Translations under genes and position numbers: made by a program
Assembly: GCA_014799465.1 (NCBI GenBank)
Contig: JAAVHZ010000004.1
Coordinates: 26,131-90,130, forward strand
Direction of reading: 5' to 3'
Length of the DNA stretch: 64,000 nt
Source of the DNA: Lachnospiraceae bacterium
Lineage (GTDB): Bacteria > Bacillota > Clostridia > Lachnospirales > Lachnospiraceae
Shown here: piece after piece, positions 1 through 64,000 of the stretch
Position numbering within the stretch: the first letter of the stretch is position 1
Layout: each line of letters opens with the position of its first letter
Notes under the pieces: generated by a model
The model's input: only the letters and a program-made list of their open reading frames with translations
Told to the model about the DNA's origin: nothing
The model's database searches: none

Positions 1-194
1 TATATAAAACCATAAATAGCTTACATAAATTTTATCTATATTTTATGGAATTTTTGGTAATTATGTAGTATAATGTCTTAGTTACATTTAAACTAAGCGA
101 CAAATAGTCCGGTTGTTAAAATTACACTATAATACCTTTACCGTACAGTTTTGACACTGCGACTTAAAATCTAATTAAGAAAAGAGGCTGAATA

Positions 195-1691
195 ATGAGT
201 AGTAAAAATTCAAAAAAGAATTCTACCAATTTTCTGAAAAGCAAAAAGCTGGGATTTATCCTTGCTGCTATTCAGGGAATAGTTACTATTATATTTGCAG
301 GATTTTTAATTTATCTTAATATAGTTCCTGCAAAAATACTTATACCATTTCTATTTATACTGGTACTTTTTCTTGGGTATGATATTTTTTCACAATTTTC
401 TAAAAAATTTCGTACTTCCGGTAAAGTTATTGCGGTAATATTTATCATTATACTATTAATCGGAACTTTTCTGGTCATCAAAGCGAACCAGTTGTTCTCA
501 GGAATATCGGGTTCTAATACAAAAACAGATATTATCTGTGTTTATGTGCTTAAAGAAGACCCTGCCGCTACACTGGGCGATGTAGCTGATTACAATTTTG
601 GTATTCTTGAAACCATTGACAGAAAAAATACGGATAATACGATTTCAAAAGTCAATACAACTATTGGAAAAGAGATTGCCACTAATGCTTATGGCGATAT
701 GATATCTCTTGCTGATGCCCTTTTAAACGGAGAAGTTGGTGCCATTATCCTTAACTCCGCATTTGTTGATACAATAGCTGATGATGATGAACATCTGAAT
801 TTCGCTGAACAGATTAGAGAACTTGAATCCGTATCATTTACAACAACAATTAAGGATACAGGTGTAGGCAATATAACTACAGAGCCATTTTCAGTATATA
901 TAAGTGGTATTGATGTATATGGAGATATTTCAACCACAAGCCGAAGTGATGTAAACATTCTCGCAACTGTTAACCCTAAAACAAAACAGGTATTGCTTGT
1001 ATCCACGCCTCGTGATTATTATGTGCAGACCACTGTATCAGGCAGTTCTTATGACAAGCTTACCCACGCAGGTATCTATGGTGTAGACTGCTCTATGGGA
1101 ACACTGTCAAATCTCTATGGTGTAGATGTACAGTATTACTTCAGGGTAAACTTTACGGGATTTGAGAAAGTTATAGATGCACTGGGAGGAGTTACTGTTT
1201 ACTCCGATGAATCATTTACCACATATCACGGCGGATATTCTATAGCGCAGGGTGAAAATAACATGGACGGCAAAAAAGCTCTCTGCTTTGCAAGAGAACG
1301 TTATTCCGTATCAGGCGGCGACCGTGGACGAGGCAAAAATCAGATGAAGGTTATTAAAGCTGTTATTGACAAAGCCTGTTCACCTGCAATACTAAACGAC
1401 TTTAACGGACTTATATCCAGCCTTACCGGAAGTTTTGAAACCAATATGACTTCTGATGAAATTTCTTCTCTTGTGAAGATGGAATTATCGGATATGGCTT
1501 CATGGAACATCGTGCAGTACAGTGTTGACGGATTCGGCGATTCAAAAACCACCTATTCAACACCAAACTCACATGCATATGTAATGCAGCCTGATATGTC
1601 TACAGTAGAAACAGCAAAACAGTTACAGCAGCAGGTACTTAACGGCGAAACCATAGCCGAACCTGCTCCGGTGGCGGAACATTCAAATTAA
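195..1691 (+). CDS. LytR-CpsA-Psr (LCP) family cell-wall glycopolymer transferase
   Basis: N-terminal TM segments, then LCP-type motifs: DVNILATVNPKTKQVLLVSTPRDYYV, DALGGVTVYSDESF, LCFARERYSVSGGDRGRGKNQMKVI. Confidence 0.93.
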   Translation: MSSKNSKKNSTNFLKSKKLGFILAAIQGIVTIIFAGFLIYLNIVPAKILIPFLFILVLFLGYDIFSQFSKKFRTSGKVIAVIFIIILLIGTFLVIKANQLFSGISGSNTKTDIICVYVLKEDPAATLGDVADYNFGILETIDRKNTDNTISKVNTTIGKEIATNAYGDMISLADALLNGEVGAIILNSAFVDTIADDDEHLNFAEQIRELESVSFTTTIKDTGVGNITTEPFSVYISGIDVYGDISTTSRSDVNILATVNPKTKQVLLVSTPRDYYVQTTVSGSSYDKLTHAGIYGVDCSMGTLSNLYGVDVQYYFRVNFTGFEKVIDALGGVTVYSDESFTTYHGGYSIAQGENNMDGKKALCFARERYSVSGGDRGRGKNQMKVIKAVIDKACSPAILNDFNGLISSLTGSFETNMTSDEISSLVKMELSDMASWNIVQYSVDGFGDSKTTYSTPNSHAYVMQPDMSTVETAKQLQQQVLNGETIAEPAPVAEHSN

Positions 1692-1695
1692 GGCA

Positions 1696-1796
1696 GAAAA
1701 ACTCATTTCCTCCGGTCGCAAATTCCTTTTCTGATTTTAATCAGAAAAGGAATTTTTCGCTACGCTGCAAAGGCGACCTACGGAAATGAGTTTTTC
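1696..1796. repeat. Nested inverted-repeat element 1 (outer arms GAAAAACTCATTTCC/GGAAATGAGTTTTTC; inner GGTCGC/GCGACC; internal 17-bp stem)
   Basis: Perfect complementarity of 1696-1710 with 1782-1796, 1714-1719 with 1773-1778, and 1720-1736 with 1739-1755. Confidence 0.85.
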
Positions 1797-1946
1797 CTTT
1801 GTTGTTGGCTGATGATTTTTTAGAATTGGCTGCGGGAAATTGATTGCTTTTCTGGTTTTTTTAAGCTGGAGAGGCAATTTTTTTGTCTTGCCATTTCCCC
1901 ATATTATATTGCACTCATAACCCTCCAACTTGAGAACTAAGTAAAT

Positions 1947-2015
1947 GGAAAATCAACATCCGTAGGCAGTCTTTGCAGCGTAGCGAAACTAACTGCTGTA
2001 GGATGTTGATTTTCC
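1947..2015. repeat. Inverted-repeat element 2 related to element 1 (arms GGAAAATCAACATCC/GGATGTTGATTTTCC, inner GCAGT/ACTGC)
   Basis: Perfect complementarity of 1947-1961 with 2001-2015 and 1966-1970 with 1992-1996; loop contains CTTTGCAGCGTAGCGAAA, the reverse complement of the segment in element 1. Confidence 0.85.
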
Positions 2016-2017
2016 CT

Positions 2018-3058
2018 TTAGAGTTCAGTTGGCATTTTCCATTCTTGTGCCAGTTTTTTGTAGTCTTCTGCTGCCTGCTTATACTCACTGTTCTGTCTGC
2101 TTAGTATATCATAGCACTCTGCAAGGCGTGTAAGCGGCAAGTCTCCTGCTGTATGAATGTTGAGGATGCACTCTGTTTCAAATGCGGCATTATAATACCA
2201 TACTGCAGCTTCCAAATAGTCCTTTTCTTCAAAATATACCTCACCGATATCGTAGCATATTTCTGCACACGGATTTGTCAGCATGTCCTTTAATGCATAT
2301 TTGAAAAATGAAATTTTGTCACCAGTAAGGCGGTATCCTCTTGCGAGTACGCAGGATGCCTCCTTTTTTTCATCTTCTTTTGAATCCTGACTTTCAAATA
2401 TATCCTTAAAGTAGTCAAGAACAGCTTCAAAATCTTTACATTCTCCTACGTTTAAGAGTTCTCTTGCATACATATTTCTTATCCGCTTTGAAAGTGGTAT
2501 GCCTCTTCTTATCTGACGGTTAAATATTTCAAAATCCCTCCTGCTGTGTACCCCCACCGGTCTGTGAAGAATGGAAATATCACTGTCAAATACTACAGGT
2601 TCCAGTCGTATAGTCTCATGTATTGCATCAATCCATGTAAAATTTCTCAGTCTTTTAAATAACTTTGGGCGATACTCTGTTATGCTGTTCTGAAGATTAT
2701 TATCTGCCTTGTCATTTATATACTTCATCTGCACAATCTCCACTTCCGGCATCATGCACTCTTTCAAGTCAGCAAACTTTTCATAATTTGCTTTATCAAT
2801 GATTTCATCGGCATCAGCAGTATATATATAATCCATAGTTGCCTTTGAAAAACTGAAATTCCTTGCAGCACTAAAATCATCTATCCATTTAAAATCATAT
2901 ATTTGGTTTGTATATTTTGCAGCTATATCTTTTGTATTATCGGTCGAACCTGTATCAACTATAATAATTTCATCCATCAGTCCACTAATGGAATCAAGAC
3001 ACCTACCCAGAGTATCGGACTCATTTTTGACTATCATGCATAGACTTATAGTAATCAT
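2018..3058 (-). CDS. Glycosyltransferase family 2 (TPR-like C-terminus)
   Basis: MITISLCMIVKNESDTLGRCLDSI...EIIIVDTGSTDNTKDIA...YIYTADADEII. Confidence 0.92.
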   Translation of the reverse strand: MITISLCMIVKNESDTLGRCLDSISGLMDEIIIVDTGSTDNTKDIAAKYTNQIYDFKWIDDFSAARNFSFSKATMDYIYTADADEIIDKANYEKFADLKECMMPEVEIVQMKYINDKADNNLQNSITEYRPKLFKRLRNFTWIDAIHETIRLEPVVFDSDISILHRPVGVHSRRDFEIFNRQIRRGIPLSKRIRNMYARELLNVGECKDFEAVLDYFKDIFESQDSKEDEKKEASCVLARGYRLTGDKISFFKYALKDMLTNPCAEICYDIGEVYFEEKDYLEAAVWYYNAAFETECILNIHTAGDLPLTRLAECYDILSRQNSEYKQAAEDYKKLAQEWKMPTEL

Positions 3059-3262
3059 GTGTAACCTCCGTTTTAGTTTTATGCATATAGTATACGGTAA
3101 ATCTGAAAAAACCTCAACTTAATAAAATGGTTTGTCATCCATCTTCATTATACAATTTACATAACAATCCTTGTATGCTCCTCTAATGTATTGGTTTTCC
3201 ATTAGCATCCAAATTTTTATATTTACTACCATTTTAGTAACAAAAATATAGAATTATAATAT

Positions 3263-3664
3263 TCATTGCCTAAATATTTCATACTTATTTCTATCTAGCA
3301 TATTAAGATCAGTGTCTGCAAGTACTGCTACGGAGTTATCATCAAGATTAACTTCTGCTTTAAACAAAATCTCTATATCCACTGCTGGACCACCACAAAT
3401 AATTATTGACCTTTCCTGTGTTATTAAATCAACTTCAACCAATACAGGAATTCCTTTTCTCAATTCCCAATGCTGATTGGGTTTTAATTGCACCTTTGGT
3501 AACATTGATATAACAATTATCCAATTGTTATTTTGATTTCTAGTTTCACTAATTGAAATACATTTGTCCAACCATTCTGGTCTTGATTCTTTTGGGTGTT
3601 TTTCCTCAAATTTATTCCATGCAATTCTAACAACATTTTCATCCGAATTCCTATTACTATTCAT
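3263..3664 (-). CDS. Putative immunity protein of a polymorphic toxin module (start probably internal to the listed ORF)
   Basis: Small ORF directly downstream of a toxin tip; GGAGG at 3676-3680 (minus strand) favours ATG at 3664 over the 3727 start. Confidence 0.5.
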   Translation of the reverse strand: MNSNRNSDENVVRIAWNKFEEKHPKESRPEWLDKCISISETRNQNNNWIIVISMLPKVQLKPNQHWELRKGIPVLVEVDLITQERSIIICGGPAVDIEILFKAEVNLDDNSVAVLADTDLNMLDRNKYEIFRQ

Positions 3665-3668
3665 ATCT

Positions 3669-4020
3669 TTATAATCCTCCATATATTTTTGCCATCTTTT
3701 CACGTCTGACTTCTTCTCTAACCTCATTAGTTAACCAAGGCTCTTGTCCGAATATTTCCCATCCTTGGTTACTGTTTCCCCAAATTGCACTTCTTTTTTG
3801 TCCTAACAGTTTTAAAAATTTTTCATCTTCTGGTCCTGGTTCAAGTGAATAACATGGATGGGTATGTCCAGAAAACTTACCATATTTTCCATTAATTACC
3901 ATAAGCAATTTTAAACACTCATCTTCTAAACACACCATATCATTTTTGTATAAATGCTTAAATATTGTTCTGTTGCATCTCTACTCATATATTGAGACTG
4001 TCTTACATATCTGCATATGG
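3669..4020 (-). pseudogene. Displaced JAB-like polymorphic toxin C-terminal tip, frameshifted
   Basis: GKYGKFSGHTHPCYSLEPGPEDEKFLKLLGQKRSAIWG (HTHP...D motif); upstream QSQYMSRDATEQYLSIYTK is in the adjacent frame across an A5 run. Confidence 0.55.
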
Positions 4021-4416
4021 ATTACTTACTGTTTCGCCATATTCAGTTTTTGATTCAATTATATTTTGTACCACTTTCTTATTAACAATCACATCTTTCT
4101 TGCTCAACACATATAAAAAAAGATTTTCAAGACCAAGTCTCGGAATAATGCATAATATTGAATCCATAATACTTTCATTCTCAAAATCAATTACTGAGAT
4201 TAAAAATTTTTCAATCTGACATTTAACCTCATTATCCAAATTTTCATATGTATTCCATTGCCTATCAGATAACTCAGATAATTCATCCAACACATAATTA
4301 ATGTTTTCTTTAGTTGTATTATTGCTATAACAAACTAAAAATTCAATAAACTTTTCTTTTAACATATCGCTTTTTATATTATCTGGTAGATTATAAAACT
4401 CTGTCATCCTACTCAC
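4003..4416 (-). CDS. Putative immunity protein for the Rhs toxin
   Basis: Overlaps the 3' end of the Rhs gene by 8 nt; small acidic protein at the typical immunity position. Confidence 0.6.
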   Translation of the reverse strand: MSRMTEFYNLPDNIKSDMLKEKFIEFLVCYSNNTTKENINYVLDELSELSDRQWNTYENLDNEVKCQIEKFLISVIDFENESIMDSILCIIPRLGLENLFLYVLSKKDVIVNKKVVQNIIESKTEYGETVSNPYADM

Positions 4417-7400
4417 CTCCCCTCAAAGGAATATGTGTAGCATTCTTTGGCCTTCTATAAAAATTTCCATCTTGCCCTAATAACTTCCTACCTACTTTAA
4501 TTTGAGCTGTCCATCCTGAGCCAGAATTTGAACCTGGATATCTTTCCGCCGCATTCAAATCTGCAGAATGCCATTTTATTTCAATTCTTTTACCATTGAC
4601 ACTAAAACTATATTTATAACCATCTTCAATGGTATCAGAAGGCACAAAAGTATTTGGCACATCTTTGGGAATAGTTGTTCTTAACAACTCTTCTGATGTT
4701 GTTCCACAATTCAATAGTTGTCTAGCAGCAAACTCAGGGTCATAAATAGTAAGTTCTGTTCCACTATCACTCTTAGCAATTTCAGAAACACTATTCTGGC
4801 TTTCATGTCCACTCGGGTCAACATACTTAACAGGATTATTCCTTGCATATACATACAGGTTCAGTCCGTCTCCATGGTATGTATCTGCCTTTATAAACCT
4901 TCCTGTATCAGGAGTATAGTATCTTGCCCTCAAGTAATACATATCGGTTATATTATCATACATTTCCCCTGTAAAACCATATCGGTTTGCTATAGTTTCT
5001 TCTGAATTAATGGTGTTTCCAAATGCATCATACTTATATCTGCAAAGTATTCTGCTGTTCACATTAGCATTTGCTTCTTCACTGTAAAACTCATTTCCTG
5101 CAATCACATGGGTTATACTTCCAAGGCTGTCACAGGCATAATGGTAGTATGTCCTCGCATTCTCACTATCTGATACCACAAGCCTTCCATTGCCTCTTAT
5201 ATATCTGGTAATGTTATCATCAGCTTCTTCACATACTGCATCCCTTCCGCTGTATATGAATCTTATCAGCCTTCCGTTCTCCTCCGTCTCATGCCTTAAC
5301 CCTTCCGCATCATACTTGCATATGAGTTTCCTTCCATCTTCCATTACCGCTTCCGTCATTCTGTTAAGACTGTCATATTTATATATTCCCCTTCCGTCTG
5401 ATGTCATGTTGCCGTCAGGGTCATATGTAAAGTTCCTTATCTCATTTTTACTACCTTGCTTTGTGCTGCGTTCTATGCTTAACAGTTCATTTACTTCATT
5501 GTAACTATATTTCTCTGTTGTTTCACCGTTTATGGTATGGTTTGTCCTGTTGCCTGCATGGTCATATGTATAGGTTTCAATTATACCTGCATTGTCTACC
5601 CTTGTAAGCCTTCCAATACCGTCATATTTGTATTCTGTCACTGCATTTAATCCATCTGCACCGTTTAACTTTTTTATGCAGTTCCCACTGGCATCGTATA
5701 TGTACTTTATATCAGATATGACTTTTCCACTAACTGTTACCTTTATTTTTTCTTTCCTGCCGTCGAGGTCATATCTATATTCCGTTATTATATCTCCGCA
5801 TTTAATCTTTGACACTTTTCCGCATAAGGTATAGGTATATTCTGCAAGTATCTTGTCATTCTCAATTATGGTTATAAGATGGTCTGATATATCATATTCA
5901 TATTGTGTTGTCTTTCCTGTTACGTCCGTAACCGATGTTTTATTGCCGTTTAAATCATATTCATATTTTAACAGTGTCCTGCCACAGGCTGACTTTGACT
6001 TTAACCTTCCACATATATCATATTCATATGTGTATTTTATGCCGCCTCCTGATGCACTTTTTATCCTTCCGTCTCTGTCATATTCATATGTGTATTTTTC
6101 GTTTTGCTCCCTGCTGTAAATGTCTTCTTTTAGGCATTCCTGTTCTGCCTCTATTTTTACGGGGTTTCCAAATATGTCATAACCGTATTCTTCCTTTTTT
6201 CCTGAACGGTATGTTTTTGTTACCATTCTTCCCATTGCATCATATCTGTATGTCTCCAAACTACCGTCGGCATATGTTATCCTGTCGGTGTTTCCCTGTA
6301 TGTCCCTGTGATATTCCCTTCTCCTGCCTTCCCCGTCTGTGGCTGCCGTAAGGTTTCCCATATGGTCATATTCGTATTTTTCTTTTATGTCTTCCGCTGC
6401 TTTTATTTCAAGCACGTTTCCCCACATGTCGGTCTGATAGTATACTGCTTCTTCACCAACTGACTGTGCCGTTATGTTGCCTATGGCGTCATATGTGTAT
6501 TCCCTGCGTACCCCTGCGGATGTGACAGTGTATTTTATCCTGCCTCCTGCATCATAGACATATTTTATGCTGTTTCCGTCTGCATTTTTCTGCATAAGTA
6601 TGTTGCCGCTGCTGTCATATGTGTTTTCTTCAAGTATTGCTCCGTCAGGTGATGTGGTTTTTACCGGTCTGCCGCATAAGTCATATTCTGTTGCCGTTCC
6701 CATGGCTGTGCAGGATGCTGCATTTTCTTCTGACTTCCTGTTTTCTTCGGGTGTTATGATGCATGTACATCTGCCGTTTATGTCATATCTGTATACAGTT
6801 GTCCCGCCGTCTGCATATTTTTCTTTTAGTATGTTGCCAAATGCATCATTTTCATACCTTGTTGTTATACCATTTTCAGTTTTTTCAGAAAGATATCCAT
6901 ATTCATCATATCTGTAGGTGTTTTTTCTTGCAGCTTCTTTATTTTTTCCGTCTGATGCGGTTACTGATGTTTTCCTGTCTGATTCGTCATATGTATATGT
7001 TATTGTGAGTCCGTCAGGCATTACTGCTTTTATTATGTTTCCTGACTTGTCATAACAATATCCGGTTTCCTCTATAAGCTTTTCTCTTATTTCAGGCTCT
7101 TTTGGTATTTTCCTGCTCTCTAAGAATCTGTTCCCATTCCTTCTCTGAAGTTTTTCCCTCTGCTGTGGGGCAGATTTCTGTTTTTCCATTACCCTTTGTG
7201 CTGTCAGCCTGTCACATCTGTCGTATTCATATTCCGTTATTCTGCTTTTTTCTCTGTCCTGTAATGCCGTCTCTTTTACTTTTCTTCCATGTATGTCATA
7301 TTCATATACGGCTTTTGCACCTTCACTGTCACTTATTTCCTTAAGCCTTCCGCATTCATTGTATTTTCTTTCTATTATTCTGGCTTTTCCTTTTGGGATG

Positions 7401-9712
7401 CCTGTGATGGGCTGCGGCTCTGCATATGTTTTTTCTGCTATAAGGTTTCCATCAGCATCATACCTGTAAATATTTATGCAGTATAATGTGGTGCCTTCTT
7501 TTGTTATGGTAAGGAGTTCTTTTTTTGACATCATCAGACCTGTTTCATTATAGGTGTATATGTCTCCCGGGTAGCGGTCTTCTTGTGCCATTCCTCCTGC
7601 TTCTGCCATTGCTTTTAATACTGCGGGGCTGTGGATGTGATTTTTTACATTTCCGTGCAGGTCATATATGTATGCATCAGTTATGTTCCCGTATGGGTCT
7701 TTTATCATCGTTATCCTGCCTGCACTGTCCCTTGTGTATTCGTATCCTCTGTTGTTTTCTTCATTACTGCTGTTTTCCAATACTGTTTTTCTTATGATTC
7801 TGCCGCAGTTGTCATATCCGTATGTTTCTGTGCCGTATGTGCCAACGTTCTTCTTTATTATCCTGTGGCAGCTGTCGTATTCGTATGTTATGCTTTCTTC
7901 CATGCAGTTTCTTTTTATTGCATTGCAGTCTTCTATTGCATCAGGTTCTTTTGTGCCGCATTTTCTTATAAGTATTATGTCTCCATATGCATTTCTTTTG
8001 TATATGGTCTTTCTGCCGCAGGCATCTTCCTCTGCTATGAGTCTGTCCATGCAGTCATATCCGTATTTTTCCCCTTTTTCCTGTCCCGGTCTTAGGATTT
8101 CAATAAGCCTCCAGCTTTTGTCATATTTATATTCCGTTACACCACCTTCACCATCCGTATATGTTTTTATCTTGTTATATTCAGTATATGTGTATTTTTC
8201 CGTTTTGTCTTCCGTTGTTTTTTCTGCAAGCCTTCCTGCATCATCATATCCCTTCCTTGTCTCTGTTCCGTCGGGTAATGTTACCAGCACAGGGTATGGG
8301 AATGTTCCTGAGTATTTATATTTTGTGCTTCTGGCGTTTTCATTTTTTTGTGTTGTCCTGCCGTAACAATCGTATTCATATTCCGTTACTGATTCTTTCC
8401 CTGTTTCATCAAGAAGTTTTCTTTCTTCTGTTATGTTGCCGTTTTCGTCACGTTTATATGTTGTCTGCCTTCCTGCGTTGTCCCAGGTCTTTGTACAGCC
8501 TTCCCTGCCATATTCATAACGTGTTATCAGCCCTGACGGTTCTTTTTTTACAAGGAGGTTTCCTTTTATGTCATATGTGTATGATGTGACTGCCCCGCAC
8601 CTGTCGGTGGTTTCAGATATGTTACCATATTTGTCAAGCTTTCTTGTTTCCTCACTGCCGTCAGGGTATTTTATACAGATTATGTCGTAGTTTTCATCGT
8701 ATTTATACTGTGTAACAGCCCCGTTTTCTTCTTCGGTTACGGTGTTTGTCCTGCTTTTTTCATCATATGTGCAGGTGCAGTACCTTCCGTCTGCCGTCTT
8801 CTGCCTTATTACCCTGCGGCTGTCATCATATTCATTTTCAAGGTATGTGCATCCCATGCCGTCTGTTATTGTTTTCAGGTTTTCTTTTTCGTCATAGGTG
8901 TATTTTATTTCTGTCCCGTCGCACCTTGTTACTTTTGTGAGAAGCCCTTTTTCATATTCATATCTTACGGTTCTGCCTGTGCTGTCCGTGGCTGATGATA
9001 TTTTCATGTTTTCCCGCTTAAATGTAAGGGTGTACCCTGTAGGAAGAATGATTTTTTCTATTCCGTATTCGTTGTATATATAGTCTGTGATGTTGCCGTT
9101 CCTGTCTGTTTTCTTCTCTATTTTTCCATTTTTGTCGTAGTAATATTTAACCTTTACTGTACTATCTGTGAATATGTATCCGTTTTCTGTTTTTTCCAGT
9201 GTGAATTTTTTTGTACCGCTTTTTTTGTTTATGTATCTGCTGCCGCGTTTTATGTATTCCGCAGTTTTCCCATTGGGCATGGTTACTGTTGCGACATTTT
9301 CTTCTTCGGTCACAAACGTGTCAGTGCAGAATGCCCATGCTTTTCCGAGGCTGCGGTCGGGTTTCTTTTTTGAAGGTCCGGTGTATCTCCTTGTAAGGCT
9401 GTATTCCCCGCCCATGTCGGGAAGTATGAAGTCTTTGTCTTCGCAGATGTATTCCCCTGTTGCCATGTTTACAGGGTCAATGTCTTCTGCATCGCTTTCT
9501 GTTGACTTTTTGCCTGTGACTTGTCTCTGCGGTTTATAATCAGTCTCACCTAATTTTTCTATCGGAAGTGGCTGCATATGCATTTCTTCCGTTTCTAAAG
9601 GCTGCCTGCTGCTTCCTGCTGTTGGCAGACCATTATTGCCCGTTACATTTTCACTGCTGTTTACTTTTCCTGTACCACCTAATACACTTGTCGATATTGT
9701 TTTACCTGCCAT
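4409..9712 (-). CDS. Rhs/YD-repeat polymorphic toxin; C-terminal toxin domain possibly type-30-like
   Basis: DUF6531-like N-terminus (DIDPVNMATGEYICEDKDFILPDMGG), dozens of YEYDxxGR repeats, Rhs core end YYLRARYYTPDTGRFIKADTYHGDGLNLYVYARNNPVKYVDPSGH, then variable tip YSFSVNGKRIEIKWHSADLNAAERYPGSNSGSGWTAQIKVGRKLLG; SD AGGAGGAG before ATG. Confidence 0.93.
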   Translation of the reverse strand: MAGKTISTSVLGGTGKVNSSENVTGNNGLPTAGSSRQPLETEEMHMQPLPIEKLGETDYKPQRQVTGKKSTESDAEDIDPVNMATGEYICEDKDFILPDMGGEYSLTRRYTGPSKKKPDRSLGKAWAFCTDTFVTEEENVATVTMPNGKTAEYIKRGSRYINKKSGTKKFTLEKTENGYIFTDSTVKVKYYYDKNGKIEKKTDRNGNITDYIYNEYGIEKIILPTGYTLTFKRENMKISSATDSTGRTVRYEYEKGLLTKVTRCDGTEIKYTYDEKENLKTITDGMGCTYLENEYDDSRRVIRQKTADGRYCTCTYDEKSRTNTVTEEENGAVTQYKYDENYDIICIKYPDGSEETRKLDKYGNISETTDRCGAVTSYTYDIKGNLLVKKEPSGLITRYEYGREGCTKTWDNAGRQTTYKRDENGNITEERKLLDETGKESVTEYEYDCYGRTTQKNENARSTKYKYSGTFPYPVLVTLPDGTETRKGYDDAGRLAEKTTEDKTEKYTYTEYNKIKTYTDGEGGVTEYKYDKSWRLIEILRPGQEKGEKYGYDCMDRLIAEEDACGRKTIYKRNAYGDIILIRKCGTKEPDAIEDCNAIKRNCMEESITYEYDSCHRIIKKNVGTYGTETYGYDNCGRIIRKTVLENSSNEENNRGYEYTRDSAGRITMIKDPYGNITDAYIYDLHGNVKNHIHSPAVLKAMAEAGGMAQEDRYPGDIYTYNETGLMMSKKELLTITKEGTTLYCINIYRYDADGNLIAEKTYAEPQPITGIPKGKARIIERKYNECGRLKEISDSEGAKAVYEYDIHGRKVKETALQDREKSRITEYEYDRCDRLTAQRVMEKQKSAPQQREKLQRRNGNRFLESRKIPKEPEIREKLIEETGYCYDKSGNIIKAVMPDGLTITYTYDESDRKTSVTASDGKNKEAARKNTYRYDEYGYLSEKTENGITTRYENDAFGNILKEKYADGGTTVYRYDINGRCTCIITPEENRKSEENAASCTAMGTATEYDLCGRPVKTTSPDGAILEENTYDSSGNILMQKNADGNSIKYVYDAGGRIKYTVTSAGVRREYTYDAIGNITAQSVGEEAVYYQTDMWGNVLEIKAAEDIKEKYEYDHMGNLTAATDGEGRRREYHRDIQGNTDRITYADGSLETYRYDAMGRMVTKTYRSGKKEEYGYDIFGNPVKIEAEQECLKEDIYSREQNEKYTYEYDRDGRIKSASGGGIKYTYEYDICGRLKSKSACGRTLLKYEYDLNGNKTSVTDVTGKTTQYEYDISDHLITIIENDKILAEYTYTLCGKVSKIKCGDIITEYRYDLDGRKEKIKVTVSGKVISDIKYIYDASGNCIKKLNGADGLNAVTEYKYDGIGRLTRVDNAGIIETYTYDHAGNRTNHTINGETTEKYSYNEVNELLSIERSTKQGSKNEIRNFTYDPDGNMTSDGRGIYKYDSLNRMTEAVMEDGRKLICKYDAEGLRHETEENGRLIRFIYSGRDAVCEEADDNITRYIRGNGRLVVSDSENARTYYHYACDSLGSITHVIAGNEFYSEEANANVNSRILCRYKYDAFGNTINSEETIANRYGFTGEMYDNITDMYYLRARYYTPDTGRFIKADTYHGDGLNLYVYARNNPVKYVDPSGHESQNSVSEIAKSDSGTELTIYDPEFAARQLLNCGTTSEELLRTTIPKDVPNTFVPSDTIEDGYKYSFSVNGKRIEIKWHSADLNAAERYPGSNSGSGWTAQIKVGRKLLGQDGNFYRRPKNATHIPLRGGE

Positions 9713-10154
9713 TTCTATACTCCTCCTTTGTGTTTTAATTTTATCGGGATATAATTTACATAAAAAGAGATACTGCCTAGGATTTGACTTTAAAGATTTG
9801 CGTGTTAAATTTTCCCCTTCTGTTTCTCTCCATACCCCTTTTTCTATAACGTTTATAATATATATTCATTTTCTCATATAAGTATAATCATGTCAAGATT
9901 TACAACTATGCCTAAAAACGACACACGCATAAGTAACTCAAGCATTAATTTCCAATATTTTGTATATCACAATCCAAAATCAAATATAAAATTATGCGTT
10001 TTATCAAGTGATTATTGCATATTTTTGAATAAATGTTTGAGATTTGTTTACAAAATATTTATTCATACATTTATCCTGCAGTACTTGACTTTTCCATTAT
10101 AAAGTGTAAAATGAAAAAGGTTTTCAAATTCATTTTGTATGGAGGTCAGATTGA

Positions 10155-10553
10155 ATGTATAATACAAAACAGCAGAAGGCTATACTTGGCTATATAGCAG
10201 AAAATACAGACAGTTACATAACTGTTAATCAAATTTCAGAACATATGAAAGAACAACACATCAAAATCGGACTTACCACCATTTACAGACATTTAGAAAA
10301 ACTCATAGAACAGGGACTTATAAGCAAGATTAAAGTTGACGGGCTTAATGGTGCATGTTTCAAATACGGTCAGCCGGAAGAAAGAGCATATTTCGGTCTT
10401 AAATGCGAAAAATGCGGTAAAATACTTAAAGTAGATTGTTCACATTTAAAATTATTTTATGAACATATTAATTCAGAACATAAATTCAGCATAAATCAGA
10501 ATAAAACCATATTTTATGGTATATGTAAAACATGTAGTGTATCTGCTCTATAG
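10155..10553 (+). CDS. Fur family transcriptional regulator (Zur-like candidate)
   Basis: N-terminal winged-helix (TVNQISEHMKEQHIKIGLTTIYRHLEKLIEQGLI) and CEKCGKIL...CKTC zinc-binding cysteines. Confidence 0.85.
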   Translation: MYNTKQQKAILGYIAENTDSYITVNQISEHMKEQHIKIGLTTIYRHLEKLIEQGLISKIKVDGLNGACFKYGQPEERAYFGLKCEKCGKILKVDCSHLKLFYEHINSEHKFSINQNKTIFYGICKTCSVSAL

Positions 10554-10598
10554 CAATGCTTATCCTAAAATCAAAATATAGATTGGAGACAATTATAA

Positions 10599-11600
10599 AT
10601 GAAAAAAAGAAGAACCACTATTTTTACCGCCCTGCTGATTACTGCCATACTGATATCAGGATGTGCAGGAGAAAGTAAAACAGGAAGTAACCCCGGGAAA
10701 ACCAACATGAAAGAAAACGGCAGGCTAAATGTTGTTACAACCCTTTTCCCATACTATGACTTTATAAGGCAGATAGCTGGAGATAAGATTAATCTTACTA
10801 TGATTGTACCTGCCGGAATGGATACCCACTCATTTGAACCTACAACGGAAGATATGATAAATATTCAGAATTCAGATATCTTTATATATAACGGCGGTTC
10901 GCTGGAACACTGGGTTACAAAAGTACTTGATTCAACAAACAATAAAAACCAGACAATCATGCGTATGATGGATTATACAGATATTCTGGAAGAAGAACAC
11001 AAGGAAGGCATGGAAGATGAGCATGATAATGAACACAAAAATAATTTTGACAAAAAAGATTTTGACGAAGAAGAATATGACGAACATATATGGACATCAC
11101 CTGTTATAGCCTGTACACTTGTAACTGAAATATGCAGTACACTAAAGGAAGCAGACAGCGAAAATGCAGATTTTTATCAAAATAATTGTGATAAGTATAT
11201 TGAACAGCTAAAATCATTAGATAAGGAACTTCACAATATAACAGATAATGCAAGAGTTAAAACATTAATATTTGCAGACAAATTCCCTTTGAGATACTTT
11301 ACAGAAGAATACGGACTTGACTATTTTGCAGCATTCAGCGGATGCAGTACTGATACAGAGCCAAGCGTAGATACATTAAAATTCCTGATAGATAAAGTAA
11401 AATCCGAAAAGATTAGTTATGTATACTATCTGGAACTCAGCAGCCAGAAAATAGCCGATACCATCTGTAGTTCCACTAATGCAAAAAAGAAACTGTTTTA
11501 CTCCTGCCACAATGTCTCACAAAAGCAGTTCAATGATGGAATAACATATATAGATATGATGGAAAAAAATGCAGAAACACTAAAGGAAGGACTAAAGTAA
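10599..11600 (+). CDS. znuA: Zinc/manganese ABC transporter substrate-binding lipoprotein (ZnuA-like)
   Basis: Lipobox ISGCAG; VVTTLFPYYDFIRQIAGDKINLTMIVPAGMDTHSFEPT; His/acid-rich loop EEEHKEGMEDEHDNEHKNN. Confidence 0.85.
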   Translation: MKKRRTTIFTALLITAILISGCAGESKTGSNPGKTNMKENGRLNVVTTLFPYYDFIRQIAGDKINLTMIVPAGMDTHSFEPTTEDMINIQNSDIFIYNGGSLEHWVTKVLDSTNNKNQTIMRMMDYTDILEEEHKEGMEDEHDNEHKNNFDKKDFDEEEYDEHIWTSPVIACTLVTEICSTLKEADSENADFYQNNCDKYIEQLKSLDKELHNITDNARVKTLIFADKFPLRYFTEEYGLDYFAAFSGCSTDTEPSVDTLKFLIDKVKSEKISYVYYLELSSQKIADTICSSTNAKKKLFYSCHNVSQKQFNDGITYIDMMEKNAETLKEGLK

Positions 11601-11601
11601 T

Positions 11602-12804
11602 ATGGCAAATACAACAGTAACATTAAAAAAAGGAGAAGGCCGCACCATAAAATCAGGCGGTCTCTGGATATATGATAATGAAATATCAGATATAAGTGGT
11701 AACTTTACAAACGGAGATATTGTAGAAGTACATGACTTTGATGGTTATCCATTGGGTAAAGGATTTATAAATACCAAATCCAAAATTACAGTCAGGCTTA
11801 TGACAAAAAATGTAAATCAGGAAATAGATTATGATTTTTTGAAGACAAGGGTACAGAATGCATGGGAATACAGAAAAAAGGTAACAAATACTGATAGCTG
11901 CAGACTTATATTTGGCGAGGCAGACTTTTTACCCGGAATTGTAGTTGACAAATTCTCGGATGTATTGGTTGTACAATCACTTGCACTTGGTATTGATTTG
12001 CTGAAAGAAAATATTATAAACGCACTAAAGGAAGTACTGGCATCAGACGGTATATCAATTCGAGGTGTTTACGAAAGAAGTGATGCAAAAGTGCGTACCA
12101 ATGAAGGTATGGACAGAATAAAAGGGTTTATAGGAAATGAATTTGATACAAACGTAACTATAACCGAAAACGGTGTAAAATATATTGTAGATATTAAAGA
12201 CGGACAGAAAACAGGTTTCTTTCTTGACCAGAAATACAACAGGCTTGCAATACAAAAACTTTGTAAGGATTCAACAGTATTAGACTGCTTTACACATACA
12301 GGCTCATTTGCACTAAACGCCGGAATAGCAGGTGCTAGAGAAGTTCTTGGTGTAGATGCATCTTTACTTGCAGTCAGGCAGGCCGAAGAAAATGCAAAAT
12401 TAAATGGTCTTGAAGATACGGTACATTTCAAATGCGAAGATGTATTTGAACTGCTCCCAAAATTTGAAAAAAGCGGTGAAAAATTTGATGTAGTCATACT
12501 TGACCCACCAGCATTTACAAAATCAAGAAACTCTATTAAAAACGCAGTAAAAGGCTACAGGGAAATTAATCTTCGTGCCATGAAACTGGTAAAAGACGGA
12601 GGTTTTCTTGCTACATGTTCATGCTCACACTTTATGTCTTATGAGATGTTTACAAAGACTATTAATCAGGCTGCACATAACGTACATAAACGTCTCAGGC
12701 AGGTGGAATACAGAACCCAGTCACCTGACCATCCTATTCTCTGGGCAGCAGATGAATCCTACTATCTTAAATTCTATATATTTCAGGTATGCAGCGAATA
12801 TTAA
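11602..12804 (+). CDS. Class I SAM-dependent 23S rRNA methyltransferase (RlmI-like, PUA domain)
   Basis: VTLKKGEGRTIKSGGLWIYDNEI; DGQKTGFFLDQKYNR; VLDCFTHTGSFALNA; VILDPPAFTKSR. Confidence 0.92.
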   Translation: MANTTVTLKKGEGRTIKSGGLWIYDNEISDISGNFTNGDIVEVHDFDGYPLGKGFINTKSKITVRLMTKNVNQEIDYDFLKTRVQNAWEYRKKVTNTDSCRLIFGEADFLPGIVVDKFSDVLVVQSLALGIDLLKENIINALKEVLASDGISIRGVYERSDAKVRTNEGMDRIKGFIGNEFDTNVTITENGVKYIVDIKDGQKTGFFLDQKYNRLAIQKLCKDSTVLDCFTHTGSFALNAGIAGAREVLGVDASLLAVRQAEENAKLNGLEDTVHFKCEDVFELLPKFEKSGEKFDVVILDPPAFTKSRNSIKNAVKGYREINLRAMKLVKDGGFLATCSCSHFMSYEMFTKTINQAAHNVHKRLRQVEYRTQSPDHPILWAADESYYLKFYIFQVCSEY

Positions 12805-12821
12805 CATAAAACATATGAGAA

Positions 12822-14180
12822 TCATATCCTAAGACCCTTAGGATAATGATTCTTTATCATACCGCCTGATGCCTTTCCCCATCCTATCGAAAAGCCATCC
12901 ACTGTCATCAGCGTCCATCCATTATATCCATCTTCCGAAATAACTTCTCCTCTAAGATACTTTTCCGCCAAATCTATATCCATATCTTTAACATTTACCG
13001 CATCCAAAGGAGAAAGTGCCATGGCAAGTGCATGTGCCGGCTCAAACCTGCTCTTTTTATTTATGCCCAGATGAAGCCCCGGTCTTACAACCTTTAACCC
13101 TTTTATTAAAGGCATCTCCTGCGGTATACTATATAACTGCTCCCCAAACATCACATAATCACCCTGTGTTTTAAAATTATTAAGATATTCGGCAACAAAC
13201 TTATTATACAAGGAGACTTCGCTCCTTTTATTGTAATTCTGTCCCGGCTCATAACGCATATCCTGTCCGTCCCTTTTAATAAGTTTTGCCGCAAAATGAC
13301 CTTCTCCGCCTAATCTGTGAGGCCACAGCCTGATAGTCTTTAATACATCTTCTCCGCCATACTCTTTGCGACCATGGTCAAATCCTTCATAAACTGTACA
13401 CTCACATAATTCAAATTCACTATGCTTTTTTATAAATTCTGATATTACACTCTCATTCTCTTCTGGTGAAAATGTACATGTGGAATACACCAGTACTCCT
13501 CCGGTTTTAAGCATTTCTGCGGCATTATCCAGTATCATTTTCTGCCTTTCAGCACATCTTTCAACCTGTAACTGACTCCATTCCGATACTGCATTTTCGT
13601 CTTTTCTAAACATCCCCTCTCCAGAACATGGTGCATCCACCAGTATCTTATCGAAAAAGCGTGGAAACCTTTGTGCGAGGCATTCTGAACTCTCATTTAA
13701 TACCACAGCATTTTTTATTCCCAGCCTTTCAATATTTTGTGAGAGTATTTTTACACGCTGCGGATTTATTTCATTTGAGACCAATAATCCCTGACCCTGC
13801 ATTTTCCCCGCAATCTGTGTACTCTTTCCTCCCGGTGCTGCACACAAATCAAGTACCTTGTCACCGGGTTTTGCATCCAAAAGCTCCGCTACTGCCATAG
13901 CACTGGGTTCCTGAATATAATATACTCCGGCTTCATGATAAGGATGCTTTCCCGGTCTGGAAGAAGATTCGTAATAATAACCTTCTTCTGCCCATGTAAC
14001 TTTTTTAAGTCCAAAATCCATCTGTTCAAAAACATCTCTGCATACCTTAATTGGATTCATCCTTATCCCATACAAACGTTCATTATCAAATCCTCGAATA
14101 AATGCGTTATATTCAGTACCCAGAAGTACTTCCATCTTCTTTAAAAAATCCTCAGGTAAGTTAACCACTCTAATCTCCAT
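12822..14180 (-). CDS. RsmB/NOP family rRNA (cytosine-C5) methyltransferase (RsmF-like)
   Basis: YYIQEPSAMAVAELLDAKPGDKVLDLCAAPGGKSTQIA; DAPCSGEGMFRKD; VYSTCTFSPEENE. Confidence 0.93.
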   Translation of the reverse strand: MEIRVVNLPEDFLKKMEVLLGTEYNAFIRGFDNERLYGIRMNPIKVCRDVFEQMDFGLKKVTWAEEGYYYESSSRPGKHPYHEAGVYYIQEPSAMAVAELLDAKPGDKVLDLCAAPGGKSTQIAGKMQGQGLLVSNEINPQRVKILSQNIERLGIKNAVVLNESSECLAQRFPRFFDKILVDAPCSGEGMFRKDENAVSEWSQLQVERCAERQKMILDNAAEMLKTGGVLVYSTCTFSPEENESVISEFIKKHSEFELCECTVYEGFDHGRKEYGGEDVLKTIRLWPHRLGGEGHFAAKLIKRDGQDMRYEPGQNYNKRSEVSLYNKFVAEYLNNFKTQGDYVMFGEQLYSIPQEMPLIKGLKVVRPGLHLGINKKSRFEPAHALAMALSPLDAVNVKDMDIDLAEKYLRGEVISEDGYNGWTLMTVDGFSIGWGKASGGMIKNHYPKGLRI

Positions 14181-14187
14181 CCTTTGC

Positions 14188-15537
14188 TTATACTACTTTC
14201 TTACCTCTCCATTTCCCATTCATCCACCTTATATATACCATAATTCCACGAAGTATTTCATCCATTGCCATGGCAATCCATATTCCAACAAGTCCCATAT
14301 CTGATACTATTCCAAGCAAATATCCGATTAGTACAGATACTCCCCACATTGATGCCATTCCAAGGTAAGTTGGGAACTTTACATCTCCTGCTGATTTAAG
14401 ACTGTTTATTATCACAAGATTCGCTGTTCTTCCAAACTCCAGAAAAATGCATATTAACATTACCTTCTGCCCAAGTTTAATAATATCTGCACTATCCGTA
14501 AACAGCCTTAATGTAAAAGGACTTATAATAAAAGATGTAAATGCTATTCCAAAAGATATTATAACTGCCACCCATAAAGTTTTTCTCACACGCCTGAATG
14601 CAAAATCTTCCTTATTCGCACCCACCGCATGTCCTACCACTATAGCTGTTGCCATAGCTGCCGATGCTGAAAACAAATAAGCAAAATTACTTAATATACT
14701 GCAATATGCCTTTGCATTTATTGCAGCCTCTCCCATAGTATTTACAATCATCAAAATAACAAGCTGTGCTACATTATATGAAATATTCTCACCGGCAGTA
14801 GGTATTCCTATCTTAAGCAGTTTCTTTAGTATATCTGTAGGAAAGGGTTTAAGATATCTAAACGATATATTCCCTTCCACTTTTACTGCAAAATATATTA
14901 CAGCCATTAATAATGCCGAACATTTACTGAATGCACTTGATATTGCAACTCCTTTTACCCCCAGATTGAGATATGAAAGCGGACCGTATAAAAACAGATA
15001 ATTACCGGCTATATTCAGCAGATTTATTCCAATAGATATATACATACCTATCTTTGTCATTCCATTACTGCGGAATATCTGATAAAATGTGTCAAATGCT
15101 GCCTCTACAAAGACAAAACCTCCCACTATACGAAGATAACTTATGGCATCAGGCATCATACTGTGTGGTACCTGCATAATGGTAAACAACTGCTTTGTAA
15201 ATACCAGCAAAATAATACTTATAACTACACTTACAGACAAATTAAACAGAACTGATACTGTATATATCTGGCTCAGCCTTTCTTTGACTTTCGCACCGAT
15301 ATACTGTGCCACGATAATTCCCGTAGCACTGGATATTACAGAAAATGCAAGTGTCAGAAATGATAATATCTGGCTGGCATTACTTATTCCTCCAACTGCT
15401 GTCTTTGAATATCTGCTGAGCATAAATGTATCAACATACCCTATGCACATGGTCAGCAAAAGCTGTATAAACACAGGCCACCCTAATTTAAATAGTGATG
15501 TATTTTCATCTATTATAACTCCCTCTTCTGCTGCCAT
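14188..15537 (-). CDS. MATE family efflux transporter
   Basis: 12-TM MatE pattern, GWPVFIQLLLTMCIGYVDTFMLSRYSKTAVGGISNA. Confidence 0.92.
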   Translation of the reverse strand: MAAEEGVIIDENTSLFKLGWPVFIQLLLTMCIGYVDTFMLSRYSKTAVGGISNASQILSFLTLAFSVISSATGIIVAQYIGAKVKERLSQIYTVSVLFNLSVSVVISIILLVFTKQLFTIMQVPHSMMPDAISYLRIVGGFVFVEAAFDTFYQIFRSNGMTKIGMYISIGINLLNIAGNYLFLYGPLSYLNLGVKGVAISSAFSKCSALLMAVIYFAVKVEGNISFRYLKPFPTDILKKLLKIGIPTAGENISYNVAQLVILMIVNTMGEAAINAKAYCSILSNFAYLFSASAAMATAIVVGHAVGANKEDFAFRRVRKTLWVAVIISFGIAFTSFIISPFTLRLFTDSADIIKLGQKVMLICIFLEFGRTANLVIINSLKSAGDVKFPTYLGMASMWGVSVLIGYLLGIVSDMGLVGIWIAMAMDEILRGIMVYIRWMNGKWRGKKVV

Positions 15538-15561
15538 ATACCAATCTCCATTCTGAAGTGC

Positions 15562-16698
15562 TTATTCACCGGTTACATCATCTGAATTGTTTACTGTTCC
15601 ATCTTTTACATAACCCGGTGCATTTGGTATATAATTGCCATATACTTCAAAATCGTCAAATACCACATTCCATCGGTTTGCCGCTCCTGATGTAACGGCA
15701 ATATATTTATCACTTCCACGCTCTGCATAACTTACAAGACAGTTGCCTGCCTCTGTGGTATATCCGGTCTTTCCCGCCTTTATGCTTACTGTATTCACTT
15801 CATTTCCATACATTCTGCTGAACATTGTACTGCTTAACAATATTCCTTCGGGATGCTGCTCTGTAGCTGTTGTTGTGTATTGATACATCGAAAGTACTTC
15901 CCTGCACACATCATTAGTCATGGCATATTCCATTATCATTGCCATTTCAACAGGTGTAGTATAATGCTGCTCATTATACAGTCCCGATGTATTCGTAAAA
16001 TGCGTATTCTTCAATCCTATTTCTTCACATTTCTTATTCATAAGATTAACAAAATTCTCTTCCGAGCCGGATATCATCGTAGCAAGCCCCACTGATGCAT
16101 CAGCCCCTGACGGAAGAATAAGACCATAAAGCATGTCTTTTGCCGTTACGGCTTCTCCCGGCTCAAATCCTGCCCTTGATGCCGACTCCCTGACAAGAGG
16201 GTCAATAATCTCTGCGGTCATTGTAAATGTTTCATCAAGATTTTCTATATTTTCCACCGCAACTATAAGTGTCATTACCTTTGTCATTGAAGCCGGAAAT
16301 ATTCTGGCATCATAAGACTTTCCTGCTATAATGCTGTGGTCATTTATATCCACCAGTGCCACATAAGGACTTAATACATTTGGAGAATCTATCTCTTTAT
16401 AATCTTTACTTAATTTAGGATATTCTACATTTTCAAAGATTAGCTCTTCTGTTTCCGGTTCCTCAGTTTCCGTTTCCTTTTCCGATGTCTGCTTTTCTAT
16501 CTGACCCTTTGAATGTATGCTCTTATTTTTTTTGTTGCTGTTCTTTCTTCCCATAAGAATAAAAGCCTCCGCAATTATCACTGCTGCCAGCATAATTAAA
16601 ATTATTGCCACTATACAAATGCGTATCAGCTTCTCTTTTTTTTGACGTTTTCTCTGGTTTTCCCTTATCCTTCTGCATACATCTTCATTATCATACAT
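15562..16698 (-). CDS. D-alanyl-D-alanine carboxypeptidase (serine-type, PBP5-like)
   Basis: ARIFPASMTKVMTLIVAVE (SxxK), SGADASVGLATMISGS (SxN-like), KAGKTGYTTEAGNCLV (KTG). Confidence 0.92.
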   Translation of the reverse strand: MYDNEDVCRRIRENQRKRQKKEKLIRICIVAIILIMLAAVIIAEAFILMGRKNSNKKNKSIHSKGQIEKQTSEKETETEEPETEELIFENVEYPKLSKDYKEIDSPNVLSPYVALVDINDHSIIAGKSYDARIFPASMTKVMTLIVAVENIENLDETFTMTAEIIDPLVRESASRAGFEPGEAVTAKDMLYGLILPSGADASVGLATMISGSEENFVNLMNKKCEEIGLKNTHFTNTSGLYNEQHYTTPVEMAMIMEYAMTNDVCREVLSMYQYTTTATEQHPEGILLSSTMFSRMYGNEVNTVSIKAGKTGYTTEAGNCLVSYAERGSDKYIAVTSGAANRWNVVFDDFEVYGNYIPNAPGYVKDGTVNNSDDVTGE

Positions 16699-16758
16699 TT
16701 GAACCTAATTCCTCCACACGTTTATTCTCTGATTTTTTCAATCTAAAAGCACTTTTTG

Positions 16759-17784
16759 TCAACTTTCTTCAAATATTCTCAACTTTTTCACAATCTCCTC
16801 TGGTTCCGGCAACATTTCCTTCATATTTTCCGGCAAAGAATTACTCAGTTGATACGTTGCCACTCCAATCGGTGCATTAGTCTGTTTTAAAGCATATTCT
16901 ACATATGTTTTGTCTTTGGTTTTGCAAATAATAATTCCAATAGAGGGATTCTCATCCGCTAACTTTACCTGCTCATCCAATGCTGTTAAATACAACTGCA
17001 TTTTCCCTGCATACTCCGCTTCAAACTCTCCTATTTTCAATTCGATTGCCACCAAACTTCTTAATCTCCGATGAAACAATAGTAAATCAATATATAAATC
17101 TCTACTTCCTACCGTTAAATGATATTGATTACCAATAAATGTAAAGTCACCACCCATTTCAATCAAAAAAGCTCTAATATTGTTCACCAACTGCATTTCC
17201 AACTCATACTCTGAATACTCCGGTGATAATTCTGCAAAATCGAAGGTATATTCATCTTTCACTGCCAACTTCGCTTGTATTCTACGTTCTTTTGGTAATG
17301 TAATATCAAAATTTGTTTGGTTCAACATATATTTTTCATAGGTTTGTGCTTCCACAAAATTAGCTAAGATACGCTTTGTCCAACCATATCTCTTTGTCAT
17401 TTGAATATAAAATTCCCTTTGCAAGTCATCTTTGCACTTTTCCATAATAATTATATTGTTGCTCCAGCTAATTTCTCGCACCAGTGGTGCGAGTCTTTCA
17501 GAATTGCGATAACTCAAATAAAAATTTCGCATTCTCCAAAGATTTGCTGCTGAGTATCCTTTAGCACCCGGAAATTCTTTCTGCAACTCTTTTGATAATA
17601 CCTGAACAATAGATTTTCCCCATCCATTTTCTTCCTGCTGCCTATATATTTCTTCTCCAATCTCCCAGTAAAGGTTTATTGTTTCAGAGTTGATTGATTT
17701 TAACACTTTATACTGTTTTTTATGTATTAATTCTTTCACCTCGTCTACTAAAAGCTTATATTCCATGATTTCAAAATCTTTCAA
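16759..17784 (-). CDS. DUF1016/YhcG-type PDDEXK nuclease family protein (TTG start proposed)
   Basis: VDEVKELIHKKQYKVLKSINSETINLYWEIG, LAPLVREISWSNNIIIMEKCKD, DLLLFHRRLRSLVAIELKIGEF; GGAGGG upstream of TTG at 17784. Confidence 0.9.
   Translation of the reverse strand: MKDFEIMEYKLLVDEVKELIHKKQYKVLKSINSETINLYWEIGEEIYRQQEENGWGKSIVQVLSKELQKEFPGAKGYSAANLWRMRNFYLSYRNSERLAPLVREISWSNNIIIMEKCKDDLQREFYIQMTKRYGWTKRILANFVEAQTYEKYMLNQTNFDITLPKERRIQAKLAVKDEYTFDFAELSPEYSEYELEMQLVNNIRAFLIEMGGDFTFIGNQYHLTVGSRDLYIDLLLFHRRLRSLVAIELKIGEFEAEYAGKMQLYLTALDEQVKLADENPSIGIIICKTKDKTYVEYALKQTNAPIGVATYQLSNSLPENMKEMLPEPEEIVKKLRIFEES
17475..17493. repeat. 19-nt inverted repeat CTCGCACCAGTGGTGCGAG inside the DUF1016 CDS
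   Basis: Self-complementary arms CTCGCACCA/TGGTGCGAG; identical copy at 17801-17819. Confidence 0.9.
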
Positions 17785-17800
17785 TATATTCCCTCCAAAT

Positions 17801-17819
17801 CTCGCACCAGTGGTGCGAG
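17801..17819. repeat. Second identical copy CTCGCACCAGTGGTGCGAG in the 5' leader of the DUF1016 gene
   Basis: Lies 4 nt upstream of the GGAGGG Shine-Dalgarno. Confidence 0.9.
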
Positions 17820-17886
17820 AAATTAATATCATATATTAGTAACTATGTTTTCACACTAACAAATTATTGTCATAAAAATCGTGTTA

Positions 17887-18606
17887 TTATAAATACTTCC
17901 ACCCTTGAGCTTTATTTATTTGTCGATGTATTGTTTTATATTCCATATAAAAATCTTCATATATAATCATCGCTGCTGCAATAACAACCGGTATTATCCC
18001 TACCCAGATACATTTCATTCCAAATTCTTTATGTGATACATAGGAAAATAGCACTCCCAAATGATAGCATATAAGCAGTCCTCCATAAAATCCTGCCTTG
18101 TGTGCATACTTGCTTTCCCTACTGTAAATATACTCTGTAGCTGCAACCGTAAACTGCCTCAGATTATTAGTTGAAAATATTGTTGAGCAGTTATAACCCG
18201 ATATTTCATTAAATGAATTCCACTGGATTGATGCCGCCAGAAATATAGGATAAAGTGCTATAACATTATTCATATGTTCCGGCATAAAACCAAGTATTAT
18301 AATTGCCGCCATATCTACCGCCACTGCAATATAACGTACACTGACTTTAGAAAACTTAGGCCACAAAACGGTAAAAGCTATGCCTGACATATATATCAGC
18401 AAACCACCAAGTCTGCATATAACATCAAACATATTCCTTCCGACTATATTCATTACTATATATATCATATTGGCTGTCTGTGCATTCCCAAATATATCAC
18501 ATCTGTTAAGAATGGCATATGCACCCATAAATCCACCTGTAAATGCCATAGCATAATATAATTTTCTTTCCATAATAAACGCCTCCGTATAGATAACCAC
18601 GCTCAT
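17887..18606 (-). CDS. YoaK/DUF1275 family membrane protein
   Basis: AMAFTGGFMGAYAILNRCDIFGNAQTANMIYIVM; six-TM pattern. Confidence 0.85.
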   Translation of the reverse strand: MSVVIYTEAFIMERKLYYAMAFTGGFMGAYAILNRCDIFGNAQTANMIYIVMNIVGRNMFDVICRLGGLLIYMSGIAFTVLWPKFSKVSVRYIAVAVDMAAIIILGFMPEHMNNVIALYPIFLAASIQWNSFNEISGYNCSTIFSTNNLRQFTVAATEYIYSRESKYAHKAGFYGGLLICYHLGVLFSYVSHKEFGMKCIWVGIIPVVIAAAMIIYEDFYMEYKTIHRQINKAQGWKYL

Positions 18607-18645
18607 TATACATCATGGAAAAATAATTGTAAATAATTATACACC

Positions 18646-19950
18646 CTAAAAAATAACTTGTATTTCGGTACCTTTTCCTTCATCACTATTTAAAGACATC
18701 TCTATGCCATGCTGTGCCACTATATGTTTTACTATGGCAAGTCCGAGACCCGTTCCTCCGGTTGATTTAGACCTGCTCTTGTCTACTCTGTAAAATCTCT
18801 CAAATATTCTTTCCTGATGTTCCTTAGAAATACCTATGCCCGTATCTTTTACCGACAATACTGCTTTTTTTGTTCCTTCATCATCTGTATATTCGTCTAC
18901 TGTTACATAAACCATTCCATCTGTCTTATTATACCTTATTGCATTGTCACAAAGATTGTATACCAACTCCTCCATCATTTCCTTATCTGCAAATACGGTT
19001 TCATGTTTTCCACAAATATCTATTGAAACATTATGTCTGTCTGCACTAAGCTGCAGCATACTTACACAGTTATATGCTATTTCATACAGGTCAACCTCTT
19101 CTTTATCCACATGCTGATCCATTACATCAAGCTCGGATAGTCTTATTATGTCATTTATCAGTGTTAAAAGTCTCTTTGAACTCTTATGTATCTCGCCTGC
19201 AAATCTTATTACATCATTATCTGCTGCCATTCCGTTTTCAATCAGTTCCGCATAACCCGAGATTGCCGTAAGCGGCGTTTTAAGCTCATGTGATACATTT
19301 GCCGTAAATTCCTGCCTCACCTTTGCATTCTTCAATATATCTTCATGCTGTTTCTGAATCATGTTTACAAATGGTGTCAACTCTCTATATACATTAACCG
19401 AATTATTATCATAAAGTTCCTCTGCCATATTCTCAATAGGTCTTATCAGGCTCTTGGTAAGTAATTGTGCAAGTACCAGACTTCCTGATGCCATGACTAT
19501 TATTAAAAATATTATTACAGGTAATGCATATGATAAAATTCCTGCCGGACATCCCGACTCTTTTCCAATGCACAGTATCATTCCGTTATCAAGATGCTCT
19601 GTATAGTAAAAAATATTTTTCCCATTTGTATCAGAATGATGAACCGAATATCCCACTCCATTCTTTACCGCTTCTCCTATATCAGGCTTATTTCCTCCCA
19701 TGTTGTCATACTTTACATTTCCGTCTGAATCGATTAACGTTATATGTATTCCACTGATTTCCGGCACATCCGTATAATCATCTGATATATCAAAAACACC
19801 TGTACTACTTAATATATTAGCATAGTTCTCCAAATCATTTATCATTTCTTTGGTAAATACTTTGTAAAACACCGCTATCGTAAGTACAAGTGTTAATATA
19901 ATCGCAATTACAGCTATAGTGATATATTGTATTGTTATTCTTTTTTTCAA
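18646..19950 (-). CDS. Sensor histidine kinase (PhoR-like)
   Basis: FTANVSHELKTPLTAISGYAELIENG; DNAIRYNKTDG; VKDTGIGISKEHQERIFERFYRVDKSRSKSTGGTGLGLAIVKHIV. Confidence 0.95.
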   Translation of the reverse strand: MKKRITIQYITIAVIAIILTLVLTIAVFYKVFTKEMINDLENYANILSSTGVFDISDDYTDVPEISGIHITLIDSDGNVKYDNMGGNKPDIGEAVKNGVGYSVHHSDTNGKNIFYYTEHLDNGMILCIGKESGCPAGILSYALPVIIFLIIVMASGSLVLAQLLTKSLIRPIENMAEELYDNNSVNVYRELTPFVNMIQKQHEDILKNAKVRQEFTANVSHELKTPLTAISGYAELIENGMAADNDVIRFAGEIHKSSKRLLTLINDIIRLSELDVMDQHVDKEEVDLYEIAYNCVSMLQLSADRHNVSIDICGKHETVFADKEMMEELVYNLCDNAIRYNKTDGMVYVTVDEYTDDEGTKKAVLSVKDTGIGISKEHQERIFERFYRVDKSRSKSTGGTGLGLAIVKHIVAQHGIEMSLNSDEGKGTEIQVIF

Positions 19951-19963
19951 TTTATTTCTCCAT

Positions 19964-20635
19964 CTATTCTAAAACGTATCCTACATTACGGATTGTCTTA
20001 ATACGGTTACCTGAACTTCCGATTTTTTGTCTCAATGTCTTAATATGCATATCAAGGGTACGGGATTCTCCTTCATAGTCAGTTCCCCATATTTTAACCA
20101 TAATTGAATCTCTGTTCATAACTATTCCCGCATTTCTTAAAAACAGCTTGAGCAGTTGGAATTCCTTATATGTCAGCTCCACTTGTTCTCCGTCCACTTT
20201 TACAAGATGTTTTTCTGTATCCAGTACTATATTTGAGAATACCAGCAGCTTTTCATCATCAATGTCCATGGTTCTTCTAAGTAATGCTTTTACTCTGGAT
20301 ATAAGCTCCATTACACCAAATGGTTTGGTAAGATAATCATCCGCACCCATGTCAAGTCCCTTTACTTTATCCATTTCAGTAGTTTTTGCCGTAACCAGTA
20401 TTATAGGTATCTTTCTCCATGCTGCACTGCTCCGTAATTTCTTAACTATATTAAGACCATCTTCATCAGGAAGCATTAAATCCAACACGATAAGCTGTGG
20501 ATACTTTTCTTCCATCCTTTTATAAAACTCAGCAGCATTAGGAAACTCTTCAACCTCATATCCTGAATTTTTCAATGAAAAGGTTTCTATCTCACGTATA
20601 TTTTTATCATCTTCCACTATATATATAGCAGCCAT
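19964..20635 (-). CDS. OmpR/PhoB family response regulator
   Basis: IYIVEDDKNIREI; LIVLDLMLPDEDGL; ILVTAKTTEMDKVKGLDMGADDYLTKPFG; winged-helix C-terminus. Confidence 0.95.
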   Translation of the reverse strand: MAAIYIVEDDKNIREIETFSLKNSGYEVEEFPNAAEFYKRMEEKYPQLIVLDLMLPDEDGLNIVKKLRSSAAWRKIPIILVTAKTTEMDKVKGLDMGADDYLTKPFGVMELISRVKALLRRTMDIDDEKLLVFSNIVLDTEKHLVKVDGEQVELTYKEFQLLKLFLRNAGIVMNRDSIMVKIWGTDYEGESRTLDMHIKTLRQKIGSSGNRIKTIRNVGYVLE

Positions 20636-20653
20636 ATGCAGTCCCCTTTCCTT

Positions 20654-22420
20654 TTAAGGTAATGCGTACTTCTTCTTATAATTCTTATACATCTGGTCAA
20701 ATTCAGGATTATCTGCTTTTATGTGGTCAAGATATTCATGTGTATCGAACTCATCAGCTTTAACCTCTATTATACATACAGCAATATTGGAACAGTGGTC
20801 TGCGACTCTTTCATAATTTGCCATAATATCTGAAAATGCAAATCCAAGCCCTATAGTACACTTTCCGCCCTGAAGTCTCTTTATATGGCGTTTTTTAAGT
20901 TCAACCTGAAGGTTGTCTATAACCTCCTCAAGCGGCTCTACCGAGTCTGCCAACATTGTATCTTCGTCCTCAAATACCTTAAATGATAAATCCATAATCT
21001 CATTAATCGCCTTTGTGGCTATTCTCAGCTCTTCCCATGCTTTTTCCGAGAAATTCTCCTTTTTATCATACAATTCCTTTGCAGTTCCGGCAATATTTAC
21101 CGCATGGTCTGATATTCTTTCAAAATCGCTTATGCTATGAAGCAGTATTGATACAGTCTGGCTGTCATATTCAGATAATGTCTTTGCACTAAGTTTTACC
21201 ATATAAGTACCAAGCCTGTCCTCATAATGATCAATTATATTCTCCAGTTCCATTACCTTATCTGCCTTACTCTGGTCATAGTTATCTAAAAGTGATATTG
21301 CCTGTGTCATCGCTTCTTTTGTAAGATATGCCATCTTAACTGCGGCATTTTTACACTGCGCAACCGCAAATCCCGGCTTATCAAGGAAACGTACATCTAA
21401 TGCCATAGTCCTGTCTTCTCCCTGAATATCTGCTGCATCCACATCATCATCTTTTATTGTAAGACAGGCAAGCTTAACTATTGCATTTCCAAACGGAAGA
21501 AGTACTAATGTAGCTGACACATTAAATATACTGTGTATAACTGCTACTCCTGCAACACCAATGGCATTTTCCAGAAATGAAAAATCCACAAATGCATTTA
21601 TTGAATAGAATACTGCCATAAACAGTGCCGTTCCTATAATATTAAAGTACAGATGTACCAAAGCCGCACGTCTTGCATTCTTGTTTGCTCCGATTGATGA
21701 CAGCATTGCCGTTACACATGTTCCGATATTCTGTCCCATTATAATAGGAATTGCTGCACCATAGCTTACGGCTCCTGTCATACACATTGCCTGAAGTATA
21801 CCGACTGAAGCACTTGAACTCTGGATAATTGCGGTAAGTGCTGCACCCACCAGCATACCAAGTATAGGATTCTTAAACATAATAAAAAGATTAGTAAACT
21901 CCGGTACATCGGCAAGTGGTTTAACTGCATCGCTCATCATATTCATACCAAACATGAGTATAGCAAATCCAATTAATATATTTCCAACGTCCTTCTTAAA
22001 TTCACTCTTTGAAAACAATATAAATATCACACCTATAATAGCAAGCACCGGCGAAAAAGATGTAGGTTTCAACATTTGTACGAACAGATTGCCGCCCTCA
22101 ATACCTGTAAGACTTAAGAGCCATGAAGTAACAGTTGTTCCTACATTTGCACCCATTATAATTCCTACCGCCTGAGTAAGCTTCATTATTCCCGAATTAA
22201 CGAATCCGACTACCATAACAGTCGTAGCCGAAGATGACTGAATAACCGCTGTAACTCCTATTCCCAGCAGCACCCCCCGTATCGGACTGGATGTAAGCTT
22301 TTCCAATATCTTCTCCAAACGTGAACCTGCTGTCTTTGCCAGCCCGTCTCCCATGGCATTCATTCCATACAGAAATAGTGCAAGTCCTCCAATCATATTT
22401 AAAACACTTAATAAGTCCAT
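20654..22420 (-). CDS. Na/Pi cotransporter family protein with PhoU-like domain
   Basis: GGLALFLYGMNAMGDGLAKTAGSRLEKILEKLT; two QSSSA repeats (AVIQSSSATTVMVVGFV, AIIQSSSASVGIL). Confidence 0.93.
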   Translation of the reverse strand: MDLLSVLNMIGGLALFLYGMNAMGDGLAKTAGSRLEKILEKLTSSPIRGVLLGIGVTAVIQSSSATTVMVVGFVNSGIMKLTQAVGIIMGANVGTTVTSWLLSLTGIEGGNLFVQMLKPTSFSPVLAIIGVIFILFSKSEFKKDVGNILIGFAILMFGMNMMSDAVKPLADVPEFTNLFIMFKNPILGMLVGAALTAIIQSSSASVGILQAMCMTGAVSYGAAIPIIMGQNIGTCVTAMLSSIGANKNARRAALVHLYFNIIGTALFMAVFYSINAFVDFSFLENAIGVAGVAVIHSIFNVSATLVLLPFGNAIVKLACLTIKDDDVDAADIQGEDRTMALDVRFLDKPGFAVAQCKNAAVKMAYLTKEAMTQAISLLDNYDQSKADKVMELENIIDHYEDRLGTYMVKLSAKTLSEYDSQTVSILLHSISDFERISDHAVNIAGTAKELYDKKENFSEKAWEELRIATKAINEIMDLSFKVFEDEDTMLADSVEPLEEVIDNLQVELKKRHIKRLQGGKCTIGLGFAFSDIMANYERVADHCSNIAVCIIEVKADEFDTHEYLDHIKADNPEFDQMYKNYKKKYALP

Positions 22421-22757
22421 TTTTTCTCTCCTTAAAATTGTAGTAAATTGAGATGTATAAATCGTATTGTATCACAGGTGTGTAAAATCCAAAGATAATC
22501 TATGTAAAATCTATGTAAAATTTTGCCACATATCATTTCGGATTTGTATATTCTTCTATAATATTGTGTCCTTTAATTCCTTCATATAGTCTCCAATTCA
22601 TATACAATTTAAATATACTCTATTTTGTAATATAACACTTTATCCTATTATTTGCAATGGAGTTGTATAAATCATTAACTTTATTCTTGTAAATTTATAA
22701 TAATACATTTATACTAATGTTCGAAACATATTTAAAACAGGAAGGGGCAATACCAAT

Positions 22758-24092
22758 ATGTACAAATTACTTTCTGCCACTATATTTTTTTTAGTTGTAA
22801 TGGCTGTATCTTACATTTTTGTTTTTAAGAAATTGCACAAGTCAGATTCTTCAGAAAAAAAAGATGATACATTTTATCTTATTCTGATTATAATAACAGC
22901 ATGTATAGTAAAATTTGCCGGTTCACTGTTCTACTATGAGCGTGGTGACATGGGAGCATTTATAACATGGATAAACAATCTGCAGAAAAACGGATTTGCA
23001 GGTTTCTATACAAAATACGGTCTGTGCTATCCGCCTCTTCATATTTTTATGATATACATAATTGGCATTATATGTTCGCTGTTTAATATAGGAAATTTTA
23101 CAACCATACAGATTCTGCTTATTAAAAGTCCTGCACTTATCTGTGATATACTGACCGGACTTTTACTGTATAAAATAGGCAGAAAATATATTTCGTCAAA
23201 AGCCGGATTAACCGCCTGTACCATTTACCTTTTAAACCCTGCCGTATTTTTTAATTCCGGTATCTGGGGACAGATGGACTCCATATATACATTATGCATT
23301 GTCTTAATGTGCTATCTTGTATCTGAAAAAAAATTAAAACTTGCATATTTTGCATTTGCTGCTTCTATTCTGTTTAAATATCAGGGAGTAATATTTACTC
23401 CAATTATAATATTTGCGGTTATTGACCAAGTTATACTGGATAAATGCACAGCTAAAAAGTTTTTTACCCACCTCTTTACAGGGCTTGGTGCTATAGCAGC
23501 AATGGCAGTCTGCCACCTGCCTTTTATATTCGGAAACGGTATGGCGGCTTCTAATGCAAATACCATAACAAGTGCATACGGAGAAGCACTTACCGCATAC
23601 AGATACGCTTCCGTCAATGCCTACAATTTCTGGGCAATGTTAGGGCTGAACTGGCATACGCAGGAAGATACATTTCTCTCAATTACTTATAACACATGGG
23701 GAACAATAGCCATTGTATTGCTTGTAGCAGCCGCATTTATAATATCCATGCGTGCCGGAAAGTCTGCTGAAAAATATCCTTTAACAGCAGCATTTATTAT
23801 GAGTACAATGTTCCTGTTCTCGGTGCGTATGCATGAGCGTTATCTCTTTCCTGCAATACCGCTGCTGCTTGCTGCCTTTCTAATGAAACCCGGTATTGAG
23901 TTATTCATAGCTTACTGTGGATTTACTCTTATGAACCTGTATAACTGTGCCCATGTGTTGTTTTATTATAATCCGTACAACTATAATCCAAAGGCTCCTG
24001 CTATTGTTCTTACCTCTGCCGGAACTATTCTTTTCTGGCTGGTACTGGTTTTTGGAATTATAAGACAGTATTTCATTAAAATTAAAAAATAA
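22758..24092 (+). CDS. Membrane mannosyltransferase-like glycosyltransferase
   Basis: Polytopic; NPAVFFNSGIWGQMDSIYTL and FSVRMHERYLFPAIPLLL motifs. Confidence 0.8.
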   Translation: MYKLLSATIFFLVVMAVSYIFVFKKLHKSDSSEKKDDTFYLILIIITACIVKFAGSLFYYERGDMGAFITWINNLQKNGFAGFYTKYGLCYPPLHIFMIYIIGIICSLFNIGNFTTIQILLIKSPALICDILTGLLLYKIGRKYISSKAGLTACTIYLLNPAVFFNSGIWGQMDSIYTLCIVLMCYLVSEKKLKLAYFAFAASILFKYQGVIFTPIIIFAVIDQVILDKCTAKKFFTHLFTGLGAIAAMAVCHLPFIFGNGMAASNANTITSAYGEALTAYRYASVNAYNFWAMLGLNWHTQEDTFLSITYNTWGTIAIVLLVAAAFIISMRAGKSAEKYPLTAAFIMSTMFLFSVRMHERYLFPAIPLLLAAFLMKPGIELFIAYCGFTLMNLYNCAHVLFYYNPYNYNPKAPAIVLTSAGTILFWLVLVFGIIRQYFIKIKK

Positions 24093-24118
24093 TGCAGACA
24101 TATTCTGAATTACAAAAA

Positions 24119-24157
24119 ATCTCCATATACTATTAATATATAATAGCATATGGAGAT
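24119..24157 (+). terminator. Stem-loop after GT gene (ATCTCCATAT...ATATGGAGAT)
   Basis: 10-bp plus 6-bp (CTATTA/TAATAG) arms just downstream of the 24092 stop. Confidence 0.5.
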
Positions 24158-24159
24158 TA

Positions 24160-24219
24160 GTGTGAAAAATACTTCTAAGGCAACAAAAAACATTGCCTAA
24201 GAAGTATTAAATTTCACAC
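24160..24219. repeat. Long imperfect stem-loop GTGTGAAA-AATACTTCT-a-AGGCAA / TTGCCT-a-AGAAGTATT-TTTCACAC
   Basis: 24160-24167 pairs 24212-24219; 24168-24176 pairs 24200-24208; 24178-24183 pairs 24193-24198. Confidence 0.8.
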
Positions 24220-24281
24220 ATGAGAAAATTTATTTATTTTACCACATTCCGCGGTTGGAAAAATTTCACAGTAGTGTGAAA

Positions 24282-25448
24282 TTAATCCCTTAAATATAAA
24301 TCCCTTGTATATACCTTATCTTCCACATCTGCAAGGTCATCTGTAAATCTGTTTGCCACTATTACATCTGATACCTTCTTGAATTCATCCAAATCTTTGA
24401 TTACCCTTGAATTAAAGAAGGTGTCTTCTTTCATTGCAGGCTCGAAAAGCACTATTTCCACACCCTTAGCCTTAATCCTCTTCATTACACCCTGTATAGC
24501 AGACTGTCTGAAGTTGTCTGAGTCTGTCTTCATGGTAAGCCTGTATATGCCTACTACCTTAGGTTGCCTGCTTAATATCTGCTCAGCAATAAAATCCTTT
24601 CTTGTGGTGTTTGCAGCCACAATAGCCCCGATAATCTCATTCGGTACATTGTCATAATTTGCCAATAACTGTTTTGTATCTTTCGGCAGACAGTATCCGC
24701 CATATCCAAATGATGGGTTGTTGTAGAAGTTCCCAATTCTAGGGTCAAGACCGATTCCTTCTATAATCTGCTTTGTACTCAAGCCTTTAACTTCTGCATA
24801 GGTATCAAGCTCATTAAAGAATGATACTCTAAGTGCAAGATAGGTATTGGCAAAGAGTTTAATAGCCTCTGCTTCTGTAGAATCTGTAAATAGCATCGGT
24901 ATATCTTCCTTTATTGCCGCATCCGCCAGCAGGTTTGCAAATACTTTTGCACGGTCTGACTGCTCACCTACAATAATTCTTGACGGATGAAGATTATCAT
25001 AGAGTGCCTTTCCTTCACGAAGGAATTCCGGTGAGAATATAATATTTTCTGTATTATATTTTTCCTTTACCTGCTTTGTATATCCCACAGGTACTGTAGA
25101 CTTTATAATCATTACAGAATCCGGTGATATTCTGCATACCTTCTGAATAACATCTTCAACAGTACTTGTATCAAAGTAATTCTTCTTTGGGTCATAATTA
25201 GTCGGTGTAGATATAATTATATATTCTGCCCCTTTAAATGCTTCCTCCGGGTCTATGGTAGCCTTAAGGTTAAGCTCCTTTGTCTTTAAGTATTCCGATA
25301 TTTCCTTATCTACAATAGGAGATATCTTATTATTTATCATGTCAACTTTTTCCTGTACAACATCTAATGCCACTACTTCATTTTTCTGTGATAATAATAC
25401 TGCATTGGATAATCCAACGTACCCTGTTCCGGCTATTGCTATTTTCAT
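24282..25448 (-). CDS. UDP-glucose/GDP-mannose dehydrogenase family nucleotide-sugar dehydrogenase
   Basis: [79 protein letters not shown]. Confidence 0.95.
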
Positions 25449-25570
25449 ATATCATACCTCGTTTTTTAATAGAATTGTAATAGTATATATAAATTATTCA
25501 CTGTTTTAAGGTAAATAATTCCTTATTAAGATTACATTTTTTTAATGGCAATGTCAATAGTTTGTTATTT

Positions 25571-25607
25571 AAAAAAACAAAGACTGCCACAAATGTGACA
25601 GTCTTTG
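25571..25607 (-). terminator. Rho-independent terminator of the Ig-like surface protein
   Basis: CAAAGACTG...CAGTCTTTG stem followed by T7 on the minus strand. Confidence 0.85.
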
Positions 25608-25619
25608 AAAATATTTTAG

Positions 25620-28600
25620 TTATTTAGTCGCAGCCTTAACTGTAACCTCCTGCGAAGCTCCATTGTAGTAAATTCTTACCGTAGAATCCTTATCTGTTGG
25701 ATTTACACTTATATAAGTTTCAGTAACAACAGAACCACTTCCTATTGTTATTCCCATTTCAGTACCATTTACTATAAATACTGAAGGGACATCTGCAACT
25801 GCTACTACTTCAGTGCCAGTAAATTGAGGCTCATCTCCATTCGTTATTGTAATCTTAATTCTCTGATTATCCTGTTCATATTCAGCAACAATCTTGTATG
25901 CTGATGGACGGACAAACTTCTGACTCTTGTATCCTGCTATAAGAGTTGTTCCATTAACATCAATAGCCTTATATTTCATTCCATCGTTCTGATCCTGAAC
26001 CTCATCAGCCACACTTACTGTTATATCTGTAGCATCCCGGAATTTACTGATTGCTCCACCATTTTTGCCAAGTGTAAGTACTACTTTTCTGGCATCTTTT
26101 GAATCAATCTCTGCTGATGTTACTTCATACACTGTTGTACCTGTTTTTACTGTAAATAGATCCTTGTTAATTACTCGAACCGGTACTGAGAATGTTGCTA
26201 CAATAACATCTACATTATCTGTTGATCTATCATCATCATATTCTGCATTTACAAGACCAAACTTAGTAGCCTTTGATTCAGAATACTGCAGTGTAACCGG
26301 ACTTGCATCAATCTGACCATCATCTGTTGATGCAGTTATAGTTGTTGTATAATCAGTAAGTGTCCAATCTGCACTTGGTGAAGGCAGTGGAATCTCAACA
26401 AGACCTTTATCATTCGTCATTGCCTTTGTTGTATCCTTTGCATTCAGACCTGTAATACTATATGTTACCTCTCTTGAACTTATTGGATTTCCATAATTGT
26501 CAGCTACCTTAATATATGCATAAGTACTTGTATTCTTATCAAGTGCAGTTCCTAATGGAGATTCAATAGAAATATTTAATCCTACTGTCTTCCATGATAC
26601 CGGAATTGTAATTGATGACTTAATAGTCGGCATACCTTCACCTACATTTGGATATTCTTTAGTTTCAATACCCTTCTTAATGGTAAATACTGCCTGTTTT
26701 GACTCATCAAATGCTTCATTTGTAATTTCACCTGTAAGTCTGGTTGTTCCAATTTTTTCTGAATAAAGCATTGCAACACCATTTTCATAGCCTTCTGTAA
26801 CCATTTCACCGATACTGTCTTTAGACATATTAACCGGAATATTTGTAATGCCTAATACTTCAGTACCAAGTATTCCGACTCTTCCAACTACTTCATATCC
26901 GAATATCCAATGGCTTCCTACACTTCTATCATCAATATCACCATTCTGAAGTTCTTCGTTTATGTTAGTCCAGCTATTCCATACCTTAGGTTCTGCCTCT
27001 TTTGAATCTGCTTCAACCTTATCAGTAAACTGTAATCCTGCATCTACCCAGTAGATGTTTGCAAGTTTTGTATCCTGTGAACCGATTATAATCTTAACAT
27101 TATATCTCTCACATGTTGCCTGAATATTTGTAATAAACTTACTGTAATCAGATGACTTAAGAATCAGTTTTGCCTGACCGTTTTCATCTGTTGTCAGTTT
27201 TGTTCCCTGAACAAGTGTTACACCTGTGTCACCTAATACTTTTCCTATATCAGTTGACTCAATCTTAGTTCCATTTTTAACTGTATTATATGTGAAGTCA
27301 ATTGTACTTCCACTTTCCTTCTTAGCATTTCCATTATCATCAAGTAACTGTGCTGTTACTGTTACATTCTGACCAAGAAGTGCATAGAATTCATCTGCTT
27401 CTAACTCTTCATTAGGAATAGGTGCCCAGTTTACGGATGTATACAATACACTTCCGTTTGTAGGGTTCAACTGATTATAAGTTAATCCGTCTACACTCAC
27501 TGTAGCCTTTAATCCAGTAATACCAGATACATATGAATTAACTATTACGTTATTACCATCTGTAGTAATATCACCTACACTCTTTACATAATTAATCTCT
27601 TCTGAACTTGCAAGAATTCCTATTGCCCCTTCATACTCATCATAATATTTTTTAGTTGTATTTTTCAGTATTTCATTAGTTGGCAATACATTTCTATTCT
27701 GATACTCTTTTACATAGTCGCCATATTCATCTTTTGAATAATCTCCACGGCTGTCAACAACATACTCATAGTCATTAACTGTCGGATACAGATAATATGC
27801 AACTACACCTTTATTCTCATCATTTACTGTAATGATTGCATCACCTGTATATGGGAATACAGGAACTTCATACTTATATGTATATTTCTCACTTAAGTAC
27901 TGACTGTCAGCCGGTATATATTGTCTTACATCATCCAATGTAATATCTACTGAATTACTATATGTAGTATCAACCTTTTCCCATGTAACGGTTCCCTCTA
28001 ACTCTTTATACACTCCCACTTTTCCTGAAGTACTTGCCCAGAGACCTGTAATATCTTTAATCGTATAACCATCATTTAAATCATCATTAACCTGACCTTC
28101 TGATACGATAGATACTACTACATCAATATCAACATCTCTCTGAATCGGCAGCTGATAACTTGCTGTTGTCTTTATGTCATTAGTATTGCTATCTTTATAC
28201 ATCTGATAAGATTCTATTAATGCTCCTGTTACAGCATTATATGTCTCAATATCAATCTTTGTATATTCAGATAACTTAACATTACTGAAGTTAAGTGTTG
28301 CATACTGAAGACCTGCCGGAACTCCTTCAATTACTGTTGTAGTGTTTTCATTGTCAATATCATTGTATACAGAATACTCTGCAGATGTAGAATTTATCTC
28401 TCTTAAATAGTAATCTGAAGAAATATCACCAGCTGTTGAAGGGATTACAAGATATGGAGCTGCTGAAATCGTTACAGCATGTTCATCTGTATCTCTTCTG
28501 CTTACCTGCTGGCTGTTTACATACTCATCCTTACGGAATCCGTTAATACAATGTGTTGTGAATATACCATCATCACCTGCTACTGCATTATCAGATGGAG

Positions 28601-30191
28601 TAATATCATTCTTTGGATCTAAATCTCTGTTATTCTCAACAACAGTACCTCTTAAGTCTATATAACCGAATGAGAGGGTAGTTGATGAATTTACACTTGA
28701 ACCCACAACAGTTGCCTTTAACAGATAGCTTTCACAATACTGATCTACTGCTGTATAACTGCTGTACTGTGGTAAAAGACCAAATACAAAAGTCACATAT
28801 CCGTCTGCATCTGTCTTTGCAACATCATCGCTTCTTATTGCGAACATACCATCGCCATTACCTAATCTCTGACATGTTGAATCTAATTTAACCTCTGTGT
28901 TACCAACCGGACTGCCGTCTTCATCTAATGCACGTACACGTACATGTGCATCTGTTCCTGTAAAGACTGCATTTTCATATCCGTCAATGTCATTTGTTAT
29001 TTCAATTTCAACCTTGCTTGCATTTTTATTGGTAGCAGCTTTTACATTAACTGTACACTCTGCACTAAATCCGCCCTCTGTTGTTGTTACTTTAACAGTA
29101 GTTGTTCCCACTGTAACACCTTTTACGTTACCATTCTGGTCAACCGTAGCAACAGCAGGGTTAGCAGAACTCCATGTAACCGCCTTGTTTACGGCATTGT
29201 CAGGTGTTACTGTTGCAGTAAGTGAAGATGTAGCGTTAACTGCAACGTCTAATGATGTCTTACTGAGAGTTACTCCTGTTACACTTATGCTGTCCTTTAC
29301 AGTTACGGTACATTCTGCACTGAATCCGCCGTCTACTGTTGTAACACTGATTTTTGCAGTTCCAGATGCAACACCTTTTACATTACCAGTATTATCTACT
29401 GTTGCAACGGAAGCATCAGATGAGCTCCATACAACTTGCTTATTTGTTGCATTATCAGGTGTTACTGTTGCCTTAAGCGGTGATGTAGCATTTACCGCAA
29501 GCACTAATTCTGACTGGCTGATTGTAACTCCTGTTACAGGAACAGAAACAGTAGTGTTATCAGTTACAACTACAGTACATTTTGCTGACTTACTTCCTGA
29601 TTTTGCAGTAATTACAGCTGTACCTGCTGCTTTAGCAGTAACTTTACCTTTGCTGTTTACAGTTGCAACACTTGTCTTGTTTGATGACCATTTTACTGTC
29701 TTAACTGTTGCATTTGATGGAGAAACAGTTGCCTTAAGTGTCTTAGATGCTCCCTTTTTCAAAGAAATCTTTGTTGCAGAAAGCTTAACACTCTTAACCG
29801 GTCTGTTCTGAACCTTTACATTTACATATGTAGATTTTTTCTTATTATCTTTTCCTTTAACTGTAACTGCTACTTTAGCAGTACCTGCCTTTTTAGCTGT
29901 AATCTTACCCTTTGAGCTGACAGTTGCTACTGAAGTTTTGTTAGATTTAAAAGTTACACTCTTTTTTGCTTTGCTTGGATTAACTGTTACTTTTATTGTA
30001 GCAGTATCCTTAACATACATTGTTGTTGTCTTCTTCGTCACATTCTTTGTGCCGATTTTCAAAGTTACTGATTTTACAGTCTTTGAACTTGATGCCGCAT
30101 ATGCTGTTGTAACATCAGATGTAAGTACTGTTGTCACAGTCAAAGCAAATACCATCATCAATGAAAGAAGACGCTTAATGCTTGCTTTCAT
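25620..30191 (-). CDS. Large secreted/surface protein with tandem Big_2 bacterial Ig-like domains
   Basis: Signal peptide; repeats of SVTLKI..., ATVSPSNATVKTVKWSSNKTSVATVNSKGKVTAKAAGTAVITAKSG, ATVTPDNATNKQVVWSSSDASVATVDNTGNVKGVASGTAKISVTT; later invasin-like modules. Confidence 0.88.
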   Translation of the reverse strand: MKASIKRLLSLMMVFALTVTTVLTSDVTTAYAASSSKTVKSVTLKIGTKNVTKKTTTMYVKDTATIKVTVNPSKAKKSVTFKSNKTSVATVSSKGKITAKKAGTAKVAVTVKGKDNKKKSTYVNVKVQNRPVKSVKLSATKISLKKGASKTLKATVSPSNATVKTVKWSSNKTSVATVNSKGKVTAKAAGTAVITAKSGSKSAKCTVVVTDNTTVSVPVTGVTISQSELVLAVNATSPLKATVTPDNATNKQVVWSSSDASVATVDNTGNVKGVASGTAKISVTTVDGGFSAECTVTVKDSISVTGVTLSKTSLDVAVNATSSLTATVTPDNAVNKAVTWSSANPAVATVDQNGNVKGVTVGTTTVKVTTTEGGFSAECTVNVKAATNKNASKVEIEITNDIDGYENAVFTGTDAHVRVRALDEDGSPVGNTEVKLDSTCQRLGNGDGMFAIRSDDVAKTDADGYVTFVFGLLPQYSSYTAVDQYCESYLLKATVVGSSVNSSTTLSFGYIDLRGTVVENNRDLDPKNDITPSDNAVAGDDGIFTTHCINGFRKDEYVNSQQVSRRDTDEHAVTISAAPYLVIPSTAGDISSDYYLREINSTSAEYSVYNDIDNENTTTVIEGVPAGLQYATLNFSNVKLSEYTKIDIETYNAVTGALIESYQMYKDSNTNDIKTTASYQLPIQRDVDIDVVVSIVSEGQVNDDLNDGYTIKDITGLWASTSGKVGVYKELEGTVTWEKVDTTYSNSVDITLDDVRQYIPADSQYLSEKYTYKYEVPVFPYTGDAIITVNDENKGVVAYYLYPTVNDYEYVVDSRGDYSKDEYGDYVKEYQNRNVLPTNEILKNTTKKYYDEYEGAIGILASSEEINYVKSVGDITTDGNNVIVNSYVSGITGLKATVSVDGLTYNQLNPTNGSVLYTSVNWAPIPNEELEADEFYALLGQNVTVTAQLLDDNGNAKKESGSTIDFTYNTVKNGTKIESTDIGKVLGDTGVTLVQGTKLTTDENGQAKLILKSSDYSKFITNIQATCERYNVKIIIGSQDTKLANIYWVDAGLQFTDKVEADSKEAEPKVWNSWTNINEELQNGDIDDRSVGSHWIFGYEVVGRVGILGTEVLGITNIPVNMSKDSIGEMVTEGYENGVAMLYSEKIGTTRLTGEITNEAFDESKQAVFTIKKGIETKEYPNVGEGMPTIKSSITIPVSWKTVGLNISIESPLGTALDKNTSTYAYIKVADNYGNPISSREVTYSITGLNAKDTTKAMTNDKGLVEIPLPSPSADWTLTDYTTTITASTDDGQIDASPVTLQYSESKATKFGLVNAEYDDDRSTDNVDVIVATFSVPVRVINKDLFTVKTGTTVYEVTSAEIDSKDARKVVLTLGKNGGAISKFRDATDITVSVADEVQDQNDGMKYKAIDVNGTTLIAGYKSQKFVRPSAYKIVAEYEQDNQRIKITITNGDEPQFTGTEVVAVADVPSVFIVNGTEMGITIGSGSVVTETYISVNPTDKDSTVRIYYNGASQEVTVKAATK

Positions 30192-30375
30192 ATTTCTCCT
30201 CCTTTTTGTAATAAAAAATAAATTATCGAAACAACTTAATTTTATACGCGAAGTAATACTGCGTCAAGATATTTTTTTGAGTTATTGTCATTTTGTAATT
30301 TTTTGTTATTTTTACACTTAGTTTGTTAATTTTATTGTTTATTATCACAATAGGTTTATCATTTTCCATATTATT

Positions 30376-31005
30376 TTACAGTTCTATAACTTTTTTAACC
30401 GGATATAATGTTGCAACAAAATTCATGTTAAAGTTTTCAATATTTTTCCAAGTTTTAGAATTAAAATTTTCTTTGTGGATTCCAAATGGAAGATGAAATT
30501 CCATTTCTGTTCCGTTTCTCAGTGCAACTGCATATATCCCCTCTACCTTGGGATTAGCCAAATCATACAAATTAGAATCAATTCCTGCATGCACTGCCGC
30601 TCCCTGAATGTAAAAGTCCATAATATTTACGCCGGTACTTTCATCCGCCGATATATTTTTTAAAGTAATGCTCACATCATATATTTTACCCGGAGCATAT
30701 GAATAAATATCCTCTCCATTATATTTATTCAAAAACTCTTTATAAGTCATTATATCCGCACTATTTACTTTCACGCTGTAACCTTCCATTGTAAAGTCCA
30801 TCAATATATCTTTTCCAAAATCCACTTCTTCTCCAATATCATAACTTTTAACCGGAGCATCTTTTATATTCCTATTGACATAGATACATCTTTTAGCATA
30901 AAGGAATACCATCAGTGCTGATAGTACAAGCAAAAGAAATGTTTTTATAATCCTTTTATACTTCATTTTTATTATTCCTCTCCTGAATATCCGTAACTTT
31001 ACCAT
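30376..31005 (-). CDS. Uncharacterised single-TM exported protein in ABC operon (DUF5028-like, tentative)
   Basis: N-terminal TM; overlaps the end of the ATPase ORF in the same orientation. Confidence 0.5.
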   Translation of the reverse strand: MVKLRIFRRGIIKMKYKRIIKTFLLLVLSALMVFLYAKRCIYVNRNIKDAPVKSYDIGEEVDFGKDILMDFTMEGYSVKVNSADIMTYKEFLNKYNGEDIYSYAPGKIYDVSITLKNISADESTGVNIMDFYIQGAAVHAGIDSNLYDLANPKVEGIYAVALRNGTEMEFHLPFGIHKENFNSKTWKNIENFNMNFVATLYPVKKVIEL

Positions 31006-31618
31006 TTTCCATTGTTAAAACCATATCAGAATACTCCCACAGCTTATTCTCATCATGGCATGATATAATAATAAGTGTTCCCCTGCTTTTCTCGGATTTT
31101 AAAATTTCATCAAGCAGCTCCACTCCCTCTTTATCAAGTGCATTAGTGGGTTCATCTAAAATCAGTATACGAGGCTTTTCCATAATTGCCGCAGCAATTC
31201 CTAATCTTTGTTTCATTCCAAGAGAATATTTTTTGTACTTACGCCTGTCATCCGGCTCTAATCCCACTCTAATCATAGCTTCTTTTATTTCACTGTCTCC
31301 AATACGATTATTCAAAGAGGCTAATAATCTTAAATTATCAATTCCGGTATATCTGTCCAGAAAAACAGGATTTTCAATTAATATTCCCATTTCATCAGGA
31401 AATGACCTTGTATCTCCTAATTTTTGTTCGTCAATACAGACATATCCTTCTGTCGGATAAATTAATCCGCTTATAATTTTCATTAACATTGTCTTTCCTG
31501 AACCATTGATTCCTTTGAGTCCATAAATCCTGCCATCCTTAAATGTTATATTAATATCTTCCAGCACCGTTTTCCTTTTTATTACTTTTCGTACATTTTC
31601 TACCTTTATCATTAACAT
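30956..31618 (-). CDS. ABC transporter ATP-binding protein
   Basis: GLKGINGSGKTMLMKIISGLIYPTEG, YSLGMKQRLGIAAAIMEKPRILILDEPTNALD. Confidence 0.95.
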   Translation of the reverse strand: MLMIKVENVRKVIKRKTVLEDINITFKDGRIYGLKGINGSGKTMLMKIISGLIYPTEGYVCIDEQKLGDTRSFPDEMGILIENPVFLDRYTGIDNLRLLASLNNRIGDSEIKEAMIRVGLEPDDRRKYKKYSLGMKQRLGIAAAIMEKPRILILDEPTNALDKEGVELLDEILKSEKSRGTLIIISCHDENKLWEYSDMVLTMENGKVTDIQERNNKNEV

Positions 31619-31626
31619 ACCTCCAT

Positions 31627-32505
31627 TTACATTTCGTCTTTTAAAATATCATATTTCCTAAATTTCAAAAGACCCGCCACGACAACCAGAACAACGATTA
31701 TTCCATTTATAATAAATCCCTGTTTAAACGTAACCCCATTAGAAATGCATAATATGTTCCTTTTTATCATTGCATAATTACCAACCATAATGGGTGTGTT
31801 GTAATATGTGGATACAAATAAAATAATGGCAATTATGGCAAAACAATATATTTTTTTAAAAAACATACCAAGACACAATTGTATAAGATTTATTGTAACA
31901 GCCGTAAACACCGGAAAAACAAATATGAGTAAAATTATTTCATTTTTACTGACATCCTGTACAAAATTCATTTCCAGTATTTTTTCATTAACATAGTCTG
32001 AAAACTGTAATGATATATCAATTCCAAATACCATACAAAGAACCCATAACGTCATATACAAAATGAAAAAGCACATCAAAGTACTCTCAATAACCCATAT
32101 ACATTTTGATATCCACCATTCCCGGCGGCTTGTTGTTCTGGTAATAATCTGCATACCATGTCCCGTAAGATTCCCTATGGGATATTCTAATGACAGATAT
32201 GATATAAACAAAAACAGAATTATCCACATAACAGGAAATACAAATTCACTTATTAAATCCGCCTTAAAAGGTTTTTTTCCTTCATATATGTAAAACAAAA
32301 TGTTAGTAATTGTTGCACCTTGCCGTTCCAATGCCAGATCTTCCTTTAAAATATTGACATTTAAGTAAAAATCAATAAAAAACATTATACCCAGAACCAT
32401 CATACTGGCATAACTGTAGATTCTGTAAAAAATCCCATTTATAACATCATATTTTATTAATTTAAAGAACTTCATAATGACGCCCTCTATACAATGTGAT
32501 AACAA
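31627..32505 (-). CDS. ABC transporter permease subunit
   Basis: Six-TM protein in the ABC operon. Confidence 0.7.
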   Translation of the reverse strand: MLSHCIEGVIMKFFKLIKYDVINGIFYRIYSYASMMVLGIMFFIDFYLNVNILKEDLALERQGATITNILFYIYEGKKPFKADLISEFVFPVMWIILFLFISYLSLEYPIGNLTGHGMQIITRTTSRREWWISKCIWVIESTLMCFFILYMTLWVLCMVFGIDISLQFSDYVNEKILEMNFVQDVSKNEIILLIFVFPVFTAVTINLIQLCLGMFFKKIYCFAIIAIILFVSTYYNTPIMVGNYAMIKRNILCISNGVTFKQGFIINGIIVVLVVVAGLLKFRKYDILKDEM

Positions 32506-33313
32506 ATGTTACCACAAACAGCAAAATGCCTTCACTGGCAATAACCACACCATATCTGTCAAATATAACCGGAAGTGTCTGAAGGAATTTTATCGGAGAA
32601 AACTCACAGTTTACTGCCACATGTGTATTAAGATAATCTAATAGTAGTAAACCAAAAAACGGAATAAGCATAACCAATATCTTTCTTTTTACAGCAAATG
32701 ATAATGCCACAGTTGTAACTGCTATCAACCCTGCAAATATTCCGTCAAGTAATATATACATTATGGTATACAGTAAAGGATGCTCATAAAACAAACCTGA
32801 CCACATACTCATCTGACCTATAGTACCATATGGATAAATACCTTCTGGTTTCAACGCCGGCAGAAACAGTGCCAGAACTAAAACATTTAATAGCAATGTA
32901 ATTATTACAATAGATGATGCTGAAATAAATACTGATATGTATTTAGATATAAAATAATTTCTGCGGTTTACTCTGCAGACTATATTTTTGATATATCCCG
33001 AATTTAATTCACTTATCAAGGACCACCCATATGGAACAACTATTATAAGTGGTAAAAGAAAATAAAACAGACCGCACTCAACAGAAGAGCCATCTGCCCC
33101 AAGCCAACGTACATAAAGTGAAATCATAGTAATCATAGGATTTCCGTTTATTTTTCCTTTATTTAGTTCATTTATAGACAAGCTGCATAATCTAATTGCT
33201 CCTGCTGAATGCATGAGAGATAAAAAAATTGTAAAAATAAAAGCGATAAATGCAGCTTTATTAAATAATGCTTTTTTTAATTCTGATTTTAAACACCTCT
33301 TAAACAACTGCAA
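32462..33313 (-). CDS. ABC transporter permease subunit
   Basis: Polytopic membrane protein overlapping the next permease; same operon. Confidence 0.7.
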   Translation of the reverse strand: MQLFKRCLKSELKKALFNKAAFIAFIFTIFLSLMHSAGAIRLCSLSINELNKGKINGNPMITMISLYVRWLGADGSSVECGLFYFLLPLIIVVPYGWSLISELNSGYIKNIVCRVNRRNYFISKYISVFISASSIVIITLLLNVLVLALFLPALKPEGIYPYGTIGQMSMWSGLFYEHPLLYTIMYILLDGIFAGLIAVTTVALSFAVKRKILVMLIPFFGLLLLDYLNTHVAVNCEFSPIKFLQTLPVIFDRYGVVIASEGILLFVVTFVITLYRGRHYEVL

Positions 33314-33510
33314 TACTCCTCTCTTTTGTTCGCATTTTGGAATGGCACTAATTTACTATATATGTAATTTTTGAAATTATCATAACTCAGTACACCTACT
33401 AAAGTACCGGATTTGTTACATTTTAATTTAAGCTTCATTGAAGCACCATTTTCATATATTTTATAGTTTTGATTAATTAAATCATCAATACATACTATTT
33501 TATTTTTCAT
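33289..33510 (-). CDS. Small uncharacterised protein in the agrD/ABC operon
   Basis: ATG at 33510 preceded by GAGGAGAATTTTATA; MKNKIVCIDDLINQNYKIYENG... Confidence 0.5.
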   Translation of the reverse strand: MKNKIVCIDDLINQNYKIYENGASMKLKLKCNKSGTLVGVLSYDNFKNYIYSKLVPFQNANKREEYCSCLRGV

Positions 33511-33604
33511 TATAAAATTCTCCTCTTGTTTTATCAAAGGGACTATATAAATATATAGCCCCTGATTTTATAAAACTAATCTGTGTCTTTTTATGAAATA
33601 TATA

Positions 33605-34063
33605 TTAGTTTACTACTGTATAGTTTCTGGTACTATCAGGACTCCAAACACCTTTAATAGTACCAGAAGCAGAACTTTTAAATCTAAGTTTTGCCAAAAC
33701 ATATGTATTACTTGCTCCACGATTTTCATAAATAAAGTTTGTAATACTTGATTGTACTTTAAGTTGCACTTTTGCTGATGGATTACTTCCAGTTCCTTTA
33801 GTCTCGTTATACCATAATGACGTATTTCTACTGCCTAATGTCTGTACAGTAATATACTTAGTAGGTAATTTTGTAAAATACACATATACTTTAGTAGTAT
33901 TCTGTTTATCTCTTGGGAGAGTTTCATAACTTACATTTGCTTTTATTTCTCTCTCACCAATTGGCTGGTCAGATACATTTGCCGCCTGCACACTTACAGC
34001 CGGTGTCAACATTATCGTACATGCCATTAACATGCATACTGCCTTTTTTAGTACTTTTCTCAT
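33605..34063 (-). CDS. Small secreted protein (signal peptide, tentative lactococcin-972/DUF2712-like C-terminus)
   Basis: MRKVLKKAVCMLMACTIMLTPAVSVQAANV signal peptide; C-terminal LRFKSSASGTIKGVWSPDST. Confidence 0.55.
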   Translation of the reverse strand: MRKVLKKAVCMLMACTIMLTPAVSVQAANVSDQPIGEREIKANVSYETLPRDKQNTTKVYVYFTKLPTKYITVQTLGSRNTSLWYNETKGTGSNPSAKVQLKVQSSITNFIYENRGASNTYVLAKLRFKSSASGTIKGVWSPDSTRNYTVVN

Positions 34064-34095
34064 AATCGAAATCTCCTTTTACATTTTTAGTAGTA

Positions 34096-34248
34096 TTATT
34101 TACTCAGTTTTTTAAGCTTTTTTGGCACATTAGGCTCATACATAAACCCTCTGCACGCTGTGTCTGCATTCTTTGATGCGATGTATGAAAATACTCCCAA
34201 CAAACTACCTGCACTATTTCGCAACGCCCTTCCGTCTTTTCTGTCCAT
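34096..34248 (-). CDS. agrD: AgrD-like cyclic autoinducer propeptide (50 aa)
   Basis: MDRKDGRALRNSAGSLLGVFSYIASKNADTACRGFMYEPNVPKKLKKLSK: amphipathic leader, Cys core TACRGFM, charged tail YEPNVPKKLKKL resembling staphylococcal DEVEVPKELTQL; agrB/C/A nearby; SD AAGGGG before ATG 34248. Confidence 0.85.
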   Translation of the reverse strand: MDRKDGRALRNSAGSLLGVFSYIASKNADTACRGFMYEPNVPKKLKKLSK

Positions 34249-34464
34249 CAATTCACCCCTTCCTATGTTCTCTGACAAAATTTTATCAAAAATGTTGTTA
34301 CCATGGCACCTTTATTAATATAACAATTAATTTAATTTTTCAACTGCAATTACCTAAACGACAATTTTACCGACACAAACAACATATATTGTAACTTGTT
34401 GTCGATATTTTTTAATGGTACAATAATATATATTAAATATATGAGTATATATTCAGGGGGTTAT

Positions 34465-35826
34465 ATGATTCAATCAATAATAAATTATTCATGGGAAATT
34501 TTCATTAATTTTTCCGAAAGTTTCTTATTCTTTATTTTTATAAATGCTAAAATGCAACCACAAAAAAACTCTTTTTCTTTTCACGGAAGGCAGATAATGT
34601 TTCTTTTTTTGCAAACTGCCCTGACATGTTTTTGCAATTTTTTTAATATTCCTACACTGATTACAGTGCTTCTTTCTTTAGTTTCAAATATAGCATTTGC
34701 GGTAATCTTTTACAGCAATACTTTTATGTTAAAGATATTTTGGGGAAGTATATATTCTGTTATCTGTATATTTGCAGAATATATAACTATGCTTATTCCA
34801 CAGACATTTTCACTTATAAAGCCTGACGAACTGCTTGCCGGAGGAAGACTCCGTATTCCAATGTCACTTCTTTACATTGCTTTAATTGCTGTATTTGTCT
34901 TTTTCTCAATAAATATAGGAAGTAAAAAAATGTTTTTAACTCCGATACAAAAGTCAGCATATGTAATCCTATGTGTTCTTGGAATTGCAGTGGCACATTA
35001 CATTTTAATAGTAACACTTAATGTATCACATTTTTATGCTATACAAAAACTGACAGACAGCCTGATTCTTACTAATATGTTCTTTTTGCTTCTGTTTATT
35101 GCACTTTTGCTGTTTATATATCAACTTGGTGTTTCAAAAAATCAGAATATGGTCCTTACAGAACAGTCCAAACAGTCTGCTTTAGAAAAGCAGCAGTATC
35201 AAAATTTATTAGAATCTACAAAGGCACTTCGTGAAATGAAGCACGATATTGAAATTCACCTTGATATAATACAATCATTAGCTGATAATAGCGACATCAC
35301 AAAACTAAAAGAGTATATAACAGCCTATCACAACAGCATAGAGCAGACACATCATTTATTATCAACAGGCAATACTGCCATTGACTGTATACTTTCTGCT
35401 AAACTTTCACAGGCAAAGAAAATGAATATAAAATTAGATTATTCCGTTCTGATTCCTAAACCATTTCCATTAGATTCAGTTAATTTATCTTCTTTACTTG
35501 GTAATCTGCTTGATAATTCATTAGAAGCCTGTCAACGCTGCTTAACTGCTAAAACAAACAGCATACCATGGATTTTATTTTATATTAAACCCTATCTTAA
35601 TATGGTTGTGATTCATATTGAAAACAGCACTCATGATATGGCAAAGATAAACAGCAAAAATACATTTGTTTCCTCAAAACACCAAAAGGGGCATGGCATG
35701 GGAATTAAACGCATTCGTTCCATTGTAAATAATGCTGATGGAATTCTCAATATTGTTCCTGAAAAGAATAAATTTACAGTACATATAATGCTTCCACTAA
35801 AGGAGGAAAATGATATTGAAAATTAA
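34465..35826 (+). CDS. agrC: AgrC-like GHKL sensor histidine kinase
   Basis: N-terminal TM domain; EMKHDIEIHLDIIQSLA; SLLGNLLDNSLEACQRC; GHGMGIKRIRSIV; SD AGGGGG favours ATG at 34465. Confidence 0.88.
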   Translation: MIQSIINYSWEIFINFSESFLFFIFINAKMQPQKNSFSFHGRQIMFLFLQTALTCFCNFFNIPTLITVLLSLVSNIAFAVIFYSNTFMLKIFWGSIYSVICIFAEYITMLIPQTFSLIKPDELLAGGRLRIPMSLLYIALIAVFVFFSINIGSKKMFLTPIQKSAYVILCVLGIAVAHYILIVTLNVSHFYAIQKLTDSLILTNMFFLLLFIALLLFIYQLGVSKNQNMVLTEQSKQSALEKQQYQNLLESTKALREMKHDIEIHLDIIQSLADNSDITKLKEYITAYHNSIEQTHHLLSTGNTAIDCILSAKLSQAKKMNIKLDYSVLIPKPFPLDSVNLSSLLGNLLDNSLEACQRCLTAKTNSIPWILFYIKPYLNMVVIHIENSTHDMAKINSKNTFVSSKHQKGHGMGIKRIRSIVNNADGILNIVPEKNKFTVHIMLPLKEENDIEN

Positions 35827-36532
35827 AATTACAATTATTGAAGACTGTTTAATTGAATTAAACAGATTAAGTACCGAGTTAGAAATCTGGAGCAAATGCT
35901 CCGGAATAGAAATCGAATTATACTCCTATTCTTCCGGTGAAGAATATTTTAGAAGACATCAGGAAAATGATGTCTCTGTTTTCTTTTTGGATATCCAGTT
36001 GTCAGGAATGAGTGGGATGACATTTGCAAAAAAGCTACGGGAAAGCGGTTACAAAGGGCATTTAATATTCATAACTGCTTTTCGTGAATATGTATTTGAG
36101 GGTTATCAGGTTCATGCATTGAATTATCTGCTAAAACCTATTACTGCCAATTCCCTTAAACCCTGCATGGATGAAATTGCAAAAGATTTATTAGGTAATA
36201 CCTATGTATTCCGCAATAAGCATGAAATAGTACAGATACCGTACACTGATATTCTGGTATTTTCAAGTAATATGCATTATGTTGACATATTAACTACATC
36301 AAAATCCTTTTGCCAATATACCTCGCTTAACAATATAATAAGTTATCTGCCAAAAGAATTTATACGGTGCCATCGCTCTTACATAGTTAATATGTCTCAT
36401 ATATACAAAATAAAAGGAAATACCATAGTTCTTTCAAACAACATGAAAGTTCCCATAGGACGTTCATTTTTAAATCATGTACAAATTGAATTTTCCAATT
36501 ATTCTTTTAGGTTTGACAAAGACATTTTTTAA
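35810..36532 (+). CDS. agrA: AgrA-like LytTR response regulator
   Basis: ITIIEDCLIELNRL; VFFLDIQLSGMSGMTFAKKLR; LytTR C-terminus LPKEFIRCHRSYIVNMSHIYKIKGNTIVLSNNMKVPIGRSF. Confidence 0.92.
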   Translation: MILKIKITIIEDCLIELNRLSTELEIWSKCSGIEIELYSYSSGEEYFRRHQENDVSVFFLDIQLSGMSGMTFAKKLRESGYKGHLIFITAFREYVFEGYQVHALNYLLKPITANSLKPCMDEIAKDLLGNTYVFRNKHEIVQIPYTDILVFSSNMHYVDILTTSKSFCQYTSLNNIISYLPKEFIRCHRSYIVNMSHIYKIKGNTIVLSNNMKVPIGRSFLNHVQIEFSNYSFRFDKDIF

Positions 36533-36543
36533 CAGGAGGACTT

Positions 36544-37095
36544 ATGATCACTAAAATATCAACATACTTTATTAACCAAATCACATCTATATCAAATATT
36601 AATTGTGATGCCGAAGATATTGAAGTATATATTTACGGCATGGAATGCTTTCTTAATACTTTCATTACAATTATAATACTGGCAATATGGGGATTGCTGT
36701 CTGATAGCTTAACAGGTACTTTTCTATGGATAGCCGTATTTTCTTCCCTTCGTCATAACACCGGAGGATACCATGCTCATACACATGCAGGGTGCATTAT
36801 CTCCAGCGTTTTACTTGGAATATCGGCTTCGTTTATTCCAATTATCAAGTATAAATACATACTTTTAATACTATTTTGCATTTTACTGCTTTTTTTAATT
36901 ATTGTCTCACCGGTGTCTTCAGCAGTCAAACCTCTTACTAAAGAAGAGAAAATAAAAAACAAAAAATATGCTGTTTTAAAGTTATGTATTATATTTTTAA
37001 TTTCATTATTACTTCCTCCCCAGCTTAGTATTTTTCCTGCCTATGCCGCAGTCTGCACATCATTATTAATGATTCCTGCTATATTCGTACAATAA
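36544..37095 (+). CDS. agrB: AgrB-like autoinducer processing endopeptidase
   Basis: RHNTGGYHAHTHAGC catalytic His/Cys context with multiple TM helices. Confidence 0.93.
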   Translation: MITKISTYFINQITSISNINCDAEDIEVYIYGMECFLNTFITIIILAIWGLLSDSLTGTFLWIAVFSSLRHNTGGYHAHTHAGCIISSVLLGISASFIPIIKYKYILLILFCILLLFLIIVSPVSSAVKPLTKEEKIKNKKYAVLKLCIIFLISLLLPPQLSIFPAYAAVCTSLLMIPAIFVQ

Positions 37096-37097
37096 GT

Positions 37098-37132
37098 GGA
37101 GCTGCACACTAATTATTCAGTGTGGCAGCTCC
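37098..37132 (+). terminator. Terminator-like hairpin after agrB (GGAGCTGC-ACACT...AGTGT-GCAGCTCC)
   Basis: 8+5-bp stem directly after the agrB stop. Confidence 0.75.
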
Positions 37133-37142
37133 TTTGTCCTGC

Positions 37143-38213
37143 TTAATGTACATTTAAGATATTACCATTTGACTGAAGATATCCCATTACAAAGGCACGA
37201 TGCTCCCTTGCATAAGCTTGAAAGAATGTCATTTTATGTTTTTCCCCTTCAAACTTATAATCCGGCAGATAATCATAATCAACAAAATCAGCCATTTGCC
37301 TTCTCCAGACACCGGACTGGTCTGCTTTAATGGTTTTAATCACATCATCTACGGCTATCAGCCACTGTTTTTCTTCAGGATGCTGTTCAGGAATAGTAAA
37401 TGTGTTTCCTGTACGAAAACATCTTAAAGCCCATTCCATTTGCTGAAATGCACAGGAAAAGTCTTCCGGACCATTTTTTATAATATTTTCTCCTGTAGCT
37501 TTCCAATAAGGATGATATTGATAGCTCATACATCCATAATCCGGAAAATGACCTGCACGTCCATGTCCCAGATAAGACATGGAATAGTTGCTAGGTCCAG
37601 GCGGCGTTGCCCCTGTTTCAAAATCTTCCGGCAACGGCAAAGGATCTAATCTCTTCATATCTTTTACCTCATTCACGAAATAGTTGGGCGTACCTGAAAA
37701 ATACTGATGTGCCCAGGTATCTGCCAAGACATGCATGAGAATTCCAATCATAATCAGATATTCCTTTTTTTCCTCTTGGTTACAGTGGGAAAAAACAGAA
37801 ACAGACCTTTGAATCATTTGTAAAACCAAATCGCTGTTTGGCTCACATATACATAAGAAATCACGCATATCCCGTTCACTTTCCATAGGTATAATCCCTT
37901 TATAACGGAAATGTCCGTCAATATTTCCCGGAAGAAAGTGAAAAGGCATCCAAATACTTCTAACAAGTTGTAATGTAGAACTCGTTTCATTTGACAATAG
38001 AGAAGATATCTCTTCTTTAATATTTTCTGTTACGGATTGACAGGTGAAAACAGGATCCCACCGATTCAAATAAGGGTAAAATTTATCAACATTCTCTTTG
38101 GTACATTCATCTACTGTCTGGGCAGCCCAGGCAATATCAGCAGCAGACTCAGGTGTAAAACCGGCAATAACTGCAGCAGCGTAAGTTCCTTCATAATGAA
38201 AATCTCTATTCAT
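37143..38213 (-). CDS. DUF6765-like / zinc-dependent phospholipase C-like protein
   Basis: HYEGTYAAAVIAGFTPESAADIAWAAQTVDECT; ILMHVLADTWAHQYFSGTPNY; start ATG 38213 after GGAGG. Confidence 0.7.
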   Translation of the reverse strand: MNRDFHYEGTYAAAVIAGFTPESAADIAWAAQTVDECTKENVDKFYPYLNRWDPVFTCQSVTENIKEEISSLLSNETSSTLQLVRSIWMPFHFLPGNIDGHFRYKGIIPMESERDMRDFLCICEPNSDLVLQMIQRSVSVFSHCNQEEKKEYLIMIGILMHVLADTWAHQYFSGTPNYFVNEVKDMKRLDPLPLPEDFETGATPPGPSNYSMSYLGHGRAGHFPDYGCMSYQYHPYWKATGENIIKNGPEDFSCAFQQMEWALRCFRTGNTFTIPEQHPEEKQWLIAVDDVIKTIKADQSGVWRRQMADFVDYDYLPDYKFEGEKHKMTFFQAYAREHRAFVMGYLQSNGNILNVH

Positions 38214-38634
38214 AATCCATACCTCCATGCTTTAATAAGTAATTTCTAAGTTTTAATAAAATTTTTTTGTGACGGTACTGGAGCGTAGTAACCGGAAGTT
38301 CCATCTGTCGGGCTATGGTGCGAAGCGACTCATTGTATATATAAATTCTCTGAATCAATTTACGTTCATGGGTTTCCAATTTCTTTAAGGCACACAGTAA
38401 ATTTTCCTCGTCTATGGACCGAATTACCCGGTCTTCTACAGGAAGGGCATTACTGTCTCCGAATATATCACAACCGTTCATTTCACTTGTATCTAATGCA
38501 TCATAAGAAAAAACCTTATTATGGGTGTCACTTTCTGCAAAATAACGCTCTTTTCTGACACCCTTCCAATAGGTTCGGTAAATTTCTTCCGACACGGGAA
38601 TCGGATTACCCTTAATCCATATTTTATACTCCAT
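38206..38634 (-). CDS. Small sigma-70 family RNA polymerase sigma factor
   Basis: EDRVIRSIDEENLLCALKKLETHERKLIQRIYIYNESLRTIARQMELPVTTLQYRHKKILLKLRNYL (region-4 HTH). Confidence 0.8.
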   Translation of the reverse strand: MEYKIWIKGNPIPVSEEIYRTYWKGVRKERYFAESDTHNKVFSYDALDTSEMNGCDIFGDSNALPVEDRVIRSIDEENLLCALKKLETHERKLIQRIYIYNESLRTIARQMELPVTTLQYRHKKILLKLRNYLLKHGGMDYE

Positions 38635-38689
38635 AATGTCTCCTTTTCTTTTTCATGTAAAAATAAATTAAATTCATCTTTTAAAAATC

Positions 38690-38701
38690 GAATATATGTT
38701 C
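38690..38701. promoter_or_regulatory. SOS-box-like GAATATATGTTC
   Basis: GAAT-N4-GTTC adjacent to the sigma-factor -10. Confidence 0.45.
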
Positions 38702-38708
38702 TATAATC

Positions 38709-38737
38709 ATCCTAGCACTATTTATTTATCATGTCAA
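38709..38737 (-). promoter_or_regulatory. Promoter of the sigma-factor gene: TTGACA (38732-38737), 17-bp spacer, TAGGAT (38709-38714)
   Basis: Consensus -35, near-consensus -10, correct spacing and orientation. Confidence 0.65.
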
Positions 38738-38750
38738 GAACATACGTTCT
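38737..38750. promoter_or_regulatory. SOS-box-like AGAACATACGTTCT
   Basis: Exact GAAC-N4-GTTC inverted repeat touching the TTGACA -35 and just upstream of the 38768 gene. Confidence 0.55.
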
Positions 38751-38767
38751 AAAAAAGGAGGAGTAAA

Positions 38768-39379
38768 ATGAAAAATGACACAATTATAATTCAAATTGCA
38801 AAACAGGATTTACAAATATTAAAGGATGCAGAGTATCATCTCTGCATTGCAGGCAGAATGAATGATACGGACTTTACCGTTGTCTGGTATGCAACAGAAA
38901 AATTTGCTTTTAATAATAAAATAACAATAAATGATGAATATGAAGTTTTTGCCAGCAACGGATGCTCAAAAAAAGTATTTGTAGATTTTCCGGGCACCCC
39001 GGCAGAGATAGGAGAAAAATGCTTAATAGACAAATACGGAATTATATCACAGGCAATAACGGGACAGAATCCAAATGCTATTGTACTAGTCAATGAATAT
39101 GGAAACCTGCATCCCGGTCTTAAACGAACGGGAACCGGCATTCAGGGTGAAGAATTCAGCAATCCGCTGTTTCTTTCCCGCAATGCAATACTCCCCGGCG
39201 AGTTTGAGTATTTTCCCTCATATCAGATTAAGATATGGTTTGCACAAAATACAGAAACAGGAGAAATGATACCACAACAGAAAATGCGGTCAGCACTAAC
39301 AAATTATATTCTGGTAGATTTAGAGAAAAGAAATGCTCCGGTACTGAGCTTTTCTAACGGCACCTGGAAATTTATTTAA
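38768..39379 (+). CDS. Uncharacterised 203-aa protein, paralogue A
   Basis: SD AAAGGAGGAG; alignable to 39476-40087 and of equal length. Confidence 0.8.
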   Translation: MKNDTIIIQIAKQDLQILKDAEYHLCIAGRMNDTDFTVVWYATEKFAFNNKITINDEYEVFASNGCSKKVFVDFPGTPAEIGEKCLIDKYGIISQAITGQNPNAIVLVNEYGNLHPGLKRTGTGIQGEEFSNPLFLSRNAILPGEFEYFPSYQIKIWFAQNTETGEMIPQQKMRSALTNYILVDLEKRNAPVLSFSNGTWKFI

Positions 39380-39386
39380 TTATTTT

Positions 39387-39407
39387 CGTACATATGTTCG
39401 TGCGAAC
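39387..39407. promoter_or_regulatory. Overlapping inverted repeats CGTACATATGTTCG and GTTCGTGCGAAC
   Basis: One mismatch from CGAAC-N4-GTTCG; followed by palindrome GTGACGTCAC at 39426-39435. Confidence 0.45.
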
Positions 39408-39475
39408 GGATAAATAGTGTAACCAGTGACGTCACAAAACAAATTTAATCAGATTATATTATGGAGGTAATTATT

Positions 39476-40087
39476 ATGTGTCAAAAATCAATTATTGTAA
39501 CATTAGACCCTGCATCATTAAAGGGACTGAAAGAATCAAAATATTCTCTTTGCTTTGCCAAAAAGGTAAATGATGCCTATAACGTAATATGGAGATCAAG
39601 CAAAAAATATCTTGCCAGAAATATCTTTTCATGGAAGCCTAAATATGCGGTATTTGGTACCAACACCTATGAAGCATCAGTTAAGGTTACTGCAGATACT
39701 GCAGTTGTCAATGCAGAATTAGGACAGGAGTGCACTCTGGATAAAAATGGAATTATGAATGACGCTATTAGCGGAACACATCCAATGAGTGTTACGATTA
39801 ACAATAAATATGGACCAATACATCCTGGTATAAGCCAGATATGTACTATTGACGGAATTGAAGAAACTACACCAATCTATGTGTCAAAAGATTCCCGTAC
39901 AAAAGGAGAGATTATTCTGACACCAAAGGAAAAGGTTCTGATATGGTTTGAGGCAGATGTAGAAACAAGTACAATTTTCGAAGATGCAAAAACAGATGCG
40001 ATTGAAATTGACTTAACCAATAAGGAGTCACAGACCATAAGCTTTGACTTTGAATCAGGTACCTGGAAAGTATTAGAAACAAAATAA
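39476..40087 (+). CDS. Uncharacterised 203-aa protein, paralogue B
   Basis: GGAGG upstream of ATG 39476; shared pattern LKxxxYxLCxAxxxND...VxWxxxxK...YxVFxxN...GIxxxAIxGxxPxxxxxxNxYGxxHPGxxxxxxGIxxE...SFxxGTWK. Confidence 0.8.
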   Translation: MCQKSIIVTLDPASLKGLKESKYSLCFAKKVNDAYNVIWRSSKKYLARNIFSWKPKYAVFGTNTYEASVKVTADTAVVNAELGQECTLDKNGIMNDAISGTHPMSVTINNKYGPIHPGISQICTIDGIEETTPIYVSKDSRTKGEIILTPKEKVLIWFEADVETSTIFEDAKTDAIEIDLTNKESQTISFDFESGTWKVLETK

Positions 40088-40121
40088 AGTTTTTAAAATG
40101 AATATATGTTCTTTATGAAAT

Positions 40122-40156
40122 ATGGCTGTCACACTAAATAATCAGTGTGCAGCCAT
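40122..40156 (+). terminator. Rho-independent terminator after paralogue B
   Basis: GGCTG-t-CACACT...AGTGTG-CAGCC followed by TTTTT. Confidence 0.8.
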
Positions 40157-40246
40157 TTTTCATTTAAAAACACAATTGTTGCTAAATTCTCCAACTGTGG
40201 TGAATAATACGGACTAAAATTCATCACCTGTTGTATATCTTTAAAA

Positions 40247-40798
40247 CTACTCAACTCCTTCAAAAATCTCCTCCAAGGTCATCTCTATATGTGGAAATTC
40301 TTTCAATCTTATAATTGTATCCGCATTATATTCTTCATCTTCTTTATCATTTACTAAAATATAATTATATTCCAATACATATTTTCCATCTTTAAGATAA
40401 TATATCTCAACAAGTACTTGTGGTGAAACTATCCAGTATTCTTCCACACCCGCTTTCTCATAAGAATCTTTTTTTTCTGTACGGTCTCTTTTTGCAGTTG
40501 AAGGACTTAGCGTTTCAACAATGAATTTAGGTACTCCACTGTAATTTCTGCCTTTAAGCTGCCTGCGGTCACAAACAATCATAATATCCGGACAGACATA
40601 ATCGTCATTTTCATCAGGATGATATTTAAAATCCAAATTTTCCATAAATACAAGACATAAACTATCCTTCAAACTATTTTTGATAATAGCATAAATGTTA
40701 CCATTAATGATTCCGTGACGATAATTCGGTGCCGGTGACTTGTCATAAACTACACCATTCATTTTTTCCTGTTTTCTTTCATCCCTTAATGGCGGCAT
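40247..40798 (-). CDS. Uma2/DUF820 family endonuclease-like protein
   Basis: YVCPDIMIVCDRRQLKGRNYSGVPKFIVETLSPSTAKRDRTEKKDSYEKAGVEEYWIV. Confidence 0.9.
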   Translation of the reverse strand: MPPLRDERKQEKMNGVVYDKSPAPNYRHGIINGNIYAIIKNSLKDSLCLVFMENLDFKYHPDENDDYVCPDIMIVCDRRQLKGRNYSGVPKFIVETLSPSTAKRDRTEKKDSYEKAGVEEYWIVSPQVLVEIYYLKDGKYVLEYNYILVNDKEDEEYNADTIIRLKEFPHIEMTLEEIFEGVE

Positions 40799-40847
40799 AT
40801 AATCAAATCCCTTCTTTTTCAGATATTATATCACAATTCCAAAATCT

Positions 40848-41966
40848 TTAACAGATAATTGTTTTACACATATCTAACGCCGATGCAATAACTGCATCCA
40901 TATCATAATACTTATACTCTCCAAGTCTTCCACCGAATATAACTTTATCTTCTGCATCAGCAAGCTTCTTATACTCAGCATACAACTTTCCGTTTCTCTC
41001 ATCATTCACCGGATAATAAGGCTCATCCCCCGGCTTCCACTCCGAAGAATACTCCCGGCTTATAACGGTCTTCGGCAAATCATTTCCCTCTTTGTCTTTT
41101 CCGAATTCAAACCATTTATGCTCAATAATTCTTGTCCAAGGTGTTTCCCTGTCTGTATAATTTACTGCTGCGTTTCCCTGAAAGTTCGGCTGATTAAGAA
41201 TCTCTGCATCAAAACGCACTGAACGGTACTCCAATGTACCAAGCTTAAAATCAAAGTACGCATCAATGGCTCCTGTATATATTACTTTATCCGCCTGTGA
41301 ATCTAATTCTTCCTTGTTCTCCAGATAATCCACACCAAGCCTCACTTCAATGCCATCTAACATATTGGCAACCATCTTTGTATAGCCTCCAACCGGAATT
41401 CCCTGATACAAGGCATTAAAATAATTATTATCAAAGGTAAATCGAACCGGAAGCCTTTTAATTATAAATGACGGCAGTTCCGTACAAGGACGTCCCCACT
41501 GCTTTTCGGTGTATCCTTTTATAAGCTTTTCGTAAATATCTGTACCAACAAGGCTTATTGCCTGCTCTTCTAAGTTTTTGGGTTCTGTTATACCTGCTGC
41601 CTTTTTCTGCTCTTCAATTTTTTCTTCTGCTTCTTTTGGTGTTACCACACCCCACATTTTATTGAATGTGTACATATTGAAAGGTAATGAATATAATTCC
41701 CCATGATAATTTGCAACTGGAGAATTTGTAAAACGGTTAAATTCGGCAAACTGATTTACATAGTCCCAGACCTGCTTATTATTGGTGTGGAAAATGTGGG
41801 CACCGTATTTGTGTACATTGATTCCTTCAATTTCTTCGGTATATACATTTCCTGCGATATTAGGGCGTTTGTCAATTACGAGAACTGACTTGCCTCTCTT
41901 TTTTGCTTCGTGTGCAAAGACAGCTCCGTAGAGACCTGTGCCTACGATTAGATAGTCATATTTCAT
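40848..41966 (-). CDS. glf: UDP-galactopyranose mutase
   Basis: YDYLIVGTGLYGAVFAHEAKKRGKSVLVIDKRPNIAGNVYTEEIEGINVHKYGAHIFHTNNKQVWDYVN. Confidence 0.96.
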   Translation of the reverse strand: MKYDYLIVGTGLYGAVFAHEAKKRGKSVLVIDKRPNIAGNVYTEEIEGINVHKYGAHIFHTNNKQVWDYVNQFAEFNRFTNSPVANYHGELYSLPFNMYTFNKMWGVVTPKEAEEKIEEQKKAAGITEPKNLEEQAISLVGTDIYEKLIKGYTEKQWGRPCTELPSFIIKRLPVRFTFDNNYFNALYQGIPVGGYTKMVANMLDGIEVRLGVDYLENKEELDSQADKVIYTGAIDAYFDFKLGTLEYRSVRFDAEILNQPNFQGNAAVNYTDRETPWTRIIEHKWFEFGKDKEGNDLPKTVISREYSSEWKPGDEPYYPVNDERNGKLYAEYKKLADAEDKVIFGGRLGEYKYYDMDAVIASALDMCKTIIC

Positions 41967-41970
41967 TGTA

Positions 41971-43040
41971 CTATTCCTTGTCTATTTTAATTTTGTTGAA
42001 AAAATCTATTTTATCCAACTTAGAAAAAAGTGGTTTTTCCATAACTGTTATTCTTATCCTATCAATTACCAAACATACAACATATACCAATAATACTGCA
42101 AAAACAGAATGTAATACAATATATTTTGAATTATAAACTGATATATTATTAAAAACATCACACCATAAAAATCTTCTCATCGTATTACTATTTGCATGTA
42201 TTAATAAAATTCCAAACGTTGACGCTGCGGCTATATTAATAATCCTGATATTATGAATCCTAATATTCTTAAAAAATAAAAACATTGATACTGAAAAAGT
42301 AACCGCTAGAAATTTATGTGAATCATGAAAGAAAAAATAACTTTCAAGACCCATTATCCTGCCTGTTAAATCAATCACAGCTACACTTCCAACCATTAAA
42401 ACTAACGAAATTATAATTCCATACAATGCTGTTTTAGATTTTTCAAATAATCTGTTGGGATATAATCTGATATATCCTCCTATAAAGTACATTGTAATCA
42501 TCCATCCCAGAAAATCAAAAGTCTCATGCAACATAAACGTTGAAAATACTGTAAAATATATAATCAGTAATAATATTAAATACTCATATTGCTTTTTACT
42601 CATTGCCTTAATAAGCAAATTTAGATAAGGTATAAATAGAAAAAATACAACATATGTACCTACATATTGTTCACCGGCTTCATAACATATATTAAAAACT
42701 GTTTTTACTAAACCCTTTACTGAAAACGGCTCATAACCACTTATTAAAAATATGAGATAAAATAACAGATAATAAAACTTCACTTCTAAATAAATTTTTA
42801 AAAATTTTTTGAGCGTAATATTTTTATTTACCATGAAATAACCTGTAATTAATGTAAATCCATTAATTGCCGTTTTCCCAAACATACCAAATAATTATAA
42901 ATAAAACATATTAATTGTTACATTTGTATAATTATACAATCCACTCAAGCCAGAATTAACTACATAATGATGTGCAATTATTAGCAATATAAGAATTATC
43001 CTCATTAACTCAAAGTTAGAACTACGCTCTACCCCCTATT
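41971..43040 (-). pseudogene. Acyltransferase-3 family protein interrupted by an in-frame stop (TAA at 42895-42897)
   Basis: Upstream in-frame codons encode NFELMRIILILLIIAHHYVVNSGLSGLYNYTNVTINMFYL*LFG before the annotated MFGKTAINGFTLITGYF. Confidence 0.8.
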
Positions 43041-43044
43041 TTCC

Positions 43045-43629
43045 TTAATTATTCCATTCATTTCCTGCCCTTTCTTCATTAAATTTCTTCTCTAATTTTT
43101 CCAAATCCCTACTTCTTTCTTTTATTCTGCGGCACGGAATTCCTGCATAAATATTCCATGATTCCAACTTTTTATTCACCATAGACATGCAGCCTACAGC
43201 TACACCTTCCGACAGCACCGAACCGGGTAAAATTACGCATGAAGAACCTACAATAACATGTTTACCTATTAATACAGGTGCACTTTCAACATTCTTATAC
43301 TGTTCAGGCACCATAGGATTAGTCATCGTCAGACCGGAATAATCATCACTGATGCTATAGACACTGATTCTCGAAGATAAATTTGCATAATCAGATATAA
43401 TGATTCCTTCTTTACCGCCATATAATGCCGTATAAGCAGCAATATGGATATAATCACCTAGTTCTATGTGCCCACTTAATATACAAAAATCATCTACCCT
43501 GACATTATTTCCAATAATTATATCAGAAACACCATAAAGGCTCGCCTTCCTGCTTATTAAAACATTGCTTCCAACTTTTTTAAACCCTATTTTTTCAAGC
43601 TCATCTGTACTATAAAAACTGTTCATCAT
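43045..43629 (-). CDS. Left-handed beta-helix (hexapeptide) acyltransferase
   Basis: IIGNNVRVDDFCILSGHIELGDYIHIAAYTALYGG...IGKHVIVGSSCVILPGSVLSEGVAVG. Confidence 0.88.
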   Translation of the reverse strand: MMNSFYSTDELEKIGFKKVGSNVLISRKASLYGVSDIIIGNNVRVDDFCILSGHIELGDYIHIAAYTALYGGKEGIIISDYANLSSRISVYSISDDYSGLTMTNPMVPEQYKNVESAPVLIGKHVIVGSSCVILPGSVLSEGVAVGCMSMVNKKLESWNIYAGIPCRRIKERSRDLEKLEKKFNEERAGNEWNN

Positions 43630-43661
43630 CTATACCTCATTCATCTCAGCATTTATATAAT

Positions 43662-44771
43662 TTACATTTTCATTGAAACAATAATATCACATATTCTATT
43701 AACATCTTCTAATGAAAGTTCAGCATATAAAGGCAGAGTTAGTACCCTCTTGCTTATATGCATAGCAACAGGTGTAAGATTTGCATCATATTTACCATGA
43801 AAACAGTCAAATGTATTTGTCAAAGGATAAAAATATTTTCTTGCACCTATATTATTTCCCTCCAGCTTTTCAAACACTTCATTTCGACTAAAACCAAAAA
43901 CCTTTTCATCAATTAATATTGGAAAATATGCATAATTAGGTTCTACATCCTTTTGTACAGTATTAAGCCTTATTCCATCTATACCACATAATCTTTCTCT
44001 ATAGCATTCAACAACTTTTTTCCTTTTTAGGATTTCTCCGTCAATATGTTTTAGATTACATAATCCCATTGCAGCACAAAACTCATTCATTTTGGCATTT
44101 GCTCCTATTCCATCAACAGTTTCCGTATCACGTATGCCAAAATTCTTTAACCTGTATAATTCTCTTCCAAAGTCCATATCCTTAAAACATACTGCACCAC
44201 CTTCAATAGTATTAAATACTTTTGTAGCATGAAAGCTAAAACATGATACATCTCCAAAATTGCCAATTCCTTTTCCTTTGTAACGCTCTCCAAAACCATG
44301 TGCTGCATCATAAATTACTTTTAATCCATACTTCTTAGCTATTCTCTCTATCTCCTCAATATTACATATGTTACCATATACATGAACCGGAAGTATGGCA
44401 GAAGTCCTGTCTGTTATAAGACTTTCTATCTTTGACACATCTATTGTATAATCATCTTCATTGATATCACAAAATACTGGTTCCAATTTGTTACGCACTA
44501 TCGCATGTGTTGTAGATGCAAATGTAAATGGCGTTGTAATAACTTCTCCATGCAGATTCATTGCCTGCATTGTCAGTTCAAGTGCCATATGTCCGTTTGT
44601 TAAAAGCTCAACATGCCCAACTTCAAGATATTTCACAAGTTCTTCCTGTAATCTTACATGTTTTTCACCCATATTTGTAAGCCAATGTGTATCCCATATA
44701 TCCTTTATTTCATTTACATACTCATCTAAAGACGGCATTGACGATTTGGTAACCAGTATTTTATTTCCCAT
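43662..44771 (-). CDS. DegT/DnrJ/EryC1 family PLP-dependent sugar aminotransferase
   Basis: TTPFTFASTTHAIVRNKLEPVFCDIN; YDAAHGFGERYKGKGIGNFGDVSCFSFHATKVFNTIEGGAV. Confidence 0.95.
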   Translation of the reverse strand: MGNKILVTKSSMPSLDEYVNEIKDIWDTHWLTNMGEKHVRLQEELVKYLEVGHVELLTNGHMALELTMQAMNLHGEVITTPFTFASTTHAIVRNKLEPVFCDINEDDYTIDVSKIESLITDRTSAILPVHVYGNICNIEEIERIAKKYGLKVIYDAAHGFGERYKGKGIGNFGDVSCFSFHATKVFNTIEGGAVCFKDMDFGRELYRLKNFGIRDTETVDGIGANAKMNEFCAAMGLCNLKHIDGEILKRKKVVECYRERLCGIDGIRLNTVQKDVEPNYAYFPILIDEKVFGFSRNEVFEKLEGNNIGARKYFYPLTNTFDCFHGKYDANLTPVAMHISKRVLTLPLYAELSLEDVNRICDIIVSMKM

Positions 44772-44797
44772 CTTTTACCTCCTACTATTTCGGCATT

Positions 44798-45859
44798 TTA
44801 ATCAGCCAAGACTTTTTTCCATGCTGCGATATCTTTTTCATCATTATATGAATCAGCAGTTTCTAAATTATGCATTCTGTCAGACGCATCATAAAAGCAC
44901 AATTGTTCCAATGAAATTTCCTGTATATCAGCTATATCATATAACTTAAATCCTAAATCCTTAAAATGTTTCCACATAGAATTATCACTTCTGATATACA
45001 GTTTTTTACCCATACGAAGCATTATCCATATATTCCCCAATGCCTGTTGTCGGTTATTATTAAAAATGCCAATATCACATGTAGACAAAAGATTATGGTA
45101 TTTTTCTATATCCATGAACTCAGTTATTGGTATAAAATTATTTCCAAAAATATCTTTCCCTTTTCTGATAACCTCTTCCCTATAATTTTCATCTCCATAT
45201 GACAATGGACAAATAATATTTATATCTTTCTCCTCCTTAAGATAACTCAACTTTTCAAACATTTCTATATGCTGATTTTCAGGTGTAGATGAATTACCTA
45301 CAAGAATCCTTTTTTTGTTATCTTCGTGCTTCATATTTCTATACATATCATAGTTAATTTTCTTAGTAGGGTCACTCGGCATTGGTGCAACAAAATACTT
45401 TTTATCAATCTTTAATATATTACTTATTTGGATACAATCTCCATCAACAAGCATAATATTAGCTGCTATTTTCTTTATGCAGCTTTTTAAAATATGCTTC
45501 CTTAATTGAGTCATTGGCCCTTTATGATTCCTATACATATAGAAATCTCCGCCCCAAAATTGAAAATATGTCTTTTTTAATATACTATCAGGAAAACGAA
45601 TCAAATATTTTTCCATACCAAAAATACCAGTGCCAATTATTTTATATGCATCTTCAAAACTTTTCCTTATTTCACCATTTCTAATTAAACATTTATATGA
45701 TTCAATATAAATAACATTATTTATATTTAAAACATCTAACTCTTTATCAGTCTTTAATGTTATGAACAAATGACTATAATCTTTCATATAGTATTCCATA
45801 AAATTAATATATCCTGCCGTAAATTTATCACGATTTACAATGTGAACTATCTGCTTCAT
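44798..45859 (-). CDS. Fuc4NAc transferase-like glycosyltransferase (WecF/GT56-like)
   Basis: QFWGGDFYMYR; ILVGNSSTPENQHIEMFEKLS; NRQQALGNIWIMLRMGKKLYI. Confidence 0.8.
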   Translation of the reverse strand: MKQIVHIVNRDKFTAGYINFMEYYMKDYSHLFITLKTDKELDVLNINNVIYIESYKCLIRNGEIRKSFEDAYKIIGTGIFGMEKYLIRFPDSILKKTYFQFWGGDFYMYRNHKGPMTQLRKHILKSCIKKIAANIMLVDGDCIQISNILKIDKKYFVAPMPSDPTKKINYDMYRNMKHEDNKKRILVGNSSTPENQHIEMFEKLSYLKEEKDINIICPLSYGDENYREEVIRKGKDIFGNNFIPITEFMDIEKYHNLLSTCDIGIFNNNRQQALGNIWIMLRMGKKLYIRSDNSMWKHFKDLGFKLYDIADIQEISLEQLCFYDASDRMHNLETADSYNDEKDIAAWKKVLAD

Positions 45860-45873
45860 ATTATTTCACCTCT

Positions 45874-47316
45874 CTATATGGCATTATCCTTCTTGCTATC
45901 CTTTAATATACTGATAATAAAATTTAACCCCGGCTGTTTTGTAAACACAGAACCTGCCAAATATACAATTCCTCCACATAAAATCTGTATAACAATACAC
46001 AGAAAATCAGGAATATCAAAGAAAGATATTGGATATATTACTATTCCCATAAAAATTGATAGCAAAAATGCAGGTAACAAGTCTTTAAGCTGCTCTGAAT
46101 ATTTGTAATTCAATAGTTTCCTATTCGGAAAGGCATTTATAATTGTACTAAGAATATCAGTAACAATGAAACTGCATGCTATTACAAAAGGTCCATGTTT
46201 TACTGAAATAATAAGTGCTGCTATACCTACTGCTTTTTTTATCACTTCTAATTTTAAATATAAATCACTTCTTCCTATAGCTTTAATTGCCTGTAGATTA
46301 GCAACATGAATCGGCCATAATCCATATGTAAAGCAAAATACCCTCATAAAAGGAACACATTCTATCCACTTTTCTGTTAGAACAAGCCTTACTAACGGCT
46401 CCGCTATTACACCAATTCCTATTAGTAAAGGCCATATGACAAACGAACTTACCATAATTGCACTACGTGTCATATTTTTTACCTTTTTACTATTATCCTG
46501 AATATTAGATATTACAGGAAAAAGTACTCCGGAAATAGCCGCATTAACATTTACAACTATTAACTTTGGATATTTATCACCTTGGTTATAATATGCCAAA
46601 TCACTTGATTTGTACAATTTACCAATTATAAGATTTCTTAATTCATTATAACCTGTATCTATAAGACCCGAAACCAATATTTTCCATCCATAACTAATAA
46701 GACCTTTTGCACGTTTCCAGGAATATGTGAAATCAGGCCTCCATTTTACAGTAAACCAAAGTACTATTGTATCAATGCACACATTCATTAAATCTTGTAT
46801 CACTAATGCCCATATGCCATATCCGGTATACGCAGCAACAATACCGACAACCCCTGAAATAACCGTACCAATTAGTGTAGACCAGAAGAAAAGCCTGAAC
46901 ATCATATGTTTCGAAACATATGCCTGTTGTACAGAATTTACCGCTGAAATTGGAATCCTTATAGCCAATACCCTTAATACAGGACATAATATAGGCATAC
47001 TATAAAACCGTGCGATATATGTGGCAGAAAAAAATAGCACCATATAAATTAACATTGACATTATAATATTAATATAGAACACTGATGAAAAGTCTACATT
47101 ATCAGCGTCTTTTTTCTGTATTAACGAATTTCCCAGTCCACTGGCAATAAACACATTGGCAATATTGATAAATACCATTACCAGTGCCACTGAACCGTAA
47201 TCTTCAGGCAATAAAAATCTTGCCAGAACTATAGAGACTATCAGACTGACTAACTGTGCCATAATACGTTCTCCAAATCTCCACATTACACCTGATAATA
47301 CTTTTTTCTTATTCAT
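45874..47316 (-). CDS. Polysaccharide flippase (Wzx/MOP superfamily)
   Basis: GVMWRFGERIMAQLVSLIVSIVLARFLLPEDYGSVALVMVF. Confidence 0.92.
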   Translation of the reverse strand: MNKKKVLSGVMWRFGERIMAQLVSLIVSIVLARFLLPEDYGSVALVMVFINIANVFIASGLGNSLIQKKDADNVDFSSVFYINIIMSMLIYMVLFFSATYIARFYSMPILCPVLRVLAIRIPISAVNSVQQAYVSKHMMFRLFFWSTLIGTVISGVVGIVAAYTGYGIWALVIQDLMNVCIDTIVLWFTVKWRPDFTYSWKRAKGLISYGWKILVSGLIDTGYNELRNLIIGKLYKSSDLAYYNQGDKYPKLIVVNVNAAISGVLFPVISNIQDNSKKVKNMTRSAIMVSSFVIWPLLIGIGVIAEPLVRLVLTEKWIECVPFMRVFCFTYGLWPIHVANLQAIKAIGRSDLYLKLEVIKKAVGIAALIISVKHGPFVIACSFIVTDILSTIINAFPNRKLLNYKYSEQLKDLLPAFLLSIFMGIVIYPISFFDIPDFLCIVIQILCGGIVYLAGSVFTKQPGLNFIISILKDSKKDNAI

Positions 47317-47356
47317 TTCTTATTCCCTTTTTTACTGCTATCTAAACAGTACTAAT

Positions 47357-48499
47357 TCATTTTAATATTTTTGAATATATCTCATCGATATGTTTTATAT
47401 ATTTAGTGTTATCAAAATTCTCTATTACATATTCCTGACCTTTAACAATTTTTTCTAAAGTTTCTTTCTTATTATTATATGCCTCTAATATCTTATCAGC
47501 CAGACTCTTACTATTACCTTGTTTATATATATATCCCCTGTCTTCATTTTTCCCTATAATTTCTATTGTTGCACCTGTATCTGCTCCAATAACGCACATT
47601 CCAGACAGCATTGATTCAAGTGTCACCCTGCCCAATCCTTCCATTTTTGAACACACAACAGCAACATCATTATTTTTTCTATAACTTGATAAATCAGAAG
47701 AGTGCGGGAGTACCTCGATTATATCTGTCAATTCATTATCAAATGAATATTTAGCAATACTATTAATATAATCCTTACTTCCCTTACCGACTATCTGCAA
47801 ACTAATATCTTCTCCTTTTGAGTGTAATATATTTACAGCTCTGATAATGTCAAATACTCCTTTTCCATCACTTAATGTTCCACAGAACAATACAGAAATC
47901 CTACTTTTTTTGAATTTTTCATCATTATAAGGAATATAATATTTGCCAATATCTAATCCATTATATATTCTTGTTGATTTAACATGATATTTTTTTAAAT
48001 AGTATTTGCATATAACATCTGATATAGAAATATTATATACCGATTTAACAAATAGTTCTTTCATTTGTCTTTTATTCATATATTCAAAGCCAAAGTCTAA
48101 TTCCATAAACTCCCTCAAATGCCATATGTGCTTTGTATCTGTAAGATTTGCCGCCCTTGCTCCGACATCTGTTGCTGTAGAATTAGAATGTACTATATCT
48201 ATAGATTTTTTATTAATAATTTTTGCAATTCTATGAACAGCAATAAAATTAACCACTTTTTTAATACTTTCCCTAATAAGGTGCTTTTTCCCAACTATTC
48301 TATAATCAAAAAAATAACACACTGATTTAAATTCAACATCTTCCTTTGCTAATGCTTTCCCTAAATCTCCGTTTCGAGGAATAATAACATATATTTCGTA
48401 ATTCAATTTCTTAAGAGCCTTTATTTGATCCACTAAAGAGAATGATGCTCCATTCATATCTGCTTCATGAGTTACATAAAGTATTTTAACTTTTCTCAA
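47357..48499 (-). CDS. Glycosyltransferase family 4
   Basis: ILYVTHEADMNGASFSLVDQIKALKK; VLFCGTLSDGKGVFDIIRAV; VCSKMEGLGRVTLESMLSGMCVIGADTGATIEII. Confidence 0.92.
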   Translation of the reverse strand: MRKVKILYVTHEADMNGASFSLVDQIKALKKLNYEIYVIIPRNGDLGKALAKEDVEFKSVCYFFDYRIVGKKHLIRESIKKVVNFIAVHRIAKIINKKSIDIVHSNSTATDVGARAANLTDTKHIWHLREFMELDFGFEYMNKRQMKELFVKSVYNISISDVICKYYLKKYHVKSTRIYNGLDIGKYYIPYNDEKFKKSRISVLFCGTLSDGKGVFDIIRAVNILHSKGEDISLQIVGKGSKDYINSIAKYSFDNELTDIIEVLPHSSDLSSYRKNNDVAVVCSKMEGLGRVTLESMLSGMCVIGADTGATIEIIGKNEDRGYIYKQGNSKSLADKILEAYNNKKETLEKIVKGQEYVIENFDNTKYIKHIDEIYSKILK

Positions 48500-48537
48500 T
48501 GGTTATTCCTCCCATTATAATTAACTATCAAATTATG

Positions 48538-50460
48538 TTATTTAATTTTATATAGATTCCATTTCCAACTTATATATTGTACTGATTTTACCCAATCATA
48601 TTCTTTATCTCCTAAAAACTTAATATGATCAAAATCTTTATCAAATGGCAATGCAATATAGTATATATTTTTATATTTATCAAAAGTTTCAATATCAAGT
48701 TCATCCATATTGTTAAGAATCAGCATATTCAATTTCTGATATCTGCTGTCATTCTGCATTTCATCAATTTTATCAGCACAGTTAATATTAAGTTGTTTCG
48801 TTTTTGTGTCCCAATAATATTGATTTATCCCTGCCAGATTTACACCAAAAATGCTTGCTGTCGTACCATAAGAATCACGATATTCACATGGCATAATAAT
48901 AAGGGTATCACTGTCATAATTAATCTTTTCTAATGTTTTGTCAAAACATTTACTCAAATGTGAACATTCCATATTATACATTGCACTTGTATTAATTATA
49001 GTAGTATGATAATCATGTTTCCCATTAATAACAATATTATTATTCCTGTCTAAGGATATTGTACTTGGAATTAATATATCACTTCTGCCTGTTCCCTCTG
49101 TCATAAAAATCGATTTTGATATTGGGTCAAAAGTATAAAAATTTGATGCTAATAGTATAAAAATTATAATAACCGAAACAATTTTTCTGATATTCGATTT
49201 ATTAAAAATAACAGCTATTGATATTACTGCCCCAAAAGAAACAAAAAATGAAAAAGGCAATAAATATCTATAATGATTATAAGTTATATAAATAGAATTA
49301 TATGCCAGAAATGATAGAAATGAAATTACTATTCCTAACATTATTTCTCCCTCTATAATTATTTTTTTCTTTATAAACTTAATTCCTTTATAAATAGCAT
49401 AAAAAATAAAAGCCAATATTAATGCATACAAAATCCAATTGAAATTTATATAAATCATCTGTTTAAATTTTTGTAAAATGTAATCCTTATATATCGCAAC
49501 TGAATTTAATTTGTAGCCTGCTTTAATATTAGTATCTGCTCCGGATGATTGAGATATGCTATTTGCCCATCCTTTGTTTTCTGAAGCAAGATAATTAATT
49601 ATCCATAATATCCCTCCAACTGTCATTAAACAGAGGTCTGGTAATAATATCTTTTTAATATTTCTATTTCTAATTAGTCTAAATAATACAATACCTATAA
49701 TATAGAATCCATATAATATACATCCGGTTTCTTTAGAAAAACATAGCAATATACCACAAAACGACTGCAAGATATAACGTTTTTTAATCCCGCAGTAAAC
49801 CATCCATGTTAGGAAACAAAGCAGCGGAAAATCTGTATTTATTTCTCCGATAACGGACAGCATCATGGGCGATAAAGCAAAAAGTGAAGTGTATAAAGCT
49901 TTTTCAATTTTATCTCTATCAAGAAATATAGAATCTATTATGCCATAAAAACAGTAAATAGTAATAAGTGCCATAATACAATGTATAATTCTTACGCCAA
50001 TTACATTATTAGGTGTAAGAAATTCACCAAGCATCAAAAATATTGTATATCCTTGCGATGTATGACCTGCCAGCATTAAACTCTTAATGCTTGTAAAATC
50101 CCAGTTTTTCATTTCACGCAGATTCCTGTAATATATAAAGCCGTCCAAATTAAGCCATGAACCAAGAATGGTGCAAAAACATAAGATAAAGATTAAAAAT
50201 ATAACAAATAAATACCTTTTATCTTTAATAAATTTTATGAAATTAAATCGGTATTTTTCTACAAAAAATAGGCTGAATACAGTAAATATAAATAAACCGT
50301 TTATAAGTATGGAACCTATAGTAATTGCAGCCAAATTGGATTTATCACTATACTGTGATATTAGTGCAAAATCCCAGAATAGAACAAATAGTAATTCTAT
50401 GGGCAATAATTCAAGTAAAATATTTAAACGGTTTCTTTTAATTTTATCGATTAAGTTCAT
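48538..50460 (-). CDS. Polytopic membrane protein, GT39/GT-C-like
   Basis: Many TM helices; GWANSISQ; NSIYITYNHYRYLLPFSFFVSF. Confidence 0.6.
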   Translation of the reverse strand: MNLIDKIKRNRLNILLELLPIELLFVLFWDFALISQYSDKSNLAAITIGSILINGLFIFTVFSLFFVEKYRFNFIKFIKDKRYLFVIFLIFILCFCTILGSWLNLDGFIYYRNLREMKNWDFTSIKSLMLAGHTSQGYTIFLMLGEFLTPNNVIGVRIIHCIMALITIYCFYGIIDSIFLDRDKIEKALYTSLFALSPMMLSVIGEINTDFPLLCFLTWMVYCGIKKRYILQSFCGILLCFSKETGCILYGFYIIGIVLFRLIRNRNIKKILLPDLCLMTVGGILWIINYLASENKGWANSISQSSGADTNIKAGYKLNSVAIYKDYILQKFKQMIYINFNWILYALILAFIFYAIYKGIKFIKKKIIIEGEIMLGIVISFLSFLAYNSIYITYNHYRYLLPFSFFVSFGAVISIAVIFNKSNIRKIVSVIIIFILLASNFYTFDPISKSIFMTEGTGRSDILIPSTISLDRNNNIVINGKHDYHTTIINTSAMYNMECSHLSKCFDKTLEKINYDSDTLIIMPCEYRDSYGTTASIFGVNLAGINQYYWDTKTKQLNINCADKIDEMQNDSRYQKLNMLILNNMDELDIETFDKYKNIYYIALPFDKDFDHIKFLGDKEYDWVKSVQYISWKWNLYKIK

Positions 50461-51568
50461 CAGTATCCTCCAACGCTTGTCTTAATGCTTTTAAATATCC
50501 ATAACCAAATTTCTCATCAGGTTCTAAATATCCCCCTTCTGCCCATTCATTCCATGCAAATACAAAAATCATATCTTTCTTATAATCTTCTCTGGCATGC
50601 TTAATCTGCTGTTTCATATACTTATAAAACTTTTTAGGGCTTGCTCCTTGTATTACCTTACCTTTTTTTCCATACCTTGGTGTATTATCCCAGTCCACAA
50701 ATGCCCCTGGAATCCTTTTTTCATCCTCTGGTTTTCTATCCAAAATCGCATGCCATACTTTATCATAATCTATTACTGTAAGATTTTTCACTTTTCTTAT
50801 TGACCTGCCTGTATTTTTCTGTAAAAAAAGCAAAATCCATTCTTTTGTTTTATCAATCCTTCTACGAAGTTTTGACTGTATATCATACTGTGCAAAATCC
50901 GGTTGATATTCTATTTTATAACTGAATCTGGAATCATCACTATTTTTATTAAGGCAAAAATCCTTCTGCTGCGATGCAAATTCAATGCCATCAAATCCAT
51001 TCTCAGAAGCCCTTTTATTTAAATAATCAAGCATTTCATTTAAATTATCAATCTGCTCCGGTCTGTATATGACAAATAATGGTTTATTATTATTTTTTAT
51101 ATATCTGTCATCCTTAAAAAATGGCAAAAGATATTGAAAATGCTTTTCCCATGAATCCTCTTTTCCATAAGTTTGTTTCATTAATACTTTCGGATTCTTA
51201 GAATCTGTTGCCCATGCATTTGTCCATGTTTCATTTGCCCAACAAAAACAATATGGAAAATCAATACTCTTATCTTCAAGATAGTTTTCCATAGGTTTTT
51301 GAAGTAACTGTTTTCCTTCAAACCAATAATGATACACACAAAAACCATATATACCATATTTTTGTGCCATATTTGCCTGCCATTTCATATTCGATACATC
51401 TGCCAAATCATAATAATTTTGTTTTAATGGAATCCTCGGCTGATAATGATCTTCATAAAGACCTTTGGCCTGTTTCATATTGCTCCATTCCGTAAAACCT
51501 TCACCCCACCATTCGTCATTTTCTTTTGTTCTATGATATTGTGGCAAATAGAATGCAATTATTTTCAC
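50444..51568 (-). CDS. GH99-like / WbsX family glycan-active protein
   Basis: IAFYLPQYHRTKENDEWWGEGFTEWSNMKQAKGLYEDHYQPRIP; VFAWNEWAEGGYLEPDEKFGYGYL. Confidence 0.92.
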   Translation of the reverse strand: MKIIAFYLPQYHRTKENDEWWGEGFTEWSNMKQAKGLYEDHYQPRIPLKQNYYDLADVSNMKWQANMAQKYGIYGFCVYHYWFEGKQLLQKPMENYLEDKSIDFPYCFCWANETWTNAWATDSKNPKVLMKQTYGKEDSWEKHFQYLLPFFKDDRYIKNNNKPLFVIYRPEQIDNLNEMLDYLNKRASENGFDGIEFASQQKDFCLNKNSDDSRFSYKIEYQPDFAQYDIQSKLRRRIDKTKEWILLFLQKNTGRSIRKVKNLTVIDYDKVWHAILDRKPEDEKRIPGAFVDWDNTPRYGKKGKVIQGASPKKFYKYMKQQIKHAREDYKKDMIFVFAWNEWAEGGYLEPDEKFGYGYLKALRQALEDTDELNR

Positions 51569-51584
51569 TTTTTATCCTCCTGAT

Positions 51585-52607
51585 TTAGACTTTCCTACCA
51601 TGAAACATATTTTTATAGTAAATCTTTGCTTTTATTCCATATACACTTTTAGCTGCAAAATAATATAAATATACAGACAATTTTTGCGGTAATTTTAACC
51701 TTAAATAATATTCTATAGTCTTTGAAAATGACATTTTCTTTTTCTTTTTTTTAAGTGTCACAGATGATATTTTGTTAAAATAAAAATCATATTTCTTACT
51801 AAATGGATGACAGTTATTCTCATCCCAAGGTCTATTGGTGAATGTATCTATAAAGTGATATATAACAACATCATCACATACATTTCTTAAATCCTGTAAA
51901 GAATAAAATTTGTCACCTGCATCCTTCCACCCGAATCTTTTAAAATATTTTTCTGTTCCAAAAATCTCAAATTGTGCAAGATAATTATATTTAGGATTTA
52001 ATCTTTCAACATCATTTCTTAGGATAATTGATATAGGATCTTCTTCTGGAAGCATATATCTTCCAAATATATTTTTTAAATGATATATGAGTTTTTCCTC
52101 TACCCGTTTTTCTCTCCATACTGATAAGTCATAAACTATCACACCAGTATTAAAATGTTCGTTATTTCCTATACCTGCATATTTTTTATACCTTGAATAT
52201 ATTCCTTCCAGACCCATTGCACAAGGGTGACCTTTCAAACTCATTTTATCTAATTCTTCAATTGAACCATCTATAACTGTATCTGCATCTATTACAATAA
52301 ATCTGTTAATATCTTTTGGCAAAAAATTGCTTAACATTAATTTTACATATGCTGTATAACTCCCATTCCAAGGCTCTACATCCATTTCTTTCAGCATTTG
52401 AATAATGTTATTTATATCTATAAATTTAACAGTTCTTCTATACTCATGTACCATTTGGAATAATTGATTTTTACTTTTATCCGAAATACCTCCATCAAAT
52501 ATATATATATTAATCTCATCAACTTCTTTGTTATTATACATTAATGAAAATATTGATACAGCACCACAAATTATATAGTTTTCATCAAATATATATCCGA
52601 TATTCAT
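51585..52607 (-). CDS. Glycosyltransferase family 8
   Basis: VDEINIYIFDGGISDKSKNQL; RFIVIDADTVIDGSIEEL; NTGVIVYDLSVWRE. Confidence 0.9.
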   Translation of the reverse strand: MNIGYIFDENYIICGAVSIFSLMYNNKEVDEINIYIFDGGISDKSKNQLFQMVHEYRRTVKFIDINNIIQMLKEMDVEPWNGSYTAYVKLMLSNFLPKDINRFIVIDADTVIDGSIEELDKMSLKGHPCAMGLEGIYSRYKKYAGIGNNEHFNTGVIVYDLSVWREKRVEEKLIYHLKNIFGRYMLPEEDPISIILRNDVERLNPKYNYLAQFEIFGTEKYFKRFGWKDAGDKFYSLQDLRNVCDDVVIYHFIDTFTNRPWDENNCHPFSKKYDFYFNKISSVTLKKKKKKMSFSKTIEYYLRLKLPQKLSVYLYYFAAKSVYGIKAKIYYKNMFHGRKV

Positions 52608-52641
52608 AATTCACATCCTGATTTTTGATTTAAAATCCTTA

Positions 52642-52660
52642 AGTACTTTACTAAAGTACT
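52642..52660. promoter_or_regulatory. Perfect palindrome AGTACTTTA-C-TAAAGTACT in the leader of the polysaccharide cluster
   Basis: 9-1-9 inverted repeat between the promoter and the GT8 start. Confidence 0.6.
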
Positions 52661-52696
52661 GTGTCCAAGACATTGTCCTTCTACACGAATACACTA

Positions 52697-52725
52697 ATAA
52701 TACCTATTTATAGTGTCAGTGTCAA
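52697..52725 (-). promoter_or_regulatory. Candidate promoter for the polysaccharide cluster: TTGACA-17-TATTAT
   Basis: -35 at 52720-52725, -10 at 52697-52702, oriented toward GT8. Confidence 0.7.
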
Positions 52726-52899
52726 GATATATTGATTGACTAAAATGTCAAATTTTCACAAAATTACAAACTTTATCACTTATTTGCCCATATAATATCC
52801 AGACTTATAATTATTTCTTCTATGTTTTCCGCCAGAAAAATCATTCCCTAGCCTATTATATTTAATAAATTTATTATATCTATTTTCCTTTTTAAATAT

Positions 52900-53238
52900 C
52901 TAAAAATCAAATCCCACAATTGTTCCGTAACTTATCGCTTGATTAAAAATCCATTTTAGTTTAGCCAATTCTTCACATCTGCTATTTTCCATTAATTGAT
53001 TTATTACATCTAATGCAATCGGAATTTCACTAAGTTCCAGTACTTCCTCTTCATAATCATCAATAATTATATTACACTTTTCATTTATCTTATCAAAAAC
53101 TCCTAATTTATCCAACTTACTATACTGCTCATCATTTAATATTAGTTCTTCCATCTGTTCACTACTCTGAATTCCATAATCATAATCCCGCATAGCCTGC
53201 CTGTTCTTAGGAACTCTAATATATCTTTCTCTTATCAT
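52900..53238 (-). CDS. Hypothetical immunity-region protein
   Basis: Open ORF in the immunity array. Confidence 0.45.
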   Translation of the reverse strand: MIRERYIRVPKNRQAMRDYDYGIQSSEQMEELILNDEQYSKLDKLGVFDKINEKCNIIIDDYEEEVLELSEIPIALDVINQLMENSRCEELAKLKWIFNQAISYGTIVGFDF

Positions 53239-53283
53239 ATATCTCCCTGCTTAATTGCCACCTGACGCAATTCATATTTGCAA

Positions 53284-53391
53284 TTAATATCTTGTCCAAC
53301 CAAGTAAAAAGTTTTTAGAATCTTTAATATCCACAATATTCTGTATATCAAAATTATCATTTTTTAGTTCCAGTATTTTTCCATTAATCAT
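53284..53391 (-). CDS. 35-aa small ORF overlapping the upstream stop (ATGA)
   Basis: MINGKILELKNDNFDIQNIVDIKDSKNFLLGWTRY; not in supplied track; may be a gene remnant. Confidence 0.3.
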   Translation of the reverse strand: MINGKILELKNDNFDIQNIVDIKDSKNFLLGWTRY

Positions 53392-54047
53392 ATTAACCAA
53401 TTTTTATCTTTTGAATATAACATAATATTAGAATTTGCATATAATGGCACTCTGAATATTAACAATTTAACTTGTTCTGTCAATCCCTGAATACATTTTA
53501 AATCAGCCAGATTAAATGAATATTGTTCAAATGACATTTCAATATCATTTTCATCAAGCAGGATACCGCATATATATTCTTGAATAAAATCAATTTCTTC
53601 TATATTTTCAAACTTAATAATGTAAGTGTTGTGTAATCCTATATATGAAAATAATATATTATAACTCTTCTCTATTTTTTCAATAATACTTTTATTTCCT
53701 CGGGAGTTAAATATTTTTATTACTATTTCTATTCGTTTAAATTTATCATTTAAACAATTTACTAATTGTTTTTCAAAATTATGTTGAAGATTATTTAACC
53801 CAATATCAAAATCGTAATCCATGGATGTAAAATCTGAAGTCGCATAGAATGACAAATATAATCCATAAAATTCCAACTTCTGTTTTACTAAATCAAACGG
53901 AAAATAATTATTATATTCCAATTTATTGTTTTTTGTTCTAAACAACTGTCTCCTATCATACATAAAATTCAATTTTGTCATATTAAAAAAAATTTTTTGA
54001 TAAATTGTTTCATTATTATATGTATATATCTGTATTCCTTCACTCAT
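53388..54047 (-). CDS. Hypothetical immunity-like protein
   Basis: ATG overlaps the stop of an upstream toxin-tail frame. Confidence 0.55.
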   Translation of the reverse strand: MSEGIQIYTYNNETIYQKIFFNMTKLNFMYDRRQLFRTKNNKLEYNNYFPFDLVKQKLEFYGLYLSFYATSDFTSMDYDFDIGLNNLQHNFEKQLVNCLNDKFKRIEIVIKIFNSRGNKSIIEKIEKSYNILFSYIGLHNTYIIKFENIEEIDFIQEYICGILLDENDIEMSFEQYSFNLADLKCIQGLTEQVKLLIFRVPLYANSNIMLYSKDKNWLI

Positions 54048-54135
54048 ATAAATAATCTCCTAAATTGAAAATTCCTCCGTCACCTTCAATCAGATATTTG
54101 TCACCGTTTGAAACATTTACCATATACGCACCATC
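54040..54135 (-). pseudogene. Orphan C-terminal toxin tail remnant
   Basis: DGAYMVNVSNGDKYLIEGDGGIFNLGDYLYE* ending within the start of the next ORF; upstream in-frame TAG. Confidence 0.45.
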
Positions 54136-54142
54136 CTAAGCT

Positions 54143-54661
54143 TTAGTAATCACACAATACAAACTTTTGAAATTGACTAATATATTCTTCTGGAAATATA
54201 TTTGTTAACTCAGTTATTGTATATTTACTTAATACATCATTAACTATGCTAATAAAATATTCTTTCCAACCAAAATGATTTTCCCAAAAATCAGACTCTA
54301 TAATAGTAATCTGATAAAGAACCTCTCCATGATAATGTATACCATATAAAATCGGATAGTGCACTAATACGTTAGAAAGAACGGGTACTACATATTCTAA
54401 TAATTTTTTTTGTTCCAGACATACTAACCATTCATAAAAGGAGTAATCTTTCAATTCATTTTTTACAACATTAGTATAGTATATACCTCTAATCTCAAGA
54501 AAATGAGCAACCTCCTTTTTTGTCAATAGCTCACTTCCTTTTTTACTAAAATTATCCTTTAGTTCATTGCTAAGTATTATCCCTTTGTCAGAATTTTTAT
54601 ATAATTCAAAAATTTCTTCACTTTTTTTGCAATTTTCAAAATGTTCTTCAAATAAATCCAT
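54143..54661 (-). CDS. Hypothetical immunity-like protein
   Basis: 172-aa ORF in the immunity array. Confidence 0.5.
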   Translation of the reverse strand: MDLFEEHFENCKKSEEIFELYKNSDKGIILSNELKDNFSKKGSELLTKKEVAHFLEIRGIYYTNVVKNELKDYSFYEWLVCLEQKKLLEYVVPVLSNVLVHYPILYGIHYHGEVLYQITIIESDFWENHFGWKEYFISIVNDVLSKYTITELTNIFPEEYISQFQKFVLCDY

Positions 54662-54733
54662 TAGATTCTCCTTTTATAATAATGATGTTATCAATCAAGA
54701 CAGATTACTTTTTCATCATCTGCATAACAATTA

Positions 54734-54970
54734 TTATAACTCTTCTTTATATGGCGGTCGAACCATATTTAAAAAACATTCCTCAACTGCCCCGAATATT
54801 TTAAAATTTTTTCTTGCCATATTCAAAGATACCTTATTTGCTCCTATAATAACATCAGGAACATTTTGAGCTACTTCATCATATTGCCAAAAGCAAACTT
54901 CACAAATATCTGTAATTACATTATCTGAATCATCAATAGTTAAATAACCACAACAGGGACATCTTTTCAT
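54734..54970 (-). CDS. CPCC-type cysteine-rich protein
   Basis: MKRCPCCGYLTIDDSDNVITDICEVCFWQYDEV. Confidence 0.75.
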   Translation of the reverse strand: MKRCPCCGYLTIDDSDNVITDICEVCFWQYDEVAQNVPDVIIGANKVSLNMARKNFKIFGAVEECFLNMVRPPYKEEL

Positions 54971-55143
54971 AAAAATCTCCTTATAAATTTATTTTTATGC
55001 ATATTTCCCAATTTGTTCTAACCAATATGCTATTCCAGCTTCAGGTTTAAACATGTTCCTTCATTGGATAAAATTATGGAGTTGTTGAAGTCGGTTTCTT
55101 CTCTGGAAATTTTCTTGTCTTAATCCCCACATAAAAATTCTAA

Positions 55144-55410
55144 CTAGTTAGGAAGCCGCATAATATAAGCTTTTAATGCTCTTTCTCCCTTTTGTGTTTT
55201 TAATAAATCTAATGCATTTCTTCCATCAAATTTATGGAGTGGTGCATGCAACCAATTATATCCCTCATCATTTCCTAAAATAGTCAACACAACGTCAACA
55301 ATATCCTGTGGAACTTTTTCAATATATATATTTAATTTATCAAAGCACTTAACATACTTATTCCATTCATCCTCTTTATACTCTCTTGCAAAAAATTCAA
55401 GCATATCCAT
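55144..55410 (-). CDS. MbcA/ParS/Xre (DUF2384)-like antitoxin C-terminal protein
   Basis: VVLTILGNDEGYNWLHAPLHKFDGRNALDLLKTQKGERALKAYIMRL. Confidence 0.65.
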   Translation of the reverse strand: MDMLEFFAREYKEDEWNKYVKCFDKLNIYIEKVPQDIVDVVLTILGNDEGYNWLHAPLHKFDGRNALDLLKTQKGERALKAYIMRLPN

Positions 55411-55482
55411 AATTATATCACCCTCTTTGCGTTGAAAAGAATAATATTAACTCCTCCCTCTGTCCTTGTAGAGGGTGCAATT

Positions 55483-55530
55483 AAACCTCTTTATCTCCGT
55501 ATTATAGTACCTCTGACACATGTAGTAAAG
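55483..55530 (-). pseudogene. Decayed Rhs-core end (LYYMCQRYYNTEIKRF)
   Basis: Translation matches the Rhs signature YYLRARYYTPDTGRF. Confidence 0.65.
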
Positions 55531-55631
55531 TTCGTTTTCTGCTGTTCCTTGACAAATTTTATATATTTCCCGACATAAAAGTCAAACATTCATACAATCT
55601 ATAACTTTTATACCATATTTTATCCTATAAA

Positions 55632-55925
55632 TTAATCAACATAAAGAAACTCTCTTGTATATTCTGTTTCCTCAATTTTTAATTTCCCTTCCTCTAATCT
55701 AATAATCAAAGTAACTTTAGGCATTGTTTCTTTATCATTAATCAGCCCTTGTGGCTTTACACTACTTGGCTGTGCAAATGCACATTCATTACATGATAAA
55801 AGAAATTTTTGCATTTTCAATTTATCTACTGATATTTTATTTTGTTTATAGTTGTTTCTCACATATTCTATTGCTAATGCCTTTTGTAATTGTTTTTCCA
55901 TCATTCTTTGGCTTATTTTTTCCAT
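55632..55925 (-). CDS. Hypothetical protein
   Basis: 97-aa ORF. Confidence 0.4.
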   Translation of the reverse strand: MEKISQRMMEKQLQKALAIEYVRNNYKQNKISVDKLKMQKFLLSCNECAFAQPSSVKPQGLINDKETMPKVTLIIRLEEGKLKIEETEYTREFLYVD

Positions 55926-56004
55926 GTTACTAATCTCCTATTTCAAAAATATTATATTTTCTGATTGATAAACCTATTTAAAAAGATTTATGGAGTTGGA
56001 AGTC

Positions 56005-56463
56005 CTAAAATATAACCCTAGTAAAAAAATTCTTCCACTCATTAAATATCTTGCACTTCCATTTTTTTTGAAACGGCTTCACAAAATTTTTCCAATATTG
56101 TTTCAATCCTTTATTATTATCTATGACAATTTCCGGCAAGACATGTAACATATCCGCTATATCATATGCGATATCATACTCTTGAGCTAATATGTGTGTT
56201 TTCATGAGTTCTAACGCTCTAATAAAAAATTCTTTTATTTGCTTATCAGGTATCATTTCTTGCAATTCAGCTTCTTCGACTATTAATTGCCCTTTCCATT
56301 TTGGCATTAAACAATATATCATTTTGCACATTTCATCATTTCTAATATTACTATTTATAGCATTAATAATAATATCAATAACTTGAGAATTATTTTTATC
56401 TTTTATGTCAAAACGTATAAAAACAAATATTCTGTGCAAATTTTTCCACATACTTACTGTCAT
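56005..56463 (-). CDS. Hypothetical immunity-like protein
   Basis: 152-aa ORF in the immunity array. Confidence 0.5.
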   Translation of the reverse strand: MTVSMWKNLHRIFVFIRFDIKDKNNSQVIDIIINAINSNIRNDEMCKMIYCLMPKWKGQLIVEEAELQEMIPDKQIKEFFIRALELMKTHILAQEYDIAYDIADMLHVLPEIVIDNNKGLKQYWKNFVKPFQKKWKCKIFNEWKNFFTRVIF

Positions 56464-56511
56464 TCAGATTCCTTCTTTTATAATAATTTTTATAAATATA
56501 ATATCAATAAA

Positions 56512-57207
56512 TTATTTAGTTTCCTTACTAACGTTTTTCAAAATATCACTCATAATTCTTACAGCATTTTTGGGATATCCAATATCATCATATGGTATAG
56601 AATAGATTTCCTTTCCTTCAAGTATAAATTTTAGAATATACTTATTTAGACTTTTTTCTATATGATTGTATATTCTTCTGCTTTTGCGTATAAATCTATC
56701 AATCACTTTATTTCTTGGAATTATCCATTTAGAATCAAAATGCTCTATAATTAATGTATCAAACTCCTTTGGAAAACTTGGTTCAAACGTTTCACTAATT
56801 GGTATGGAAAAATAATATAAGTCATATTTTTGATACATCTCACCATTTAAAACAGCTTGTTCACATTCTTCTTCAATCCGTTTACTATCATAATATTCAA
56901 CATGAGCATCTTTATTACGCTCCAGCATACTTGCTAATATCCATGGATTAATTCCACACCACCTGCTTCCATAACCAAAATCCCAGTCTATAAACATTTC
57001 ATCATTAGTAGCAATACAACCTTTTCCATGAAGTATATATTTAATACCATTTACTTCAAATTCTGTTCCCCAATGTGTTTCCTTGTATTTCCAAAATTCC
57101 TCCTTTGATTTTAAATTTAGTCCCTTTAATAAATTGATACATACATAATTAACATTTTCTATGTATTCATTTATAATTATCCTTAATTTTTCTTCCATAA
57201 ATACCAA
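56512..57207 (-). CDS. Immunity-like protein, DUF6896-like
   Basis: WGTEFEVNGIKYILHGKGCIATNDEMFIDWDFGYGSRWCGINPWILASML; paralogous to 57232-57753. Confidence 0.65.
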   Translation of the reverse strand: MVFMEEKLRIIINEYIENVNYVCINLLKGLNLKSKEEFWKYKETHWGTEFEVNGIKYILHGKGCIATNDEMFIDWDFGYGSRWCGINPWILASMLERNKDAHVEYYDSKRIEEECEQAVLNGEMYQKYDLYYFSIPISETFEPSFPKEFDTLIIEHFDSKWIIPRNKVIDRFIRKSRRIYNHIEKSLNKYILKFILEGKEIYSIPYDDIGYPKNAVRIMSDILKNVSKETK

Positions 57208-57231
57208 CCCTGTTGACCTAATTTTAGTTTG

Positions 57232-57753
57232 TCAGCCTACCATCCAACAATTAACCTCCTTATTTCTTAACAGTTTCCACTTATCATTAAAATGTTCTAT
57301 TATAATAGAATCAAATTGCTCCGGAAATTGTGGTTTAAATGTTTCTTCTAATGGAATCGTATAGTAATATCGCCCATTAGAACAATACATTTCACCTTTA
57401 ATAACCGCTTCTTCACATTTTGACTTAATGAAATCTCCATCATAGAACTGAATATATTCACTTCTATTTGTTTTAAGTGTATTTGCAATAAACCAAGGGT
57501 CTATACAACACCAATGACTTCTTCGTCCAAAATCCCATTGTATGTATTTATTCTCATAATAAGCATCACACCCGGCACCATGAAATTTATAGTTAACTCC
57601 ATTTATATTTAATTCCCATACTCTTTGTTTACCCATATATAGGTATTTAGTAAGTTCAGTTTTATCTTTTAATTGTAAATTTTCAAGTAAATCAGTGCAT
57701 AATACAGCCACTTGTTCAATAACTTTTTGAAATTTGCCAAACCATCTTTTCAA
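57232..57753 (-). CDS. Immunity-like protein, paralogue of 56512-57207
   Basis: WELNINGVNYKFHGAGCDAYYENKYIQWDFGRRSHWCCIDPWFIANTL; listed start is a TTG continuing an upstream pretoxin fragment. Confidence 0.6.
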   Translation of the reverse strand: MKRWFGKFQKVIEQVAVLCTDLLENLQLKDKTELTKYLYMGKQRVWELNINGVNYKFHGAGCDAYYENKYIQWDFGRRSHWCCIDPWFIANTLKTNRSEYIQFYDGDFIKSKCEEAVIKGEMYCSNGRYYYTIPLEETFKPQFPEQFDSIIIEHFNDKWKLLRNKEVNCWMVG

Positions 57754-57840
57754 TTTACCATTTGGTATTTTTATTATCGCAGTCTCCTTACCAGCAATCT
57801 CCCTCGTAACTCCACTTTCTTTAATAGACTTATGCCAGCA
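57753..57840 (-). pseudogene. Pretoxin remnant KSIKESGVTREIAGKETAIIKIPNGKL in frame with the 57232 ORF
   Basis: Matches ICKSIKESGVTRKISGKVKSG in the 63.3-64.0 kb copy. Confidence 0.7.
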
Positions 57841-57860
57841 AGAAATTCTCCAGTGTTTAT

Positions 57861-58166
57861 TTAAATTATTTTTTCTAACGCAGGATTAAAAATCTGCATA
57901 ATTATTGCATAACCAATCATCTTAATTCCCTCATACATTTCTATTTCTTTTCCAACCCATAAACAATTAGGATAATCTTCTGGAGATATAAAGGTTATCA
58001 TTCCTTTTATTCCATCTGCACTATCCTCTATATTATAATAATGGTGCACACCTGTTGTTAAATATCCCTCTTGAATCATATGAGCTGGTCTATAACCCTC
58101 ATAAATATTATTTTTCCTATCACCAGTAAAGTGAAACATTGCTTCAACATCATACTCAAACTGCAT
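57861..58166 (-). CDS. Immunity-region protein with EF-Tu-like domain appearance
   Basis: YDVEAMFHFTGDRKNNIYEGYRPAHMIQEGYLTTGVHHY...ISPEDYPNCLWVGKEIEMYEG. Confidence 0.5.
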   Translation of the reverse strand: MQFEYDVEAMFHFTGDRKNNIYEGYRPAHMIQEGYLTTGVHHYYNIEDSADGIKGMITFISPEDYPNCLWVGKEIEMYEGIKMIGYAIIMQIFNPALEKII

Positions 58167-58337
58167 TAATATCTACCACCTTATTATAAAGTAGTAGTGT
58201 TTATAGTCCCTCTCCAAGGACTTATTCTATACCATTAAAAAATCTAACATATACGGTTCAACAACTGATGTACCTGACTTATACTTCAATTTGTATATTG
58301 GGACAAGATTAATTTTATTTAAACCGAACTGCTTATT

Positions 58338-58745
58338 TTAATTACTTTTCCCCGTTATTAAAAAATTGAATCCTTCACATACAATAAAATATATGAAATC
58401 ATAGGTTTTTAAAATTAAAAATCTATATTTTTGTTTTGATAAACCATACTCATCCAACCATCCGGTATCTAGCACCTCTACAAAATTACTCTCTAAATCC
58501 CATTCTTTCCAATTAAATATTTCATACTCTTCGCAGCGATAAAGTTTTACCCCATAGAAATTAAGTGAAACAAAATACCATTTATAATTCTGCAGTCCCT
58601 CTTTACAATACCGGCTACTTATATGAGCATTTATTGTTATATTGCCCAGTGATTGTGTAAATTCGTCTACAATTATAGAATCTCTATATTTTAATATCCC
58701 CAATTCTATTTCTAATGATTTGTTTCTAATATTCAAATTATACAC
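58338..58745 (-). CDS. Hypothetical immunity-like protein
   Basis: 135-aa ORF. Confidence 0.5.
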   Translation of the reverse strand: MYNLNIRNKSLEIELGILKYRDSIIVDEFTQSLGNITINAHISSRYCKEGLQNYKWYFVSLNFYGVKLYRCEEYEIFNWKEWDLESNFVEVLDTGWLDEYGLSKQKYRFLILKTYDFIYFIVCEGFNFLITGKSN

Positions 58746-58807
58746 TCCTCCTTATAATGTCAATCTCTCTATTTGAAATCAATACCCTTGGCTGCCGTAA
58801 CAGTGTA

Positions 58808-58855
58808 AAACCTCTTTATCTCCGTATTATAGTATTTCTGACGTATGTAGTAAAG
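58808..58855 (-). pseudogene. Decayed Rhs-core end (LYYIRQKYYNTEIKRF)
   Basis: Same signature and close nucleotide match to 55483-55530. Confidence 0.65.
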
Positions 58856-59007
58856 ACTATTTACAAGGCGGACGCAGAAAACGGACATATTGACACTGGT
58901 TTGTTCCTGCTGTTCCTTGGCAAACTTTTGAAAAAAATTTTATACTATTTCCCGTTTTAATTAAAAAACTTCATCTTTTAAAACTCATTTAATCTTTTAT
59001 ATAAATT

Positions 59008-59325
59008 TTATTTATTTTTATAACTTTTTATCAAATTAATAATTATTATTAAATGAATCAAAAATGAAGATATAGCACTTAATGTATTTGAGAAACAGGA
59101 TATTAGCACAAATAAAACTGAAAGTATGATTGGTGGTATAAAAAACAAATACCATTCACCAGGATGAATAATTATGTCAATGATAATTATTATAATCCAA
59201 AATATCCATGTTATAGCTAATGATAAAATCACTTTCTTCCCCCATTCTAATAAGTACGTCTTCTTGTATAGAAACGTATTGCTCAATAATATGTTGTACT
59301 TTCCCAAATATTTTCTTTTTACCAT
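59008..59325 (-). CDS. Hypothetical membrane protein
   Basis: Three hydrophobic segments. Confidence 0.4.
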   Translation of the reverse strand: MVKRKYLGKYNILLSNTFLYKKTYLLEWGKKVILSLAITWIFWIIIIIIDIIIHPGEWYLFFIPPIILSVLFVLISCFSNTLSAISSFLIHLIIIINLIKSYKNK

Positions 59326-59376
59326 TTGTTTTTTTAACAGGTTTGAAGAAACTTTAAATGTTATGGGCTACTTCTT

Positions 59377-59685
59377 TTATGGTTTACCATATCTAAACAA
59401 AGAAAATATTTTATAATACCATTTCTTTCTCCTTTGAATCTCATGATAAAAATTTCCACTTGTAACCTTCAATTGGACATCTCCATATTGCTTTTTAAAT
59501 ATCTTTATTTTTTCTGAATACATATAGCAGATAGTTTGATATAAATCATTTTCATTCTCAATCTTAATCATTTGATTTAAAACAAAAACATTTAACGGAA
59601 TTATATCTTTCCAAAATTTATAAAATTCATAACATGTCTTTATTCCTATAATATTTTTGTTTTTTAAAATAGAAACCTGTACCAC
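59377..59685 (-). CDS. Hypothetical protein
   Basis: 102-aa ORF immediately downstream of the Imm7-like ORF. Confidence 0.45.
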   Translation of the reverse strand: MVQVSILKNKNIIGIKTCYEFYKFWKDIIPLNVFVLNQMIKIENENDLYQTICYMYSEKIKIFKKQYGDVQLKVTSGNFYHEIQRRKKWYYKIFSLFRYGKP

Positions 59686-59687
59686 TC

Positions 59688-60083
59688 TTAACTAAAATCC
59701 TCGTCCTCTATAATAGGAACTATTGGAGACAACAAATTATCTCGATATATTTCTACCCTACCTCTTGCTAACCTATATACCATGAAATCATTATAACTGT
59801 CTTTATCCTCATCATTGTGTACATAAAGTAAACCATAACTTCCTTTAGCCACCTTACCAACTATTTCATAGAAAGAAATCACTTCCTTAACATCTGGTGA
59901 CATATGGTTTGTAAATAATAAAATTTCAATAAAACACTCTCCATTTACCCTTTTAATCTGCAGATTAGAATATTTCAATTTTTCTATCTCATCATTAATC
60001 TGCCTTAATATCATTTCTAAATTTTCTTCATCAGTTACTTCATAAGTTTCTCTTAATGTTATCCAACCATGAACTTCAACCAT
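59688..60083 (-). CDS. Imm7-like immunity protein
   Basis: MVEVHGWITLRETYEVTDEENLEMILRQI...GSYGLLYVHNDED...NDFMVYRLARGRVEIYRDNLLSPIVPIIEDEDF. Confidence 0.75.
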   Translation of the reverse strand: MVEVHGWITLRETYEVTDEENLEMILRQINDEIEKLKYSNLQIKRVNGECFIEILLFTNHMSPDVKEVISFYEIVGKVAKGSYGLLYVHNDEDKDSYNDFMVYRLARGRVEIYRDNLLSPIVPIIEDEDFS

Positions 60084-60140
60084 ACATTTATGTACCTCCT
60101 ACTACCAACCGAAGCCCCCCAATCGGGACAATCCCTGTTG

Positions 60141-60322
60141 TTATTCCAAGCACTCTTCGCTGCCTTCGCAAGTTTCAATAGTTTTTTCACCTGCTACTGT
60201 TGAGAATCTCTTTGATAAATTAATCTTTTTCAAATCTTCTTGCGTAGTCCACACAGAATTAAATTTTGCTCCAACTTGTTTTGCCGCATATAGTCTTCTG
60301 TTACCCAGATGCAAAAATGTTA
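60141..60322 (-). pseudogene. Orphan toxin C-terminal fragment
   Basis: RTDVTFLHLGNRRLYAAKQVGAKFNSVWTTQEDLKKINLSKRFSTVAGEKTIETCEGSEECLE*; no start or pretoxin in frame. Confidence 0.55.
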
Positions 60323-60342
60323 CATCTGTTCTTTAGCAGAAT

Positions 60343-60687
60343 TTAAATTCTTTTTTCCAGCAATTGCCTTAAATGTTTATCTACCATTTTTACTTTTCGT
60401 TCTAAAAATATAGGATGTGAAGTAAGTTCCGAATTATCTATAAAATCAGCATTTTCCCACCATTCTGGTAATTTCATTCTACTTCCATGTGTACACGATT
60501 TGCAATTACTACACCATGTCCATATTGTACCTCTGACAATTTCAAAACGATACATATATATATGGGCATTATTAGTATTACAAATTGGACACTTTATGGG
60601 AATTTGCAGCTCTTTATTGTCTTCTATCACTTCAATGATATCCATAATTTCGTATCTGCTATCATCCCACTTAATACTTTCTTCCAT
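60343..60687 (-). CDS. Zinc-ribbon-like immunity candidate (internal start)
   Basis: GGAGG then ATG 60687; CPICNTNN...CSNCKSC. Confidence 0.5.
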   Translation of the reverse strand: MEESIKWDDSRYEIMDIIEVIEDNKELQIPIKCPICNTNNAHIYMYRFEIVRGTIWTWCSNCKSCTHGSRMKLPEWWENADFIDNSELTSHPIFLERKVKMVDKHLRQLLEKRI

Positions 60688-60934
60688 ATTACCTACCTCC
60701 ATATTAACTTCGAGCGTCAGGAATTCCATTACAGAACCTCCGTCCAGTGACTTGCCTTCCACATAATACTTCTGCCACATCCAGCAGTCCGTGAACCGCT
60801 CCCACTATTATATTTTTAGTCGATGGCGACTGTCCCAACGGGTCTGTAAGCGTAACTGGATTTATCTGTGCATAACTGTACCCGTTAAGGCTTTGGCTGT
60901 TATCAATGTTAGTTACATCCTTATATGTAGGCAT
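60688..60934 (-). pseudogene. Rhs core end plus pretoxin with internal deletion
   Basis: SQSLNGYSYAQINPVTLTDPLGQSPSTKNIIVGAVHGLLDVA joined directly to MWQKYYVEGKSLDGGSVMEF in another frame. Confidence 0.8.
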
Positions 60935-60945
60935 GATTAAAGCAG

Positions 60946-61272
60946 TTATGACATATCATAAGAGGTATATCCATAACGATTTAATAACACTTGCATTTCG
61001 CTAAATTTATCTCTACTTTTTTTCTTTTTTAAAATCCCTTTAAACCTAAAATACAACTTTACTTTTTCCTTAGAATAAAATATAAAGTGTCTATCATCCC
61101 CTTCTGAAAAACGCAATGCAACACACACTGTATCTGTAACAATAATATTATTTTCTTTCGCCCATTCACATTTACATTCTTCAAACTCGACAAACTCTGC
61201 ATCAGAAAATAAAATCCCTGCTTTTTCAAAGCTTACTATATCTGAATAATTATATTCTTTCACATTAATCAC
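60946..61272 (-). CDS. Hypothetical immunity-like protein
   Basis: Abuts toxin-tip remnant upstream. Confidence 0.5.
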   Translation of the reverse strand: MINVKEYNYSDIVSFEKAGILFSDAEFVEFEECKCEWAKENNIIVTDTVCVALRFSEGDDRHFIFYSKEKVKLYFRFKGILKKKKSRDKFSEMQVLLNRYGYTSYDMS

Positions 61273-61275
61273 CTT

Positions 61276-61378
61276 TAGATATTATAATTTTTTATACATA
61301 TTGGTATATTTTCCATCCCTACTTTTTGTGCTGCTAACCATTTATGATGTCCATTTACAATTTCATATCCATCTTTGC
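61276..61378 (-). pseudogene. Orphan ParB-like toxin tip
   Basis: VNCKDGYEIVNGHHKWLAAQKVGMENIPICIKNYNI*. Confidence 0.55.
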
Positions 61379-61655
61379 AATTAACTTGTTTTGACAAGTT
61401 AATTTACATCCATGTTGGAAATAGCTGTTCTTCTAACAGAACACTAAGAACCTTCTGTCTTTTTACGCATGTCACAAACCATGTGACCCTGTGTCCGCTT
61501 TCTGCTGTTCTTTGGCAAATTATTATAATGATATTATTACTCTACTAGAATTTTAAGTTTATTATTTTTCTTATATACTCTGTTATATTTCAGCACTCTT
61601 TAACTAAAGTACCATAAATTTATATCCAAATTATATATTTGTACGAAAACATAAC

Positions 61656-61901
61656 TCATCTTATGTCAATATCTACTTGTAATTCATCAATACTATTATA
61701 TACTTTATTTCCACTTTCCAACATTTTAGCAATAATTGAATCGGATAATTCATCATCTTCAATTAAAAAGAACATAACTTCTTTTTCATTTAAATATAAG
61801 ATACTAATATCTAATTCATCATTAAGCAAAGCATACTTATCCTTATCTGATTCCCATATATAAGAGTATTCATTCAATGCATCCATATACTTAATCTCCA
61901 A
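61656..61901 (-). CDS. Putative immunity protein for the JAB-like toxin
   Basis: Overlaps the end of the toxin ORF 61891-62286. Confidence 0.55.
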   Translation of the reverse strand: MEIKYMDALNEYSYIWESDKDKYALLNDELDISILYLNEKEVMFFLIEDDELSDSIIAKMLESGNKVYNSIDELQVDIDIR

Positions 61902-62930
61902 TCAAACCATTTGTATTAAATCTAATATTTTCTTTTCCTATAGGTATAATTTCAGAGGTACGTTGTGGCAAACCAAATTCCTGATATCTTCTTAGCAATA
62001 TCTTATCTTTTCTACTAGGGTATGCTGTTCCACCTGGATGTGTATGATTAATCAACATAATATCGTTTGCTACAGGTACTTGAACAGAATTAATTGTACC
62101 AGAATATAAATAATACTGTCCCCCGCTACCATTAACTCCATTACCATATTTGTATACTTGTGCAAATTCAACACAATATTCCTGAGTTAAAAATGTCATT
62201 TCATCCTTTGTTAATCTTCTGGATATCTTAATACCAGCACTCTCTGGAATATTTGTAACATCTGTAACGCACCTCCCATCAGCCATATATCTGGTAAATG
62301 TTCCCTCTTTTAATGAACCACTACCACTCTTACCACCAACCAGAGCCCCCAGTTGTTATGCCGGATACTCTTCACCCCAGACTTAACTTTACCAGAAACC
62401 TTGTTTGTAACCCCACTCTCCTTAATCGACTTACAAATCTTATTCCCACTCTCGACCATGCCCTTACCTGACATCGCCATTCCAGCCATGTTAAGTCCAA
62501 GCATCAGGAATTCCATTGCAGAACTACCATCCAGTGACTTGCCTTCCACATAATACTTCTGCCACATCTCAGACCCGATATCTACTTCTTGCGATGTACA
62601 TATCGCAAAGCTCACCACATTCGACACAAACTTACCAGCCGTCTCAACTGCCTTCACTGCCTTTGCAAGTTTGCCTCCCATTACAACAACTTTAGTCGCA
62701 CCAAGCGTAACTCCTGCCAGCAGCGACAGTGATGCCATTCCATAATCATGGTTCACAAACGCATACAACGCCGCATTCAGCAGATTTGCTGCTATTCCTA
62801 TTCCTTCCGGTGAGCAGCCCACCACATCCAACAGTCCATGAACGGCTACCATTATTATGTCTTTAGCCGACGGTGACAGAATTCCCCTGCACACAACTGT
62901 ACCTGTTAAGGCTCTGGTTATTACTTATAA
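61891..62930 (-). pseudogene. Orphan Rhs tail: Rhs-core end, pretoxin, and JAB-like toxin tip, frameshifted
   Basis: NNQSLNRYSCVQG (core) ... HGLLDVVGCSPEGIG...EMWQKYYVEGKSLDGSSAMEF... then MADGRCVTDVT...INHTHPGGTAYPSRKDK in a different frame; C5 at 62346-62350. Confidence 0.75.
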
Positions 62931-62970
62931 TTCAAGCACTTTTTTCTTATTATATATCTATTATACAATT

Positions 62971-63366
62971 CTATATTGTATATGGATATATTAATATATC
63001 ATTACATTTTGACGAAAACATCACATAATCTCCCACCTTTATTTTTGTACTATTTTCTGGAATTTCAACCATTTCAAGCCAATCTGTATCAAATCGTATA
63101 TAATATACTTCTTCATCAATATCTTCACAGACTCCAATAAATAATACTGTATCATCTTTCAATATTACCTTAGTTGAAATATCTTCACCAGTAAGGTATG
63201 ATATTTCTTGATTAAAATCATTGATAGTCAATTCAACAAAATATTCATCACCTTTACTCGGTTTTACATTGCTTTTCCATATACCTTTTATTTCACCAAT
63301 TTCTATATCCGCATTTACAGTTATTATATTTTTTTCACAACTAATTGTACTTATAATTATTCTCAT
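62971..63366 (-). CDS. Putative immunity protein for the adjacent toxin
   Basis: ATG 63366 (MRIIISTISCEKN) overlaps the toxin 3' end. Confidence 0.55.
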   Translation of the reverse strand: MRIIISTISCEKNIITVNADIEIGEIKGIWKSNVKPSKGDEYFVELTINDFNQEISYLTGEDISTKVILKDDTVLFIGVCEDIDEEVYYIRFDTDWLEMVEIPENSTKIKVGDYVMFSSKCNDILIYPYTI

Positions 63367-64000
63367 TTTTTTGTATCCTTTGCAATTCATTTATTACATA
63401 ATCATCATACCAAGTTTCTTTATGATAGTGAAAATTCCTTGTACCCATGCTATTCATTTCATGTTCTCCAAATCTAATACTCCTTTTACCATCTTCAGAC
63501 CATATTCTATCCACTGACTTCTCACCTGTAAATGGATTAATATTCGTCTGATTTGAACCCAAAAATTCATCCCAATCATCAACTGCATTTTGAGGACGAA
63601 CAGATTTACCAGATTTGATTTCTATTTCAAGTCTATCATATTGACTATAACTTTTAACTTTATTAGCAGATATAACAGTTTTGTCTTTTGTAACATAAAA
63701 ATCTGTTTTGATAGAACTACTGCCACTATATCCACCAATCGGAGCACTAAAGTCCACAAAACCCCTGTTATCATACCAGAAACTCTTAACCCCAGACTTA
63801 ACCTTACCGGAAATCTTCCTTGTAACCCCGCTCTCCTTAATCGACTTACAAATCTTATTCCCACTCTCAACCATGCCCTTACCGGACATAGCCATTCCAG
63901 CCATATTAAGCCCAAGCGTCAGGAATTCCATTGCAGAACTACCATCCAGTGACTTGCCTTCCACATAATACTTCTGCCACATATCAGACCCGACATCTAC
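63341..64000 (-). CDS. C-terminal part of an Rhs/pretoxin polymorphic toxin, continues beyond the window
   Basis: DVGSDMWQKYYVEGKSLDGSSAMEFLTLGLNMAGMAMSGKG... with tip SIRFGEHEMNSMGTRNFHYHKETWYDDY; no upstream stop before window end. Confidence 0.75.
   Translation of the reverse strand, partial: VDVGSDMWQKYYVEGKSLDGSSAMEFLTLGLNMAGMAMSGKGMVESGNKICKSIKESGVTRKISGKVKSGVKSFWYDNRGFVDFSAPIGGYSGSSSIKTDFYVTKDKTVISANKVKSYSQYDRLEIEIKSGKSVRPQNAVDDWDEFLGSNQTNINPFTGEKSVDRIWSEDGKRSIRFGEHEMNSMGTRNFHYHKETWYDDYVINELQRIQKNENNYKYN

What the first reader, a model, noticed from the sequence alone, without database searches (positions are those of the whole stretch)
37143..40156. Small sigma factor plus twin 203-aa proteins and a DUF6765-like protein: possible SOS-inducible effector module
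A region-4 sigma factor and a phospholipase-C-like/DUF6765-like gene diverge from two adjacent paralogues of exactly 203 aa with no recognised family. A LexA-controlled sigma factor driving bacteriocin/toxin genes has precedent in clostridial UviA. The paralogues lack signal peptides, so release by lysis or a phospholipase-like partner is conceivable.
Basis: partly seen in the sequence, partly recalled or inferred. Interest (0 to 1): 0.68.

Follow-up and report, generated by a model that had tools for sequence, protein, structure and literature searches.

The report
DNA-damage-triggered two-step effector switch
A small gene cluster in a probable gut-type Firmicute looks wired to switch on when DNA is damaged: the SOS repressor LexA appears to hold down a small sigma-like activator, which in turn appears to switch on one of two related proteins of a so-far unknown fold, and related bacteria use the same switch to drive quite different proteins.

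Summary
Four near-perfect LexA boxes lie within 1.4 kb; of the genome's twelve others, one is at lexA and eleven lie inside reading frames. In nine genomes the sigma-like gene has TTGACA-17-(-10) with a LexA box beside it, at one fixed distance in seven. More distant relatives have no box.

Gene B has a second, different promoter-like element (ACATAYGTTYG-N6-CGGATNAATAGTG, then usually a palindrome centred on CG). It recurs before a sipW-type gene in four relatives, before gene B in two, before an unknown two-gene operon 4.4 Mb from the factor in another, and before a decayed effector in one. This fits a two-tier circuit: LexA, then a region-4-only activator, then an exchangeable effector.

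The factor is not a UviA/TcdR-type sigma (no region 2 found). The 203-aa proteins have a confident, mostly beta model with no match among solved folds. What they do is not shown, and DUF6765-aided release is not supported. There are no expression data. New variant of a known kind (LexA-controlled alternative sigma), with a candidate new promoter class and a new effector family.

The parts
37143..38213 (-). DUF6765 gene (metal-enzyme-like, function unknown), second gene of the factor operon; not conserved with the module
   Evidence: PF20551 E 2.6e-59; absent from G070 and G385 loci
38206..38634 (-). region-4-only sigma-like factor, 142 aa
   Evidence: sigma region 4 matches, no region 2; 45-55% identical relatives in eight genomes
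38709..38737 (-). sigmaA-type promoter of the factor: TTGACA-17-TAGGAT
   Evidence: the same TTGACA-17-(-10) in all nine genomes
38690..38701 (.). LexA box GAATATATGTTC: 8 nt behind the factor's -10 and inside the spacer of gene A's promoter
38680..38707 (+). sigmaA-type promoter of gene A (TTTAAA-16-TATAAT), LexA box in the spacer; conserved in G070 and G385
38738..38749 (.). LexA box GAACATACGTTC, abutting the factor's -35 and just before gene A's RBS
38768..39379 (+). gene A, 203 aa, no known family
   Evidence: A genes of three genomes group together (98/94)
39388..39399 (+). LexA-like box GTACATATGTTC, left part of the gene B promoter element
39391..39417 (+). candidate target promoter of the factor: CATATGTTCG-N6-CGGATAAATAG
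   Evidence: same element and spacing at nine loci
39426..39435 (+). palindrome GTGACGTCAC near the predicted gene B start site
   Evidence: palindromes of 8 nt or more at the same place in 6 of 7 independent loci
39476..40087 (+). gene B, 203 aa, confident mostly-beta model without known fold relative
40100..40111 (.). fourth LexA-like box GAATATATGTTC behind gene B, no gene found under it
37101..37129 (.). hairpin-forming repeat, left edge of the module; 90% matched copy at 40125-40153
   Evidence: D8, I1
40125..40153 (.). hairpin-forming repeat, right edge of the module
   Evidence: D8, I1

Best explanation
A two-tier SOS switch. Step 1 (inferred from conserved anatomy, strongest): LexA on the operators between the factor gene and gene A blocks two divergent sigmaA promoters; DNA damage removes LexA and both are transcribed. 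Step 2 (inferred from recurrence of the element with this factor clade): the factor, which carries only the sigma region that reads the -35 element, acts at ACATAYGTTYG-N6-CGGATNAATAGTG before gene B and brings RNA polymerase there, as a partial sigma or as an activator. Because the left part of the element resembles a LexA box, LexA may gate this promoter too, so that B needs both loss of LexA and presence of the factor and comes after A. Step 3 (weakest): A and B are beta-rich effectors without export signal, made in damaged cells and probably acting outside the producer after it dies or lyses; relatives plug other proteins into the same switch (SipW plus a SipW-type exported protein, or an unknown two-protein unit). 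Toxin, matrix and protective roles are not told apart.
For: 16 LexA-type sites within one mismatch in 3.6 Mb, four in this 1.4 kb, one 43 nt before lexA, eleven inside ORFs; chance of four here about 2e-11. Nine of nine intact factor genes have TTGACA-17-(-10) with a LexA box, 8 nt behind the -10 in seven; more distant factor relatives have none within about 1.5 kb. The gene B element recurs with exact spacing before B in G070 and G385, before sipW-type genes in G111, G019, G283 and G342, before a two-gene operon in G046 and a decayed one in G361; control genomes G119 (broken factor), G203 and G300 have no match at one mismatch or fewer. Palindrome downstream: 10 nt or more in 5 of 7 loci against 0.15 expected. 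Precedent: SigN of B. subtilis is LexA-repressed and has its own promoter consensus (PMC6751061).
Against: No expression or binding data. The factor lacks region 2, so it may not be a sigma at all. The element contains a LexA-like box, so part of its conservation could be LexA's. In G019 the site has two mismatches, tied with two others in that genome. The effector role of A and B rests on analogy; no toxin, lysis or immunity gene was recognised. Distant homologues of A and B, where looked at (C. muellerianum), show no LexA box.
Confidence: 0.6

Rival explanations
1. Plain LexA regulon without a second tier: the box before gene B and sipW is only a LexA operator, sigmaA reads that promoter, and the region-4 factor does something else.
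For: The element's left part is within one mismatch of the LexA box in most loci; boxes are also next to gene A.
Against: No sigmaA promoter at a usable place before gene B (the nearest, 39431-39460, would start inside the RBS); CGGATNAATAGTG at fixed spacing is not explained by LexA; the right half-box is kept better than the left; in G046 the element stands 4.4 Mb from the factor and has no perfect box.
Confidence: 0.2
2. A and B are a toxin and its immunity or antitoxin partner rather than two effectors, A being made first from its own promoter to protect the producer.
For: A and B are ancient paralogues under different promoters, with A directly LexA-controlled.
Against: Other bacteria carry a single B-like protein without any A; the G070 A frame is interrupted while B is intact.
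Confidence: 0.12
3. Remnant of a mobile element: the factor is a late-gene activator of a prophage or integrative element and A and B are cargo or structural leftovers.
For: Wider factor family on plasmids and phages; patchy distribution, 3 of 397 genomes; SOS control is usual for prophages.
Against: No integrase, capsid or conjugation gene was seen beside the module; no relatives of A/B or the close factor clade in phage records or viral contigs; the switch is kept in nine genomes with different neighbours.
Confidence: 0.1
4. One reading: UviA-type sigma driving both 203-aa bacteriocins, released by the phospholipase-like DUF6765 protein.
For: LexA boxes and a sigma-like factor are present; DUF6765 is in the factor operon.
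Against: No region 2 detected; DUF6765 is not kept with the module; no target element before gene A; no evidence of killing.
Confidence: 0.07

Closest known systems
SigN (ZpdN) of Bacillus subtilis plasmid pBS32 (PMC6751061)
   Same: LexA-repressed sigmaA promoter drives an alternative sigma, which then reads its own promoter class after DNA damage.
   Different: SigN has a regulon with autoactivation and causes cell death; here the factor has region 4 only, the element is usually found once per genome, and no element was seen before the factor itself.
UviA/TcdR/BotR group of clostridial sigma factors (PMC4885068)
   Same: A small sigma encoded beside the genes it is thought to switch on.
   Different: No region 2 found and a different target element; not a member.
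Xpf of PBSX and SigO-RsoA of B. subtilis (listed in PMC10141391)
   Same: Small or split sigma-like positive control factors; Xpf is tied to the DNA-damage-induced PBSX element.
   Different: Xpf is listed with both sigma2 and sigma4; no co-sigma partner gene was recognised here. Sequence relation not tested.
SipW and SipW-dependent exported proteins (TasA/camelysin type)
   Same: Relatives put a SipW-like peptidase and a SipW-type exported protein under this same switch.
   Different: The window has neither gene, and its effectors have no signal peptide.

Membership tests
LexA (SOS) regulon of Firmicutes | GAACN4GTTC-type operator overlapping the promoter, same type as the genome's own lexA operator | tested here: met
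   operator form from PMC4234289
LexA (SOS) regulon of Firmicutes | derepression after DNA damage or loss of LexA | not testable with these tools
   needs expression data
UviA/TcdR (group 5) sigma factors | sigma regions 2 and 4 both present | tested here: not met
   only region 4 matched, residues 59-133
Sigma-70 region 4 proteins | region 4 helix-turn-helix match over the curated cut-off | tested here: inconclusive
   PF08281 24.7 against 25.7 bits, TIGR02937 36.6 against 42.9; consistent in relatives
DUF6765 (PF20551) | profile match over the gathering score | tested here: met
   201.9 against 26.6 bits
Zinc-dependent phospholipase C (PF00882) | profile match over the gathering score | tested here: not met
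   19 against 26.8 bits
Known fold or family for the 203-aa proteins | Pfam/NCBIfam/PADLOC/PHROGs match or a solved fold match | tested here: not met
SipW / SipW-dependent exported proteins (relatives G019 and G283) | archaeal-type signal peptidase and SipW-type signal peptide over the cut-off | tested here: met
   TIGR02228 86-87 against 51.85 bits; TIGR04088 25-26 against 19
Aegerolysin-like proteins (126-aa target in G046) | profile or fold match | tested here: inconclusive
   no Pfam match even at E 10; model too poor to compare; resemblance is from memory only

The most novel reading that the evidence does not exclude
An unrecognised class of SOS switch: a sigma-like factor with region 4 only, co-opted from mobile elements, reads its own bipartite promoter that usually occurs once per genome, and different bacteria plug different effectors into it (203-aa proteins of a new fold, SipW plus an exported matrix-type protein, another two-protein unit), so that the promoter element itself can be used to find unknown SOS effectors.
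Probability: 0.4. Interest if true: 0.75.

Novelty: new variant of a known kind. Interest (0 to 1): 0.6.

Why it matters
It would show a second regulatory tier of the SOS response in gut-type Firmicutes and give a DNA signature that finds its outputs; in G046 the signature alone led to a two-gene operon 4.4 Mb from the factor on the contig. It also marks out a roughly 200-aa protein family, shared by Firmicutes, Actinobacteria and Alphaproteobacteria, with a confident model and no known fold relative, as a target for structural and functional work.

Tried and rejected
Fold search of the gene B model against PDB and viral structures: nothing at E 0.001 or better. Profile search of PDB sequences: one chance-level hit, E 0.15. 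Single-sequence model of the G046 126-aa protein: pLDDT 40, too poor to search. Relatives of A/B in phage records and viral contigs: none; none of the close factor clade in viral contigs. The element as a pattern in viral contigs: 16 matches, none with an exact consensus LexA box on its contig, taken as chance. Relatives of the two G046 proteins in plasmids: none. UviA-group membership rejected for lack of region 2. Phospholipase-aided release set aside because DUF6765 is not conserved with the module. The bare GAACN4GTTC scan with one mismatch is at chance over the window as a whole (14 against 13): the signal is the clustering, the ATAT core and the conservation, not the window count.

Full report
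What is there. The window holds a divergent cluster: a region-4 sigma-like gene (38206-38634) with a DUF6765 gene behind it (ending at 37143) on the minus strand, and two homologous genes of exactly 203 codons, A (38768-39379) and B (39476-40087), on the plus strand. A and B are 32% identical (E 4e-39) and match no family in Pfam, NCBIfam, PADLOC or, convincingly, PHROGs.

SOS control. Four boxes of the type GAACATATGTTC lie at 38690, 38738, 39388 and 40100. In the whole 3.6-Mb genome only 16 sites come within one mismatch. Four are here; one is 43 nt before the genome's own lexA, which stands opposite a LysM-type gene; the other eleven are inside reading frames. The chance of four in this stretch is about 2e-11. 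The published operator for Bacillus and clostridia is GAACN4GTTC or close to it (PMC4234289).

Conservation of the first tier. All nine intact copies have TTGACA, 17 nt and a -10, with a LexA box beside it: starting 8 nt behind the -10 in seven, 11 in G070, and in the spacer and at 15 in G111. The more distant relatives of the factor have no box within about 1.5 kb, nor has a broken close copy in G119. Gene A has a TATAAT promoter with the box inside its spacer, conserved in G000, G070 and G385. So LexA can shut both divergent promoters.

A second promoter class. Gene B has no sigmaA promoter at a usable place. Instead it has GTACATATGTTCG-N6-CGGATAAATAGTG. The same element, with the same spacing, stands before B in G070 and G385, and before a SipW-type signal peptidase gene in G111, G019, G283 and G342; in G111, G019 and G283 a SipW-type exported (TasA/camelysin-like) gene follows, tested by profile for G019 and G283 and by eye for G111. 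Searched over seven genomes, the only matches with zero or one mismatch are those before such genes, one per genome; the G019 site has two mismatches, tied with two others there. In G046 the one-mismatch hit lies 4.4 Mb from the factor on the contig, directly before a two-gene operon of 126 and 215 aa. In G361, of the same genus as G046, the element is intact but its effector is reduced to a fragment. Behind the element comes a self-complementary stretch centred on CG (GTGACGTCAC, GTAACGTTAC, GTAGCGCTAC, ATGCAGCGCTGCAT, TGACGTCA): 10 nt or more in 5 of 7 independent loci against 0.15 expected, and none of 20,000 shuffled sets as good. The right half of the box and CGGAT are kept better than the left half, so the element is not merely a LexA operator.

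The factor. Pfam and NCBIfam see region 4 only. It therefore cannot be filed with UviA/TcdR, and it is open whether it works as a partial sigma with an unseen region-2 partner or as an activator of sigmaA polymerase. The wider family is found on Enterococcus, Streptococcus and Monoglobus plasmids and Streptococcus phages at about 28-33% identity. In several relatives a Mu Com-like zinc ribbon gene is encoded between the LexA box and the factor.

The 203-aa proteins. Only 3 of 397 sampled family genomes have them. Homologues at 45-49% identity occur singly in Clostridium muellerianum, Aurantimonas, Amycolatopsis and Lentzea and at about 40% on Aminobacter plasmids; some carry an N-terminal extension or a C-terminal hydrophobic segment. 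The C. muellerianum locus shows no LexA box. This patchiness points to horizontal spread. The AlphaFold model of B from ten sequences is confident (pLDDT 93, pTM 0.88) and beta-rich with one N-terminal helix; no solved or viral fold matches at E 0.001 or better. A and B have no membrane segment by a simple scan. In G070 and G385 a trypsin-like protease gene follows B and DUF6765 is absent, which argues against DUF6765 as an essential partner. The A genes group together (98/94); the A reading frame of G070 is interrupted.

Judgement. LexA control: about 0.88. Factor drives gene B through the new element: about 0.6. A and B as effectors acting outside the cell: about 0.4, with toxin, immunity pair, matrix and protective protein as alternatives. 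The nearest experimental precedent is SigN of B. subtilis (PMC6751061); the differences are the missing region 2, the usually single target site and the exchangeable effectors. No paper on DUF6765 was found in the library, and none of the papers listed for SipW/TasA with LexA or for Lachnospiraceae with SOS appeared from title and abstract to describe this switch; that is a limited search, not proof of absence.

Noticed in passing
window 34396-37095: An Agr-type set (GHKL sensor kinase, LytTR regulator, AgrB; PF04647 E 6e-30) lies directly left of the module; no AgrD peptide gene was recognised between AgrB and the module.
   Followed up: partly
L020 (G504) 8114-10704: A distant 203-aa-family gene is followed by two short peptides made of CDP-type Cys-rich repeats and a radical SAM/SPASM protein, as in peptide-modifying clusters.
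   Followed up: partly
L071 6642-6797; also upstream of the factor in L072, L074, L124: A Mu Com-like zinc ribbon gene (PF10122 22.7 against 22.9 bits) sits between the LexA box and the factor in several relatives.
   Followed up: partly
L108 7209-8250 (G046): The two-gene operon behind the element codes for a 126-aa and a 215-aa protein without family; the first resembles aegerolysin-like toxins to the eye only.
   Followed up: partly
L125 (G361): The promoter element is intact but the effector behind it is reduced to a fragment, a decayed target under a kept promoter.
   Followed up: partly
L124 5259-6989 (G361): A contractile tail sheath-like gene stands next to the factor, with FHA-type and kinase-like genes on the other side.
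   Followed up: no
window 37101-37129 and 40125-40153: Near-identical hairpin-forming repeats flank the module on both sides.
   Followed up: no
window 40100-40111: A fourth LexA-like box stands behind gene B with no gene reading away from it; its surroundings repeat those of the 38690 box (D3).
   Followed up: no
L018 10018-10749 and L019 7986-8870: A trypsin-like protease gene follows gene B in both other loci that carry A and B.
   Followed up: partly
window 33605-34063: A 152-aa protein with a signal peptide by eye and no Pfam match.
   Followed up: no
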